A stretch of 64,000 bases of DNA from Torulaspora globosa (Eukaryota; Ascomycota; Saccharomycetes; Saccharomycetales; Saccharomycetaceae), in NCBI RefSeq assembly GCF_014133895.1, contig NC_050727.1, forward strand, positions 1,240,001 to 1,304,000. The letters are read 5' to 3'. Numbering within the stretch: position 1 is the first letter of the stretch; each line of letters opens with the position of its first letter. The notes beneath the pieces are model-generated. The model saw only the letters and a program-made list of their open reading frames with translations, was not told where the DNA came from and did not search any database. This document shows positions 1 to 64,000 of the stretch, one piece after another. The position numbers and the translations under genes are program-made.

Positions 1-578
1 CACATGACATATGTTCTTATCGTGACCACTTTCATGAGCGCATAATGAAGCGGTGTGAAGAATAAGGCAAGTTTTACCAGGTTGACCCAGTTTCTTGTAT
101 CGAGCGCTTTTCCAAGTACTTCTGCCCGCATAGTCCCCAGTTTATCTAGAACTGATTCCAGAACAATGACGATGTCATCCAGCGTGGGCGGTTCTGAGTC
201 TCTGAGGTCTTGGTAAATGGTCAATACGTAGTAGGCAAAAGTGAGCAACAGTAGAAAAGCACTCATTAGTCCCAGCCAGCACATAAAGATGTCGCTCAAA
301 CTAACCCAGCTTACGCCAGCTCCTCGCTCAGTAAACGTCAGCAGGTTAACCACGAAACATACCATAACCAGATGGATAAACGGGAGACACTTGTCCTCAC
401 AAACCCACATGGCATTACTCAGGGCACCATCGACAATTATTAGCAGAGGGTAGAATCGATAGAGGACACTCGACAGATTGCTGGGAGTGACAAAGGTCAA
501 GGTCGGTTTCTGGCCATGGTTGTATACAAACTTTGCCTGGCAACGGAACACCTTTTCTTGGTCACTTTTGGATCCCAT
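1..578 (-). CDS. PEX32: PEX32-like peroxin, N-terminal part (runs off window)
   Basis: An open frame on the minus strand begins at the ATG at 576-578 and stays open for 192 codons to the window edge. An in-frame TAG at 609-611 with no ATG in between fixes this start. The N-terminus has the short FVYNHGQKPTL stretch and hydrophobic segments around residues 40-60 and 95-120. These are followed by the acidic PPTLDDIVIVLESVLDKL block, all as I remember yeast Pex32. Pex32 belongs to the Pex30/31/32 reticulon-like family, which sits in ER membrane at peroxisome contact sites and controls peroxisome number and size. It is divergent from POP7, as in S. cerevisiae (YBR168W/YBR167C). The dysferlin-like C-terminal half is outside the window. 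Confidence 0.85.
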   Translation of the reverse strand, partial: MGSKSDQEKVFRCQAKFVYNHGQKPTLTFVTPSNLSSVLYRFYPLLIIVDGALSNAMWVCEDKCLPFIHLVMVCFVVNLLTFTERGAGVSWVSLSDIFMCWLGLMSAFLLLLTFAYYVLTIYQDLRDSEPPTLDDIVIVLESVLDKLGTMRAEVLGKALDTRNWVNLVKLALFFTPLHYALMKVVTIRTYVM

Positions 579-948
579 TCTTGATGCTGCTGAACTCGAG
601 TAGCTTATCTAACTGATCAGGGATCTTTTCTTGGGTGATGATTCGAATTGAGAGGCTTTCCATTGAAAGGCGCAACTGCAGGGTTTGGACCTTAAGTTGA
701 CTTCCGCTTTGTGTGTTGTGAAGCTGCTGTTGCTCAGTTCGCACTGGCCATCGATTACCACACCCTGTAGGCCGTCGTAAGGATTAGACGGCCGGCATTG
801 GATCAATTTTAAAGTGTAGTGTTAAAATTGTGTGTATCTGAATCATTCGGCAATAGAGCCGATACGATTAGACTAGAGCCTCATCGAACACTCTTGAGTA
901 CGCAGCAGGGTCTCAAGTCGGTCATTTCCACGACCCAGAGGATCAAAG
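579..948. other. intergenic, PEX32/POP7 divergent promoter
   Basis: 370 bp between two divergent starts. Short frames here lack family resemblance. I see no canonical TATA box or recognisable factor site. Confidence 0.5.
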
Positions 949-1344
949 ATGGTTCATGCCAAGCTGATAAGAAAGCTTCCGTCTGTGAAGGTGCTGACTA
1001 GGAAGCAGATCAAGACCACCATGTACGTCAAGTCGAATACTCCGTATATCAGCGCCCTGAAGCGAATCAAGAAGTTTCTGCGCGATCTAGAGAAGAATGG
1101 GGCCTCCTACGTTGTGGTTCTCGGCATGGGGAAGGCCACTGAGAAGACATTGTCGCTTGGATGCCATTTCGAGCAGCAACTAGGTAAGAAAGTGGAGGTA
1201 TTAACAAGAACGGTCGAGTTGGTCGACGAAGTATCGGCAGAGAGTGAAGAATCAATCGAGAATGAGGATCTTCGCGACATTGACCGAGAAACGACATTGA
1301 AGAAACGTTGCGTGAGCGGAGTCGAGCTTCGGGTGTACCCATGA
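949..1344 (+). CDS. POP7: RNase P/MRP subunit Pop7 (Rpp20, Alba fold)
   Basis: 131 residues, against about 140 in S. cerevisiae. Pop7 is a protein subunit of nuclear RNase P (tRNA 5' processing) and RNase MRP (pre-rRNA processing). It pairs with Pop6 on the P3 domain of the RNA. The Alba-type core is visible: MYVKSNTPYISALKRIKKFL (residues 25-44), SYVVVLGMGKATEKTLSLG with its glycine turn, then the strand KVEVLTRTVELVDEV. An acidic linker follows, and then the KKRCVSGVELRVYP end typical of the yeast protein. The ATG at 949 is the first in frame. It is convergent with the next gene, leaving 14 bp between stop codons. Confidence 0.92.
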   Translation: MVHAKLIRKLPSVKVLTRKQIKTTMYVKSNTPYISALKRIKKFLRDLEKNGASYVVVLGMGKATEKTLSLGCHFEQQLGKKVEVLTRTVELVDEVSAESEESIENEDLRDIDRETTLKKRCVSGVELRVYP

Positions 1345-1358
1345 CTATATATGCGAAT

Positions 1359-1949
1359 TTAAACATGTACATTAGAGAGATTTTCGTTCAACCCATCGAT
1401 TCGAAGTACTCTTCGAGAGCTTTCAGCCATAAATTCCAATTCCTGGATTTCCCTTGCGATCTTGTTCTTCTTATTCAGAGGCTGATATCTCTCTACAAGC
1501 TCATCACACAGCTCTGCGCACTTTGCGTAATCTCTGTGGTAGTACAACCTTCGACAGAAGTCGCTCAGCTTTTGCCTCGTCAGCTTCACTTCGAAATGCT
1601 CGTTAGGGTCTTTCAGCAGATCCATCGGTTGTACATTATCCATCCATCCAATCTCGGTCCTTTTTGGTCCTCCTTCCACCTGGAAATGCTGGTAAAGCTG
1701 ATTTTGGTATTCCTCGTCCGATTGGCCCTTCCGCACCTTCGTCTTGCCGGTAGCTTTGCGAACCAGGACCTCACCGGAAGTTTCATCGAGCGAGATGGGT
1801 TTCGTTATGGATTGGTTCTTGGCGCCGTTTCTTCTCGAATACCCACCGGCATCATCCGCAGATCTGGCAGCTGTGAGCTCTGACATGTTTCTTATGAACC
1901 GTAATCCGATGGTGGCCGATGTACGAGGCAAGGAGCGGAGATGCTGCAT
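1359..1949 (-). CDS. putative mitochondrial protein at the YPL107W position
   Basis: 196 residues from an ATG at 1947-1949. The first 21 residues are rich in Arg and Ser and lack acidic residues, as in a mitochondrial presequence; a second Met at residue 22 is an alternative start. The C-terminal half is predicted helical, with a TPR-like run (residues about 125-185: RLYYHRDYAKCAELCDELVE and following). No family was recognised by sequence. Gene order points to YPL107W: the window interleaves YBR164-168 with YPL107-112, and a minus-strand gene here is what that predicts. S. cerevisiae YPL107W is uncharacterised with reported mitochondrial localisation. Assignment by synteny is inference. Confidence 0.6.
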   Translation of the reverse strand: MQHLRSLPRTSATIGLRFIRNMSELTAARSADDAGGYSRRNGAKNQSITKPISLDETSGEVLVRKATGKTKVRKGQSDEEYQNQLYQHFQVEGGPKRTEIGWMDNVQPMDLLKDPNEHFEVKLTRQKLSDFCRRLYYHRDYAKCAELCDELVERYQPLNKKNKIAREIQELEFMAESSRRVLRIDGLNENLSNVHV

Positions 1950-2006
1950 CCAATGTAGCCTTCAGTGGACGTATATGCTGTAATTTTTCACTTTTAATTA
2001 CTGTCG

Positions 2007-2615
2007 CTAAGATTGAAAAAGCTGCACTTTGATGCTACCATCACCATAGTGATGCTCTTGGCAGTCCTTTTCTGGAGCCTTTGGATCGTGGAACTCGTAG
2101 ATCACTACGCCAAAGTCGATATACTCTTGGTTTCCGAGTGCAATCATGGGCGCATGCCAAATCCCGGCACCATAGGTGACCGCTTGGTTACCTCTACAGA
2201 GAAACGCCTTCAAGGTTGACAGATCTGGCCTACCAGTTTCGCAGTCTTCGAGAGCAACCACCACGAGGTAACGTGGCTGGTGTTCTGGACAGCCCATTGG
2301 GATGAAGGTTTGCGAACTGGAGGGATGCTTCTCGAGCACTCTGATCGAGTGCTCAATGGCTCTACCCTCGCTAATGCTAACCGGTCCTCTGAGATGTGGT
2401 TGGGAGAAGCATCTGAACAGGTTCCAATTCGGCGTTCCCTCGAATGGATATTTTTTCTCAATTTGGCTCACACCTAGCAGCTTGATTGCAGTACCTTGGT
2501 TGGCCGTCCTTGAAGAGTCGTCAGCGTTCGAGACCTGCTCATCTGGTGATATTATAGATCCGTATGGTGCAAAAGCATCAATCGTCAGCGGTGTCGCCTT
2601 GATAAGTACAGCCAT
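2007..2615 (-). CDS. DAL3: ureidoglycolate lyase (allantoin catabolism)
   Basis: 202 residues. Dal3 splits ureidoglycolate to glyoxylate and urea, the last dedicated step of allantoin degradation before urea amidolyase. The family pattern is clear: IISPDE near the N-terminus, ANQGTAIKLL, PNWNLFRCF, HSIRVLEKHP, FIPMG, GNQAVTYGAGIWHAPM and the end PEKDCQEHHY. The frame extends 22 codons further upstream. I chose the ATG at 2613-2615 because MAVLIKATPLTIDAFAPYG aligns with the known N-terminus. It stands alone next to TYR1, not in a DAL cluster. No convincing GATAAG repeat pair was seen in its promoter. Confidence 0.93.
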   Translation of the reverse strand: MAVLIKATPLTIDAFAPYGSIISPDEQVSNADDSSRTANQGTAIKLLGVSQIEKKYPFEGTPNWNLFRCFSQPHLRGPVSISEGRAIEHSIRVLEKHPSSSQTFIPMGCPEHQPRYLVVVALEDCETGRPDLSTLKAFLCRGNQAVTYGAGIWHAPMIALGNQEYIDFGVVIYEFHDPKAPEKDCQEHHYGDGSIKVQLFQS

Positions 2616-3058
2616 AGTAGTGCTCTGACCTCCAATGGCGATCTTCTGCTGGCAGTGGAGGGTCAAATCGTTCAGCTTCATAGCGAGGTAGTGCGGTCAA
2701 GAAGCGGAAAGTTTAAAGAAGTCGTCAAGCCTCTCGTTACGGTCACTATTGCTATCGTACTTAAGTAATACGTAGAAGTTTTGAGCAAACGCTTGATGCT
2801 TCTGCCTTTACTGCAATATAAATCGCCTGACGGCCGCCGATGCCTGCTTTTTGGTGGGGAAATACCAATGGCACAATAATCACTTGTCTTAAATACTTGA
2901 GATTCTACGATTGAGCCTTGCAACGGGTTGGGCTATTCAGCTTTTGTGTCAGTTGTCAAGTATGTAGTCTTGAAAGATTTCACCGAGGAACGGCTAATCA
3001 TTTGAATCCAACAGCGATAAAAGGTCCATTGGCCACAGAAGGGACCCATTGAGTTGAT
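2616..3058. other. intergenic, DAL3/TYR1 divergent promoter
   Basis: 443 bp between divergent starts. One GATAA core lies at about 3016-3020, 40 bp before TYR1. No paired GATAAG sites, no DAL-type upstream induction element and no TGACTCA were found by eye. Short frames here look like noise. Confidence 0.45.
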
Positions 3059-4384
3059 ATGGTGAGTGCTGAGCAGATCGAAGAATGGAAGGCAACGAAG
3101 ACCATTGGTATCATAGGTCTCGGCGACATGGGTCTGTTGTACGCTACAAAGTTTTCGGAAGCCGGTTGGAAGGTGGTTTGCTGCGATAAAGAGGAAAACT
3201 ACGAGTCTTTGAAGGCTCAACATGCCGGGTGTAGGTTCCAGATCCTGTTAAATGGGCATCTTGTCTCGAGAGTGAGCGATTACGTTATTTATAGCGTTGA
3301 AGCTGAGAATATCGACAAGATTGTGTCAATCTATGGACCATCCACTAAACTGAATGCGATTGTGGGCGGCCAAACAAGTTGCAAAACACCAGAGATCAAC
3401 GCGTTCGAACGTCATCTCCCCTCTGATATCGAAATTATAACAGTGCATTCATTGCATGGTCCGCGAGTGAACAGCGAGGGCCAACCATTGGTTATAATAG
3501 AGCACAGATGCACAAAGAAGGAGTCCCTAGAATTTGTGGAAGCTGTCGTATCATGTCTTAAGAGCAAGAAAGTCTATTTATCGTACGAGGAGCATGATAA
3601 GATTACAGCGGATACGCAAGCGGTGACTCATGCAGCATTTTTAAGCATGGGATCGGCATGGGCTAAGATCAAGGTTTATCCTTGGACATTAGGCACCGAC
3701 AAATGGTATGGTAGCTTGGAGAACGTCAAGATGAACATATCATTGAGAATTTACTCAAACAAGTGGCATGTCTATGCAGGCCTGGCGATCACAAACCCGT
3801 CAGCGCACAACCAAATACTGCAGTACGCTGCTAGCGCCACAGAACTTTTCTCGTTGTTCTTGAGACATGATGAGAAGCAACTCACAGAAAGGCTCATGAG
3901 GGCCAAAGAATTTGTATTTCAAGATCATACGGGCGACCTTCTCCTCGATGATAAAGTTCTAGACAAGTATTCACTGGCGCCCAAGGAGAATATCGCTGAG
4001 GGGAAGAAACCGGTCCCCAATTCGCATTTATCGTTGTTGGCAATTGTCGACTCATGGTACCAGCTCGGTATCAATCCTTATGATCATATGATCTGCTCAA
4101 CGCCGCTATTTAGGGTATTTTTGGGTGTCTCAGAGTACCTCTTCTTGAAGCCTGGCCTTTTGGAACAAACAATCAAAGCGGCCATACATGACGAATCTTT
4201 CCGCAAGGACGACTTGGAATTTACCATCTCCACTAGAGAATGGAGCTCCATCGTAACATTCGCCAATTTTGACCTTTACAGAAGGCGGTTCGAAGAAGTG
4301 CAGGAATTTTTCAAACCAATGTTCCCTGAAGCCAATAAGATTGGCAATGAAATGCTAAAAACTATTGCTAGTCATTCCCATTAA
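3059..4384 (+). CDS. TYR1: prephenate dehydrogenase
   Basis: 441 residues (yeast Tyr1 is about 452). It oxidatively decarboxylates prephenate to 4-hydroxyphenylpyruvate in tyrosine synthesis, using NADP+ in yeast. The dinucleotide-binding glycine motif GLGDMG sits at residues 20-25. The substrate-site segment VHSLHGPRVNSEGQPLVI and the helical-domain block EEHDKITADTQAVTHAAFLSMG are intact. So are NPSAHNQILQYA and LSLLAIVDSWYQLGI. The ATG at 3059 matches the known MVSxxxIExWKATK start. It ends at SHSH, about ten residues shorter than the yeast tail. The UBS1 stop codon lies 76 bp downstream on the other strand. Confidence 0.97.
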   Translation: MVSAEQIEEWKATKTIGIIGLGDMGLLYATKFSEAGWKVVCCDKEENYESLKAQHAGCRFQILLNGHLVSRVSDYVIYSVEAENIDKIVSIYGPSTKLNAIVGGQTSCKTPEINAFERHLPSDIEIITVHSLHGPRVNSEGQPLVIIEHRCTKKESLEFVEAVVSCLKSKKVYLSYEEHDKITADTQAVTHAAFLSMGSAWAKIKVYPWTLGTDKWYGSLENVKMNISLRIYSNKWHVYAGLAITNPSAHNQILQYAASATELFSLFLRHDEKQLTERLMRAKEFVFQDHTGDLLLDDKVLDKYSLAPKENIAEGKKPVPNSHLSLLAIVDSWYQLGINPYDHMICSTPLFRVFLGVSEYLFLKPGLLEQTIKAAIHDESFRKDDLEFTISTREWSSIVTFANFDLYRRRFEEVQEFFKPMFPEANKIGNEMLKTIASHSH

Positions 4385-4460
4385 GAAATGTGTATTTATA
4401 TATGCTTCCTTGCGTCTACTTTCCAGAGGAAACGCTTCACGATTAAATGCTAGTATGAGG

Positions 4461-5150
4461 TCATTTCCTCGCCCTTTTCCTTCTATGTTCAGTGTGCTCC
4501 ATCTCGCTTGTGCCCGCATCAGACGTTCTCTTCAGCAGGGGATTCCCGGCGTGATAGCCACCGTCGCATGCAATAAGACTGTTCGTGGTGCAGGCGTGTG
4601 ACACCTGGTTCTCATGAGCGCTCGGTTCACCGAAATGGGTGCCACTGCTGCTCTGATAATGCGCCTTGACCATCTGATAGTCTCCCGGAGCTAAATTCCC
4701 CACCAGTTCCGGGAAGAACCGTTTAAAATCTCGGTTTATAATCCTATTCCAAGCAAACGTTAGCCTTGATCTATCATAATCCGTCATATCCGAGTCGCCC
4801 CTATCCTTCGCGAAGAAAAGACCCCATACCTGCTGTAGGAAGGGAACAAGTCCGCGGTCTAGTAAGATGCAGTTCAAATGCGTCAGTGAAACGCTTCTAT
4901 TAGTTGGGTATACTTCATTAGGTGTCAAGCATCTGAGGATAATAGCCGGCTCGTCCTCGGTTCCAATGAAAAGTTTGCCATAAATCTCAACCGAAGTGCC
5001 CGGATCATATAGCACTAAATGCCATACGTGTAAATTGGAATCCTGAGGCTTCAAATGATACAGGACATTGGCTCTTTCGGAGTATTGTGTATTGTACCGA
5101 GATAGGTTTTTCCAATCCCGCAGTAGTCTTCTTGTAGGCAGGCTTATCAT
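4461..5150 (-). CDS. UBS1: Ubs1-like E2-fold protein
   Basis: 229 residues (yeast UBS1 is about 277). UBS1 is a multicopy suppressor of ubc/cdc34 defects with an E2-like fold but no catalytic cysteine, and has been linked to nuclear protein export. Here a UBC-like core is visible: HVWHLVLYDPGTSVEIYGKLFIG, then PAIILRCLTPNEVYPTNRSVSLTHLN and LVPFLQQVWGLFF. There is no HPN-x-Cys active site, as expected for this family. The tail is low-complexity and basic (HRRKRARK). The identification leans on gene order, since it lies between TYR1 and ARL1 exactly as YBR165W does. The start is the ATG at 5148-5150. Confidence 0.85.
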   Translation of the reverse strand: MISLPTRRLLRDWKNLSRYNTQYSERANVLYHLKPQDSNLHVWHLVLYDPGTSVEIYGKLFIGTEDEPAIILRCLTPNEVYPTNRSVSLTHLNCILLDRGLVPFLQQVWGLFFAKDRGDSDMTDYDRSRLTFAWNRIINRDFKRFFPELVGNLAPGDYQMVKAHYQSSSGTHFGEPSAHENQVSHACTTNSLIACDGGYHAGNPLLKRTSDAGTSEMEHTEHRRKRARK

Positions 5151-5315
5151 AACCGCTAAACAAAGTCAATAGATTGTTCTAGCGATCAGCTAATCCGTTT
5201 GATTGGCCTTCGATGTGGAGCCCTTCTAGTAGTATTGTATTATGATAACAAGCTTCACCATTTTCTACTGAATTCCCTGCGAAGCCCTAAGCCGAATAAC
5301 TAAAGCCCTAACAGC

Positions 5316-5353
5316 CGGGTAACATTTTGGTGTCCGGATTATGCTGTTACCCG
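5316..5353. promoter_or_regulatory. inverted pair of Reb1 sites in UBS1/ARL1 promoter
   Basis: The 456-bp divergent intergenic region (5151-5606) holds CGGGTAA at 5316-5322 and TTACCCG at 5347-5353. Both are perfect cores of the Reb1 general regulatory factor, in opposite orientation about three helical turns apart. Reb1 sites commonly hold a nucleosome-free promoter open. No other structure is evident in this gap. Confidence 0.7.
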
Positions 5354-5606
5354 TATCTCGGACATTTTGGGGACTTCAGTTGCAAGCTTGGCCTTTCGAT
5401 CGGTATTTGAGTATGAGGCAATCAAGAGAAGAACACAGCCGCTATTAGCCACCATTGTTTGCGTTCGGACCTCTTCGGGCACCTTGCTTTATCTTTGCAC
5501 GCTTCTTTGCATTTTGGGCAAGCTGGATTGACTCACCTTGAATTCCCAACGGTCGCTTTTGATATTCTAGTATTCGGATCAAGAAACATACATCAGAACA
5601 TTCGGA

Positions 5607-6158
5607 ATGGGCAATTTCTTTAGTTCCATGTTTGATCGACTTTGGGGGGTGAATAAAGAGCTACGAATTCTGATCCTCGGACTGGATGGTGCTGGTAAAA
5701 CTACCATCTTGTACAGGTTGCAAATCGGGGAAGTAGTAACGACAAAGCCAACAATCGGTTTTAACGTGGAAACCCTCACGTATAAGAACCTGAAGTTGAA
5801 TGTATGGGATCTAGGTGGGCAGACTAGCATCAGACCGTACTGGAGGTGCTACTATGCCGACACGGCGGCGGTAATATTTGTCGTGGACTCTACCGATAAA
5901 GATCGTATGTCTACAGCTTCAAAAGAATTGCATCTCATGCTACAGGAGGAAGAACTGCAGGACGCCGCGCTGCTTGTTTTTGCAAACAAACAGGATCAGC
6001 CAGGCGCGCTAAGTGCTAGTGAGGTATCCAAGGAATTGAATCTGGTGGAACTGAAAGATAGAAGCTGGTCGATTGTAGCCTCCAGTGCCATCAAAGGTGA
6101 GGGTATCACCGAGGGACTCGACTGGCTAATAGATGTGATAAAGGAGGAGCAACTTTGA
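5607..6158 (+). CDS. ARL1: Arf-like small GTPase Arl1
   Basis: 183 residues, full family length. Arl1 is a trans-Golgi GTPase that recruits GRIP-domain golgins and acts with Arl3 and Sys1 in vesicle tethering. Gly2 in MGNFFSSMF is the N-myristoylation site with an amphipathic helix. The P-loop GLDGAGKT is at 25-32, switch I TKPTIGFN has its Thr at about 49, DLGGQ is at 68-72, NKQD at 127-130 and SSA at 159-161. All GTP-binding residues are present. It is divergent from UBS1 over the Reb1-containing region. Confidence 0.97.
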
Positions 6159-6318
6159 AGTCTTTCTGTATGATTTGTACATAATTCTTTAAAACTAATG
6201 ATCATTTTTCGTAAGACGAATTCTCAATAGAAAAAAGGTTGATTGCGATACAAGATGAAGGAAGAGAAAGGAAGGAATTGGCAAGCATAGGGATTGCTTA
6301 ACACTGGCGAAGCCGACA

Positions 6319-8356
6319 ATGGTGCTGAGATTTGCATGTAATGGTGCTTGGAGAATCTTCCGATCGAGTAGTAGTCCGGTTTGGCGAGGAACTGTTAGAA
6401 ATCTTATAGTACCCGCTACGGGTGTACTTTCGCTTGCCTACCATCAAAATGCTCGATATCGACTACTGAATGAGACTCTTAAACCGGATCCCAGCGGTGA
6501 TACATTCGAAATGGGCCTGTATATATCCTCCCAAAGAGAAATTCAAGAAAAGATCCTGCAGACACGAGCAAAGAGACTCAAGCGATGCCGTAATGTGATG
6601 ACGTTATGTGCGAGAAAGCTTCTTTACTTTCTGAAGGACAATGTTATGGAACGGATCTTCACCGTACTGCGGTTTCTAGAGATTTCTGTGATTTTTGTTC
6701 CTGTCTTTCTAGCGTACCCAATATCATTCCTGGGAAAGCATCGCTTGATTCAGGAAGATGAGACAACCGCCGAAACGAGCGGCTCGTTGCTGTGGTACAC
6801 CATATTGCGCAAGGCGTTGGAATGGGCAGGTCCCAGCTTTATCAAACTCGGTCAGTGGGCGGGATCTCGCACCGACATGTTTCCTCGTGGCTTTTGCAAC
6901 GAATTGGGTAAGCTACACAGCAATGCACGGGCGCATTCGCTAGCATACACTAAAGAGAAGATCTGTCAGAGTTTAAACGATCAATATGAATTTGACGAAA
7001 TTTTTGAAGAATTTAACGACAAACCTTTAGGTGTCGGCGCCATCGCACAAGTCTACGTTGGGAAGCTCTCTGAGAGCTTTCTTGCTTCTCAGAAAATCAC
7101 CGAATTTGACAGGGATAACACCAAAAGCAGATGGTGTGCGGTGAAGATTATACATCCGAATGCTGGCCGACAAGTTAACAGGGATTTGAAGATAATGTCA
7201 TTTTTTGCCAACTTCATCAATAGAATACCGACAATGGAATGGCTTTCATTACCCTGCGAAGTGGAGAGTTTTAGCATTATGATGCGATTACAACTGGATT
7301 TGCGGATAGAATGTCTGAATTTGGAGAGGTTTAATGAGAATTTCAAGGACTCCATTCAAATTAAATTTCCTGAAGGTTTACGTCAATTATCGACAAGGGA
7401 CGTTCTTTTTGAGCAGTACATACATGGCTTTCCCATGGAGAAGTTCTTGAGCATCAAAGACCGCCTCCATAACGTGGAGCTTTGCCAGCAGGTCAGCAAT
7501 CCCTTCATTGATGCGTTCCTGCAAATGCTAATTCTAGATGACTTTGTTCATGCCGATTTGCATCCGGGCAATGTGATGCTACGGTTTGTTAAGCTGAACA
7601 AGTACGGGACAAAGATCGTCTCCAGCGAGGCAGAGGCCTTTCAAGTCGTGCACAGTCTCAAAAAGAAGATGCGCGAGAAGGATCCCACACTCATCGATGA
7701 GTTCAGAAAAGTGCTAGAGGAGTACACCCCGCAAATCTGCTTCATTGACGTCGGTCTCATAACGGAACTTAACAAGAAAAATCGTACTAACTTTATCGCG
7801 CTATTCAATGCATTGGCCCGGTTTGATGGCTACCAAGCCGGTGAGTTAATGATCGAAAGATCAAGAACCCCCGAGACTGCAATAAACAAAGAGGCCTTCG
7901 CATTGAAAGTACAAAAACTAGTTAACAACGTCAAAAAACGTACTTTTACCTTAGGTACCATTTCCATTGGGGAGCTGCTGGACCAGATGCTTTCCATGGT
8001 CCGCTCCCACCACGTCAGAATGGAGGGCGATTTTGTCTCCGTTGTTGTGGCGATTTTGCTTCTAGAAGGCATTGGAAGACAGCTCGATCCCGATCTAGAT
8101 CTCTTTGCAAGGTTCGTATCATATGTTCTTATCAATGGCTTCCCCATCGATCAAGTTTACTAACAAGAACAACAGCTCTTTACCCATACTGGGAGAATTC
8201 GGTATGCAGCGTGAAAACTTGAAACTACTGAACAGCGCCGATGTGCTGTCAATGCTCAAAGTCTGGATAGGATTAGAGATCCGCTACTTGATAAGCAGTT
8301 CGGCCAAGAACATCGTCGAATTGATCAAGACTGATCAACTATGTCCAAATTATTAG
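6319..8356 (+). CDS. CQD1: mitochondrial UbiB/ABC1-family kinase-like protein (spliced)
   Basis: I read this as join(6319..8111,8176..8356), 657 residues, which is the remembered length of YPL109C. Read without splicing, the frame stops at 8163 and lacks the conserved end. Splicing restores DLFASSLPILGEFG and a C-terminus finishing DQLCPNY. Cqd1 is an inner-membrane protein that affects coenzyme Q distribution and membrane architecture. Visible features are an Arg-rich mitochondrial N-terminus, hydrophobic segment 118-138, the UbiB signature FIKLGQWAGSR (174-184), the Ala-rich loop GVGAIAQVY (238-246), Lys276 in AVKIIHP, HADLHPGN at 411-418, and DVG at 477-479 in the DFG position. It sits next to GDE1, matching YPL109C-YPL110C. 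Confidence 0.92.
8112..8175 (+). other. spliceosomal intron in CQD1 (64 nt)
   Basis: The branch site TACTAAC is perfect at 8158-8164. The acceptor CAG ends at 8175, 12 nt past the branch adenosine. The donor reads AG|GTTCGT at 8112, which departs from GTATGT at two positions. Splicing joins AG of exon 1 to C of exon 2 (Ser) and keeps the conserved reading frame. An intron in YPL109C is also known in S. cerevisiae. Confidence 0.88.
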
Positions 8357-8377
8357 AGCTTCTGATCTAGTCACGTC

Positions 8378-8385
8378 GCACGTGC
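8378..8385. promoter_or_regulatory. CACGTG E-box (Pho4/Cbf1) upstream of GDE1
   Basis: GCACGTGC lies about 220 bp before the GDE1 ATG. GDE1 is a phosphate-responsive gene in S. cerevisiae, so Pho4 is the likely reader. Flanking bases alone do not exclude Cbf1. Confidence 0.6.
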
Positions 8386-8464
8386 AAGCATTGGTAATTA
8401 GCCGCTAAGCTCTCATTCGCAACACCTCGTGCCACTGAAACACTAGATTAGATCTCGACTTCGC

Positions 8465-8472
8465 TATATAAA
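8465..8472 (+). promoter_or_regulatory. TATA box of GDE1
   Basis: TATATAAA at 8465-8472, 86 bp downstream of the CACGTG box and 134 bp before the ATG. This spacing suits a regulated TATA promoter. Confidence 0.6.
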
Positions 8473-8605
8473 GAGCATCATAAACAGCTAGGAACGTCTT
8501 GTGCTGATTATCGTCTAGCGGTTATCGCTACTCTGAACGAGGTGGCTTTTGCGAGTCGGAAAGGAGCAAGGATAGGCTAATCGGGAGGTGTGAAAGAAAA
8601 GACAC

Positions 8606-11600
8606 ATGAAGTTTGGCAAGACGTTCCCAAACCACCAGGTTCCGGAATGGAGTCACCAGTACGTTAATTATAAATCGTTAAAGAAGCTTATCAAGCAAAT
8701 AAACCGGGAGCAGGAGAAGCTATATCGGCAGACGGTAGGAGATGGTAGGTCAGTTGCGCCTCCGGCGAAAGCTAGAGACTCTGGAAATCAGCATGAGAAC
8801 TATTTGGATAATGCTGAGGTGAAAAAATTACTGGCCTCTTTTTTCTTCGCCCTGGACAGAGATATCGAGAAAGTCGATAACTTCTACAACATGCAATACC
8901 TAGAATATGAGAGAAGATTACGGAGGTTGACCTCGTCAGCACAGTTCACGGACGTGAGCAATGCTATCTTGGAGCAATCTGGTATGAGCCTGCTTCCTGG
9001 GTTCCAGCCTTCTAATGAGTCCAAGGACGCCAGTCAGGACCAGAATGGCCACAGCAGTGAGAGTCATTCGCGAAGGATAATGTCCCCAGGACCTCATGAT
9101 GTGGCAGACTCCTTGGAGGAGGTTTTGGGCATGCTTTTGGAGCTGAGGTCTCATTTCCGCAATTTGAAGTGGTATGGAGAGTTGAACAAGAGGGCGTTCA
9201 TTAAGATTTTAAAGAAACTAGACAAGAAGGTGGGAACCAATCAACAGCATGCCTACTTGCAGGCTAGAATTCTGCCTCTGGGGTTCTCGAACGATGCTGA
9301 GGTCTCCAGAAACTTATCGACCATAAATGAATTTTTGGATAAAGTGTCTTTGAAGGTCAGATGTGATAACGCCAATGAAGCTTCTTACGTTGAACAGCAG
9401 AGATCTGATTCTGACCTAGCCCTCAACAGAGGTAAAGCTTCGAGTTCTGCTATTCAAAAACTTATTGAGGAAGATAATGGCACGGCTCTGATTCAGGAGC
9501 TGACAAAAGCCTACCGATCGATTGTGTTGGTTCCAACAAGGGTTCTTGTCAATCTGTTGAACAAAGCATCATTGTATCAATCTTTTAAATGCGTCGACGA
9601 GCTGCTAGAGATTATCCCTTCTTTGCGTGATCCCACCGATATCAATGTTCGTAACTTCTTTCACCACCATGTCATTGCCTTGGGTAAAAACCATAAGAGG
9701 ATACGGGAGTTGGGTGCCAGTGAATCCAATGGGAAGGATGGTCATGTTTTAGATGCCGTTGAATCCAAAACTACCACTGATGAAAAGCACTACACCAGTT
9801 TGAGTTTTGAAGCGGCCGCGCCACCTTACTATAGCTCCAAATTGATAGGGGCATTTGGTCCAGATGGAGTAAACTCTAACGATTCACCTTCTGCTTTGCT
9901 TTACATTTTGGGTAAGCTTCCGGCTCATCTGAGACCCTGCTTAGTGCAACGGGATAACTATAAGCGAACGCCTCTGCACTATTCATGTCAATACGGTTTG
10001 GTGGAAGTTACCAAGATTATTATCGAAAGTTTAAAGGAATGGGGTGCCTGGAATCCAGATATATCCATTGATGATGATGTGGCATGGGGAGATACTGAAA
10101 GCTTGACTCCTCTTCATTTAGCTGTTTTGGGACCACATCCTCTTACAGCGGCCACTTTACTTTCATACACGAATCCTTCCAAACCGGTTAGCTCACCTCA
10201 ATTGATCCATTTGGCTACCAGATTGAATTCATCTGCTTTGATTAAGGCATTACTGTCAGCTAAGGGCTTTGATGTAAACTACTGTGATGAAGAGACGCAG
10301 GAAACGCCCCTGTATATGGCAGCTAAGCTGAACTTGTATGAGGCCGCGGCCTGTTTATTGGAAAATGGAGCAAATACCGAACTTACTGAAAAGCTCTTTG
10401 GGTGGTCACCAATTTTTGTAGCTGCTGCAGAAGGCTTCGAAAGGATGGTAAAACTGTTAGTCGATCATGGAGCCAACTACGTCGCTTTCGATGAAAGTGG
10501 TTGGACTCCAATGGAGCATGCGGCCTTGAGGGGACACCTCGATATTGCAAAGATGATTAAAATCACTGGCCATCCAGAAATTACCAACCCCCGTGTTTCA
10601 CAGAATGATCAAATTCTGGTAGCTGAGACATCGGAGGCGGCTACAAGCGGTAGCAATTCTTTGGCATCTGAGAGTAACCTCACGCATAGCGAGAGTCAGG
10701 CTTCCCTTGAACATATATCATCAACCAATTCTGGCGCTTTTGACCAGCAAAAATTCTTTAAATCCTCAATAACCGGAGGAAGCTTACACAATAGGCCCCA
10801 TGCCAATATACTTCCACAACCCGTGAAGTCCTTCGGTCATAGATATCTGGTTGACAACGAGTCTGTGATACTGATTACATTAGGCGGAAATGATACTCGT
10901 AAAACAAGTCCGGCAGTGACTTTGAACAAAGTTCCAGTTTCCAAAGTTTCCTCCACAGAACTTGACACAGCTCTGTCACTGGTCATAAGCTGTGATGGTG
11001 ATCTGAATGATACTCCTATTGTGTTAGATCTGCCACTGGATGCTAATTTGGATCACATCACTTTCAAGGTGCCGTTCAAGCGAGATAGTCCACAAGTTGT
11101 CTATTTCGATGTGGTTCCCACGTACGGATCGATTTCGGTTAAAGAGGAAGAAACTGCCAATAGAGGAAATTTCAGAACTGATCCTTACTCAATTTATGAT
11201 GTGGTCAATAGGTCTCAGAGCTCGCTGAGCTCAACGACTTCTCTTGGCCGAACAAACAAATACCCGAAAGTCATTGGTCGCGCTGTGGGACTGTTGAATA
11301 AGACCGGAGCATCAGTTGGGATAAATCGGCGGTCATTAAACGATGAGATGACTCTTCCCATTATTGCGAATGAATCTCTTGAGATTTTAGGCACAGTGAC
11401 TTTTGAATATATGACCGTCTCTCCATTCCATCATCCAAAAATGTCATTGGGTCGCACTGAAACGTACTGGAAATCTCTAGTCACTACCAGAGTGATCGGG
11501 CACCGTGGCCTAGGCAAAAACTTCTCCTCTAAGAAATCACTACAGTTGGGTGAGAACACAGTGGAGTCGTTCATTGCGGCAGCTTCCCTTGGTGCTTCAT

Positions 11601-12490
11601 ATGTTGAATTTGATGTTCAAATGACAAAAGATAACATTCCGGTTGTCTACCATGACTTCTTAGTCGCCGAAACGGGTGTTGACATTCCAATGCATGAGCT
11701 AACACTAGAGCAATTCCTGCATCTGAACAAGGTAGACAGTCAACGCGGCGATCAAAGACGTCATTCTGTCGACGATAGTGGAATTTTTGGCAAAAGTGTC
11801 GGTGACAGGTTAAACAAGAACGGTAACTACTCAAACATTTCTGAGCTATTCGAAAACAGAATGAAGCTGACGAAAACTTTCAAGGAAAAGAACTTCAAAG
11901 GAAACGCCCGTGGTCATTCCATTGCTGCTCCTTTTGTCACCCTCGAAGAATTATTTAAGAAAATTCCAGCAAATGTGGGTTTCAACATAGAGTGTAAGTA
12001 TCCCATGGTGGATGAAGCCGAGCAGGAAGACATTGGTCAGATCGCCGTCGAAATGAACCATTGGGTAGACACCGTTTTGCAAGTGGTGTACGACAACGCC
12101 AACGGACGTGATATCATGTTTTCGTCTTTCCATCCCGACATATGTGTGATGCTATCCCTCAAGCAGCCGTCGATTCCGATCCTCTTCCTCACCCAAGGTG
12201 GTACCTACAAGATGGCAGACGTTAGAGCTTCTTCGCTCCAGAATGCCATTAGGTTTGCAAGGAGCTGGAATCTGCTAGGGATCGTCTCCGACGCAAATCC
12301 AATCATTGAGGCGCCCAGACTGGTACAAGTAGTCAAATCCAGCGGTCTGGTTTTTGTCACCTATGGTGTCGAGAACAACGATCCAGCCAATGCCAACATC
12401 GAGATGGACGCTGGTGTCGATGCTGTCATCGTCGACAATGTGCTAGCCGTACGCAAGGGCCTAACCAAAGAAGCTTTGAATGCTAAATAG
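8606..12490 (+). CDS. GDE1: glycerophosphocholine phosphodiesterase with SPX and ankyrin domains
   Basis: 1294 residues (yeast Gde1 is about 1223). It hydrolyses glycerophosphocholine to choline and glycerol-3-phosphate in the cytosol. The SPX domain fills roughly residues 1-220 (start MKFGKTFPNHQVPEWSHQYV, then KKLDKK). It is a sensor of inositol pyrophosphates. Ankyrin repeats follow at about 445-660 (TPLHYSCQYG, TPLHLAVLG, TPLYMAAKL, SPIFVAAAEG, TPMEHAALRG). The GDPD catalytic domain starts near 960: His966-Arg-Gly, Glu983-Asn-Thr, then EFDVQMTKDNIPVVYHD and NIECKYP further on. Long Ser/Asn-rich linkers explain the extra length. The promoter has a CACGTG box and a TATA box, which fits phosphate control. 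Confidence 0.97.
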   Translation: MKFGKTFPNHQVPEWSHQYVNYKSLKKLIKQINREQEKLYRQTVGDGRSVAPPAKARDSGNQHENYLDNAEVKKLLASFFFALDRDIEKVDNFYNMQYLEYERRLRRLTSSAQFTDVSNAILEQSGMSLLPGFQPSNESKDASQDQNGHSSESHSRRIMSPGPHDVADSLEEVLGMLLELRSHFRNLKWYGELNKRAFIKILKKLDKKVGTNQQHAYLQARILPLGFSNDAEVSRNLSTINEFLDKVSLKVRCDNANEASYVEQQRSDSDLALNRGKASSSAIQKLIEEDNGTALIQELTKAYRSIVLVPTRVLVNLLNKASLYQSFKCVDELLEIIPSLRDPTDINVRNFFHHHVIALGKNHKRIRELGASESNGKDGHVLDAVESKTTTDEKHYTSLSFEAAAPPYYSSKLIGAFGPDGVNSNDSPSALLYILGKLPAHLRPCLVQRDNYKRTPLHYSCQYGLVEVTKIIIESLKEWGAWNPDISIDDDVAWGDTESLTPLHLAVLGPHPLTAATLLSYTNPSKPVSSPQLIHLATRLNSSALIKALLSAKGFDVNYCDEETQETPLYMAAKLNLYEAAACLLENGANTELTEKLFGWSPIFVAAAEGFERMVKLLVDHGANYVAFDESGWTPMEHAALRGHLDIAKMIKITGHPEITNPRVSQNDQILVAETSEAATSGSNSLASESNLTHSESQASLEHISSTNSGAFDQQKFFKSSITGGSLHNRPHANILPQPVKSFGHRYLVDNESVILITLGGNDTRKTSPAVTLNKVPVSKVSSTELDTALSLVISCDGDLNDTPIVLDLPLDANLDHITFKVPFKRDSPQVVYFDVVPTYGSISVKEEETANRGNFRTDPYSIYDVVNRSQSSLSSTTSLGRTNKYPKVIGRAVGLLNKTGASVGINRRSLNDEMTLPIIANESLEILGTVTFEYMTVSPFHHPKMSLGRTETYWKSLVTTRVIGHRGLGKNFSSKKSLQLGENTVESFIAAASLGASYVEFDVQMTKDNIPVVYHDFLVAETGVDIPMHELTLEQFLHLNKVDSQRGDQRRHSVDDSGIFGKSVGDRLNKNGNYSNISELFENRMKLTKTFKEKNFKGNARGHSIAAPFVTLEELFKKIPANVGFNIECKYPMVDEAEQEDIGQIAVEMNHWVDTVLQVVYDNANGRDIMFSSFHPDICVMLSLKQPSIPILFLTQGGTYKMADVRASSLQNAIRFARSWNLLGIVSDANPIIEAPRLVQVVKSSGLVFVTYGVENNDPANANIEMDAGVDAVIVDNVLAVRKGLTKEALNAK

Positions 12491-12529
12491 TTGCATACAT
12501 GCTAAAGATTAAAACTATAACAAAAAATC

Positions 12530-12862
12530 CTATGCTGTGGTGACTGACAACCTTCTGACTTGCGAAGCCGCAACCTTTGTCTCAAGTTGATGAGTGGAAC
12601 TCAACTCCTTCTCCATCTCGATCAGCTGTTGCATGGTTCTTTCGTCTTCGAAAGTTTTCTTGATCACGTCCACCTCCTGGTCACCCTCGAGGAACAATTG
12701 GACAGATCTCGTCGAGGCAACTTCGTTGATATAATGGTACGCATCTGGGAAGGGCTGGATATGCTTGACCGTGCAGCCCTTCATCGTCTTGCCAAAGAAC
12801 TTAAGAAGGGTCACATCACTGACGGACAAGGGGATATTAGCTACGACAACTGAGGATGACAT
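12530..12862 (-). CDS. small RRM-like protein, unidentified
   Basis: 110 residues from the ATG at 12860-12862. The frame continues 21 codons upstream, but a TATAAAAG box at 12932-12939 lies only 7 bp from that upper ATG. The lower start, 70 bp from the TATA box, is therefore favoured. The predicted order strand (SSVVVANIPL), helix (VSDVTLLKFFG), strand (TVKHIQPF), strand (RSVQLFLEG), helix (DVIKKTFED) resembles an RNA-recognition motif with an RNP2-like first strand. No canonical RNP1 was seen. A helical tail with heptad-like character and RRLSVTTA follows. It lies between GDE1 and CAR1, where S. cerevisiae has no gene I can recall. Function unknown. Confidence 0.65.
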   Translation of the reverse strand: MSSSVVVANIPLSVSDVTLLKFFGKTMKGCTVKHIQPFPDAYHYINEVASTRSVQLFLEGDQEVDVIKKTFEDERTMQQLIEMEKELSSTHQLETKVAASQVRRLSVTTA

Positions 12863-12931
12863 GGAGTATAGGGAACAATGATGGTGTGTTAATGATAAGA
12901 AACAATCTGCAATCTGGCTCAGCATTCTGCC

Positions 12932-12939
12932 CTTTTATA
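12932..12939 (-). promoter_or_regulatory. TATA box of the small RRM-like gene
   Basis: TATAAAAG on the minus strand. Upstream (about 12941-12975) is a run of CTCCGG/CTCCGA repeats and GGGACCCC. These could be sites for a zinc-cluster factor, but none is identified. Confidence 0.55.
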
Positions 12940-13097
12940 CTCCGGTCTCCAGACTCCGACCTCCGGGACCCCACATTTATTTTGCCCTGTCGCGCCATTC
13001 AAGCTCCGGGCCTAAAATAAGGCCACTCGCAACTGTAATGAATCGTTCTATTAGAATATTGAAGAAGCTATGTAGAGCAGTGTTGAATTCGATAGCA

Positions 13098-14078
13098 TCA
13101 CAGCAGTGTCTCGCCCAATGCGCATCTTGCAATGGCACAACCGGCCGATATGGTGTCGATTACATGTAGGTCGTGGACGGCAAGCGCAGGATTACATTCG
13201 ACAATGTCGAGTCCGACCAGCTTCCCTGTCTCAGCGATTCTTTCGGCCAGAAAGAGGGCCTCTCTTAGAGTGAGTCCGCCTCTTACCGGGGTTCCAGTAG
13301 CGGGCATGAAGAGCGGGTCGACTGCATCAACGTCGTACGAGCACATGATGGGGCTTTTGCCGTCGGGACTGACTGCCTTCAAGGCCATTTCTATGACTGT
13401 GTTGATCCCGTAGCGGTCAACGTGGTACATCGAGAAGGCAGTAATGCCCAGGTCCTTGAGAATCTTCTTTTCGCCAGCTTCGACGTCTCTTAGTCCGATG
13501 TAGGCGATCTTCTCGGGTCTTAGCTTGCCTGGCACCCACTTCAGGGCTTCGGGACACTCGCTGCTGTCCTTGTGGAGGCCCAGAAGAAACGACACGGGGC
13601 ACCCGTGCAGATGGCCCGAGTTGGTGCTCTCCAACGTGTTGATATCTGCATGGGCATCGATCCACAGCAGTCCAGCGTCAGGGTACTTGTCCAGCACGGC
13701 GGACACGCTGCCAATCGCGATCGAGTGGTCTCCGCCGATGGTCAAGGGGAACGTCTCCTCGCTGAGACACTTCCCTACAGATTGGTAAATCAACTGCGTG
13801 GCCTCGCCGACCAGATTGGGCTTCTTGATCCTCCCGTATGAGTCCTTGACTGTGTCAGCAAGCATACGCTTGACCATGGATTCGTTATCCAGCGGATTTT
13901 CCACCGACGTCTTCCATCCCATCTCTTCCAGATCTGATTGCAAACCATGATTCAAAATATACTTAGGGCCGTTCTCCACACCGACGTGGCCCTGGCCGCC
14001 AGAGAACGGTGCTGCGACGATTGCGAGTTTGCGTTCCTTGTAAAATTCGTAACTTGGAGCTTGTGTTACTTCATCCAT
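13098..14078 (-). CDS. CAR1: arginase
   Basis: 326 residues. Arginase hydrolyses arginine to ornithine and urea in the cytosol and, in yeast, also binds and inhibits ornithine carbamoyltransferase. Manganese ligands are in GGDHS, DAHAD and SYDVDAVDP. The substrate loop NSGHLHGCP and the C-terminal [13 protein letters not shown] are conserved. The ATG at 14076-14078 is chosen over one 22 codons upstream because [28 protein letters not shown] aligns with the known N-terminus. One GATAA core (GCGATAACC, about 14205) lies upstream, consistent with nitrogen control but not proof. Gene order GDE1-CAR1-PEX25 matches YPL110-112. Confidence 0.97.
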
Positions 14079-14505
14079 TGTATGGTTTGATTGGTATCTG
14101 TTGTAAATATGCCTTAGAATGCTACTAGAGTCATACATCAACAAGAGAACAATCGAGACAGACTCTCTCGATGCATCTGCTTTTTATATGTTTCAAGGAG
14201 TAGCGATAACCGCTTCCAACTGCACTTAAAGCCAAGTGTCGCTGTGCAGCTTCTCGATATCTCCATCTCTTGCACTTAATGGAACTCCATTGTAACTAAT
14301 CCACCCAGACATGTCCTTATGACGGAAAGATGAAACGACAACTAGGATCTTGAAGAAGTTCGGTATGCATTTGAAACCGTTTCGGAGCTCTGGCAGCGAC
14401 TATATAGTGGCATTGCATCGCGTTTGCCGTGTCAATTAGGAGGATGACCATTGAATCTCTGTTGCTATGGTCTAGTGTTTCGTAGATTACACCATCTAAT
14501 TTATT
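14079..14505. other. intergenic, CAR1 upstream region to tRNA
   Basis: 427 bp. It holds a TATA-like TTTTTATATG around 14180-14190 (CAR1 side) and a GATAA core near 14205. No URS1 repressor site of the kind known at S. cerevisiae CAR1 was found. Confidence 0.4.
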
Positions 14506-14577
14506 AGCGCCGTGGCGCAGTGGAAGCGCGCAGGGCTCATAACCCTGATGTCCTTGGATCGAAACCAAGCGGCGCTA
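14506..14577 (+). tRNA. initiator tRNA-Met (CAT)
   Basis: 72 nt, no intron. It starts AGCGCC and ends GGCGCTA with the A1:U72 pair of eukaryotic initiators. The anticodon CAT is at 14538-14540 in the loop CTCATAA, flanked by GGG/CCC pairs. The T-loop has initiator-type ATCGAAA instead of TTCGA. Compared with the S. cerevisiae initiator I remember, one T-stem pair is changed from C:G to T:A on both sides, so pairing is kept. Confidence 0.96.
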
Positions 14578-14580
14578 TTA

Positions 14581-14593
14581 TTTTTATTTTTTT
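14581..14593 (+). terminator. RNA polymerase III oligo-T terminator
   Basis: T5 at 14581-14585 and T7 at 14587-14593 begin 4 nt after the tRNA end. Confidence 0.85.
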
Positions 14594-14695
14594 CCGGTGA
14601 TAAGCGACTCGAGCCGTTGGACGTCAAGTATAAGATGGTTTGACGGTTTAGAGAGTCATTCAACCTAATCAGAGAAACTTCATTTGTGGTGGTCG

Positions 14696-15919
14696 ATGGC
14701 GTACCCAGATCCAGCATTCTATTCTTTTCAGTTGCAGGAGGAGGACGATTTTAAACCTAACCATTTTGCCCAATTTGGATCGGTGTCAGCAGCAAGTAAC
14801 GGATTCAACACAGCATCGCAGGTGATGGAGGACGGCGGATTGCAGCCAATCAGGGTGGAAGAGAAGGAATCCAATGACTCTGATACAGAGGTAACTCCTC
14901 CGGTGGTGGTAGTCGAGGTTGATTCTAAACCGGCGAAGAAAATTAATGCAGTAAGAAGTGTTGATATACTGGAGTATCTGATCAATTCGCTTGCGGGAAA
15001 GGACAAGCTGACGAAAATCCTCAAGTACACACTGGACCTGCTACGGTTGCTGGTCAGCAACTCGAGAGCCGGCATCACAAAATGGGATCCCTCGGTTCTT
15101 ACATACTACAGAAAAGTGCTGCGGGATTTGAACTACAAGATGGTGCTGAAACATCCAGTGACGATTTCGAAGATTCTTCTGGTCGCGGTCTTTCAGAATT
15201 TTGAGTCAAAGGCCAATTTCGTGGCGCAACAGTTGAGCACCTACAGGTACATTCTGCGATTTGGCGGCACGCCGTTTAGAGTACTGAAAATGCTGCAGAA
15301 GATACGTGACAGCGAATGGGACTCAGTCAGCTTGCAGAAAATTTGGATGAACGAAAGCTCCTTAAGAGAGTTCCTCGACCTCTACTACGGGATTTGCGAT
15401 GAAATGGTGTTGCTGCACAGACTCAAGGTCTGGTCCCATGATGGTCTGTACAACTGGTTCTCCAGACATGAGGTTCTGTCATGGCAGTACGATATTTTGC
15501 TGAGTCTGAAGGACAGCTGGCTGAAATTGGAGACTATTCAGAAGAAAATAATCGAGTCGAATATCAGGTTACAGGTGAGAACCAAGGCTATGAAGTTATC
15601 GACTAATCTGCAAGGTGCTCCCGGGTATACGTCGCCGATACGGAAACAATTGATGAACGACCTGAACGGCGGCAGCGAATGGAACGGCACCGAGTTAGAG
15701 ATGAAGCAAAAAATTTGTCAGTTGAAGCGCGAGAAGTTGATCACGTACCTGGATCTAGTGAGGCTCTCGTTTGATTGCCTCGCAAACAGCACCGACGTGT
15801 TCAATTTGAAGACCCCTCCGGGCACTTATGCTGCATTGTCACTTTGCTCTGGTGTAACTGGGTTGGCCAAGCTGTGGATCAACGCCAGGGAACAATTATC
15901 CAAACCGTCAGAATTGTAG
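14696..15919 (+). CDS. PEX25: peroxin Pex25 (Pex11 family)
   Basis: 407 residues. Pex25 is a peripheral peroxisomal membrane protein that recruits Rho1 and promotes membrane elongation and peroxisome regrowth. The first ~75 residues are acidic and disordered. The Pex11-type region begins at RSVDILEYLINSLAGKDKLTKIL. It continues with DPSVLTYYRKVLRDLNYK, QLSTYRYILRFGGTPFRV, ASLREFLDLYYGI-like ESSLREFLDLYYGI and WQYDILLSLKDSW. The end SLCSGVTGLAKLWI also matches Pex25. The start is the ATG at 14696; upstream frame extension begins only at TTG. It is only 118 bp from the tRNA. S. cerevisiae has PEX25 and the ohnologue PEX27, and a single ancestral copy is expected here. Confidence 0.93.
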   Translation: MAYPDPAFYSFQLQEEDDFKPNHFAQFGSVSAASNGFNTASQVMEDGGLQPIRVEEKESNDSDTEVTPPVVVVEVDSKPAKKINAVRSVDILEYLINSLAGKDKLTKILKYTLDLLRLLVSNSRAGITKWDPSVLTYYRKVLRDLNYKMVLKHPVTISKILLVAVFQNFESKANFVAQQLSTYRYILRFGGTPFRVLKMLQKIRDSEWDSVSLQKIWMNESSLREFLDLYYGICDEMVLLHRLKVWSHDGLYNWFSRHEVLSWQYDILLSLKDSWLKLETIQKKIIESNIRLQVRTKAMKLSTNLQGAPGYTSPIRKQLMNDLNGGSEWNGTELEMKQKICQLKREKLITYLDLVRLSFDCLANSTDVFNLKTPPGTYAALSLCSGVTGLAKLWINAREQLSKPSEL

Positions 15920-15986
15920 AGATTCTTGCTCGCATTCAACTTAATTACATTGCATACACTTTTATGTACAAAAGTACTTACTTGCG

Positions 15987-16781
15987 TTACACCCACTCCG
16001 CTTCCACTTGGGATTTTTGGAAAGTATAGTCCTTACGATTGATTGTTGCGACACCGTCCTTCAGACTGCATTTCCATCTGGCCTTCGTCCTAGTGACTTT
16101 ATCGTATAAACATAACATTAGGTTTTCATCTGGTCCATCGTCCTCGCCTTCAGAGATCAGATAATCGTCATCCGAATCGTCTAACTCTGAACCCACTTCG
16201 TCTGTATCCAGCAGCGCACTTCTCTTAGCCTTTTTCGCCTCTTGCTTCAGGAGATCAGCCGCCTGGCTGTCAGGATATGAAAGGGTCAACTCTATCTCTC
16301 GTGAATTCTGTATCTTTGGCTCAGACTCTCTCTTTAAGGAATCATCTACATTACCGGAGTCACTGGCATCGCCCGACCCATTTGTACCCAGCTTATCTTC
16401 AAGCCCCTTGCCATTTTGCGTTTCCGTTGAAGCGGTATCGATCTTGTTCGAGTCATCGGTAGCGAAACCAGGTAACACTAGTCCTTGAGACTCGTTATTA
16501 AGCGAATATTCAGAAGGTACCGCAAAATTCTTCCCTGTTCCGTCATCGTTAGCTAAACCGTTCCCGTTAACGATGGCATCCACTGACTGCTGTGTAGCAT
16601 TCTCCTGCGGATCCCAACTAAAGTTGGCAACCTGCGTCTCTGACAGCTTTAGTTGCCAAACTCGTTTCAAATCCTGCAAAGTCTGCTCATCAATCCCTGC
16701 GTTCTCAAAATCTTCCCTTACTTCATTCACAACAGACTCCACTATAGTCTCATACACCCTGCTGGCCTCCGAGTTCGACAT
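15987..16781 (-). CDS. TOA1: TFIIA large subunit
   Basis: 264 residues (yeast Toa1 is 286). With Toa2 it forms TFIIA, which stabilises TBP on the TATA box. The N-terminal helix pair for the four-helix bundle is residues 1-55 (SRVYETIVESVVNEVREDFENAGIDEQTLQDLKRVWQLKL in two helices). The middle, about 60-185, is low-complexity and variable. An acidic block (ELDDSDDDYLISEGEDDG) precedes the C-terminal beta-barrel half ENLMLCLYDKVTRTKARWKC to the end QVEAEWV. It is convergent with PEX25, 67 bp apart. Confidence 0.95.
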   Translation of the reverse strand: MSNSEASRVYETIVESVVNEVREDFENAGIDEQTLQDLKRVWQLKLSETQVANFSWDPQENATQQSVDAIVNGNGLANDDGTGKNFAVPSEYSLNNESQGLVLPGFATDDSNKIDTASTETQNGKGLEDKLGTNGSGDASDSGNVDDSLKRESEPKIQNSREIELTLSYPDSQAADLLKQEAKKAKRSALLDTDEVGSELDDSDDDYLISEGEDDGPDENLMLCLYDKVTRTKARWKCSLKDGVATINRKDYTFQKSQVEAEWV

Positions 16782-17298
16782 CGCAGATTTCTGTTCAGCA
16801 CTCTTCTAAGGGTTTATCCGGAAGCTCTTTTCCCCAGACTAAAGACGAAAAACTGACAAAAACAAACCCACAAAACTTCGCCTAGAAGTTCACCTATTCC
16901 AAACGCTACCCAAATAGCGATATTATCCAGAGACAACGACCCAGCTGTCTAGCTCCTCGTCTTATACCGTCTTCTTCTAGTGACCGTCCTTCTTGCTGTC
17001 GCTTGAACTAGTAGTTTTTTATAGATTGCCGGGTAACATCTCACTAAGTGCTGGGTAATCCGAAGATCAGCCTTAAGAAGGTACTTTGGGGACAGCAAAT
17101 CTTCTATGTGGAGCCTGCTGGATCTTGGGAGTCCCACCAGCAGTTATATTGCCTCAGCAGAGCTATATTCTGGTCTTCATCTGTTTTATTCGAGTGTTTT
17201 CGTGTAAGCGTCAACAAACAAGACGCGTAAAGTCATCTCGCCAAGATCGCCGGGGATTACAAACAAACAGTCAAGCAAACATACCAATATATTCTTCA
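16782..17298. promoter_or_regulatory. TOA1/SLK19 divergent promoter with Reb1 and MCB sites
   Basis: 517 bp. A perfect Reb1 core CGGGTAA is at 17030-17036. An MCB element ACGCGT (MBF, G1/S) is at 17223-17228, 71 bp before the SLK19 ATG. An open frame reaching back to 17086 starts at TTG and shows no family likeness. Confidence 0.5.
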
Positions 17299-19653
17299 AT
17301 GGAGGGTGAGGTTGCGATGGATGACTTTCCGACCACTCCGCTGCGTGAAGGGATGCCTACAGGGCACAATGGCTCGAGAAAGAATGAGGTGGTTTTGCAA
17401 GGTGAACATTTGAAAGCGCACCCGCATGGCCTATCGGCAAAGAGGAGACTGGAGAAAGATATTGGAGAAGAAAGTTGTGCTGGTTTGAAAGAGCTATCAG
17501 ATGAGTCTTTGGATTGTGTTCGAAGGAGTCAGGAAGGGCAGCGAGATGTGTCAGCTTGCCGAAATGAGCAGAAGAACCCGTTGGATCAGATCGATATCAA
17601 TAGGATGTTCTCCGGAACTCAGGATGCAGCTGAAGCTGCAGACGATTCGACCATTTTTGTGAAACACTCGCCGATAAGGTTCGATATGAGCTCACCCGTG
17701 AAGCATAACGCGGGTAAAGAAGAGGACGGCCAACAGCCTAAGAGACTCAAACTGGAGCTGGAATGCGTTCCGAATTTGGGACAGCCGGGTGGTGTAAATG
17801 GTGCTGTCGATGAAGAGCCTCCTGTGGGCTCACCAGAAGCGATAGAGATGATAGAGGCCAAGAGCAGTCCCATGAAGGATTTCAGCCAAGTGGCCTACGA
17901 GGCTGATCACAACGGGAACAATGGGCTTTGTGATGAGCTGGCAAGCGGGGCGAATACAACACCAGGGCGCCCCAGTTCTTGTCTGCATACTTTGAGTCCC
18001 GTTCATCACAGCGCTGATGCAAATGGTGAACAGTTTGTATTAGAATTAGACGAGAATGATGATGGGCAAGAAATGTTTCAGATGCTTACGACTAGAAATG
18101 AGGAGCTGATCAGGCAGGTTCATGTGCTAAACCAGAAATTGAACAAGATGATGACGACCTGTGATATTACGTCTTACCGTTACAAAAAAATGCAAAGTGA
18201 TTTGCAGCCACTTTTAAAAGATTGTCAAGCAAAATTGAATGAAAGCTATAAAGAATTGCAGGTTGTTACTGAAGAGCGTGATAGCCTTAGAGAGAGGACG
18301 GTTAAGCTTAAAGAGCGAATTGACGAAAATCGGGATGAGGTTAAGATGCTGAATCAAAACCAATCCATATTGCAAAAGAAATATATTAGCTTGATGAATG
18401 AGATAGAAAGTGCAAGGAATAAATATGAAGAGCTTGAGTCCAAACATAGAAATCTGGAGGAGCAACATAACGAAGACGAAAAACGAAAACAAATTCTGAA
18501 CGATCGGATCGATGAAATGGCGGCGCAAATATCCGGAATATCTGCCGAAAATACGAACCTAAAGAAACTCAATGAAGATTTAATCATAGAGGTAAAGTCT
18601 GTTGAAGAAGAACTCGATACCAAGACGAACGAAGTAAGAAAATTACAAGAGCAATTGCAGGAAGCGGTAGATGCAGAAAAAGGTGCCAATGATCAGGTAG
18701 CGAAGCGAATAAATGAATTGGTAGCACAGAGGGCAGATTTAGAGAGTCAATTCGAGAACTACAAGGCCAAATCAGAAACAGGAAACAAGGAGCTAGTAGC
18801 GCGCGTCAGAGAGGCTGAAGATCGCTTAGACAGGAAGGTTAGTGAGGTGCAAAGTCTCCAAGACAAGCTAAACAAAATGGTGCAAGATGGATTGGTGAAG
18901 GATACACTTATAAAAGAGCTGAAAAGGAAACTTGAAGAAGCTAATGATAAGTCTGAGATAGATAAGGCACAGGTCACGGAGCTACAAAATGGAAAAGCGG
19001 AGCTAGAGCGTATCAATGGATGCATGGAAAGCTCCATTGCCGAATTGGAAGAAAGTCTCAGGGAATGGCAGGCGAAATACGACGAGCAAGCTGAAAAACA
19101 GAAGTTATCCGTTGAGCTAGAAGCCATCCAACTGAAAAACAGCAACATTGAGGCAGAACACTTGGCCGAATTAGAGCAGCTGCATTCCAATTTGAGTGCC
19201 TTGCAAGAAGACCTGAAACAAAATTCAAAAATTATTGGCGAATTGAGAGATGAGAATGAATCGCTACGGCGAACAAAGCAGTCGATCGAGGCCAAGCTCG
19301 AAGAAACCCTACAGAAAGAAGCAACTAACGAAGACCAAGATCTTGTGAAATCGTTACAAAAAGAGCTGGAATCATGGAAGGAGAAGTACCAGCTGAAAGA
19401 ACAAGAATCAAACAGATCTCTCAAGCTACTTGCTGAGGATCTTTACGTTCAGTACTCCTCAAAGCATGAACAAAAAGTGAAGCTTTTGAAGAAAGGCTAC
19501 GAAACAAAGTTTCAAGGTAAACTCGACAAGTTAATGCTGCAGAACGAAGGCCTCACCCAAGAGATTGAGCAAGTAAAATCAAATTTGGCTGCAGAAAGGA
19601 AGGAGAAACAAAAGTTGATTGATTTGCTCGAGAGCAGAAAACCGCAAGAATAA
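17299..19653 (+). CDS. SLK19: Slk19 kinetochore/spindle coiled-coil protein
   Basis: 784 residues from the ATG at 17299 (yeast Slk19 is 821). Slk19 sits at kinetochores and the spindle midzone. It acts in the FEAR network that releases Cdc14 in early anaphase and is cleaved by separase. Residues 1-250 are low-complexity with many Ser/Thr-Pro sites (for example HSPIRFDMSSPVK). A very long coiled coil, rich in Glu, Lys and Leu, runs from about 255 to the end. The sequence alone would give only a coiled-coil protein. The name rests on gene order beside TOA1 (YOR194C-YOR195W) plus size and architecture. An MCB site upstream fits cell-cycle expression. Confidence 0.85.
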   Translation: MEGEVAMDDFPTTPLREGMPTGHNGSRKNEVVLQGEHLKAHPHGLSAKRRLEKDIGEESCAGLKELSDESLDCVRRSQEGQRDVSACRNEQKNPLDQIDINRMFSGTQDAAEAADDSTIFVKHSPIRFDMSSPVKHNAGKEEDGQQPKRLKLELECVPNLGQPGGVNGAVDEEPPVGSPEAIEMIEAKSSPMKDFSQVAYEADHNGNNGLCDELASGANTTPGRPSSCLHTLSPVHHSADANGEQFVLELDENDDGQEMFQMLTTRNEELIRQVHVLNQKLNKMMTTCDITSYRYKKMQSDLQPLLKDCQAKLNESYKELQVVTEERDSLRERTVKLKERIDENRDEVKMLNQNQSILQKKYISLMNEIESARNKYEELESKHRNLEEQHNEDEKRKQILNDRIDEMAAQISGISAENTNLKKLNEDLIIEVKSVEEELDTKTNEVRKLQEQLQEAVDAEKGANDQVAKRINELVAQRADLESQFENYKAKSETGNKELVARVREAEDRLDRKVSEVQSLQDKLNKMVQDGLVKDTLIKELKRKLEEANDKSEIDKAQVTELQNGKAELERINGCMESSIAELEESLREWQAKYDEQAEKQKLSVELEAIQLKNSNIEAEHLAELEQLHSNLSALQEDLKQNSKIIGELRDENESLRRTKQSIEAKLEETLQKEATNEDQDLVKSLQKELESWKEKYQLKEQESNRSLKLLAEDLYVQYSSKHEQKVKLLKKGYETKFQGKLDKLMLQNEGLTQEIEQVKSNLAAERKEKQKLIDLLESRKPQE

Positions 19654-20530
19654 AGCTTATATAGTTGGTTCTCATGTAATTTCATACGAGAACAAATAGC
19701 CGCCGATCTCAAACATAAATAGTGTATTAGAGTGCCCATATTCTTTGACCTGCACCAGTTGGTCTGTATACCATTGAAAGTATTCGATGCTGCTAGACAT
19801 AGGGGACGTGATTTGCCGGTAAAATTGGCAGGAAGCTATTAAGGTTCTGGTTCGATGAGCATGCGGTCAAGCCTTGAGACAGCCAACGCATGTAGTTTGA
19901 CGGTCGCTGGTTAATGGAATCATACCTGGGACCCCTAGTTTTCAGACTGGTTTTTATTAGAAACTGGTGGTTTGTTTCTCTCCACAAAACAGTTCTCTAA
20001 CAGGTGATGCCACTGGAGGCAACTGAGATTGCACTTTCTGAGCAGTCTAGCATGTAGCCGTCATAGGAAAGGTCGATGGAAACGTAGCAAGGTTAAGCAA
20101 TTCAAAGTAACAAGACACCTCGTTCGCTCTGTGTTGGTTCACCGTCACTGCAAAGGAAGACGGTACAATCTGGGAGACAATCAACCCTCAATCACTACGT
20201 ATTGTGATCAGAAAGGTGGTGATTCGTCTAGATTCTGGTCCTTACTAGCGATGTATCTGCTGGGGATTTTTCAGATTGATGTTCGTCTGGATCATCTAGG
20301 CAGCCATAGTGCCCCATTCTTCGCAACGCCAAACAACCTAGGAAAACGCCATTCAGATACAAAATAAACAGTATCTACCAAAGCAGCTGAAGGAGGCAAG
20401 AGAAGGCTGAAATTGAGCCTGACAATTGCGGTGAGTGGCTCGTCAGTCGTTTCTATCACTTGATCATCAGCTGAGAGAACTATAGTTCGCGTCATTTACT
20501 CAAGCAAGGAAGAACGTATCATAAGGTTCG
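19654..20530. other. intergenic, SLK19 to BEM3
   Basis: 877 bp with no supported gene. The longest frame (about 112 codons, from 20029) begins at TTG and has random composition. The only clear motif is a URS1 site at 19697-19706. Confidence 0.5.
19697..19706 (+). promoter_or_regulatory. URS1 (Ume6) site, no obvious target
   Basis: TAGCCGCCGA, a perfect URS1 core, 44 bp past the SLK19 stop and over 800 bp from BEM3. URS1 normally represses early meiotic genes in vegetative cells. Confidence 0.55.
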
Positions 20531-23500
20531 ATGGACGAGATGACGGAGCAAAGCGGTACTCCTACAACTTTGGAGCTGCTGGCCGAGTACAATGAGCGTA
20601 GGAATGAAAGAGATAAAGCCATTGAATACATTGAGAAAAGAGCAGTCAGCGAGAACAGCAAGCCATCGTACGACGATCTTTTTAAGGAGAATGTCAAACT
20701 TCGATTGCAGATTCAGGAACAAGCAACTGAGATAGAAAGTTTAGTCAAAGTAATAGAAGGCTTGAGAAATTCAAAAGTGAGGAGTGGAGAGATCCTGGTG
20801 ACGGACGACGATGGATCAGAGAAGAATAACGCAAGGTCAGAGGTAAATCTACCGCCAAGGTCAGCGGATAGAAATAGAAATACCAAGAATCTAAGTATAC
20901 CAATACCGAACCTTGCAGTATCGAATGAAATGTCAAATCATAGGGTTCCTCAGATAGACGTCAGAGCCGAAATGTCAGATGAGTCGAACAGGACAGAGGC
21001 TGCGAAGAAGACGACTTCAATTGGGAACATTATCTCACCTAGCAATTCGATCTCTGGCAGACCCCTTAACACTCCTCAAGCGGAGGCAAGTCCAGCAACA
21101 TCTGTTCAGTACACGACTTCCAGAATATCAATAACTTCTCCACAAAGTCCCCGCCGTAGCGCGGTGCAAACGCGTATCCGCTCTCCTCAAAGTGCGAACC
21201 GTGTTACGGCGGTGGTCAATAACCAAGTGCACTCGCCTTTAAGATCTAATGACAGCGCCGATACGCTTGAGGCAGCCCACAGCCCCTTATTACCTGAAAG
21301 TATATCGAAAGAGGATAATAAAAGTCCTGACAAAAGTAGGCTAGGTTCAAAACTTCAGAACAGTGCGACAGATTTCTCTCCTGGTTCGAAACAAAATTTG
21401 AATAGCTTTACTGAGTTTCTGGAAGACACATTTGGTGAAGAGGGGCAAGAATCGCCATTAAAGAACATCAAGGATTTTAAGGATGCTAAAGACGCTATTA
21501 AACCACCTGCCCCGCCCTCATTTGCTTCATTGAGCGCCAATAAAGGCTCTCCAAACTCCCTCAAACTGAGATCTCCGGTAATTCTGACGAGGAGGGATAA
21601 CGTAAATGAGCATGGCATGACCCAAGCGGTAGAATCACGTCCGCCGGTTGGTAAGGATAATTCGTCTGACAGCAAGGATGGTGCAAGTAGTAAGGAGCTA
21701 GACGCTGAGAGCTTCCTCACGAAGTCCGCAGGTACGGCACATGCCTCAAGCTCTCAAGGCAGCACCATGCTCGAGGTAGGAAGGCGACATGGAGGAAGCG
21801 TGAGTTCTGGTAAGTCTTCAGCCTTCTCTTTCAAGAACGATGTACCTCTTTTCGTTCAACCTGAAGAATTTGGAAGTATCAGAATAGAGTTACTCAGTAC
21901 TTTGTACTTAGAAGGAGACTCTGCTACGACCCAGTGTAAGCTTCTTTTTAGCGTGGTTGATCGGAAGACAGATAAAGAGATGTTCAAGTTCTCCAAGAAT
22001 GTTGCCCAACTTTACGAGATGGACGCGAATGTTAGGCCCAAATTGTCGTTCTTTGCATTGCCAAACCTACCAGAGAGGGCTGTGTTTGACAGCTTAATAC
22101 CCACTAAAGTTGACAATAGGCGGGAGAGAATCAATCAATATTTTTACACGATATTCAGCATACCCGATTTCCCTGCAACTGCGGGACTCCAAATTGCACA
22201 ATTCATGAGCACAGACACCGTTACCAACCCAATGCTTCTAGGCGATGCAGTAAAAGAAGGCTCACTACTCATGAGGAGAGCCAAAGCACTTAGCAGTGGG
22301 CCCAATTGGCGAGTTCGTTATGGCGTTTTAAGTGGAGAGGTATTGCTTCTTTATGATCGAGGTCAGCTTGCTGAAAGAGTGAGACTAAGACAATCATCTA
22401 TTGAGCTGCTTCCTAACCTTCCGGAAGATAAGTATGGAACGAGAAATGGGTTTGTTATAGTGGAGCATAAAAAGAATGGTCTGTCCAGCACTACCAGATA
22501 CTATCTATGCTCTGAAACTTCAAGGGAACGAGAATTATGGGTTTCTGAAATTAGCGGTCTTATTACAAATCCCCTAATTCCGCCATCATCCAGCGCAGGA
22601 AGTATCAGTACCGTTGCAGAAAATGCTTCCTCCTTCTCAAAAGCAGAAAGCTCTAACGGCCTCGATCAAGTATATGTTACAGATCTGACGAATGATGTAA
22701 ATTCCTTTGTTGCTGACGATAATTCAAACATTTCTCCTCAGGATGTCGACGAACCATCAGACTACGATAAAGAAAACAGAAGATTGAAGATGAGAAGTTT
22801 CTTCCCTTTCAAAAAGCTTGCAAGCAACGCTTTGAGTATGGTCAGCGACGAAGGAGCTGCGGAAGAATCCTTTGAATCAGAAGCCAAGTTTTCAGACACT
22901 TCAATAGCCAAATCACTGGAATCGATGAATTTAAACGGCACCATTACCAATACCAGCGCCGTTTTTGGAAGCTCCCTCACAAGATGCCTAGAACTGAGTT
23001 CCCATCTCTATCAAGGCAAATATCAGATACCAAGCGTCGTCTATAGGTGCCTAGAGTTCTTATACAAGAATCATGGCATACAGGAAGAGGGAATATTCAG
23101 GTTGAGTGGCTCAAGCGCTGTGATAAAGTCGTTGCAGGAACAGTTTGACAGGGAGTACGATGTCGATCTCTGCAATTACAACAATGATATGCAAAATAAC
23201 GGAAATGCATCTAGCGGCACCTTTATTGATGTCAATACTGTCAGCGGTTTGCTGAAGTTATATTTGCGAAAATTACCACATTCAATACTTGGAGAAGACA
23301 ACTTCATTTCATTTAAGAATATTGTTGATTCAAACCATCAAAATCCTTCACAGATTGCGATTAAGTTCAGAAATCTGATAAACAGCGGCGCAGTTCCCCA
23401 GGCGAATGTTTCCTTGATGTATGCACTGTTTGAGCTATTGGTCCGAATAGAAGAGAAGAATTTTTATAACAAAATGAATCTGAGAAACCTTTGCATTGTT

Positions 23501-23635
23501 TTCTCGCCCACATTAAACATCCCTGTTACTATTCTTCAGCCCTTGATCATCGATTTCAATTGTATTTTCAAGGGCGAATCTCCAATTGAGCTGAATGAAA
23601 GAGAGCATCTGGATCTAAACATTCCTCAGCTTTAA
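20531..23635 (+). CDS. BEM3: Rho GTPase-activating protein Bem3
   Basis: 1034 residues (yeast Bem3 is 1128). Bem3 is a Cdc42 GAP that limits polarity at the bud site. An N-terminal coiled coil (ELLAEYNERRNERDKAIEYI, then LRLQIQEQATEIESL) leads into a Ser/Pro-rich region with many SPQSPR-like sites. A PX domain follows at about 440-560 (FGSIRIELLSTLYL to QFMST). A PH domain is at about 574-675 (EGSLLMRRAKAL, WRVRYGVLSGEVLLLYD). The RhoGAP domain runs from about 811 to the end, with the arginine finger Arg857 in EEGIFRLSGS and the helix LPHSILGEDNF. BEM3 belongs to the YPL track (YPL115C), interleaved between SLK19 and LIP5. It is convergent with LIP5, 127 bp apart. Confidence 0.95.
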   Translation: MDEMTEQSGTPTTLELLAEYNERRNERDKAIEYIEKRAVSENSKPSYDDLFKENVKLRLQIQEQATEIESLVKVIEGLRNSKVRSGEILVTDDDGSEKNNARSEVNLPPRSADRNRNTKNLSIPIPNLAVSNEMSNHRVPQIDVRAEMSDESNRTEAAKKTTSIGNIISPSNSISGRPLNTPQAEASPATSVQYTTSRISITSPQSPRRSAVQTRIRSPQSANRVTAVVNNQVHSPLRSNDSADTLEAAHSPLLPESISKEDNKSPDKSRLGSKLQNSATDFSPGSKQNLNSFTEFLEDTFGEEGQESPLKNIKDFKDAKDAIKPPAPPSFASLSANKGSPNSLKLRSPVILTRRDNVNEHGMTQAVESRPPVGKDNSSDSKDGASSKELDAESFLTKSAGTAHASSSQGSTMLEVGRRHGGSVSSGKSSAFSFKNDVPLFVQPEEFGSIRIELLSTLYLEGDSATTQCKLLFSVVDRKTDKEMFKFSKNVAQLYEMDANVRPKLSFFALPNLPERAVFDSLIPTKVDNRRERINQYFYTIFSIPDFPATAGLQIAQFMSTDTVTNPMLLGDAVKEGSLLMRRAKALSSGPNWRVRYGVLSGEVLLLYDRGQLAERVRLRQSSIELLPNLPEDKYGTRNGFVIVEHKKNGLSSTTRYYLCSETSRERELWVSEISGLITNPLIPPSSSAGSISTVAENASSFSKAESSNGLDQVYVTDLTNDVNSFVADDNSNISPQDVDEPSDYDKENRRLKMRSFFPFKKLASNALSMVSDEGAAEESFESEAKFSDTSIAKSLESMNLNGTITNTSAVFGSSLTRCLELSSHLYQGKYQIPSVVYRCLEFLYKNHGIQEEGIFRLSGSSAVIKSLQEQFDREYDVDLCNYNNDMQNNGNASSGTFIDVNTVSGLLKLYLRKLPHSILGEDNFISFKNIVDSNHQNPSQIAIKFRNLINSGAVPQANVSLMYALFELLVRIEEKNFYNKMNLRNLCIVFSPTLNIPVTILQPLIIDFNCIFKGESPIELNEREHLDLNIPQL

Positions 23636-23762
23636 TGCTGACCGTTGAGACCCCAAAGGGATCTTTACAATACCTCCGCTAAATAGATATATGAAAGGCT
23701 TTGCCCCAAGCCATAAGAAAGATGTACTAATAACAACAAATGTACCTGCCGCGACCTCCCGC

Positions 23763-24902
23763 TTAAGCCGCCTGTTTCTGCGAGGCCCTATTCTTCAAGA
23801 CGTTTTCAATGAAAGCTTCACCAGCCTTGTAGGAAGATCTAACCAGTGGTCCAGATGCACAGTAGAGGAAACCCAGATCCAAGGCAACTTTTTTCCAGTA
23901 CTCGAACTTTTCCGGCGTAACATACTCGACCACTTTCATATGCCTCTTCGTGGGTCTCATATATTGGCCGAAGGTGACCACGTCACATCCAATATCCCGA
24001 AGATCTTTCAGTGTCTGTTGAACTTGTTCGTCGGTCTCACCTAGCCCTAGCATCAAGGAAGTCTTGGTGATCAGACTGGGCACTGTCTTCTTAGCTCTCT
24101 CAAGGACGGCCAACGATTGTCTATAAGTAGCTCTTCTATCTCTGACGTGGGGTGTCAGGGCCTCCACGGTTTCCACATTATGAGCGTAAACGTCAAGTCC
24201 GCTTCTTGCCATAACGTCTACCATGTCCAAGTCGCCTCTGAAGTCTCCCGATAGAGTCTCCACCAAGGTCTTTGGTGCCTTTTCTTTGATCTTTCGGACA
24301 GTTTCTGCCAAGTGATGAGATCCGCCGTCTGGGAGGTCGTCTCTGTCGACCGTGGTCAACACCACGTAGCCCAGCCCCCACCGGGACACGGCTTCTGCCG
24401 TATTCTCAGGTTCCATGGGGTCCGGTTTAGCCGGCGTCCTGTTAGTCTTCACCGAGCAGAAACGGCAACCTCGAGTACACGTATCCCCCAGCAACATGAT
24501 CGTCGCTGTCGCCTTGGATTTGTCGCCTCCGCCCCAACAGTCGCCGATGTTGGGACATCTTGCTTCCTCACACACTGTACTCAACTTGAGATCCGCAACA
24601 TCCTTCTTCAGCCTGTGATAGTTCTGGCCCTTTGGAATTGGAACTTTCAGCCATTTGGGCAGTCTCTTGGCTTCTTCCGCATTCTGTCTAGCTCTTTCCA
24701 ACGGATCCAGTGTATACTCCGCCGCACGTCCAGACAGAAACTCTTCAAAACTGGGTCCCTTATTCAGACTATCCGTGAACTCCGTAGTCCTCCTCCTTCT
24801 CGCGGCAGATCCAGTGATCGTGTTGGTCTTTGTCGTTGAAATCAGCCTACGGCTACCAAACAGCCTCACCAGATCAGCTTCCCGAGCCCTGAACCGCACC
24901 AT
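23763..24902 (-). CDS. LIP5: lipoyl synthase (mitochondrial radical SAM)
   Basis: 379 residues. It inserts two sulfurs into octanoyl groups on lipoate-dependent enzymes (PDH, KGDH, glycine cleavage). An Arg-rich presequence covers residues 1-40. The auxiliary cluster cysteines are C111, C116 and C122 ([12 protein letters not shown]). The radical SAM motif is C142-x3-C146-x2-C149 (CTRGCRFC). The conserved RSSYKAGE, whose Ser ligates the auxiliary cluster, lies near the end. [15 protein letters not shown] and [15 protein letters not shown] are intact. The start is the ATG at 24900-24902; the frame beyond it starts only at GTG. A perfect Cbf1-type palindrome lies about 140 bp upstream. Confidence 0.97.
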
Positions 24903-25261
24903 TAGCAACACTACCACTCAAAAGCAACCTACACACACCGAACAGCCCTCGAAACCGCCTGTTCCCGCTCCTCTACCGTCCTACATATGCCTATTAGAAG
25001 TCAAGACCGGTCTTCGCCGCTTATATAGTGCTAGACCTGGTCACGTGACCATCAACTACAGACCATTATAAAGCCCAATTGCGCTCCTAAGCTCATTGCC
25101 AGCTCCAGGACCGCCAATTGGGTCTAGCAAGTATCTACGGTGTTCTTGCTTGTGTTCTTTGCAAAGTTCTTTCATTAAGTGGTTGCTATATAGCGTATGA
25201 AAAAAAAGCTTGGCACTAGACGATGCCTAACAAACAGGCGATAAAGAGAGTGACGGGCCCG
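24903..25261. other. intergenic, LIP5 promoter
   Basis: 359 bp between the LIP5 start and the stop of the upstream small gene. It has a TATATAA-type box at about 25020-25027 on the minus strand and the CACGTG palindrome at 25039-25050. Confidence 0.5.
25039..25050. promoter_or_regulatory. 12-bp palindrome GGTCACGTGACC, Cbf1-type site
   Basis: A perfect palindrome with the RTCACGTGAY core preferred by Cbf1. Cbf1 serves sulfur-metabolism and respiratory promoters, which suits a lipoyl synthase that consumes S-adenosylmethionine and Fe-S clusters. Inference from sequence only. Confidence 0.6.
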
Positions 25262-25381
25262 TTATTTCTTGCAACCTGGGCAGTTGGCGCAAGCACCAGA
25301 GGCGGAGGTGCAGGCGCAGCCGGAGCCACCACACTTACCGCCGCAACCTTCGCTAGAGTAGACAGCAATTTCGTAGAACAT
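25262..25381 (-). CDS. tiny cysteine-rich metallothionein-like protein
   Basis: 39 residues from the ATG at 25379-25381. The first 12 residues, MFYEIAVYSSEG, follow the pattern of the S. cerevisiae Cup1 leader (MF-x-E-[LI], then x-x-x-x-x-E-G). The rest is mostly Gly, Ala, Ser and Lys with seven cysteines at 13, 17, 22, 24, 31, 34 and 37 (C-x3-C, C-x-C, C-x2-C-x2-C). It ends CKK and has no aromatic residues after Tyr8. Seven cysteines in about 25 residues resembles the short fungal copper metallothioneins (Neurospora, Agaricus). A longer in-frame extension upstream to 25516 is AT-promoter-like and contains the TATA box, so it is rejected as coding. It would bind Cu(I) as a thiolate cluster; this is inference. 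No Cup1 orthologue is expected at this place in the ancestral order. Confidence 0.75.
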   Translation of the reverse strand: MFYEIAVYSSEGCGGKCGGSGCACTSASGACANCPGCKK

Positions 25382-25460
25382 TTTAAAGTTGTCGAGTTGA
25401 ATAACTTCTCGAGGGATCTGTGCGGGAGGAATCGAGTAGAGCCTGACAATGGACCGCCAG

Positions 25461-25468
25461 TTATATAT
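25461..25468 (-). promoter_or_regulatory. TATA box of the metallothionein-like gene
   Basis: ATATATAA on the minus strand, 80-87 bp before the ATG. Further upstream (about 25505) the minus strand reads GCGCTTTTGTTG. That is one base from the TTTTGCTG core read by the copper-sensing activator Ace1. The resemblance is weak. Confidence 0.5.
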
Positions 25469-25564
25469 CCAGGCTGAAAAATTTTGACGAATGCGGTAAC
25501 GGCAACAAAAGCGCACTTGGCCGAGTGAGTTCGATTAAACGGTGGTATTTACAAACGAGGAAGG

Positions 25565-27607
25565 TTACCATTTGCGGCCACTTCTGGTGGAATGCTTCTT
25601 GGCTGTAGAAATATGCGATACCATCGAGATGTCGCTGTCGTCGTAGTCGAGGACGTTGGAGTAGCGGTTCGACCTCAGGTGCTGCGTGGTGGTGCTGGAT
25701 GGGATTTTGTACTTGGAAGTTGCGGTACGCGGGTCCTGGGATTTGCGTGAGGGCTCGGGCTTCGCGGTACCGGTGTCGCGGGCCTCGATGATCTCAAGCG
25801 TCTCCAGGTGGCGGGATATGTCGTCGATGGTAATGTCTTCGACAGTGCGGTTGAAAGTCTTGTTTAGTTCCTCGTCGTAGACGTAATCTTCGTCTTCCTT
25901 GTCGTCATCGCTGGGGATCTCCTGTTGGACAAACGGTACTGGTGGCACTGCCTCTGCGGCCTTGCTGTTCACGATGCGCCTTAAAATGAGCTCCTTCTCC
26001 GGAGTCGAGGGCTTTGCGGGTGGTTCTTCTTGCATCGTCTGCTGCGCTCGGGATCTGGTCAGCCTCTGGGTTACGGCGGATTCCGGTGCCTTGCCGTCGA
26101 GATGCACGCCGTTCGCGGTTGCTTCTACAAATAGGAACTCGAACTCGGGGATCATGGCTCTTCCCAGTTCAATGACCTCCTCGGCCCATATTCTAATCAC
26201 GTCTCGGCTCTTTTTCTTCTTATACGGTTTCCACGTTGGCTTGCAGCCGCGAACTATCTCCTTGACCACTTGTTCGGAGCCCCATTCTTTGATCCAGTTT
26301 TGGTTTTGGAGTCCAATCAGATGGGCAAAGACACCCGAAGCTATGGCTTTGTCAGAGTAGCCACCTTCCAGCAGCGACAGGACTTTGCCTTCTGTATGCA
26401 TTTGCGCCAGCTTTAAAGCGTCTTTCGTAAACATCGTGTAGAAATGCGTGGGCACATTGACACCGTGTCTTTGCATGCTCACTTGTTCGAACTCGGAGGC
26501 ATCAAATCCTGCACTGATTACTACAAGGCCTTTGAAGTTGCGACCCGATTTGCTCATCTCGAGCTTAGCGTTTTTGAAGAATTCGTCAGCTTTGGCAAAA
26601 AGCGTTCTGTATTTCGATTGATATAGCTTGTTAAAGTCCTCCTCTGTCTCCCAGGTAGAAAGGTGCACGTTCCATATGTTAATATCGTGGGCATTTAACA
26701 GACATGTCGAAGCATTCTTGATATTATCCTTTGTAGCGTATGCAGATTCTGTTGGGAAAGAATTGATGTCGTGCATCGAGAAGTATCCGACTTTGGGGAA
26801 CTCCGCAAACTTCTTACCGAACTCATCATACCCCGGGGAGTTTTCGTCTTCTTCATCAGGTCTGAATCCCGCTCGTTTCCAACAGATATCTTGCGTACCA
26901 TCTCCATGGTGCAAATCAAAGTCTAGCACTACTGCATGCGTCACACCGTAGACATCATGAGCATACTCGATCGAAACGTGAGCGTTGTTCAGCAGACAGA
27001 ATCCAGAGGGAGTGGCAACACCGCAATGGTGGCCTGGAGGCCGTATTACCACAAACGCTCTGTTGCTTACATGTTCTGGCGATGGTCCCTTGAATATCGA
27101 GTCTACACCTATCTCTAAAGCTCCGAGAGAGCCCTGAAGCGCTTCAATCGTCTTCGAACTCAGATAGATATCGCCGGCATTCCACGTATCTGGCACCTCA
27201 ATTTCTCCTTTAGCTAGTTTCTCGTCTGCATGTTTGCATAATCTCAGCAGCCTTGGAGGCCAATCGTGGCCATGAACCTTTAGCACATGAGGCGAAAGCA
27301 AAGAGCCCTTACGCTGGTGTGAAGATTTAAGTGTGAACAGTGCTGGGTACATCGTCACAGCCGCTGAGATCCCCATAGAGCCAGCCAGCAACCTCTCTGG
27401 TCTCTCCACAATCGTTTTGCGGTACGACTTACTGACCCAGTCCCTGGGAAAGGCATGCTCCAGAGAGTATGGCGAGAGCACAATAATAGCCTTGGCGGAC
27501 TCTGGAATTTGAGAAGCCGCCCTAGCTGCCGAAATCACATTTGGATTGTTTTGCACAAACACCTGGAATTGCTTGTAGAACTTGTGTAACGGATCCTGAT
27601 CCGACAT
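25565..27607 (-). CDS. HOS3: histone deacetylase Hos3
   Basis: 680 residues from the ATG at 27605-27607 (yeast Hos3 is 697). Hos3 is a class II-like, trichostatin-insensitive zinc deacetylase found at the bud neck and nuclear pores. The catalytic domain spans about 40-460. It includes RPPGHHCGVATPSGFC (tandem His), VVVLDFDLHHGDGTQ (zinc Asp and His), ISAGFDASEFE (zinc Asp) and LSLLEGGYSD. The C-terminal region is disordered, then a conserved acidic block (DEDYVYDEELNKTFNRTVEDITIDDISRHLETLE in pieces), ending STRSGRKW. The upstream frame beyond 27607 starts at TTG. HOS3 comes from the YPL track (YPL116W). Confidence 0.97.
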   Translation of the reverse strand: MSDQDPLHKFYKQFQVFVQNNPNVISAARAASQIPESAKAIIVLSPYSLEHAFPRDWVSKSYRKTIVERPERLLAGSMGISAAVTMYPALFTLKSSHQRKGSLLSPHVLKVHGHDWPPRLLRLCKHADEKLAKGEIEVPDTWNAGDIYLSSKTIEALQGSLGALEIGVDSIFKGPSPEHVSNRAFVVIRPPGHHCGVATPSGFCLLNNAHVSIEYAHDVYGVTHAVVLDFDLHHGDGTQDICWKRAGFRPDEEDENSPGYDEFGKKFAEFPKVGYFSMHDINSFPTESAYATKDNIKNASTCLLNAHDINIWNVHLSTWETEEDFNKLYQSKYRTLFAKADEFFKNAKLEMSKSGRNFKGLVVISAGFDASEFEQVSMQRHGVNVPTHFYTMFTKDALKLAQMHTEGKVLSLLEGGYSDKAIASGVFAHLIGLQNQNWIKEWGSEQVVKEIVRGCKPTWKPYKKKKSRDVIRIWAEEVIELGRAMIPEFEFLFVEATANGVHLDGKAPESAVTQRLTRSRAQQTMQEEPPAKPSTPEKELILRRIVNSKAAEAVPPVPFVQQEIPSDDDKEDEDYVYDEELNKTFNRTVEDITIDDISRHLETLEIIEARDTGTAKPEPSRKSQDPRTATSKYKIPSSTTTQHLRSNRYSNVLDYDDSDISMVSHISTAKKHSTRSGRKW

Positions 27608-29607
27608 CTTATGGGAACCACTTTGGATTGTCCGCTGGATCAGCCAAACAGCTACTATCCGATCTCCGAGCTCCACCAACTGTGGTTATATCAGCCTTTG
27701 AAGGTTCTGGTTAACCGAGTCTGCTTTATTTAAGATTTTATCTTATAAAGGAAATATGGTAAACAAAGAGGCAATGCCTACAAAGAAGAAGCTTCGCGTG
27801 TTGGGCTTTATGCTGCTCGATCGATGGCTTCTAGGCCTCCGTTCAGGGCTTTGAAGCCGTTCTGTGCAGAGTCTTGCATATGTCTGTCGTCTGTAAAGTT
27901 TGCAAGCCTGATCGAGTGGAAGAAGTCCAGTTCGGCGTGGACAAAACCTGCTTCTTTGGGTCGGAAACGGTAAGTAGAAGGACCTTTAGGATGCTCAGCT
28001 CAAGTGGGATCTTGAAACTGCAGATAATTAGCCTGAGATCTCCTGTAAAACTCTTGCTATATGACGAACATTTACTGCATCCAGATCCAAACCCTGGAAT
28101 GCCCGACTTCTCCAGGTTTATCCTTACGGCGAACCAGCAGATGCGAGGCTGCGCTCCAGATAATCGAATTTATTTCCCGTCTGTAAGCGGTAGGCGACGC
28201 TTTCAATGGCTCTGCAGCGGCAATCTAAGATCAGGCAGGAAAGCATGAACAAGCATCTGATCCATCTGATCAGAGTGTAGCAACCGTGGAACAAGTGAGC
28301 TGGAGGACTGGCACCGGTTTGCTTACCGGAAAATATAATGATTTTGTTTTCGGGTGTCAGCAGTAAGATTTCCGTCGCTTTGAAAAAACCAGCAGTCATG
28401 TCAGAGATAAAACTCGAATACTGAGCCTATGTGAAGCCATTATAGGGCCATGTCACCGTGATCTGCAAGATTTCTTGCGTTCCAGTACAGACTGTGCGAT
28501 GGCGAACAATTTCATGACTAGCTGTCATAATAAAACGCAATGTCATGTTGGTAGTACGTCCCCATAGAAAGATGAAGTTTTGATGGCAGCTTGTTCTCTG
28601 AAGGAGCCATAGGGTGTCCATCATGGCAGTAAAGCCATACGGAGCTCTTTGCAAGGAGAGATCTGTGTAATTTCATGAGCTTTGCTAAATTCACAAAGAA
28701 AATCCAACTGCTAACGCTCACTCGACACCAGTTTATTGAGTTCTGCCAGATCTGGACGCTCGCTTTGCATCACTGGAAAGCTGAACAAAATGTTGTTAGT
28801 TGAACCGCCATGGTGGCTTTGGTAGATTGAAAAGCTTCTCTCCCTTTAACACTTCCACCAGATCCCGCTTCTTTGAGTAACCTTGTAAGGATACGGCATG
28901 GTCAACTGGTTAATAACGGCTGTTGAGTATTCTTCAGTCTGTTGCTAAACGGATGTACCCATATGCTTGAGACTCACTATCTTCCAGAGCGATCTAACGT
29001 CTTAGTAGCACACATAGCATCATCTCCAAATTGCATGCTATTTCGACCATTCTTCTCAATTGCTGATAAAGGCATCAAGACGCCGACAGAATATCACTTC
29101 GGCACAACATTAAAGACATTTCAAATTACACTTCAAGATATCCTGGAATGACACACCATGAAACTCTCGAACATGAGGAATGTAGAGAGTTTTCCATACA
29201 TCCAGTGTATAGGTTCGTCTCCAGCCCAGTGACTTGGTCGCAAGCTCAAAATCTAAGCAGAGAATTACAAGTAGACGGCGTAAACGCCGGTTATCGTACT
29301 CGGCAATTTCTCAACTTGTGCCCACTTCAAGGTGAGAAGTCAGTGTAAACCAAAGCAATAATTAAAGCCTAAAATGATGAATTCAGATAAGGAAAAATTC
29401 TCTATACTATTGATCACCTTAAAGCGGTTAAGCCGGTTGGCTTTTGTAGTATTTATCGTTTTTCGAACTTGGCCAGTTTATGTTGTACTGTGCCAGTTTT
29501 CGATTTACTGTCGCTGTAAAGAAAAATGACGTATAAGGTACTCGGTTTAGCCAACAGACAAGACTGTAAGCTTGAAAACCATAGATAGAAGGTGATAGTT
29601 AGCAAAG
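27608..29607. other. 2.0-kb gene-poor gap between HOS3 and MCA1
   Basis: By far the longest stretch here without a supported gene. The best frame is about 123 codons (ATG at 27880 to 28248). It has scattered Arg, Cys and Pro, no domain and no repeat. Overlapping minus-strand frames around 28430-28720 also look degenerate. No tRNA, snRNA, LTR or centromere signature was recognised. It could hold an origin, a lost gene or an RNA gene that cannot be seen by eye. Confidence 0.4.
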
Positions 29608-30807
29608 ATGTTCCCTGGTAGAGCTCACAACACGTATAGCAACGTTAGGAATGATGGTGGGTATTCGAGGCCTCAATGCCCACCGCCTGGCAATGAACAA
29701 ATGGATTACTCGAGGCCTGCAGCACCTCCTCCATCGTCGTATGGTGAATATCAGCGTCCCATGGCACCTCCTCCGCGAGGTAATCGGGATGGATATCACG
29801 ATGGACCACAGCAGTATGCCCAGCCGTCAGTAAACATGGCACAACCACCACAGCAGATGCAGTCTGTTCAGGGTATCGAAAATGCATTTCAATATTCTCA
29901 ATGTACGGGGAAGCGTAAAGCCCTACTCGTCGGTATTAATTATATTGGGACCAGAAATCAGTTGAGGGGCTGTATTAACGACGCTCACAATATGTTCAAC
30001 TTCTTAACCAGCCGTTATGGGTACAATCCGAACGACATCGTAATGTTGACTGACGACCAACAGGACACAGTACGTTTGCCTCTGAAATCTAATATTATCA
30101 GAGCTATGCAATGGCTTGTCAAGGATGCGAGGCCCAACGATTCGTTATTTTTCCATTACTCTGGCCATGGTGGACAAACTAAGGATTTAGACGGTGATGA
30201 GGACGACGGAATGGACGACGTCATCTATCCATTGGACTTCGAGTCGCAGGGATACCTTGTGGATGATGTCATGCACGATATCATGGTTAAACCATTGCCT
30301 CCAGGTGCAAGATTGACAGCTCTGTTTGACTCTTGTCATTCAGGAACGGTGCTGGACCTGCCATACACGTATTCTACCAAAGGTGTGGTTAAAGAGCCGA
30401 ACGTTTGGAAAGACGTGGGTCAGGATGGTTTGCAAGCGGCCATGGCATACGCTGTCGGGAACCGATCTGCCCTGGTAAGTTCTCTTGGATCTATTGCGAG
30501 CTCGGTTAAGAACAAGGTCGGAGGGAATGTTGATCGTGAGCGTGTTAAACAGATCAAATTCTCTCCCGCTGATGTGATCATGTTTTCTGGTTCAAAAGAC
30601 AGTCAAACTTCTGCTGATGCGACAGAAAATGGTCAAGCCACGGGCGCTATGTCGTATGCATTTGTTAAAGTACTAACTTTGCAGCCGCAGCAATCGTACC
30701 TATCGCTATTGCAAAACATGAGACAAGAGTTGATGTCTAAATACACACAGAAACCCCAATTGTCATCTTCTCATCCGATCGATGTCAACTTGCAATTCAT
30801 CTTATGA
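29608..30807 (+). CDS. MCA1: metacaspase
   Basis: 399 residues (yeast Mca1/Yca1 is 432). A Ca2+-dependent cysteine peptidase that cleaves after Arg or Lys. It acts in protein quality control and stress-linked death. The prodomain is a Pro/Gln/Tyr-rich stretch of about 85 residues, shorter than in S. cerevisiae. The catalytic core starts at KRKALLVGINYIGT. The catalytic dyad is His187 in HYSGHGG and Cys243 in DSCHSGT. The Asp-rich loop KDLDGDEDDGMDDVIYPLD and S1-pocket residues are present. It ends at VNLQFIL, typical for the family. Confidence 0.97.
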   Translation: MFPGRAHNTYSNVRNDGGYSRPQCPPPGNEQMDYSRPAAPPPSSYGEYQRPMAPPPRGNRDGYHDGPQQYAQPSVNMAQPPQQMQSVQGIENAFQYSQCTGKRKALLVGINYIGTRNQLRGCINDAHNMFNFLTSRYGYNPNDIVMLTDDQQDTVRLPLKSNIIRAMQWLVKDARPNDSLFFHYSGHGGQTKDLDGDEDDGMDDVIYPLDFESQGYLVDDVMHDIMVKPLPPGARLTALFDSCHSGTVLDLPYTYSTKGVVKEPNVWKDVGQDGLQAAMAYAVGNRSALVSSLGSIASSVKNKVGGNVDRERVKQIKFSPADVIMFSGSKDSQTSADATENGQATGAMSYAFVKVLTLQPQQSYLSLLQNMRQELMSKYTQKPQLSSSHPIDVNLQFIL

Positions 30808-30923
30808 CGTCAAGAAATACCGTCTCAGTCGCTAGTGTCATGTTTCTTTAAGTTACATATGAAAGTTACTATTTACCAATGACTAGAATGCGTTCATGAT
30901 TCAGAAAATCTTTGACGAGAAGA

Positions 30924-32321
30924 TTATGCCTCGGTCTTTTTTTCACTGTCTTGAGTTCTTTTGGCTTCCAATTCCTTCTTGATTTGCTCCTCTTTTTTGC
31001 TGAAATCAAGTTCAAGCTCCTTTAACTCTTTCTCAACCAAAGCGATGTTCTTCTCAGTTTGTTCATCTTGCTTCGACAAAAAGTCTTCGTGCTTGCTCTT
31101 CAGTTGTTCCACGGTAGCGGGGACTTCCTCTTTGGAAATTGGGACAGTGACGTCCAATTCTGCGAGAGTAGCAATCAAAGTTGGCTGCAAACTGAACTTG
31201 CCGTCAGCAGCTTCGGTAATGGAAGCATTGTCGCCATTCGTCTGTTGCTTCTTCTTGTGTTTTTTGGACTTGGAAGGAGCAGTATTGGTGAAAACATCAT
31301 CCTTCTTCTTGGAGACCAAGACCAAATCGTCGTTTTCGGCTCTTCTTACAGCTTGAGGAGCGCTAGCCTTCTTTTCTTCACCAAAAATGTCTTTCTTTGG
31401 TTTCTCATACGTTGGATCTAGAGCCAACAAGGCATTTTCGATAGCTTCGATCTCGTAGGTGAAAGCTGGCATTTTGGCGTGCAACAACTTTTCTTGCACC
31501 TTCCCGATAGCAATGTCCTTCTCCTCCAACAGCTTGGACAGCTTCTGGTCCTCCTCACGTTTCAAACGTTCCATCTCCAACTTTTGCTTGAAAGATTTGA
31601 ATTCATTATCGAAGTCGGATCTGATCTTTCTGATCTGAGCATAAATCTCATCACGCTTCTTGTACAATGCAGCACGCTTGTTGAAAAGCACCTGTCTCTT
31701 GTCATAGACACCTTGCGCTTTGGATTGCAAGCTGTTCAATTTTTCTTGCGTTTCTTCGAACTTAGCAGATACTTCCTTAGGGTTCAAGTGATTCAGCTCT
31801 TCCTTCAATTCAGCAATCTTGGCTCTGTCGTCATCCATAGACTTCTTCACCGGCTCAATGGCAACGAGATCCTTGTTCAGCTTGTTCAGAGCCTGCATCT
31901 CTTTGACTAACAACTTTTCTTGCACCAAAGACAACTCACCAGAGGCAATTTGATCCTCGATCTCAGATATTCTTTGCTTGACCTCGCCTGGAGTTGAGTA
32001 TTTAGCCTTCTTGCCAAGCTTTTCGTTGATTTCACTCGTTTTTCTCTTGATGTGACCATCCAATTGCTTGATCTGCTCATGAATCGCGTTTCTGCGACTC
32101 TTCAAGTCTGCCTGCGTCTTGATGATCTTCTTAGTCTCCTCTTGCAACTTCTTCCTCTCCGATTGAGTTGAATCAGCGGTCTGATTCTCATCGATCTGCT
32201 TTCTCAACAAGGCGATCTCGCCATCAATTTTTTTCAATTGACCGTTTAGACCTTCCAATTTCTTATCTCTGGCTCCAACATCAGGTTTCTTGTACTTGTA
32301 TTGTTGTTGTTGGCTCGACAT
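30924..32321 (-). CDS. BFR1: Bfr1, ribosome/mRNP-associated coiled-coil protein
   Basis: 465 residues from the ATG at 32319-32321 (yeast Bfr1 is 470). Bfr1 associates with polysomes and Scp160 at the ER, helps ER-directed mRNAs and P-body control, and suppresses brefeldin A sensitivity in high copy. It begins MSSQQQQYKYKKPDVGARDKKL. A long charged coiled coil rich in Lys, Glu and Leu follows to about 280. The block AFTYEIEAIENALLALDPTYEKPKK is conserved, as is the C-terminal SLQPTLIATLAELDVTVPIS. The 10-codon extension above the ATG starts at TTG. It is convergent with MCA1. Confidence 0.95.
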   Translation of the reverse strand: MSSQQQQYKYKKPDVGARDKKLEGLNGQLKKIDGEIALLRKQIDENQTADSTQSERKKLQEETKKIIKTQADLKSRRNAIHEQIKQLDGHIKRKTSEINEKLGKKAKYSTPGEVKQRISEIEDQIASGELSLVQEKLLVKEMQALNKLNKDLVAIEPVKKSMDDDRAKIAELKEELNHLNPKEVSAKFEETQEKLNSLQSKAQGVYDKRQVLFNKRAALYKKRDEIYAQIRKIRSDFDNEFKSFKQKLEMERLKREEDQKLSKLLEEKDIAIGKVQEKLLHAKMPAFTYEIEAIENALLALDPTYEKPKKDIFGEEKKASAPQAVRRAENDDLVLVSKKKDDVFTNTAPSKSKKHKKKQQTNGDNASITEAADGKFSLQPTLIATLAELDVTVPISKEEVPATVEQLKSKHEDFLSKQDEQTEKNIALVEKELKELELDFSKKEEQIKKELEAKRTQDSEKKTEA

Positions 32322-32552
32322 CTTTACTTCAATGCTCTCAGACACCTCCAATCCCAGCTATAGCCCACAATTGACTCCTGTTCAGCTATCAAGTTACTCA
32401 TATAAGTGGTTCCTCGAGCTATGGCGTGTCTTTTTTTTTCAACTGTTCGTATAAAGCGACTGAAATTTTCACTACTGAAAAATTCAAAGTTATCTCGATG
32501 AGATGCTTAAATGACAGTTAATGAAGAAGCCGTAACGGGATAATTGGCCGGT

Positions 32553-33386
32553 ATGAGCTCAGCATATGCAGAAATTGTGAAAGGACTGAGCGACAATGAC
32601 GTTTTGGAGCTTTTTCCCGAAGTGATTCCGTTGAAAAAGAGGCCTAATACGCATTCGAGCGATTCTTCAGCAGAAGACGCTAAGGATAAGGTGTTCTTTG
32701 GTCATGACGATGAGCAGATTAGATTGATGAACGAGAACTGCATTGTTTTAGATTGGAACGATGAAGCGATTGGTGCCGGAACGAAGAAATTGTGTCATTT
32801 GATGAGTAACATTGAAAAGGGTTTGCTTCACCGTGCTTTCTCTGTGTTTCTGTTTAACGAACGCGGAGAGCTGTTACTGCAGCAGCGTGCATCGGAGAAG
32901 ATCACGTTCCCCGACTTATGGACCAACACCTGCTGCTCGCACCCGCTATGTGTGGACGATGAGCTGGGCGTGGATGGAAGTCTTGCGGAGAAAGTTCAAG
33001 GCGCTATCAATGCGGCTGTGAGGAAACTGGAGCATGAGCTGGGGATCCCACAGTCAGAGACGCGGACCAGGGGTCGCTTCCACTTCCTGAACAGAATCCA
33101 TTACATGGCGCCAAGTAACGAACCTTGGGGCGAACACGAAATAGACTACATCCTGTTCTACAGGCTCTGCAAGGGCCAGGAGCTAAGTGTCGCCCCAAAC
33201 GTGAATGAGGTGAGGGACTCCAAATGGGTCAGCGCGGAGCAGCTGAAGCAGATGTTTAGCGACCCAAACCTAAAATTCACTCCATGGTTCAAGCTCATCT
33301 GTGAGAGCTACCTATTTCAATGGTGGGAGCAGCTCAGCGATTTATCCAAAGTAGAGAACGATCCCCGTATTCACAGAATGCTATAA
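32553..33386 (+). CDS. IDI1: isopentenyl-diphosphate isomerase
   Basis: 277 residues (yeast Idi1 is 288). It interconverts IPP and DMAPP for sterol, dolichol and ubiquinone synthesis. The Nudix-type fold is visible: [23 protein letters not shown], then [12 protein letters not shown] with the catalytic cysteine (127/128) and [11 protein letters not shown] with the catalytic glutamate. It ends [21 protein letters not shown]. The start is the ATG at 32553 ([23 protein letters not shown]); codons before it open only at TTG. It comes from the YPL track (YPL117C). Confidence 0.97.
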
Positions 33387-33487
33387 ATGATGCTTTGAAA
33401 TTTTGAACTTTTTACGTTTAGTCTCCATATATACAGATTCGCGTCTCTGAGCGCTACAAAGTAGAACAGCTACTGCCAATCATAGAT

Positions 33488-34720
33488 CTACGGGCTTTTC
33501 AACAGAGTATTTAGAAGAAGAGCTGTAGCCACACTCACGTTCAATGAATCTACCGGTGTCTCAACACCAGGCACGTCTGCCCTCCCAAATGGAATTTCCA
33601 CGAAGAAATCGCTCCTCATCTTGATATTCGTTCGTACACCACTTCCCTCGTTGCCGATAACTAGCATGACGGGCAGCTCCTTGCACATCCCACGCAAATC
33701 GCCCATTTCCAGTGTTTTGCCCCTCGTATACTTATTGCTCCTGGAATCGGACTTGGCGAGACAACTGGTGACAAAAGCCCAGCCGCCTTCCTCCTGAGAC
33801 TTGTTAAAAAACGTTAGTGGCTTGTCAGCGTAAAATATCGGTATCAATTCAACCGCGCCACTGCTGGTCTTCGATACCACTGGTGACAAAGGCGCACAAT
33901 TTCTTCTCGACATGACGATAAAATCAGCGCCCAGGAAATATGCGCTTCTGATCACGGCGCCAATGTTATGCGGATCGACCACTTCGTCCAGATAAAGGCC
34001 AAGTGGGAATTTCTTGTCTTCATTGACCAGATACCGCAGCTCTCGCGAAACGTAGTCATTTTCTAACTGCATCTCGGTGTACTGGAACGTCCCAGTCTCT
34101 GGGTTGCACAGCTGCAGGTGAGAGACCTCGTCCGGTTGCAGCGGTTTTGTCTCCAGCACGACGTTATTGTGAACGGCATAATTCGTGAGCAAATTGAGCC
34201 GATGCTTATCGCTTTCCTCGATCTTGACGTCCTTCGCCTCCGCCAGTTTAGCGATGCTCGTCGGTAGCGCCCCATGGTACAGCACTCTAGTATAATATTC
34301 TCTTTTGTCGGCCTGCAAAGCGGCCAGCACACCGTTAGTCCCATACACATATTCCATCAAAGGATTCACTTTGAGGCCCTGTATTGCGCTCCTTTTCTCA
34401 AATTTCCCCTCATGATCTTGCCTTTGGGCTTGACTCCGTTTTTCAATCATCGCTAGTCTATCAGTGTGAGCCTTTTTCTTTCCAAATGGATCTTTCACGC
34501 CCTCATTTTTGGCTCTCGCGTGGATATGGGCATACTTCCTCTTGAACCACGATTCCTTATCCTGTCCAGCCTTTTCCCATGCCTTCTTCCTGCGGATCTG
34601 CGGTATGTTCTTCTCTAACTTAGTATAACGCCCAGTAGCAGTCGGTCCACCTCTGACAGCGTGACGAATTGCAAAGCCACGTTTCAAAACCAGCAAATTC
34701 ACCGGAGAACCAATCAACAT
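33488..34720 (-). CDS. MRM1: mitochondrial 21S rRNA 2'-O-ribose methyltransferase
   Basis: 410 residues (yeast Mrm1/Pet56 is 412). A SpoU-class knotted methyltransferase that modifies a guanosine in the peptidyl transferase centre of mitochondrial 21S rRNA. A basic presequence opens the protein. SpoU motif 1 is DEVVDPHNIGAVIRSAYFLGAD, motif 2 is MLVIGNEGSGVR and motif 3 is VDSLNVSVATALLL. The N-terminal substrate-binding domain has YVYGTNGVLAAL. The start is the ATG at 34718-34720. It is divergent from HIS3 across 226 bp, the classic PET56-HIS3 arrangement. Confidence 0.96.
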   Translation of the reverse strand: MLIGSPVNLLVLKRGFAIRHAVRGGPTATGRYTKLEKNIPQIRRKKAWEKAGQDKESWFKRKYAHIHARAKNEGVKDPFGKKKAHTDRLAMIEKRSQAQRQDHEGKFEKRSAIQGLKVNPLMEYVYGTNGVLAALQADKREYYTRVLYHGALPTSIAKLAEAKDVKIEESDKHRLNLLTNYAVHNNVVLETKPLQPDEVSHLQLCNPETGTFQYTEMQLENDYVSRELRYLVNEDKKFPLGLYLDEVVDPHNIGAVIRSAYFLGADFIVMSRRNCAPLSPVVSKTSSGAVELIPIFYADKPLTFFNKSQEEGGWAFVTSCLAKSDSRSNKYTRGKTLEMGDLRGMCKELPVMLVIGNEGSGVRTNIKMRSDFFVEIPFGRADVPGVETPVDSLNVSVATALLLNTLLKSP

Positions 34721-34837
34721 CTTACAAGAACTTCTATAAGCTTAGCAATTGGTTAAAAACTCTTGTATCCATCGAATATATTAATATCGACACTTTTTGC
34801 CAAGACCTGGCACCGCTATATAGCGTCGTGAAAAAAA

Positions 34838-34845
34838 GACGTCAT
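34838..34845. promoter_or_regulatory. Gcn4-like/CRE half site in the MRM1/HIS3 promoter
   Basis: GACGTCAT lies 102 bp before the HIS3 ATG, preceded by an A7 run. Gcn4 binds ATGACGTCAT as well as TGACTCA, and no TGACTCA occurs in this 226-bp promoter. A 12-bp palindrome CGCTATATAGCG with a TATA core is at 34814-34825. Confidence 0.5.
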
Positions 34846-34946
34846 ATTGAAAGAAGCTTCACTTTGAGCTCGCCAAGAGGCTACTTGAATCAGCTCTATT
34901 CGAATCTAGATAGGCTTACGGGCTTTTGGCAATTTTTAGCTTTATA

Positions 34947-35618
34947 ATGAGCAGACGTGAAGCATTTGTGAGTCGTATAACGAACGAAACTAAGATCCAG
35001 ATTGCGCTATCGCTAAATGGTGGCCCTGTTGAGATAAAGGAGTCGATTCTGGCTGAGAAGCAGCAGGAGAAGGATAGTAACGTTGCCACACAGGCGACAG
35101 GTTCTCAGGTGATAGATGTCCAGACCGGCGTGGGATTCCTAGACCATATGATTCACGCCTTGGCAAAACACGCGGGTTGGTCACTAGTCGTGGAATGCAT
35201 CGGAGATCTGCACATTGACGATCACCACACGACGGAGGACTGCGGAATTGCGCTGGGACAGGCATTTAAGCAGGCGTTGGGGGAAGTTCGCGGTGTAAAG
35301 AGATTCGGGACAGGGTTTGCGCCTTTGGATGAAGCTCTATCCAGAGCAGTTGTTGATCTATCCAACAGACCGCATGCGGTTATCGATCTTGGCTTGAAAA
35401 GAGAGAAGATTGGAGATTTGTCGACCGAAATGATTCCGCACTTTTTGGAGAGTTTTGCCGAGGCCGCCAGACTCACAGTGCATGTCGACTGTCTGAGGGG
35501 CTTCAACGACCACCACAGGAGCGAGAGTGCGTTCAAAGCGCTGGCCGTGGCTCTAAGGGAGGCTCTGGCACCCAACGGCACCAACGACGTGCCCTCGACC
35601 AAGGGTGTGTTGATGTGA
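34947..35618 (+). CDS. HIS3: imidazoleglycerol-phosphate dehydratase
   Basis: 223 residues (yeast His3 is 219/220). Sixth step of histidine synthesis, a manganese enzyme. Metal-site motifs are [23 protein letters not shown] and [14 protein letters not shown]. The [18 protein letters not shown]-terminus and [15 protein letters not shown]-terminus match the yeast enzyme. The start is the ATG at 34947; the frame above it opens at TTG. It is convergent with MRP51, 46 bp apart. Confidence 0.98.
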
Positions 35619-35664
35619 AGATAGATAGTATGTATATTCGTATGTACAAGCTGAATATGACCTG

Positions 35665-36723
35665 TTAACGGAAGTCGTGCAAGATATTCAGAAGCTCGTC
35701 AGCTTTCACCTTTGGGTCCATCGCACTGACCGCAGCGTCCCGGTTGGCCCTCGACCTCTGCAGCGGACGCTGCTGGTATCTTCTGCCCTGCATCGTGCGC
35801 CTTGCCTGCTGGCTGATGCCGCTCACAACTTGGGCTCTGATCATGACCTTGCCGCCGTCTCCGACCGACACCTGCCGAACCTCGAACGGGAAAGTGGCCT
35901 CTCTGATGAAGTCGCCCAAGTTGTAGGCGATCTGCGAGGTCATTGGGCTCGACGACGTGGCGTTGGCGACGAACCCACCGATCGCAGCCAACCGGTCATT
36001 CCCGTCGAAGTTCAGGAATCTCCCGGGAACTATGGTCTTCTGAACCACGCCGTTGGGCGAGTTCCTCAACTTGCCCCGCAGATTGTACGTGAGACCACCA
36101 GTGCCAATGACGTTTTTGAAGCTGTTCTTCGACACCCTGCTTGCCTGCAGTGCGCTGCGCTCGGTCAGGAACGCAATGGCGTTCTGGTTCATATCCTTCG
36201 CGGAAAAGCTCTTGTTCTTCAGCGCCTCCGGGTCCTTCTCAAGCAACCACTGCTTGAACTCGCTCCGCAGCGCCTTCACATGGCCCAGCTTCTTCGACAC
36301 GCTCTTCTGCAGGTTCGCCGCGCCCGATTCGATGTTGACCAGCGAACACAGCGGAGCCAGCCGGTCTGCCGCGGCAGACCGGCCCTCGAAGAGCGGGTTC
36401 GCCTTGCCCGGATTGTAACTGGGCGCCAACCCCATCTCCTGGAAACGCAACCTGTTCCATTGCGAGCCTGTGCTGGGCTCGAAATCCGTAATCCGCTCCA
36501 ACGTGTCGAGCTCGTTGTACACCAGAAACCGAGACTTGTTCCTAGTCGGAATAGCAGCCTTCAGACCCCATTCCTGCCGATGATGCGTCGAAGGCTTCGT
36601 TTCGATGACCTGATGACTGGGATGATACCTCGGCACAGAACTGAACAACGGTTTAGAGTTCCTAGGCACATGCGACAGCCGGGAGTTTCTCAGCAAATGT
36701 GCCAAGCTGCTCGACGACGACAT
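35665..36723 (-). CDS. MRP51: mitochondrial small ribosomal subunit protein Mrp51
   Basis: 352 residues (yeast Mrp51 is 344). A mitochondrial ribosomal protein (bS1m) needed for translation and interacting with mRNA 5' leaders. The N-terminus MSSSSSLAHLLRNSRLSHVPRNSK is a basic, serine-rich presequence. NKSRFLVYNELDTLERITDFEPSTGS, GGLTYNLRGKLRNSPNG and VPGRFLNFDGNDRLAAIGGFVAN are family blocks. Third-position GC is high, which produces a 349-codon shadow frame on the plus strand. It belongs to the YPL track (YPL118W), placed between HIS3 and DED1. Confidence 0.93.
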   Translation of the reverse strand: MSSSSSLAHLLRNSRLSHVPRNSKPLFSSVPRYHPSHQVIETKPSTHHRQEWGLKAAIPTRNKSRFLVYNELDTLERITDFEPSTGSQWNRLRFQEMGLAPSYNPGKANPLFEGRSAAADRLAPLCSLVNIESGAANLQKSVSKKLGHVKALRSEFKQWLLEKDPEALKNKSFSAKDMNQNAIAFLTERSALQASRVSKNSFKNVIGTGGLTYNLRGKLRNSPNGVVQKTIVPGRFLNFDGNDRLAAIGGFVANATSSSPMTSQIAYNLGDFIREATFPFEVRQVSVGDGGKVMIRAQVVSGISQQARRTMQGRRYQQRPLQRSRANRDAAVSAMDPKVKADELLNILHDFR

Positions 36724-36750
36724 TGAGCGGCAATTGAGTGCAGAAACAAC

Positions 36751-36970
36751 CTACAGCGACTGCTCCTTGACCTGATAAAGTCTCTTCAAGCTGGTCAACT
36801 TGAATAATTTCACATACCGCTCGCCGTACAAAGCGACGCACACTACAGAGAGCACACTCAAAGCCAATTTCCAGCCGGCCAACAGCACCCACAGACTGCA
36901 GAGATGTGCACAGACTGCCAGCAGCGCCCACAATCCAGCAGACCGCCAAACAGGCTTCAAAACTCTCCAT
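36751..36970 (-). pseudogene. small two-helix membrane ORF, off-frame from its ATG by one base
   Basis: Codons from 36960 down to the TAG at 36751-36753 encode about 69 residues. Two hydrophobic helices (SAGLWALLAVCAHLCSLWVLL, then LALSVLSVVCVALYG) precede a basic tail (LFKLTSLKRLYQVKEQSL). That is a membrane-protein profile, unlike noise. No ATG precedes it in frame (TAA at 36969-36971). An ATG at 36968-36970 sits one base out of frame across a T4 run (AAAA at 36959-36962 on the plus strand). It could be a homopolymer sequencing error, a pseudogene or a non-AUG gene. I recognise no family. It is divergent from DED1. Confidence 0.4.
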
Positions 36971-37122
36971 TACTGCCAAACCGGTCGAAGAAGATCATCC
37001 TCGACGACCCAGCTGTAACCCGGCCCAGGCCTTTTCTGACAAGATTGTGTGTGGTGTAAGGATGTGGTGAAAATTTTCAACGGGAGAAAAAGGAATTCCG
37101 CTGGCAGTGGGCTTTCAGCCAG

Positions 37123-37140
37123 TATATATTATATAATATT
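37123..37140. promoter_or_regulatory. TATA-rich element of DED1
   Basis: TATATATTATATAATATT, 76-93 bp before the DED1 ATG. It is the only TATA-like element in this 492-bp gap (36724-37215), which also holds the membrane ORF on the other strand. Confidence 0.55.
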
Positions 37141-37215
37141 GTGGATGGATCAAGAGGTGATGGTTCATCTGACAGACCAGTAACAGTCTTATAGAGAGCA
37201 AGTTCTATAGGTAAT

Positions 37216-39036
37216 ATGGCAGAGTTGAGTAATCAAGTTGAGAAATTGGACATCAACGTTGGTTCGGATCGCAAGGGAGGATACGTTCCACCACATTTGA
37301 GGAACTCTGGAGGCAGAAGGCCAAGAAACGACGGGTTTGAAGCGGGTCGTGGTGACAGGAGCGGCAGTAGGGGGAGTTTTTTCGGATTTGACCGGCGCAG
37401 TGAGGGAAGAGGCGGATTTGGCAGAAACAGCGGCGGTAGTGGGTTCAGACCAGCAGGTACTGGTAAATGGGTTGATGGGAAACATGTTCCAGCGGCGAGA
37501 AACGAGAAGATGGAGGTGCAGTTGTTTGGGGTAGCGGAGGATCCAAACTTCCAGTCTTCTGGTATCAATTTTGACAACTATGACGACATTCCCGTGGAGG
37601 CGTCTGGTGAGGAGGTGCCGGAGCCTATTACGGAGTTTACGAGTCCTCCTTTGGACGAGCTGTTGTTGGAGAACATCAAGCTGGCTCGTTTCACGAAACC
37701 CACTCCGGTGCAGAAGTACTCGGTTCCGATCGTGGCCAAGGGCAGAGATCTGATGGCGTGTGCTCAGACCGGTTCTGGTAAGACGGGTGGGTTTCTGTTC
37801 CCTGTTCTTTCCGAGTCGTTCAGCACTGGTCCCTCTCCAGCTCCAGAGGGTGCGAAGGGCTCGTACATGAGGAAGGCTTTCCCAACGGCGGTTGTGTTGG
37901 CTCCTACCAGAGAGTTGGCTACGCAGATTTTCGATGAGGCTAAGAAGTTCACTTACAGATCGTGGGTTAGGCCAACTGTGGTGTACGGTGGTGCCGATGT
38001 CGGTTCTCAGATGAGAGAGCTGGACCGCGGTTGTGACCTGTTGGTCGCTACCCCAGGTCGTTTGAACGATCTTTTGGAGCGTGGTAAGATCTCGTTGGCT
38101 AAGGTCAAGTATTTGGTTCTCGACGAAGCAGACAGAATGTTGGATATGGGTTTCGAACCTCAAATTAGACACATTGTGGAAGGTTGCGATATGCCTGGCG
38201 TGGAAAACAGACAAACCCTGATGTTCTCGGCTACTTTCCCAGTGGACATCCAGCATTTGGCCCGTGACTTCTTGAGCGACTACATCTTTTTGTCAGTCGG
38301 TAGAGTCGGTTCCACTTCGGAAAACATTACGCAAAGAATCCTGTACGTGGAGGACGAGGACAAGAAATCTGCTTTGTTGGATTTGTTGTCGGCCTCCAAC
38401 GATGGTTTGACGTTGATTTTCGTGGAGACTAAGAGAATGGCCGATCAGTTGACCGATTTCCTGATCATGCAAAATTTTGCTGCCACTGCTATCCATGGTG
38501 ACCGTACCCAGGGCGAACGTGAACGTGCGTTGGCTGCGTTCAGATCTGGTAGGGCAAACCTATTGGTTGCCACTGCTGTCGCAGCAAGAGGTCTGGATAT
38601 TCCAAACGTCACGCATGTGATCAATTACGATTTGCCAAGCGACGTCGATGACTACGTTCACAGAATTGGTAGAACTGGTCGTGCCGGTAACACTGGTGTC
38701 TCCACCGCATTCTTTAACAGAGGTAACAAGAACATCGTCAAGGGTTTGGTCGAAATCTTGACTGAAGCCAACCAAGACGTCCCAGCGTTCTTGAACGATA
38801 TTTCTAGAGAATCTTCTGGTATCAGAGGTGGAAGAGGCGGTGGCTTCTTCAACAGCCGTGCTAGTGGTTCAAGAGATTACCGTAAGCAAGGTAACGGTAA
38901 CGGTTCGTGGGGTGCCTCCAGAAGTGGTGGTAGCAACTGGGGTTCATCCGGCTCAAGGGGCGGTGGTTCCTGGGGCAGCAGCAGATCCTCTGGATGGGGC
39001 GCATCTGAATCTTCCGGTAACTCATCCTGGTGGTGA
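37216..39036 (+). CDS. DED1: DEAD-box RNA helicase Ded1
   Basis: 606 residues (yeast Ded1 is 604). Essential helicase for translation initiation that unwinds 5' leaders with eIF4F and condenses under stress. N-terminal VPPHLR motif and Gly/Arg/Phe-rich region, then the eIF4E-binding-like lead-in [22 protein letters not shown]. Core motifs are the Q motif ([14 protein letters not shown]), AQTGSGKT (I), PTRELA (Ia), TPGR (Ib), DEAD (II), SAT (III), the IV/V region [11 protein letters not shown] and [10 protein letters not shown] (VI). The C-terminus is Ser/Gly/Trp-rich and ends SSWW as in Ded1. It is the single ancestor-type copy of DED1/DBP1. Confidence 0.97.
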
Positions 39037-39564
39037 ATAATTGATCTCGATTCAGATCCAACCTTTTTCCCACATTTCTCTAAATCATGCATTCTTTAAT
39101 GTCCTAGCATTTGGTTATGCATCGTTTAGCCGCTACTATTTTTTGTCCTTTTCGATTCGATAATTGAGGTATTATACAATTGTACAATAGAGTGTTTTCC
39201 TGCTCTTATATCCCTTTACAGGTGAGATTGCAGTTTGGAAAATGGGATTTCTTCTTAGAAATACCATGTAAAATATGAAGGTGTTGCTTAACTTTCTCTT
39301 CCCGATCAACTTTTCCTTAATCCGTTAAAAGATCACTGATAGAATGTCTCCTGCTTTGTACAGATGCGAGAAGGATAGATGTAAGTTTTTGGGCAAATAA
39401 GATTTATGTCCATTCATGGTACGGTTGTATAATAGTATTTTCTTGTCTTATTTACAGTTATATATCATAGAGATTTAAGTCGCAACAGAAACCCAGAATA
39501 AACGTTTCCAATTAGAAATTACGCAATTTTGTTCCCTATTTACATGTTATTATCCTACCCCATT
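39037..39564. other. AT-rich intergenic between convergent DED1 and RNR gene
   Basis: 528 bp, no gene supported. A GTAAGT at 39381-39386 and a TTTACAG ending at 39457 look like splice sites. There is no branch site between them and exon coding is negligible. Confidence 0.5.
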
Positions 39565-42165
39565 TTAACCGGAACAACTTTCGCAAAGCTCGCTATCCTT
39601 GATATTGCAACTTACAGGAGTCATGTCATGTATACCAAAAACGTCTTCATCTGTCGATGCTTTACGCAGTGATCCTTCCTCAAGCTCTTCGATTGAAACG
39701 CCATTCTTGTCGAAAAAGTCAATGTGCAATTCTTTACGACTGTTCTTCGGATATCTCCCCAATATTGGTTCGTTTTCCAACAGGTAATCATTTGCAAGCT
39801 TCACTGCCGTCATCAATGTGTTGTCGCTGTTAATTGTAAATTGAATCGCTGCAGATGCAGCTTGTGTTCTCAGGTAGTACATGCCCGTTTTAAGGCCCAG
39901 CCTCCAAGCGTAAAAATGCATTCCCGTCAATTTGCCCATCGTGGGTGTCTGCAGATAAAGATTCAAACTCTGTGATTGATCTATGAACGGAGACCTTTCT
40001 CGAGCCATATCTATCAGTCTTCTTTGCGGCACTTCCCATACTGTTTTATAAAGTTTCTTGATCTCATCTGGCAATCCATCAATGTTCTGCACCGAGCCAT
40101 TATCCATGATAATCCTGTTCTTAAGCTTTTCATCCCATATCCCCAGCCGGCAGAAATGCTCCACCATATATCTATTCACATTAATGTATTCCCCGCTCAA
40201 CACTCTTCTGGTGTATATATTCGAAGTCAATGGCTCAAATGATTCTGTGTACCCTAAAATTTGAGAGGTTGAGGCGGTAGGCATAGGCGCAACCAATAGA
40301 GAGTTCCTAAGCCCTGTTTTTGTCGTAATTCTATCCTTCAACTGGTCCCAATCGTTGTATAAATACTCTTCGTCACCTACCGCTGATTTCCAGAAATCAA
40401 ACTGAAGGAGGCCCTGACTTGCTGGAGATCCTGGGAAACTCTTATAATGACCAAACTTCTCGGCAAGTTCAACAGAAGCCTCAATGGCGGCATGGTATAT
40501 GGTTTCGAATATTTGCTTGTTAAGTATGCTTGCCTCTTCAGTTTCGAAGGGAATCTTTAACAAAAAAAATACGTCTGCTAGGCCTTGTACACCAATAGCC
40601 TGTGGCCTATTCTTTTCATTGCTATATCGCGCCTCCTCCACTGGATAGTCACAAACGTCAATCAAACGATCCAGGTTTCTCGTTATCACTTTGACAACGG
40701 AATGTAAACCTTTAAAATCAAACAAGCTTCCTTTGCCTTCAATCTGCTGAACAAAAGCAGGCAGAGCGACAGAGGCTAGGTTACAAACAGCAGTTTCCTT
40801 TGCTGAAGTATATTCGACAATCTCACAGCAGAGGTTCGATGACTTGATGGTTCCCAGGTTTTTCTGGTTAGACTTCTTGTTGCACGAATCTTTATAAAGC
40901 ATAAAAGGTCCTCCCGTTTCAGTCTGGCTTTGCAATATCTCGGACCATAGCTTTTGAGCTTCAACCTGCTGCATTGGAGAAGTAGTCTTCTCATAGTGCT
41001 CGTACAATCTGTCAAATTCTTCGCCATAGACGTCAGTCAACCCTGGAGCCTCATCAGGGCTGAATAATGACCATTTCCCGTTTGTTTCGACCCTTCTCAT
41101 GAAAAGGTCTGGTATCCAAAGAGCAAAAAACAGGTCTCTCGCTCTCAACTCTTCTTTACCGTGGTTCTTTCGTAGTTGTAGGAACTCAAAAATATCAGCA
41201 TGCCAAGGTTCAAGGTATATGCAATAAGCACCAGGCCTCTTGTTACCGCCCTGATCTACATACCTTGCAGTGTTATTAAACACACGAAGCATTGGAACCA
41301 AGCCGCTTGATATTCCGTTGCTGCCTGAGATGAGTGCTCCACATGATCGTATGTTCGAGACGTGAAGTCCTATCCCTCCTGAAGCCTTCGAAATGAGAGC
41401 CGTCTTGTGGAGCGTTTTGAATATTCCATCGATAGAGTCCTCCATCATTCCGAGAAGAAAGCATGAGGAAAGGTACTGGTTCACTGTACCAGCATTGAAC
41501 AGTGTCGGTGAGGCATGGATGAAATAATGTTTCGACATTAGTTCGTATGTCTCCAGGACGGAGTCAATATCACCGTATGGCCCATGGATAGCCAAAGCGA
41601 CCCTCATGAACAGAAATTGCGGTGTTTCATGCACCTCTACAGCGTTCCTTTTCAGGAGATACGATTGACAAAGTGTCTTCCAGCCAAAGTAAGTAAAATG
41701 GAAGTCTCTTTCCTGCACAATAGCGCTATTGAGCCGTTCCTCGTGCAGGACCGCTAGATCATGAAACTCCTGCGATATTATGCCTTTGCGGGGGCTCCTA
41801 TTAGGCTTCCGCCTTTTCTGATCTTGAGAATCATTCAGTTGTTCAACCCAATCGACACGGCTTGTTGTCCTTAATAGACCCAAATTATGTGTAAAAGTTA
41901 TTCCCTTCATCTTCTGGTGAAGTTCATCAATCTCCAACCGAGCTGCCAACACTGAGTAATCTGGATGTGTGCTTGTGAGCGAAGCTAGAGTCTGAGCGAT
42001 GTATTCAACTACCTGTCGCCGGGTTGCAGTCTCTGGAATCGCTTTAAATGCTTTTTCTAGCACTTCAGATACCTTGACATATCGCTTGTTAAGATCAACT
42101 GACAACTTATGCAGTTTCGCAGTGAGCTCTTCCAGGCCAAAACGAGTTCCTTCCTCTACAGCCAT
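39565..42165 (-). CDS. divergent ribonucleotide reductase large subunit (RNR1/RNR3 paralogue)
   Basis: 866 residues. Class Ia reductase large chain that reduces ribonucleoside diphosphates. Catalytic residues are all there by eye: Cys235 (SSCFLL), Asn444, Cys446 and Glu448 (NLCCEIVEY), Cys461 (AVCNLAS), the tyrosine pair in GMYYLRT, and the C-terminal CxxC at 861/864. The specificity site (EDSIDGIF, loop [10 protein letters not shown]) is conserved. The N-terminal ATP-cone is not: the universal MYVxKRDGR start is replaced by [10 protein letters not shown]. The Asp corresponding to Asp57 of yeast/human R1, in VTTVELD, aligns with Val53 (ATRRQVV). A basic insert ([11 protein letters not shown]) is at 117-127. 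RNR1 and RNR3 do not lie here in S. cerevisiae (YER070W, YIL066C). Confidence 0.93.
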
Positions 42166-42879
42166 CCCGCTCGATTAAGGATATCCTCCTATCTGTTAAC
42201 TTAGCAGCAATGAGCGAACAGGACAAGATAACTGAACCCAAGATTGTTCCATTACCTCTAGCACAGAGTTAGTGTTAAAGAAGCTTGTTCAAGGATGTCT
42301 TTAGTATTGAAAAACGGCTGTTAGTAAAAGAAAGAGAAACGCACGTGAAAATGGGATCCAGGTCGCAATCCAACGATGAGACTGTGGTATCGGGCTGTTA
42401 CGAATGCCAGATCGTCCAGACAGAAGCTGCTATATATCTACTTGTAGTGTCGGACTTTGTCTGGTCCGATGCGTCAGTAATTCTTGACACCTTCGGTGTC
42501 GAAAAATTTTATTCCACCAAATATTGGGAAGAAGCAACTTTGAGCCTTGGCTTCGAGGTGCTCCTGATTGGGTATTAGTTGCTGCTTGTCCGTTAACTGC
42601 TGCCATTTCTGGGTGAGGTTTTGGCAGCGAGGACACAGAGCTTTGGTGAGCTGTTGTAGCAACAATTATCCCTCGAATGCAGCCGAGCTTCTATACTAAG
42701 TCCATTTTAGCCAACGGATAAGCTAACGTTTGTCGCTGACAGGCTCCTCACCAGCCATGTTTATGGCCAACTTCGAGCGCAGGACAGATACACGGACACT
42801 GGTTTAGATGGCTTGGGCCCTCTTTACTTGAGCGAACCTCTTCAAATCTGGTGGGGTTGTCCTGGCTGCAAGCTGCAAA
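42166..42879. other. 714-bp upstream region of the RNR paralogue
   Basis: Between the VPS30 stop and the RNR start, both minus strand. CACGTG occurs at 42342-42347. A minus-strand TACTAAC (GTTAGTA at 42320-42326) is present but has no fitting donor/exon that I can read. GTTGTAGCAAC at about 42651-42661 is only a distant relative of the Rfx1/Crt1 X-box. Frames of 58-97 codons here lack family resemblance. Confidence 0.4.
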
Positions 42880-44367
42880 TCACGAAGACGGCGACTGGGC
42901 AAGCCGACTAGAGGAAAAGGCTAGAAGCCATTTAGCGTTAGTCAGCAGAAACTTCATTGCTGTAGTCCATTCCAAAGTCGGCCTACCGCCGAACAACTTC
43001 ACAGAAATTCCGTTTATCTTGTCCTTATGCATCACATAAGGCAGCTCCACATCATAAATGACATCATTCTCGTTTTCAGCATAACCTGCATCACTAGTTT
43101 GCACGTCGCCTGCACCGGACGGAGGCCGAGACAATCCTGCAGCCATCAGTTGGACAATATCCAACAGACACTCAAGAGCTTTATCAAAACCTGTCTCCTT
43201 GCGAAACAGTTTTCCCAGCTTGAAGCCATCCGCGAAGTAGGCCTCGTAAGTTACCCACTCCTGTTCTTCTTGCTGAAATTTACAGACTTTTGAGAAAGAG
43301 CCCATGGGTTGGAGCTTGTATCCTTTAGTTTTGATGTTTAGTCTTGTAATGATCGTGGCAAGCAAAAGAACTATCTGGCCTAAAGCTGCATTAATTTCTT
43401 GCCATGGTACCCTTACCTCGTCGAATCCTCCTAGCCTGAGTCCATTGATTACCCCGAATGGTCCTTCATGCGATATTTTGAACGTTTCATTGTAGACATT
43501 GAATTTCCTCAGCCTATCTAAGCTGTTGAGGGAGAACTCATACTGTTTTTTCAAAGACTGGACTTCAGTTGAGAAATTAATCAGCTCTAGTTCATGCATA
43601 TTTTTCCGTTTCAGGTCTTCCAGCTCCGTGATTCTCTTAGCCTCAACCTGCTTCTCGAGACATGCAATCTTCTGCTCCAACTCTTCGTCTTGTTTTTCCA
43701 GCCCGACAAGCTCATTAAGAAGGGATTCGCTTTCCGATTTCAGCTTTGCTGACTCTTCATGAATTGCTCCAGTTGACTCAGGTTGGGCCACTTTCTTCTG
43801 CTTTTCTATTCTGGAAACGAATTGAGTGTAAAGGTCTCTTTCCCGTATTGCATCATCATATTCACTCTGAAGCCTCTGTATCAGAATGTTGCAGCAATCT
43901 TGGCACACAGGATAGTCGATATTACTGTTCGAAGATAGAATGTTGAACACATTAGCTAGTGCGCTGATCTGCGTCGAAAGCGTTCTCGTATTGCCATGTG
44001 AAAGGCCATAATGGAAGTCTTCATCCAAATGCTCATCTCCTGAATCATCCTCTTTCCTGGCAATCAGAGTCTGTGCAGAAGTTTCAATTGAACTGTCATT
44101 GGATGGACTGCTCGCGCTTGGTTCAGTCTGCAGAAACACATAAGAGTCTAGTTCTGACTTCGGGAGATTCAAATCTTTGGGGTGAATAGCTTTACTTAAA
44201 GCGTGTAGTCTATCGTCAGGTATCTTGTATTTGGTTGGAGTGTAGTCGTTCGATGAGTTCGCCAACAAATCCCTCTGTGCCAGACTTAGATCCAAAAGCG
44301 AACTATCAATCTTTAACGGAAGCCTGCAGTTCTGACATTTAAGCGGCAATTCCTCAATATTGCTCAT
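42880..44367 (-). CDS. VPS30: Vps30/Atg6 (Beclin 1 orthologue)
   Basis: 495 residues (yeast Vps30 is 557). Subunit of PI3-kinase complexes I (autophagy) and II (vacuolar sorting) with Vps34, Vps15 and Atg14 or Vps38. N-terminal CQNCRLPL (C11, C14). A mostly disordered stretch follows to about 150, with a second CxxC in YPVCQDCCNILIQRL. A coiled coil covers about 165-280, and the conserved BARA domain about 300-480. The BARA domain includes FNVYNETFKISHEGPFGVINGLRLG, VPWQEINAALGQIVLLLATI and PMGSFSKV. The C-terminus has TTAMKFLLTNAKWLLAFSS. Confidence 0.95.
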   Translation of the reverse strand: MSNIEELPLKCQNCRLPLKIDSSLLDLSLAQRDLLANSSNDYTPTKYKIPDDRLHALSKAIHPKDLNLPKSELDSYVFLQTEPSASSPSNDSSIETSAQTLIARKEDDSGDEHLDEDFHYGLSHGNTRTLSTQISALANVFNILSSNSNIDYPVCQDCCNILIQRLQSEYDDAIRERDLYTQFVSRIEKQKKVAQPESTGAIHEESAKLKSESESLLNELVGLEKQDEELEQKIACLEKQVEAKRITELEDLKRKNMHELELINFSTEVQSLKKQYEFSLNSLDRLRKFNVYNETFKISHEGPFGVINGLRLGGFDEVRVPWQEINAALGQIVLLLATIITRLNIKTKGYKLQPMGSFSKVCKFQQEEQEWVTYEAYFADGFKLGKLFRKETGFDKALECLLDIVQLMAAGLSRPPSGAGDVQTSDAGYAENENDVIYDVELPYVMHKDKINGISVKLFGGRPTLEWTTAMKFLLTNAKWLLAFSSSRLAQSPSS

Positions 44368-44507
44368 AGTAGCGTTTCACTTTCTTGTGATGGATATCTT
44401 AATTGAATTGAACTTCTAGTTAAAGCTACCTTCGCGCTGTGCTTCGGAGTACTATAATGTAGTGCTATTTTATTATGAAATTCTCTATATACATAAGTGA
44501 GCTGTTT

Positions 44508-46127
44508 TCACCATTTGTAGTGCCAGTACAAGTTAGGTGGCTCGTCGTGCAATGTCTTGACCACATCCCAAGGATTGACGTTGTGATGGCGTCTGGAAGA
44601 TAGGTCCCTTTCGGTCCGCTGTAAATACATCAATTTCATCCTCTCCAAAGGGTTGGTCTCATCCTGTGGAACTATGTATGTTGAACTGACCAGCGGTCTG
44701 CTGCGAGGACATGCTGGTTTTTTGCCGCGAGACTCCACGCTGTTCTCATAGCCCTCTTCGATAAGAGAAGACAATGGTTCTCTGACACACACGTCTATAC
44801 CTTTGGGAACCCAGATTTCGTAAGGCTTCGTAAAGTTATACTTGCCGGTAGAGCGCAGCAGTACATATCCGATGTCCTTGAACACAATTTCAATGCTACC
44901 TTGAAATGGTGGAATAATGTGCCTGGCGTACGCATCGATAGAACAGACGTTTGGTTTAATACCACAGGATTTTGCCAAAGCATGATCTGGGGACTCCTTA
45001 CACAACTTGAACACCTCGAGGCCTTTTGCGACGTTGGCGAACTGATGTACGGCTCCGGGTATGTATTTAACCACCTGGTTGATAGTCTCCGGCGGAGGCA
45101 CGAGAAAGAAAATGCCACCAAGAGTTAAGCAACCGCCATTTTCGGTCCCTCTGAGAGAGATATATGTCTTCTTTTTCAGCTTCCTGACCTTGAACTGATC
45201 AGTCTTCCGAATCTTGTCCAGCCATTCTCGCTCAATGATATCTTCTAAGTCAACTTCGTTCAAGTCTGTCGTAAAACCAGGGAGATCGTTTATCACCTTG
45301 TCAGCAACTTTGAATGCTTGTAAATTTCTTGTCATATTCGGTATATGTAGAACTCCCGCCAGTTGACCTGTCTCCGTTGGCGTCGACGCGAGTCCCTCTC
45401 CGTCCATCTTGCTGCCTGGGAACTTCTGCAATAAGCCGTTGATCAACGTCGACTTGCCCACATTCGCGTTCCCCAGCAAGTAGCTCGATGAACTAAGATT
45501 CGCGTAAACCGTCGGTATGTTCCATTTACGAATCGCAGACGTGGCAATCACTTTGTTCGTAGGAATGCGCAAATGGTATTTCAAAAAGTCCCTGAAAAAG
45601 AGATCTACTTTCCTCTGCAAGGTAGCCTTATCCTTGACAAGCTGGTCTCCTTTTGTTAGCACAAGCGATGACTTGAAATTGGCATCCTGCAGCACTTTTT
45701 TAACCAGATGGAAAGGAAACTCCGGTAATGATGCGACGTGAACAACATTGCTGTTCCTCGGCACAAATTCCAACACCTGATCAAAGCTAAATCTCGCAAA
45801 ACCCTCCTTGGTATATCTATTCGAGTGTAATGCATCATTGCATCGCTTGCAGCTCAAAGAGTGCGACTTCGATTTTCTCAGCTCGTCTAATGAACCCACT
45901 GGAACACTATCCTTTGCTTTCTGAAGTTCCTGGCTAAACAGCAGATACTTCACATCCTCCAATTTCGCAAGCCTATTCACAATCGGCCTCTTTGGTTTGA
46001 TGTAAAAGCCGGCTCTAGCGGGATCCTTGTCTTGTAGAACTATACCGCACGCATTACAATTGATAAACCTCCGGAAGCAAGTTCCGACAACCCTAAAGCT
46101 CCCGAGTCTCGTTCGGGCACTCAACAT
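44508..46127 (-). CDS. GEP3: mitochondrial circularly permuted GTPase Gep3/Mtg3
   Basis: 539 residues (yeast Gep3 is 556). A YqeH-type GTPase required for mitochondrial 15S rRNA processing and small-subunit assembly. An Arg-rich presequence covers about 1-20. A zinc finger is formed by CxxC pairs C24/C27 and C93/C96. The order of GTPase motifs is permuted: G4 TKGD at 158-161 comes before the P-loop GNANVGKS at 219-226 and G3 DLPG at 281-284. A C-terminal domain of about 230 residues is family-specific. It is divergent from NOC2 over a 275-bp promoter in which I saw no clear site. Confidence 0.95.
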   Translation of the reverse strand: MLSARTRLGSFRVVGTCFRRFINCNACGIVLQDKDPARAGFYIKPKRPIVNRLAKLEDVKYLLFSQELQKAKDSVPVGSLDELRKSKSHSLSCKRCNDALHSNRYTKEGFARFSFDQVLEFVPRNSNVVHVASLPEFPFHLVKKVLQDANFKSSLVLTKGDQLVKDKATLQRKVDLFFRDFLKYHLRIPTNKVIATSAIRKWNIPTVYANLSSSSYLLGNANVGKSTLINGLLQKFPGSKMDGEGLASTPTETGQLAGVLHIPNMTRNLQAFKVADKVINDLPGFTTDLNEVDLEDIIEREWLDKIRKTDQFKVRKLKKKTYISLRGTENGGCLTLGGIFFLVPPPETINQVVKYIPGAVHQFANVAKGLEVFKLCKESPDHALAKSCGIKPNVCSIDAYARHIIPPFQGSIEIVFKDIGYVLLRSTGKYNFTKPYEIWVPKGIDVCVREPLSSLIEEGYENSVESRGKKPACPRSRPLVSSTYIVPQDETNPLERMKLMYLQRTERDLSSRRHHNVNPWDVVKTLHDEPPNLYWHYKW

Positions 46128-46402
46128 CCGAGATGGCCGCTCATCTAGCAGCTTCTCAACTGAAGTAGTTCTTCATGATTAACTGTGGATAATGAAAGAT
46201 TCTGGCAGATCGGTATTATTATCACCATGTACGGAGTATTGAATGAAAATTTTCTTTTATATGGTCTAGTATACGCGATGAGATGCGATGAGCTGAAGTA
46301 TTCAGTACATACAAGATACCAAAGCTGCCTGGAAGTTCGCATTCTGAGCTTTGGAAGATTCATTACACCTTTGAAACTAGGCATTGGGTTTAATTGGTAG
46401 CA

Positions 46403-48493
46403 ATGGGTAAAGTCTCAAAGGCTACAAAGAAGTTTCAGTCGAAGCATTTGAAGCGGACGCTGGACCATCGTAGAGAGCAGAAGGAACACAGGAAAAGAAG
46501 CCAAGGGCGTCGTGGCAATAAATCAGAACAGGAGAAACAGAATGCTGCTTTGACGAAAGATGAGCAGAAGCTGAAAAAATCTGCAAAAGAGGAAGTTTTC
46601 AAAGATATGTCAGTGGAAAAACTGTTCGAAAATGGGTTCGAAGTTCCAAAAGGCGCCAAGAAGGGCAAGAGGAAGCAGAATGAGTCAGATCAAGACGATT
46701 CTTCATCTGAGGAAGAAGATATGGCACAAAACATGGCCGAGCTTTCGGAAAAGGACCCTGAATTCTACCAGTATCTGAAAGAGAATGATAAAGAATTGCT
46801 TGATTTCAAGGCTACGAATCCGCTAGACGGCATCGATGACAGTGAAAGCGAAGAAGAGGACGACAAGGATACAAAAGAGGCGGATGAAGACACTCAGGGT
46901 GCTGGAGAAACGGAAAAAATCGAGCTTACTTTGAAGTTGGTCAGGCAGTGGAAAAAACAACTGCAAGGCAATGCCAATCTGAAGCTTATCAGGAACATCG
47001 TGACTGCGTTTAAAGTGGTGGTGAACTTAAACAAGGAAGATAGCGTTGAAGAATACAAATACACTGCAACGGATGAAAAAGCGATCCACGAACTGTTATT
47101 CGTTGCCCTGAAGGACCTGCCAACAGCGATTCAAAAATTGGTTCCTTACAAAGTGGTGAAAGGCTCCAGAACGTTGCCAACTGGTTCCAATGTTTCCAAA
47201 TTGTCTTCGATTATGAAATCCCACGCAAGTGCCTTGCTTGTTGTTTTGGATGATATCACCAACACTGAGACTGCCGCGCTCATTTTGCATTCTGTTGATC
47301 AGCTACTACCCTATTTCCTTTCCCACAGAAAGCTTTTGAAAGAGATCGTCAAGAGTATCGTTGGAGTATGGTCCACTACCAGGGATTTAGAGACACAAAT
47401 AGCAGCGTTTGCTTTCTTACACAATGCATCGAAGGAATTCAAGAAGTCTACGCTGGAACTTGTGCTAAAAACGACTTACTCCACTTTCATCAAGAGCTGT
47501 CGTCAGACAAATATGCGTACCATGCCTTTGATAAATTTCCAAAAGAACTCAGCCGCGGAATTATTCAGCATCGACGAAACTTTGGGTTACCAGGTTGGTT
47601 TCGAATACATCAGACAGTTAGCTATTCATCTGAGGAATTCAATGAATGCTACCACGAAAAAGACCGCGAAATCCAATCCTGCAGAGGCGTACAAGATCGT
47701 CTACAACAGGCAATATTGTCATTCCCTAGACTTTTGGTCTCGTGTGCTTTCCTTGTCCTGCAATCCAGAGAAAGAGAGAAACAACGTATCCCAGTTGAGA
47801 CAACTGATCTATCCATTAGTCCAAGTGACGTTGGGTACCATTAGACTGATTCCAACACCGCAGTTTTTCCCCTTGAGGTTCTATTTAATCAGATCGCTGA
47901 TCAGATTGTCGCAAAATACTGGCGTCTTCATTCCTATATTCCCACTGCTATCTGAAATACTAGTATCATCTGCATTCACCAAAGTACCAAAAAAGAAAGA
48001 GAACCTGGAGGCCTTTGACTTTGACCACAACATTAAGTGTACCAAAGCCTATCTTGGAACCCGAGTCTATCACGAAGGCCTGGCCGAGCAATTCGTCGAT
48101 TTGGTGGGAGAGTACTTCGTTCTTTACTGCAAGAACGTCGCTTTCCCTGAGCTTGCCAGTCCTGCTATAATTTCTCTACGTCGGTATATCAAGAGCTCAA
48201 AGAATGTCAGATATAACAAGCAACTGTCCAACATTGTCGAGAAGCTTGATCAGAACAGCTCATTCATTCAAAAGGCTAGGGCCAACGTCGAGTTCAGTCC
48301 AACTCTCAGAACTGAAGTGAACAGGTTCTTGAACGACACGCCATGGGAGAAAACACCTTTAGGGTCTTACGTTACTGTTCAACGTGAAATCAAGGAGGAG
48401 AAAGCCAGAATACTCAGAGAGAGCATGGAGGAAGAAGACAAGGAAAAGGAGATTTCCTTGAATGCCGAGAAAGATATCGAGATGTCTGACTGA
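46403..48493 (+). CDS. NOC2: ribosome biogenesis factor Noc2
   Basis: 696 residues (yeast Noc2 is 710). Noc2 pairs with Noc1 and then Noc3 to carry 60S precursors from nucleolus to nucleoplasm. The start is the ATG at 46403 ([20 protein letters not shown], matching the known start); three upstream codons open only at TTG. The N-terminus is basic, then an acidic stretch ([22 protein letters not shown]) covers about 85-165. The NOC2 core of alpha-helical repeats is about 180-640: [43 protein letters not shown] and [19 protein letters not shown]. The C-terminal tail is acidic. Confidence 0.97.
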
Positions 48494-48731
48494 TAGCCCG
48501 GCTCCGTGCTTGTGATTAACCAGTATATTATGTATATTTGCCATTTAAGCTCTGGCTTCTTTTGAGCCCGCTGTCTTTCACCTTTCGAGATGGAACGGTA
48601 TAGAGTCGACGATACGTACCACTTCCAGAAGAGCAAAAGTCACCGGTACCTCAAATATCAACTTTGAGTGAGCATAATCGCGATATTCAGAGGATTAGTT
48701 GAGTTTGGCCGAGTATTACTTCTATTTGACC

Positions 48732-48741
48732 TCGGCGGCTA
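48732..48741 (-). promoter_or_regulatory. URS1 (Ume6) site abutting the MEI5 start codon
   Basis: TCGGCGGCTA on the plus strand, that is TAGCCGCCGA on the minus strand, a perfect URS1. Its last base is 48741 and the ATG starts at 48742. Ume6 represses early meiotic genes through URS1 in mitotic cells and activates them with Ime1. Confidence 0.85.
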
Positions 48742-49425
48742 ATGGATGACACTACTATGGTAGACAGCTCACCTGCTGGTGTAGCAGAGAAGCCATACAA
48801 GAACAAAGCTGGTGACAGAGCTGCTTGTGCATCTACAAGTCGTCGCAGTGGCCCTCGCAAGACAGTTCAAAAGAGGGATGTCTCAGTGGAGGATCGGAAG
48901 TTGGCCACGCAAACCAGACTCTTGTTCAACGAGCTATCGCGGCAGAAAGCGTCATATAAGAAGCATATCGATCAATTGAAGCAGGCCATCAAGATTCTGG
49001 AGAGCTTTGAGACGGAAGAGCGAATCCTTGACCTTATCTCGAAATGGAGAGGAGTCTCGCAAGCTGGCATGTCGTACATGCTAAATTCTACATTGCTTAA
49101 GATTGATAAAATGGGAGGTTATGAAGAGCTATTAAGAAGAGAATGTGAAGCTGAAAAGAGAAAGATTGAATACCAGTTCAGTGACAATTTGCAGGAGGAT
49201 ATGGAAGCTGTCTTTGAGTCTGAGGACTTTCAAGCGCTGTCGGAGGAAATGCAACAAGAATACAGGGAGCAGATGATGGAGCAGGTCAAAGAGGCTCAAA
49301 TACGCAAAGAAAAGGAGTTTGCAGAAATTGAATTAAAAATGAAACAGAGCGCAGGCCAAGAGATGTCAATGCAAGAGTTATCGAAAAGGATGAAGTTGGA
49401 ATATTCGATGATTTTCCCCGATTAG
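48742..49425 (+). CDS. MEI5: Mei5, meiotic recombination mediator
   Basis: 227 residues (yeast Mei5 is 222). With Sae3 it loads Dmc1 on single-stranded DNA in meiosis; it is related to fission yeast Sfr1. The N-terminal 55 residues are basic and polar (TSRRSGPRKTVQKR). The middle is coiled-coil (QTRLLFNELSRQKASYKKHIDQLKQAI). The conserved helical part EERILDLISKWRGVSQAGMSYMLNSTLLKIDKMGGYEELLRRE is the Mei5/Sfr1 signature. It ends in another helix and MKLEYSMIFPD. The first ATG (48742) touches a URS1 element; Met6 at 48757 is an alternative start. It is from the YPL track (YPL121C). Confidence 0.92.
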   Translation: MDDTTMVDSSPAGVAEKPYKNKAGDRAACASTSRRSGPRKTVQKRDVSVEDRKLATQTRLLFNELSRQKASYKKHIDQLKQAIKILESFETEERILDLISKWRGVSQAGMSYMLNSTLLKIDKMGGYEELLRRECEAEKRKIEYQFSDNLQEDMEAVFESEDFQALSEEMQQEYREQMMEQVKEAQIRKEKEFAEIELKMKQSAGQEMSMQELSKRMKLEYSMIFPD

Positions 49426-49563
49426 TCTTGTTCCTTACGTTATTATATTGTCTGGTTGATTATATGCTTTGTAACCGAATCGTAAATAATATGTGACATG
49501 TTTGCCTTTCGTTCATATCAATCAATAAGCTGCTAAGATTACCTTTCGGGGACAAAAAGGCTA

Positions 49564-52500
49564 CTACTGATTGAAAATTTCTTCCAACCTCAGTCTAGGA
49601 GCTATATTCATGGAAAGAAGTTCTTGGAATAAAAGCTTGGCAGCATATGGTATGGTCATCTTGTTAATATCTTCTGCGCTTTTGCAGGTAGTGCACCAAC
49701 CGCTGTAACCCATCAAGCCACATTTGTTACAGACGTCTACCTCGAAAGCATCACTGCTGATCATTAACCTTTCCAAAAGTAGTTGCGACGCACCATACGC
49801 TATAACACAGTCTCTTTCCATTTCACCCAATCTTAAACCACCATCTCTGGACCTACCCTCCGTTGGTTGACGGGTCAGGACTGCTCTAGGACCTCTCGCT
49901 CTAGCATGCATTTTATCGAGCACCATGTGCTTCAGTTTTTGGTAGTAAATCGGTCCAAAAAATATGTATGCTTGTAGACATTCACCTGTGATACCAGAAT
50001 ATAACATATCCTTACCAGAATAGTTGAATCCATTATCAACCAATATCTTTGACATATCTTCAAGCTTGGACCCACCGAAACAGGTTCCGTACTCTAGCGA
50101 GCCGTTCAACACGCCTGCCTTACCGGATATAAGCTCTATCATTTTACCCACAGTCATACGAGACGGAAAACCATGGGGATTCATGATAATATCTGGACAA
50201 ATACCTTGATCATTAAACGGCATATCCTCTTGCTTCACAATGATACCACAAACACCTTTCTGTCCATGTCTTGAAGAAAACTTATCACCTAATTCCGGCC
50301 TTCTGTTTTGTCTCAATAACACCTTAATTAGGGCTTGGTCATTGTCAGACACGGACATCATAACCTGATCAATATGAGAAGGCTCAGGCGCTCTGTAAAT
50401 TACTGGAGTTTCTTTGTATTGTGATTGGGTGTTGTCGAGAACACCGTCCGATGCATTTGTCGGAATTGATTTGTTAATGTAGATTTGACCACTATCAAGC
50501 TTCATTCCGACTTCACCTAACCCATCAGGGCCCAAACATTTATGCTGCCATATGGGCTCGCCATTTTCATCAACTCGCATACCGCCAATAATATCCTGCG
50601 TGTGATTAGGATATCTCTTAAGAATAGTGGTTGTTTTCCTACGTGTCTCACATCTCCCAAAGCCTCTATCAATCGAAGACTTATTCAACACTAGCGCATC
50701 TTCAATATCATAACCTGAGTATGACATGACAGCAACAGTGGCATTCTGACCTGCTGGTAATTTATCGTAACCGATAAGTTCAATTGTTTTCGTCTTGACC
50801 ATTGGTTGCTGGGGGTAAATCATCAGATATAGCAATGTATCTATCCTCTTGAATTGATTGTATGCAATGGCACCAATAGCTTGCTTACCCATCGCACATT
50901 GATATGTATTACGGGGCGACTGGTTATGGTGCGGATATGGAATTAAACCGGCAACAGCTCCCAAAACAGTGAATGGCTCTATTTCCATGTGCGTGATATT
51001 TTTTTCAATGTCCTTCTCATACAGAGCGATGAAGGAATCGTTTTCTTCATTAACATCGAGATATTCCACAAGACCGAGCTTTAAGAAGTCATCGAAGACT
51101 AGTTCGCCGCTAAGAAGCTTCTTTAAATGTTCTGCAGTTACCCTAGACTTGCCATCAGTGACAATAATCAGAGGCCTACAGATTCTACCGCCATCTGTCG
51201 CAATATGCACAGCTTTTTGGTGAGAGTTCGCATAAATTGAGATAAACTCTGAAACTTTACCGGATCTTCTAAGATTTCTGAATTGTGATAAGAACTTTGT
51301 TGGATATTTTGTTGTACCAATGAGGGTACCATTCAGGAACACCCCATAACTGCTATGCAATGACGCGCTGTCAATAAGAGAGATGTCTTCAACACCGAGG
51401 ATGTAGCACAGTCTCTTTATGGGCTCTTCTTCATCGTCGGTTGTAATATGGGTCATTAATGCCAGGTTCTTTACCAAACCACATGCTTCACCTTCTGGTG
51501 TATCCGCTGTACACAACATACCAAATTGGGATGGCTGAAGAGCTCTAGGACCGGAAACTTTTCTTGACTTTTCAAATTGCGAAGAAATTCTTGTCATCAT
51601 CCCCAACGCTGAAATGTACGATAACCTCGACAGGACGTGCGTAACGCCTGCACGTTCCATTTTAAATCTCTTTAAAGACCAATTACCTGTTGAGATCGCT
51701 CTGTTCAACCCGCTAGTAATGTTGTTTGAATGCACGTTGATGGATAGCAGAGCATCATATTCCATTGCCCTATTAGGTTTCTTGAGTACCTTATCTATGC
51801 TTGCTTTGAAATCGCTGTTAAATTTCTTAAACAAATCTTCGAATAACAGCGAAATCAGTTGGCCTGCCAATTCTAAACGTTTATTTCCCACGTAATCTCT
51901 ATCATCAACCATTTTTGAGTTATGGGTAGCCATGACAACTCTCCTGGTCATCATTGCTATGTAGAGGGCTTTCTCTCGAAAGTCAAGAGCCTCTACGGTT
52001 AAATGAGCAATGACTGTGGTTGCGATGGCTTCGATACCTTCCTGTAAAACAGATAACTTTTGTCTTCTTACTGTCTTCACTTTGGATCCTATGTACTCTA
52101 GGGCTTGTTGCTGTGTGTACAGACCCAACCTGGCTGCTTCTTCGATGTTGACCGCGAAAATATCCTGGTAGCTACTATCGTTTCCACAGACCAATTGCAT
52201 TGCCTCTAGATCGGAAACGACACCACAAGCTTTGAGCACAACCACGATGGGAACCTCTTCAGCAATGGAGTTATGCTTCAAGTATATCTTTTCATTCTTG
52301 GTCACCACATAAGTCTTGGATTTTCTTTCGTGTGTAGATGAAGTGACGGAAGCTTGCACTATTCCCTTTTTCTCATCCGCCTCCACAATGATACGATTCT
52401 TTGATAATTGTTCCTGCACCAAAATGACCTTTTCAGTACCATTGACAATGAAATATCCACCAGGATCCAGCGGACATTCGTTAAGTTTCGCCATAGTCGC

Positions 52501-52992
52501 TTCATCCGATTCGAACAAGATACATTTATTCGACCTCAACATCACGGGCATTCTTCCGATTTCGACGTCCTTATGCATTATAATATTTCTTCCTCTCGTA
52601 TATTCGATATCAACGTAAATTGGGGCCGAATAGGTCATATCTCTCAGTCTACATTCATGTGGCGGTACTAAATAGTCCTTTGATCCGTTAGATCTCTGAC
52701 CAACCCGGATATCGACGTACTTCAAATAAAATTCAGGATCAACGTCACTAAGGATCAATTGATTGGCTCGAATGATCTTCCTCAAATCCACATCCACAAA
52801 ATAATTGAATGAGTCCAAGTGCTGTTTTACCAAACCTTTAACCTTCAAAAAAGCAGGCAAAAGATTCCATTTGTCCTCCGCAGTACTGATCTCGTCTGTC
52901 AACTTCTTGCCCTTATATACCGGTTTTAGCAGATCTTCAAATGTCTCATCCTTTTTGAAATGCTCGTGTTCTTCCGATTTTTTCACAGCCAT
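49564..52992 (-). CDS. RET1: RNA polymerase III second-largest subunit
   Basis: 1142 residues (yeast Ret1/C128 is 1149). Forms half the active-site cleft of Pol III and affects termination. Very strongly conserved: [18 protein letters not shown], the fork region [43 protein letters not shown] and the hybrid-binding [15 protein letters not shown]. The switch-3/anchor block [31 protein letters not shown] (in pieces) and a C-terminal zinc finger [16 protein letters not shown] are also present. The start is the ATG at 52990-52992; three further codons above it open only at TTG. Confidence 0.98.
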
Positions 52993-53318
52993 GATTCCCA
53001 ATCACCTCTGGGAGGACGAACTCAACTTTACCAGCACCACAAGCCCTCTATCTCGAAGAATTGAACGAATATTTGAAGTTTAGTCATTGATTTACGAGTA
53101 TCTCATCGCCTAATTAGAAAATTTTTGACTAAGGTAGGCTACGTTATAAGTGATGATGATTGATCTGGAGATGATATTGTCAATTAAGAGCCATGATTGA
53201 CAGAATGAGAGCATAGCTTGGGTTCATTTGCTAGTGCTGGGTGCTCTCAAGGATTCTAGTCGGTAATCCTCATCTGATTTGGTTGAGTAAGCGTCTTTAC
53301 AGGGCAAATTTTTGCAAA
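52993..53318. other. intergenic, RET1/TFB2 divergent promoter
   Basis: 326 bp. The TFB2 frame extends back to 53241 but opens there only at GTG. No known site was recognised apart from AT-rich stretches near 53115 and 53160-53185. Confidence 0.4.
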
Positions 53319-54848
53319 ATGAGTACCAATAACTTACTGAAAAGCTCGGTCAATCAATACCTGGAGGAACTTCCGCAGCAGATTCAAAGCAGATTATATC
53401 AGTCGCCAGCAACATGCTTAGCAATCTACAGGCTACTTCCGCAGCTGGCGAAGTTCTTCATAATGTCTATGGTATTCACTGAAAGTGAAATATCCTTACG
53501 AGACTTGGATAGATGGGTTAAAGCCAGCGGTAAGAATCAATTCCAGGAGGCTATCAAATCGATGAAGTCGCTACACTTACTTATCCCGGTGCGTTCTAAT
53601 GGACCGATGATGATCAACTTGAATCAGACATTCAGGGAAAGTTTCAAGAACGCCCTAACAGGTGGTAAAGTAAACAACTCGTTCGGGATTGTTGTAGACG
53701 AGGCAGATGATGTTGTAACCACAGGGATGCTCGATAGCTATTCTGCCGATAAATGGGAAACAATTCTGCATTTTATGGTGGGAACTCCGTTAACCAATAT
53801 TCCATCGAGCAACGTCTTGAACTTGCTGAAACATAGTAAGCTAATGGAAGAAGTGAGCACTACGGGCGAGTTCAAAATCACTAATGAAGGCTTTCAGTTT
53901 CTGCTGCAGGAAGTTAATTCGCAGATATGGACGCTCCTGCTGCAGTATCTGAAGATGACAGAAACTTTGCAAATGGATCCTGTTGAGGTCCTTAACTTTA
54001 TCTTCATGCTGGGAGCGCTCGAGTTTGGTAAGCCTTATAGCATGGATGGACTGAGCGAGACCCAAAAATTGATGTCAAAAGATATGAGGGACTACGGGCT
54101 GGTATTCCAGAAAAGTTCAAACTCCAACGTTTTTTACCCCACCAGATTAGCTACAATGCTGACATCTGATGCCAAGAGTATACGAGGTGCCTCTGGTGCT
54201 ATGGACAGTGTATTAAAGCAAAATAAAGACGAAAAATCAGGCAAGACGGTTGGCGATATTGACAACGACGATCAACTGGGAGCAAACGGTCAATACACCC
54301 AGGACGGTGCGCTTATCGTTGAGACTAATTTCAAACTGTACTCATATTCCAACTCACCTCTGCAGATAGCAATTCTCAGTCTATTTGTTCACTTAAGATC
54401 CAGATTCAGCAATATGATTACGGGCCAAATCACAAGGGAATCCATCAGAAGAGCCCTAATGAACGGAATCACTGCAGATCAGATTATAGCCTACCTACAA
54501 ACACATGCCCATCCACAGATGAGGCGGCTGGCGGAAGAGAAGCTGGAAAAGAAACTAGAGCTTGACGCGAACTGCAAAGATTCACTACAAATACTTCCTC
54601 CAACGGTAGTTGATCAAATTAAACTTTGGCAATTGGAGCTCGACAGAATTATATGCTACGAAGGATCGCTCTACTCCGATTTCGAGAGCCACCAAGAGTA
54701 TCATTTGCTTAGTACATATGCCCAAGATATCGGTGTCCTGTTGTGGAAAGATGACAGAAAGAAGAACTTTTTCGTTTCAAAAGAAGGCAATTCCCAGGTT
54801 CTCGATTATGCCAAGAGGAAGCTCAAGAAGAAACAAAGCGGAACTTGA
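53319..54848 (+). CDS. TFB2: TFIIH core subunit Tfb2 (p52)
   Basis: 509 residues (yeast Tfb2 is 513). It anchors and stimulates the Ssl2/XPB translocase in transcription initiation and nucleotide excision repair. The start is the ATG at 53319, giving MSTNNLLKSSVNQYLEELP, like the known N-terminus. Winged-helix-like blocks include SPATCLAIYRLLPQLAKFFIMSMVF, WETILHFMVGTPL and LLQEVNSQIWTLLLQYL. The C-terminal clutch region is LPPTVVDQIKLWQLELDRI through the Tfb5-binding end, GVLLWKDDRKKNFFVSKEGNSQVLDYAKRKLKKKQ (in pieces). It is tandem with RNY1. Confidence 0.97.
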   Translation: MSTNNLLKSSVNQYLEELPQQIQSRLYQSPATCLAIYRLLPQLAKFFIMSMVFTESEISLRDLDRWVKASGKNQFQEAIKSMKSLHLLIPVRSNGPMMINLNQTFRESFKNALTGGKVNNSFGIVVDEADDVVTTGMLDSYSADKWETILHFMVGTPLTNIPSSNVLNLLKHSKLMEEVSTTGEFKITNEGFQFLLQEVNSQIWTLLLQYLKMTETLQMDPVEVLNFIFMLGALEFGKPYSMDGLSETQKLMSKDMRDYGLVFQKSSNSNVFYPTRLATMLTSDAKSIRGASGAMDSVLKQNKDEKSGKTVGDIDNDDQLGANGQYTQDGALIVETNFKLYSYSNSPLQIAILSLFVHLRSRFSNMITGQITRESIRRALMNGITADQIIAYLQTHAHPQMRRLAEEKLEKKLELDANCKDSLQILPPTVVDQIKLWQLELDRIICYEGSLYSDFESHQEYHLLSTYAQDIGVLLWKDDRKKNFFVSKEGNSQVLDYAKRKLKKKQSGT

Positions 54849-55072
54849 TCAGCACATCGCTCACTGTGGAAACTTCAATAAATCCCTATAGCATTTCAGA
54901 AAAGTCTCGATTCTTATAGTCGCCATGGCAACCTTTTCTTCTTAATTTCTTTGTTGTCGTTCTGCCTTTTTTCAGGGGATAAACTTATAGATATAAACCT
55001 AGATGAACCTGCGCTACAATGCAAGAAAGAAAATAGAATACGGGAAGTATCGTCCGCTTGTCATATCCGAGG

Positions 55073-56368
55073 ATGTATATTAAGAATCTTGTACCCTTTC
55101 TTCAATCTTCTGCCAAAGTTTGGAAGCTCAATGGCGGAGATGAAGCCTATCCGCCGCAATGTCCTATTGACTTACCTTTAAGTTGCCAAAATCATACAGC
55201 AATTGAGGACACCTGTTGTTTTGAGTATCCTGGCGGCATTTTCCTGCAATCACAACTTTGGGATTATATTCCTTCACGCTCTGGAATGGACGATGAGGAG
55301 TTGGAGAAGCAGTTGGGACCACTAGATTCCTTCACCATCCATGGATTGTGGCCTGACAACTGTGGAGGAGGTTTTGAGCAATTTTGCGACGATTCTTTGG
55401 CAATCGATGACGTGTACTATCTGCTGAATTCCGAACAGTTTAACGATGACAAAAGAAAACTCGAGATACCTGGTAGGGAGCTACTTAAAGAAATGAGTAG
55501 GTTATGGAAAAGTAATAATGGCGATGATGAATCGCTGTGGATCCACGAATACAACAAACACGGCACCTGTATCAAGACAATTAGACCAAAGTGTTACTCA
55601 CGCTGGGGAAACAGGGAAATGGTTGTATCAGATGTAGATTATAAAAAGCAATCGGTGTACGACTATTTCCGAGTGGCATACAACACTTATAAGCGGCTGA
55701 ACACCACTGAGATCTTGAAGGAGCATGGAATTGTACCTAGTTTGACGAAGACTTACACTAGGCACGAAATCCAGTCAGCATTGAACAGCGGTTTCAACAA
55801 TCAAAATGTTCACTTTGCATGCGATAACCATCATTCTCTCAAAGAAGTTTGGTACTACCATCTGTTGCAAGGATCTTTACTCAGCGAAGACCTCGTGCCA
55901 GTTGGATACCTCGGCAACGGCAACTCCAAATGCCCTGAGAAGGGTATCAAATTCTACCCCAAGGGCTACATGCCATCCAAGAAGGGCGGAGAGGGCCCCA
56001 AAGGCCCTCTTTACAGAGGTATAATCAGGGTGAGTGGGTACGAAGGATTCCTGATCAGAAACGGACATTGGATGATCAAGGGCACGCCTGCTAATTTTAA
56101 ATTAGTTGAAGCACCTTTCGGTGGCTTTTACTTAGTGTCCCGCAACGGCTATTGTGGACTGACCGAGACCGGCTTGCTTACATGCAATAAACATATCGGC
56201 AATGCAGGCCAATTCGAGTACGATGCCGATAAAGGCTACTTAGGCTATTCTGGATCTTTCGAATGGGGTGCGACCGTTTTGCCACACGGAAACGTTCAGA
56301 GTTTTGTGTACCTAGGGGACGCCGCTGCAAAACCCTACCAATTCAAACTGAAATTTATCAGACACTAG
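55073..56368 (+). CDS. RNY1: RNase T2 family ribonuclease Rny1
   Basis: 431 residues (yeast Rny1 is 434). Vacuolar/secreted RNase that degrades rRNA in autophagy and cleaves tRNA under oxidative stress. Both catalytic boxes are intact: CAS1 FTIHGLWPDNC with His90, CAS2 WIHEYNKHGTC with His158, Glu159, Lys162 and His163. Cysteines are spaced as in the family (CCFEYPGG). A C-terminal extension of about 130 residues, typical of fungal Rny1, ends KFKLKFIRH-like QFKLKFIRH. The N-terminus MYIKNLVPFLQS is only weakly hydrophobic for a signal peptide, as in the yeast protein. The frame above 55073 opens at TTG. It is convergent with SPC29, 9 bp apart. Confidence 0.96.
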   Translation: MYIKNLVPFLQSSAKVWKLNGGDEAYPPQCPIDLPLSCQNHTAIEDTCCFEYPGGIFLQSQLWDYIPSRSGMDDEELEKQLGPLDSFTIHGLWPDNCGGGFEQFCDDSLAIDDVYYLLNSEQFNDDKRKLEIPGRELLKEMSRLWKSNNGDDESLWIHEYNKHGTCIKTIRPKCYSRWGNREMVVSDVDYKKQSVYDYFRVAYNTYKRLNTTEILKEHGIVPSLTKTYTRHEIQSALNSGFNNQNVHFACDNHHSLKEVWYYHLLQGSLLSEDLVPVGYLGNGNSKCPEKGIKFYPKGYMPSKKGGEGPKGPLYRGIIRVSGYEGFLIRNGHWMIKGTPANFKLVEAPFGGFYLVSRNGYCGLTETGLLTCNKHIGNAGQFEYDADKGYLGYSGSFEWGATVLPHGNVQSFVYLGDAAAKPYQFKLKFIRH

Positions 56369-56377
56369 TTAAAAGCA

Positions 56378-56956
56378 CTACTTGGGCTTGGATATTTGGA
56401 TCAATCTCATAGTATTGTCCTCGAGGGGCGGAGAATATGCCGATGGCGAGAAGCTTCGCGTTTGAGTTCTTTGCGGCGGCACAGCCGGCGTAGCATGTGC
56501 CTGCGGAGACACGCTCTCATGGTAGTTAAAGAAATTGCTTTCCAGAAAGGAAACCTGCGATTGTAAGTTCAAAATCTTATTCTGTAGCTCCGCCGTCATT
56601 CTTTTCTGTATCAACAATTCGTTCGTCGTTTGTCTTATCAGCTGTTGTTGTTCTATTGTCAATCTCTTGAGAGATCGCACTTCGTTCAGCAACACGAGAT
56701 CATCCGCCGTTGGACCTCTAGCAGCAGGAGCGCCGTCGCGGACCCCAATACTAGAATTTCTGAAAGCCCCGACTGGATCTAAATCCTTCAGAGCCGGAGA
56801 AAAGTTTTTAGTCGTTGGACGCTCTTCATTCTGCTTCTTCATCAACTCCTGTAGGTTCTTTTTCGAAGCTAAATACTGCTCGCGGATTCTCTGCAAAGTG
56901 TCATCAACCTCTTGCTTCTCAAAGAACTCCCTCGTCAAGTTTGAATCGCCGGCCAT
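56378..56956 (-). CDS. SPC29: spindle pole body component Spc29
   Basis: 192 residues from the ATG at 56954-56956, noticeably shorter than yeast Spc29 (253). Spc29 lies in the inner/central plaque, binds Spc42 and Spc110, and is needed for pole-body duplication. The sequence shows polar helices at 5-45 and a coiled coil at about 95-145 (LNEVRSLKRLTIEQQQLIRQ, then LQNKILNLQSQVSFLESNFF). The tail is Ser/Pro-rich. No distinctive domain exists in this family, so the name rests mainly on position between RNY1 and the PTP2/KAP120 block (YPL123C-YPL124W-YPL125W) and on the coiled coil. Confidence 0.78.
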   Translation of the reverse strand: MAGDSNLTREFFEKQEVDDTLQRIREQYLASKKNLQELMKKQNEERPTTKNFSPALKDLDPVGAFRNSSIGVRDGAPAARGPTADDLVLLNEVRSLKRLTIEQQQLIRQTTNELLIQKRMTAELQNKILNLQSQVSFLESNFFNYHESVSPQAHATPAVPPQRTQTRSFSPSAYSPPLEDNTMRLIQISKPK

Positions 56957-57924
56957 TTCCGACTCCAATTGGCTTGCTATTCCCCTGCTAGACGGTAGGT
57001 TTACTCTTCTTATAGGTGGGCTTTGTGCTTACGCGCTTACATTTTGTCGCGTCTCTATTACCCGTCGCCACCTCGTCAGTCAAAACAAACCACTTTAAGA
57101 CCACTTTCAAGAAGAACAAGACAACACAGAAGGTCCCTAGACGGCTTTGAGATCCGCCATGAGCCGTTCCACGCTGCGGGAAAGTCACACAGGCCAAGCA
57201 ATCGCCAGGAATGCCCGCTTTCACCTTGGTGTACTTAGAAGGGAATAGCCGCCGAGCTCGCTTCCGCGCCAAAACCCAAATGGCTTGGCTCTACCAGCGG
57301 TACTATTGTTCAACAAGACATCCGACGTTAGGGAGTCCGAAAAGGTTGCGTTTCATCGGGTCGACGGTAAGCTCGACAAGACAAAAATAGCCGCCAGGCT
57401 GTCACGAGGAGCGTGGGGACCAAACTGGGGTCCCCAGCCTAGATGGATCATCTTGGCGGCTAATAACGAACAGCCCGATGTCCGGGTTTCAATGTGAGAA
57501 TCCCTTCTCAAAGGGCTAGGCTTAAGCTAGCCAGAGGGCTTCGGCCTGTTCACGTGAAGAAAACACAAAAATAGTACGGTGGCCAAGTTGAAGTGAGCGA
57601 GAAGCCCGAAGTCTAGAACGACCCCGTTCCGTACGATCTTCCGCAGCAAAAGTGAAAAAGTGAGCCAAGTGAAAGGACTAGTGACAAACCCAGGCTGTGA
57701 CTGACCAGTGTGGGTGGCTGTCCGCCGAGATCTCCCTGAAACTCGAGTTAGAGGCGAACGTTTAAGATAGATCCGAGGAGGAAAAGCAGCATCTTGGGAG
57801 TTACTTGGAAGCGAAACTGATCAGTGGACCGAGTCATCGCTAGTGAATCTGATGAATTTAGGAATTTTCAGAAGTAAAGTGTTTCAGAGGTCTTAAATTT
57901 GGTAGAAAAGAAACATATACTTGA
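56957..57924. promoter_or_regulatory. SPC29/PTP2 divergent region with Reb1 site and URS1 cluster
   Basis: 968 bp. The Reb1 core TTACCCG at 57058-57064 is about 100 bp before SPC29. URS1-type cores: TAGCCGCCGA at 57246-57255 (perfect), TAGCCGCC at 57388-57395, and GGCGGCTA at 57455-57462 (reverse). A partial CCGCCGA is at 57722-57728. The E-box TTCACGTGAA is at 57549-57558. Frames of up to 70 codons in the cluster open at TTG and are not supported. Confidence 0.6.
57414..57436. repeat. perfect 8-bp inverted repeat, 7-nt spacer
   Basis: TGGGGACC at 57414-57421 and GGTCCCCA at 57429-57436, lying between two of the URS1 cores. It could fold as a GC-rich hairpin or serve as a dyad protein site. 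Confidence 0.6.
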
Positions 57925-60453
57925 ATGGTGATCAACTCCGGAGGAACTGCTAGCACTGGTTCAGCGTCAGCTACGACTTCGAGTTCAATCCCTGAGAAGG
58001 CTCCAGTATTATCCAGCGCGAGCGTTTCGAGCAGCACAATGAATCTTTATTCCAAACCGCCGTTTCTCACACTGCAACACGTTGCGTCTGCGCCATCTGT
58101 CAACCATTTGCAGAATCGCGCCGTTTTGCCATCTGCGAGAGATTTTGTTGACCTCACTACGTCGAAAGAGTACCATATTGACGGACTTCAAGAATGCTTC
58201 GATATTAGAGATGTCAAGAGTCGGTCTGAAGATTCCGCAAACGATGACAACACTATGCTGATATTTGATTTAACGACTAGTGGGTGTTTGCTCTCGTCCA
58301 GCGATTCGAACACGACCGTTAGAAGTACTCACGCCGATAATGGAGAAGCTTTAAGCAAGGATATTTATCGTGTGCATTTGTCGTTGCCCAGCACTTTGGT
58401 CAAAAGACCAAAGTATCATTTCGAGAAGTTGCTTCAATCAGTTATAGATGACTCAAAAAGATTGAAGCTGATGAGTCTGATCGATAATTGCAGTACGTTT
58501 CTATTCTACGATGGTTGTAGTAGGATGAACCACTGTTTGGTCTCGACCTACTGGTTGGTCAAGAAGTTCAATTATTTCTTGTACAATGAATTGTGCAAGA
58601 AAAACGTCAAACTGTACATTTTGGAGAAAATGGAGAGAAGTGGTTGTGATTTTGAAAATGCTTCCTTGAAGGATACTGTTGATGTCCCGCCAAACAGCAC
58701 CGAAGCGAATGCTGAATACCGGAAATCGCAGGGCCAGGGTGGGCAAAAGAAACTCAATCTCACGATCAAAATGTTACCTAAGGCAACTGATAAAATGTTC
58801 ATACAATCGATCAAGAAGGATACTATTCATTATTCACCGACCTCGCTGAGGAAGTTTTTCAGTCTTCACATACCTGATGAGCTGGAGGACAATGATCCTC
58901 TATTGCCAAAGTGGCTGAGGCCGTTCTCAAAGAGAGAAGCAGGCGATAAAATTCTACAAAAGCTGCTTGAAAATTTCGAATTCCTGGAAAGTTTGGAATT
59001 GAAACGACTTGAAAGAGGTCTGACAACTAATGATAATACTCAAGGGGCGCGTAAGATTCAAGATTCCAACTCGTATCACAAGATTTACTCGCTTGCTAAC
59101 CTGCAGAAAGAGTTTAGAGGAAAGACTAGCACAAGCAGCATCAAGTCAAAATCGTCATCGCCTTGTCTGTCAGAAGCAAGTCTGAAGATAACTATACCAA
59201 ATCCGCAGGTGACTTTAGGCAATGGAGGTATGAAACCGGGTGAAATAATCACAAGCTCCTCTTCACCAAATTCTTCCGTATCTTCTCATTTAGATTCCGA
59301 TGGTGAATCATTGCTCACACCGATGGGAAACTACGCCATGTCTCACGGAATTCAATCATTTTCGAAGAATAGATATTCAAATATTCTGCCATATGAGCAT
59401 TCAAGAGTTAAATTGCAACCCTCCCCAATTCATGGACCACCTAACTCTCTTGATTCCTCGCCTGCACTTGGTCAAGCGGATAGTACAACTGATACACCAT
59501 CTGAAAATGCATTGCAAAGAAAAAGGAGAAATTCTAACTCTTCTTACTTCAATCAAAAACATTCCGACGCATACTGTCTCAGACATAATGAGAATCAAGA
59601 CACTGTGGGGACTGATTCCAAAGAAAACTTCAATGACTATTTCAACGCTAACTACTTAAATCTGCCACAGATAAACTCAGAGCTTAACTATATCGCGACG
59701 CAGGCACCATTGCCATCAACTATTGACGATTTTTGGAAAGTAATTTCGGCTAATAAGGTTAAAGTTATAATTTCGTTGAACTCAAATGATGAGTTATTTT
59801 TAAGAAAATGGGATATCTACTGGAACAATGATAGATCCGAACAGAAATATCAGATTGACATTACTGAAACTTTTGAAAACTGCTGCAATGTCGACGGATG
59901 TATTTTGCGAATATTCTCCTTCTATAAGAACAACCGAGGAAAAAGTGACTCTGAAAAATTGACAGTTTACCAATTACAATATACTAAATGGTTGGACTCT
60001 TGCGGTGTCGTCATGCAAGATATCTTGAGTCTTTACACAATAAAGAACATGTTGTTAAACAAACCCTCCATGATCTTGTCTGATTTGCGCGCAGGGAAGG
60101 CCAAAGAGGCGACGATGTATGCAGAAGATGCTTGGTCCGAGAAAGCTAGTAAGACCACGGGCATCCAAAAGCAACCACCCTTATTAGTTCACTGTTCGGC
60201 AGGTTGTGGCAGAACAGGAGTCTACATAACATTAGACTTCCTTCTGAATGTTTTAACGAGTCCGGCCAAATCTTCAAATAGGATAGACGTCTGGAACATG
60301 TCAGAGGATCTCATTTTCATCATTGTGAATGAACTAAGGAAACAGAGGATTTCTATGGTACAAAACTTGACTCAATACATCACTTGCTATGAGTCACTTC
60401 TTCAATATTTTGCATTAGAGAAGCAGAAAGGAACGGGAAAATCTGAGGTATAG
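57925..60453 (+). CDS. PTP2: protein tyrosine phosphatase Ptp2
   Basis: 842 residues (yeast Ptp2 is 750). Nuclear phosphatase that inactivates Hog1 and Slt2/Fus3 MAP kinases. The N-terminus is Ser/Thr-rich. A rhodanese/CDC25-like block appears around 85-245 (FVDLTTSKEYHIDG, FLFYDGCSR). Low-complexity linkers rich in Ser and Asn explain the added length. The catalytic domain runs from about 560 to 835: DYFNANYLNLP, YIATQAPLPSTIDDFWKVI and the active loop VHCSAGCGRTG with Cys757. The Q-loop end is RKQRISMVQNLTQYITCYE. The WPD-type segment appears as QLQYTKWLDSCGV. Confidence 0.95.
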   Translation: MVINSGGTASTGSASATTSSSIPEKAPVLSSASVSSSTMNLYSKPPFLTLQHVASAPSVNHLQNRAVLPSARDFVDLTTSKEYHIDGLQECFDIRDVKSRSEDSANDDNTMLIFDLTTSGCLLSSSDSNTTVRSTHADNGEALSKDIYRVHLSLPSTLVKRPKYHFEKLLQSVIDDSKRLKLMSLIDNCSTFLFYDGCSRMNHCLVSTYWLVKKFNYFLYNELCKKNVKLYILEKMERSGCDFENASLKDTVDVPPNSTEANAEYRKSQGQGGQKKLNLTIKMLPKATDKMFIQSIKKDTIHYSPTSLRKFFSLHIPDELEDNDPLLPKWLRPFSKREAGDKILQKLLENFEFLESLELKRLERGLTTNDNTQGARKIQDSNSYHKIYSLANLQKEFRGKTSTSSIKSKSSSPCLSEASLKITIPNPQVTLGNGGMKPGEIITSSSSPNSSVSSHLDSDGESLLTPMGNYAMSHGIQSFSKNRYSNILPYEHSRVKLQPSPIHGPPNSLDSSPALGQADSTTDTPSENALQRKRRNSNSSYFNQKHSDAYCLRHNENQDTVGTDSKENFNDYFNANYLNLPQINSELNYIATQAPLPSTIDDFWKVISANKVKVIISLNSNDELFLRKWDIYWNNDRSEQKYQIDITETFENCCNVDGCILRIFSFYKNNRGKSDSEKLTVYQLQYTKWLDSCGVVMQDILSLYTIKNMLLNKPSMILSDLRAGKAKEATMYAEDAWSEKASKTTGIQKQPPLLVHCSAGCGRTGVYITLDFLLNVLTSPAKSSNRIDVWNMSEDLIFIIVNELRKQRISMVQNLTQYITCYESLLQYFALEKQKGTGKSEV

Positions 60454-60546
60454 GGAACATAGGCATGCGAATATATACATATACATAAAAACATGTATAT
60501 TTCGAATCGTATTAAGGATTGAGTAGCCAGTCAACCAGAAAGGAGG

Positions 60547-63500
60547 TCAATCACCACTTGAATTTATGGTGAGGAATAGACCTAGATTTTCGAGAAGCTT
60601 GGGATCCACATTGCTCATAAGATCTTCATATTGAGAGCCAAGATTCTGCTTCAGGAATTGCAAAGTGCGGTTGATGAACTCCTTTAAGCTAATATTATGA
60701 GCAGGGTCATTATTCTTGCCGAGGTTATGATATCTCAATTGTTCTGCTGTCAAAGGATGGAAGTCAATAGATTGTGGCGTTACTAGATCGTTTATATGAT
60801 ATTTCTCACAATCGCCGCCACTAGATTCATTAATTTCTTCTAGCATTTCGACCCAGATTGAAGCAATCATTTGAAAGTCTGATAAAACTGATATCAGACC
60901 CGTCCTTAATAGGCTGGATATTCCCAAAATATGCACTTTCTTATTCTTGGGATCGTAGAGATCCTTAAAGTCAGAAATCCAGATTGACAACAATTTGCTC
61001 ACGGTTTGCTCAAATGACATTTCGCGATATATCGAAAGCCTATCATTAGCTGGGAACTCTTGGACTTCTTTTAGAGTTGGTAGTGCTTGATGATACGATG
61101 ATAATACACTCATTAAAGCTTCCGGACGGACATAAGCAATTCTGGCAACAATTTGAATCACTTGAACTCGTTGATACCCAGATAAGGCATTCTCCTTGAA
61201 AATGCTGTCAAATATTGACTTCATAACGTTGGTAGAAGAAAAATTGTTCAAAAGTAACTCTTCGTTATCGGCTTCATCTGCAAGTACCAGGATCTCCCAA
61301 ATTTCTAGACATAAATGGAACGAGTCGTCTCTCAATTTAAGGAGATAAGTGGATACATTGGCGAAAATCTGAGAAAAGGTGGGACAGGAAAAAAACTCTT
61401 CGGTGCTGAGTAGCAGCGCATAGCTCTTGACTATCTCAAGTAAAGTGGGCAAAATCTCTGTATGTGCTTCGACTCCATACTCCAGAAATGGTAGCAGTTG
61501 ATAAAATTCTGGGTCCAGCTTTTTGTCTTGATTGGAAAAATTTTGTAGCAGAGCACCCCAAAGCTCGTAACCGTCCTCGTTCAATAAATGGTAATGTTCG
61601 GAAGAGGGCTTACAAGATTCGGCTACCACCGGTAAAGCGATAGACCATGTCAGATGAGATTGAGGGCCTAAAGATGCAACAAGGTGTCTCAACAATCTAA
61701 TCAATGCATTCGATAAAATTGCCTCCGATGAGTTCGTCGTTGAAATTTCCCATAATTTTGGAACCATCTGTAAAATTTCAATCAGTAGATCATTGCTTAG
61801 CAACGGTTTGGTTTGAATAATGATGTCGCTTAATGTATGTAGAATGTAAAGTCGGGTTTCAGTGAGGGACATAGACGGTAATAGTTTTCGCAGCAAAATG
61901 GTAACTGTGTCGACCAAAAAAGGTTGGAAAGTGTCTTTGTTAAAATTCCAGTCATCAATCATAGTCCTCAAGGACTTCACACAAGTCAACAAGACAACCT
62001 TGTCATTTTCGTTCATCAAAAGGTTGGAAAAAAACCCATAGCAAAGTTTTTTGCTTTCCTCTGAACATTTTATGGTGCACCACTCATTGATTATTAAGCA
62101 AACACGTCTCTTAATGATCTTTAGTTGATCCTGCGAAGCAGTCATGGATGTGGCCTCGGGCAAAAACACTTGGACTAGTAATCTATCAAAATCAACTAGT
62201 TCACTGACTGCAGGAGCGCTTAATTGGAAGCTGGCATAAATTGCATCCTTGGTTATGAGATCTTCAAGAGAATCGGATAGCGCTACTGCCTCGTTTTCAA
62301 TTTTGTTTAGAAGATAAGGCACGAGTAACTCAGGGAAGGTGTTGATGAGATCTTGGAAGAAATTCTCCGCGCATGGTCTGATCTGGTATTCATAGCTTGT
62401 CGTAATCTGCTCGTTAATCCATTCCTCAGGATCGAGAAACCACGTCTCTAGGTCGCATGGACGTAGTTTCAAATACCATCTCATCAACGTATCGACAAGA
62501 TTAGTCACAAGTTGTTCATTCAAAAATTCAGCGGAAATCCTCTTGATGGACTCATCAATGCTAATTTTATCGCTTCTAGCCTTTAAGATGACAGCGCCTT
62601 TTTTGTTTATGAAGTTAAAGACTCTCTTTAAAATCAATAGGCTTCTAATAGCAGTCTGCTCCCAGAAATCACCATTTTCGTCGGACTTCTCGTTGTAAAC
62701 AGTTGAGGCCTGCTCGAATAGCAAACGGGTATATGAGACTAAGATTTGCGTGGAACACGGTAATAGGATGAAACTAGCCGGCGAGTTGGTAATTAACGTG
62801 TAGTGCAATTTCCCGTAACACTTTATGAATTTCTCATATATATCGAACTTTGAAAAGTGCTGTTGATGTGCAAGGAGCAAATCAAAATGTGAAACGGTTA
62901 CCTTCATGAATTCGCAGACTGATTCATCTTTATGTGGACGTTCATATCCATCTGTGATTATTCGCCTCAGTACTTTAAGTGCCAGGTATGAAATCTGCAA
63001 CCTAGTCAGTTTATCTTCAGTGAGAGCCGACGACGTCGACCAATTCTCGAAAGAGTCCAAGTAGATCCGAACCACCAGAGGAAAGATCAACGGAACCTTG
63101 CTTTGCATGGCTGGTCTGCATCTTCCGATCCTAGCGGAGCCAAGAGTCTTGATAATTTGGTTCACATGCATCAGTATATTGTAAACTCTCACGGTATCAC
63201 GGATTATGTGTTCATTGGACAGCAGTCGTTCTAGTTCTTCGAAAAGAGTAGGCCAATCGACAGGGAAGTCCAAACGTGCAATTTTAGCAGCCGCTTGAGC
63301 GTTCTGAATGCAAAGTTGGTTGTTTTGCTCCTCGATCAGATCAAAAAGTCGACCACGGATCGACCTCTTCTCATCCTTACTGATCGCATTGACTCTGGTA
63401 GATCTCCAGAACCTTTCAATTCCATTTTTGAACTGAATAACGGAGAGCCATCTGATTTGCAAAGACTTCGACAAATCTAAGTATATCGATTGCAACAGAA

Positions 63501-63642
63501 AGTGAAGTCCAGGCTGTGACTGCCACTCCTTCAATTGCTGCTCCGCTGCTTTTTGAACGTTTGATCCAATGTGCTGGGGATCGCTCACCTGTTGCAGGGT
63601 CTCCAAAAGATTAAACTCATTCAATGAACTGTCGCTCGACAT
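60547..63642 (-). CDS. KAP120: karyopherin Kap120
   Basis: 1031 residues (yeast Kap120 is 1032). Importin-beta family carrier that imports Rpf1 and other cargo and is linked to 60S export. The importin-beta N-terminal domain is at about 20-100: VQKAAEQQLKEWQSQPGLHFLLQSIYLD, then IRWLSVIQFKNGIERFWRS. The remainder is alpha-helical HEAT-type repeats without other domains, as expected. It resembles metazoan Importin-11. The start is the ATG at 63640-63642. It is convergent with PTP2 (93 bp apart) and from the YPL track (YPL125W). Confidence 0.96.
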   Translation of the reverse strand: MSSDSSLNEFNLLETLQQVSDPQHIGSNVQKAAEQQLKEWQSQPGLHFLLQSIYLDLSKSLQIRWLSVIQFKNGIERFWRSTRVNAISKDEKRSIRGRLFDLIEEQNNQLCIQNAQAAAKIARLDFPVDWPTLFEELERLLSNEHIIRDTVRVYNILMHVNQIIKTLGSARIGRCRPAMQSKVPLIFPLVVRIYLDSFENWSTSSALTEDKLTRLQISYLALKVLRRIITDGYERPHKDESVCEFMKVTVSHFDLLLAHQQHFSKFDIYEKFIKCYGKLHYTLITNSPASFILLPCSTQILVSYTRLLFEQASTVYNEKSDENGDFWEQTAIRSLLILKRVFNFINKKGAVILKARSDKISIDESIKRISAEFLNEQLVTNLVDTLMRWYLKLRPCDLETWFLDPEEWINEQITTSYEYQIRPCAENFFQDLINTFPELLVPYLLNKIENEAVALSDSLEDLITKDAIYASFQLSAPAVSELVDFDRLLVQVFLPEATSMTASQDQLKIIKRRVCLIINEWCTIKCSEESKKLCYGFFSNLLMNENDKVVLLTCVKSLRTMIDDWNFNKDTFQPFLVDTVTILLRKLLPSMSLTETRLYILHTLSDIIIQTKPLLSNDLLIEILQMVPKLWEISTTNSSEAILSNALIRLLRHLVASLGPQSHLTWSIALPVVAESCKPSSEHYHLLNEDGYELWGALLQNFSNQDKKLDPEFYQLLPFLEYGVEAHTEILPTLLEIVKSYALLLSTEEFFSCPTFSQIFANVSTYLLKLRDDSFHLCLEIWEILVLADEADNEELLLNNFSSTNVMKSIFDSIFKENALSGYQRVQVIQIVARIAYVRPEALMSVLSSYHQALPTLKEVQEFPANDRLSIYREMSFEQTVSKLLSIWISDFKDLYDPKNKKVHILGISSLLRTGLISVLSDFQMIASIWVEMLEEINESSGGDCEKYHINDLVTPQSIDFHPLTAEQLRYHNLGKNNDPAHNISLKEFINRTLQFLKQNLGSQYEDLMSNVDPKLLENLGLFLTINSSGD

Positions 63643-63882
63643 TGTTCTTGTCCTTGCAACACCGCTTTAAATGAAATGCTCCTTGAGAAGCCTGGTAAAT
63701 TACAGAGAACAGAGTAGATATGAATGACACGAGCTGCTAAAAGTTCAGAACCATCAGCATACAACTAGCGCTCTATGTGTTTGTATGGTGATGATGAGGA
63801 AGGGCGCTCATATTTAAGGCCTAACAAAACTAGATTCTATGTCCGGGTATTGAGCGCCGACTGGCGACAGTAAATAATGAAG

Positions 63883-64000
63883 TTAAACCCATCTATGGGC
63901 CTCGGTATCTCCAGCCCAGCTACGTTCAACGTATCCCAGCTCTTTCTTGACCCTCAGGACAGTTTTGGGATCACCCATATTCTTGGCCAAGTTATCTGAG
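63883..64000 (-). CDS. NPT1: nicotinate phosphoribosyltransferase, C-terminal end (runs off window)
   Basis: Only the last 38 codons plus the TAA at 63883-63885 are in the window. The frame reads [20 protein letters not shown], then [18 protein letters not shown], and stops. This matches the yeast Npt1 tail (NxGDxxTVxRxKxELGYxERxW...HRW). Npt1 makes nicotinate mononucleotide in NAD+ salvage and supports Sir2 silencing. The location after PTP2/KAP120 fits YOR209C. The KAP120 start lies 240 bp away on the same strand, downstream. Confidence 0.88.

Follow-up and report, generated by a model that had tools for sequence, protein, structure and literature searches.

In eukaryotic ribonucleotide reductases (RNRs) Asp57 of the large subunit (R1) is placed to contact dATP, and its exchange for Asn abolishes dATP inhibition (PMC5819950). 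The yeast rnr1-D57N and mammalian dGuo-200-1 mutants are described as having lost dATP inhibition and as containing increased dNTP pools (PMC3267527, PMC5819950). The dATP ring depends on Asp16, and its interface residues in human R1 include Thr40 (PMC5819950). VxKRDG is the signature of the ATP-cone, the domain in which Ile18 has been tied to the discrimination between ATP and dATP; the cones of the Trypanosoma brucei and phage T4 enzymes still bind dATP, and class Ib R1s are described as having no cone (PMC3267527). Among the yeasts, the second large subunit of Saccharomyces cerevisiae, Rnr3, stems from the genome duplication as a copy of Rnr1 (PMC6545439), and Candida glabrata is described as having no direct RNR3 orthologue (PMC7773997). 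For Kluyveromyces lactis two R1 ORFs, including KLLA0F01188g, and a single R2 are given, the second R1 being assigned by similarity; in the open-access literature searched, this ORF was the only probable trace found in print of the R1 lineage treated here (PMC8465852).

The window analysed is a stretch of 64,000 nucleotides of the Torulaspora globosa genome. It contains an uninterrupted R1 ORF on the minus strand that starts with an ATG at 42165 and encodes 866 residues, which confirms the observation made on positions 39565-42165 in the original prediction. We use the label R1b for the ancient R1 clade to which this gene belongs and R1a for the canonical R1. The gene and its surroundings are:

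39565..42165, minus strand: intronless gene of R1b, the second large subunit of ribonucleotide reductase, 866 aa (ORF, Pfam, alignments)
37216..39036, plus strand: DED1-like DEAD-box helicase, neighbour (Pfam DEAD, Helicase_C)
42880..44367, minus strand: VPS30/ATG6, neighbour (Pfam APG6)
42166..42879, minus strand: stretch between the start of R1b and VPS30, in which neither MCB (ACGCGT) nor X-box was found (motif scan)

R1b lies tail-to-tail with the helicase gene, which we take to be DED1, and downstream of VPS30 on the shared strand. The neighbours are thus those named in the original prediction; its statement that the gene was inserted between them is not supported: the lineage is old, and nothing here points to insertion. 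The T. globosa genome (9.28 Mb, 8 contigs) encodes two R1s at E<=0.001. The second, sought as the canonical R1 elsewhere in the genome, was found at C3:927244-929478; it is identical to T. globosa HG536_0C05050 and adjoins a FIS1-like ORF, presumably FIS1 itself. In S. cerevisiae it is RNR3 that adjoins FIS1. The genome further contains one R2 match, one RFX/Crt1-type regulator and a Dif1-type RNR_inhib match (C3:1067478-1067612, 28 bits, cut-off 23) that is consistent with nuclear import of R2.

Three protein searches of a database clustered at 90% yielded at least 293 R1s of 690-950 residues; the counts given below refer to the matches listed. P0001 was dropped as a duplicate of P0002. P0122 (1480 residues), which falls outside the length limits, served as the outgroup of the 33-row and 57-row trees after trimming to its first 760 residues; this Cordylochernes (arthropod) RRM1 entry consists of two R1 copies head to tail (1-753 and 768-1466) and represents either a genuine fusion or an annotation error. 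In a FastTree calculation based on the core only, with cone and tail excluded, 120 R1bs including the window gene formed one clade with a support of 1.0. The remaining 173 R1s listed are canonical, among them RNR1 and RNR3 of S. cerevisiae. IQ-TREE with the C20 model and 33 rows recovered R1b as monophyletic (100/99), and the 57-row tree concurs (SH-aLRT 100). RNR1 and RNR3 are sisters inside the canonical clade and R1b stands apart from them, so that by these trees the R1b clade is older than the RNR1/RNR3 split, the branching order that the original prediction had raised. In the 33-row and 57-row trees R1a, R1b, Lipomyces, Limtongia and two further rows all emerge from one basal polytomy. 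An independent duplication within the Saccharomycetaceae was rejected: the tree in which their R1as and R1bs form one clade, a constraint group chosen after the trees had been seen, has a p-AU of 1.6e-5.

Among the matches listed, R1b occurs in the Saccharomycetaceae, Phaffomycetales, Serinales and Pichiales, by the order names that we assume for these rows, and in the genera Torulaspora, Zygosaccharomyces, Zygotorulaspora, Lachancea, Kluyveromyces, Eremothecium, Wickerhamomyces, Cyberlindnera, Debaryomyces, Candida, Scheffersomyces, Ogataea, Pichia, Brettanomyces, Kuraishia, Pachysolen and Babjeviella. Fifteen listed rows, including P0194, are from yeasts which we take to be descended from the genome duplication; all 15 are canonical and none is an R1b. 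From its rank among the matches listed we infer that R1b is absent from post-duplication yeasts. Judging from its congeners, KLLA0F01188g of K. lactis is probably an R1b orthologue; neither this name nor that of C. albicans 'RNR3' is among the matches listed. The public names of R1bs are inconsistent (RNR1, large chain 1 or large chain 2 among P0048, P0021 and P0047), and the literature on such genes may therefore mix two lineages.

The window protein has the R1 fold, and Pfam recognizes its R1 barrel (692.4 bits) and all-alpha domain (86.9 bits). The Cys triad, the Asn/Glu residues, the Tyr-Tyr pair and the C-terminal CxxC of class I R1s are all present, as are the specificity site and loop 2:

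41461..41463, minus strand: Cys235 (S. cerevisiae C218), catalytic pair (alignment)
41437..41439, minus strand: Asp243 (S. cerevisiae D226), specificity site (alignment)
41233..41253, minus strand: specificity loop 2, residues 305-311, QGGNKRP (alignment)
40822..40836, minus strand: Asn444, Cys446 and Glu448, active site (alignment)
40783..40785, minus strand: Cys461 (S. cerevisiae C443), catalytic pair (alignment)
39874..39879, minus strand: Tyr763-Tyr764, radical-transfer pair (alignment)
39616..39621, minus strand: Thr849-Pro850 in the C-tail, an [S/T]-P that precedes a tail cysteine by two residues (sequence pattern)
39574..39585, minus strand: C-terminal CxxC (Cys861, Cys864) (alignment)

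Residues C218, N426, C428, E430, C443, Y741, Y742, C883 and C886 of the S. cerevisiae protein correspond to C235, N444, C446, E448, C461, Y763, Y764, C861 and C864 of the window protein. The original prediction had described the catalytic and specificity sites as intact, and all of the residues checked were indeed present. In the clade as a whole, C218, D226, R256, Q288, R293, N426, C428, E430, C443, Y741 and Y742 are unchanged in 120/120 listed R1bs, K243 is kept in 118 and replaced by Arg in the other two, and 118 of the 120 end in CxxC. The core of the window protein is identical to that of T. globosa's own R1a at 416 of 643 positions. Judged from these sequences, R1b is very probably an active enzyme, and the invariance of the checked catalytic residues argues against a purely regulatory chain; a regulatory role such as the original prediction raised is otherwise a possible alternative. 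Some core positions have nevertheless been exchanged throughout the clade. Five of the 322 positions that are at least 99% fixed in canonical R1s are kept by at most one listed R1b (D57, R166, H169, Q214 and K236). The four core residues among them, R166, H169, Q214 and K236, are kept in 0/120 and are mostly replaced by T, F/Y, Y/F and H, respectively; since these switches are clade-wide, catalysis by R1b may be altered. The [S/T]-P two residues before the tail cysteine was seen in the R1b tails of 27/29 Saccharomycetaceae, 37/46 Serinales, 10/14 Phaffomycetales, 0/27 Pichiales and 1/4 of the rest, and in 0/173 canonical R1s (matches listed). It may be a phosphorylation site close to the redox tail.

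The N-terminal domain differs from the core:

41908..42141, minus strand: degenerate ATP-cone, residues 9-86; predicted as four helices lacking the N-terminal beta cap, with the nucleotide-site positions replaced
42007..42009, minus strand: codon of Val53, at the position of canonical Asp57, the dATP contact (alignment; PMC5819950)

The Pfam ATP-cone scored 13.8 bits in the window R1b and 55.0 bits in T. globosa's canonical R1, with a cut-off of 25.8. A phmmer alignment to yeast Rnr1 bore out the claim that Val53 stands opposite Asp57. Asp57 is present in 173/173 canonical R1s and in 0/120 R1bs (matches listed). In 110 of the 118 listed R1bs that are ungapped at this position the residue is V, I, L, M, F or Y, which looks like repacking, not random decay. 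The KRDGR strand, said to be gone, is gone: a KRDG-like word occurs within the first 60 residues of 0/29 listed Saccharomycetaceae R1bs, whereas the same pattern recovers 158 of the 173 listed canonical R1s; 4/120 listed R1bs overall have a KRDG-like cap. R1b thus lacks the combination of VxKRDG cap and Asp57 that characterizes the overall-activity site. A missed upstream exon supplying the strand is not supported: an in-frame stop lies at -12 before the ATG. In the 714 bp between R1b and VPS30 the three forward frames contained no KRDG-like word and none of the 5' splice-site words searched for was found; one TACTAAC word occurs at -161. The orthologues lend such an exon no support either.

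Further positions of the nucleotide site and of the ring have been lost. Lys88 is kept in 64/120 and Asp16 in 24/120 listed R1bs. In a set of 86 R1bs, K5, R6, F15, D16, I18, T40, I44, Y48 and T53 survive in 0-24%, with 19% for the ring position Asp16 and 3% for the ring position Thr40, and many further cone positions are also changed. Ten others (L25, L29, E62, A65, H71, P72, D73, L77, A78 and R80) are kept in 88-100%. These ten positions, the depth of the clade and the NLS-like cluster described below are features that the original prediction did not contain. AlphaFold (AF2) models the R1b cone, from an alignment of 54 R1b and 12 canonical rows, as helices 11-21, 32-41, 49-65 and 69-85 without a cap; in the canonical control (51 canonical and 8 R1b rows; pLDDT 75.9, pTM 0.80) cap strands 2-4 and 10-12 are present. 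The R1b entries P0261 and P0252 (Brettanomyces naardenensis and Pichia membranifaciens) begin only shortly ahead of the last cone helix: most of their cone may be gone, or their start may be misannotated.

The rates of evolution of the two domains were compared in eight matched species (28 comparisons), the cone being taken as S. cerevisiae residues 10-92. For the cone, mean Kimura distances of 1.15 among the R1bs and 0.063 among the R1as were obtained, an 18-fold ratio; for the core they were 0.316 and 0.144, a 2.2-fold ratio. The canonical cone therefore evolves more slowly than the core, and the R1b cone far faster. The faster evolution throughout, together with the missing R1b among the 15 listed post-duplication rows, might be taken as the signs of a duplicate in decay that will eventually be lost. 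This is highly improbable, as it is already contradicted by the conservation observed: several yeast orders have retained R1b, the checked catalytic residues do not vary, and the CxxC end hardly does.

R1b differs from the canonical class Ia R1s, such as S. cerevisiae Rnr1 and human RRM1, in the missing Asp57 and KRDGR cap, in the replacement of Asp16 and Thr40, and in a basic cluster in the linker or tail. Like the laboratory D57N alleles of yeast and mammals it has an altered residue 57 in the activity site; those alleles carry one mutant residue, whereas in R1b the loss extends to all 120 listed members and most of the nucleotide site is changed. Insensitivity of R1b to dATP is very likely on this evidence. 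The original prediction had raised it as a possibility; it is the best inference and a stronger one than could then be known, because all of the listed R1bs lack Asp57. R1b would in this respect resemble the R1s of T. brucei, phage T4 and class Ib, which are not inhibited by dATP. It appears to differ from them in that, according to the model, a cone-shaped bundle is kept and its nucleotide site is gone, which would be a third arrangement of a dATP-escaping R1 beside the kept cone and the absent cone.

Hints on expression come from the promoters of one genome, that of T. globosa, and were read with MCB and X-box motifs that we assume to apply. R1a is preceded by four ACGCGT sites within 539 bp and R2 by four within 1254 bp, of which three cluster in about 60 bp; the count for the 714 bp before R1b is 0. 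No X-box was found in these 714 bp, the best 14-mer having four mismatches, nor was a clear one found in the R1a upstream region. A crude preferred-codon index (Fop), calculated with a list of codons that we presume to be the preferred ones, is 0.426 for R1b, 0.572 for R1a, 0.582 for R2 and 0.606 for DED1; thirteen other genes of the window range from 0.41 to 0.52. With no MCB and a low codon index, R1b would seem to be expressed at a modest rate and not to belong to the S-phase programme. A role of R1b off the cell cycle is conceivable, with the balance somewhat against it. Two adjacent hairpins are predicted upstream of R1b (42450-42540, minus strand; z -2.45, 3/200 shuffles fold as well), and no Rfam match at gathering scores was obtained within 39030-43000.

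Regulation of R1b by DNA damage through an X-box was rejected, no site having been found in the upstream region, although an RFX protein is encoded. The suggestion that the gene is useful for damage thus found no backing in the 714-bp region, where neither X-box nor MCB was detected. It is also improbable that R1b serves as a spare R1 induced by damage or stress, a functional forerunner of S. cerevisiae RNR3 in which the loss of the cone is a side effect. Such a spare would suit the sole second R1 found in the T. globosa genome, the RFX/Crt1-type protein, and the lack of R1b among the 15 listed post-duplication rows beside the presence of RNR3 in S. cerevisiae. Rnr3 resembles R1b in being the second large subunit of a yeast, but it belongs to the canonical clade and, like the other canonical R1s, keeps Asp57 (173/173 listed); R1b is far older, and the uniform loss of Asp57 in the 120 listed R1bs is not what a side effect of changed expression would produce. 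For C. albicans 'RNR3', which may be of the R1a or the R1b lineage, a slight decrease after MMS is reported (PMC11204775).

The location of R1b may also differ from that of R1a. S. cerevisiae R1 is described as constitutively cytoplasmic, and R2, imported by Dif1, accumulates in the nucleus in G1 (PMC11149843). A nuclear R1b would therefore meet R2 where R1a does not. The window protein contains a candidate import signal:

41785..41817, minus strand: basic cluster, 11 residues, residues 117-127, in the cone-core linker, NLS-like, low model confidence (sequence, AF2)

The cluster is monopartite and, in the model of the window protein, lies in a segment predicted to be unstructured. The word scored was K[KR]x[KR], which we take to be a classical NLS pattern, and its frequency was compared with 200 shuffles. 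Among the matches listed it occurs in the linker or tail of 101/120 R1bs and 5/173 canonical R1s, and after thinning at 85% core identity in 73/87 and 1/19. It is found in the linker of 28/29 Saccharomycetaceae R1bs (shuffle mean 6.1, maximum 12) and of 0/173 canonical R1s. In the other orders it lies in the C-tail: Serinales 42/46 (mean 10.8, maximum 18), Phaffomycetales 10/14 (1.8, 6), Pichiales 18/27 (3.9, 9) and the remaining R1bs 3/4 (0.5, 3), against 0/29 in Saccharomycetaceae R1bs and 5/173 in canonical R1s, the latter below the shuffle mean of 12.5 (all matches listed). The counts of the four main R1b groups each exceed all 200 shuffles. A bipartite pattern occurs in 57/91 listed R1b tails from outside the Saccharomycetaceae (mean 12.5, maximum 21) and in 3/173 canonical tails; in the Saccharomycetaceae R1b linker it is not enriched (5/29 listed, mean 5.8). 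The cluster is missing in 19/120 listed R1bs. Outside linker and tail the word is likewise commoner in R1b (Saccharomycetaceae 18/29, other R1bs 36/57, canonical 12/134; matches listed), and part of the NLS-like signal may for this reason be general basicity. A nuclear location of R1b is about an even chance.

In another reading R1b is not so much an independent enzyme as a partner in mixed R1a/R1b dimers formed through the conserved core, its dead cone blocking closure of the dATP ring and relieving R1a of feedback. The conserved core shared with R1a, the loss of the ring positions Asp16 and Thr40 in most R1bs, and a codon adaptation low enough to suit a minor subunit are all in keeping with it, and cross-talk between Rnr1 and Rnr3 exists in S. 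cerevisiae. Mixed dimers are still an unlikely main mode of action: a purely regulatory chain would not need the catalytic and radical-path residues that all 120 listed R1bs retain, and R1b, if nuclear, would not meet the cytoplasmic R1.

The explanation that we favour, and consider reasonably probable from the sequences compared, is that R1b is an ancient, catalytically competent class I R1 paralogue without overall-activity feedback; the original interpretation is in this sense partly supported. R1b would pair with the single R2. Neither activation by ATP nor inhibition by dATP would operate any more, and R1b would be unable to close the dATP-inhibited hexamer. It would act at a low level, not as part of the MBF S-phase programme, and its site of action would probably be the nucleus, in which yeast R2 is retained during G1. 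The result would be a supply of dNTPs that dATP does not shut off.

A tentative extension, which we hold to be rather less than evenly probable, is that budding yeasts have had two systems since before the split of Saccharomycetales, Pichiales and Serinales: a cytoplasmic, S-phase, dATP-controlled R1a and a nuclear, feedback-blind R1b uncoupled from the cell cycle. The segment that carries the nuclear signal would then vary from order to order, as though selection had acted on entry into the nucleus as such. If this is true, Saccharomyces and its post-duplication relatives, in which RNR regulation has been worked out, are without the second system. Labels such as 'RNR1' or 'large chain 1/2' in non-Saccharomyces genomes should be read with caution, as they may denote either of two ancient lineages. 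The dATP feedback that acts via Asp57 serves as a central brake on dNTP pools; D57N alleles raise the pools, and allosteric mutants of RNR are described as often raising mutation rates (PMC3267527). Evolution has fixed the loss at residue 57 in a long-lived second enzyme and kept the brake in the first. R1b is thus natural material for studying what the brake is for and how cells cope with an RNR that lacks it, and it poses the question of whether the place and time of expression replace allostery.
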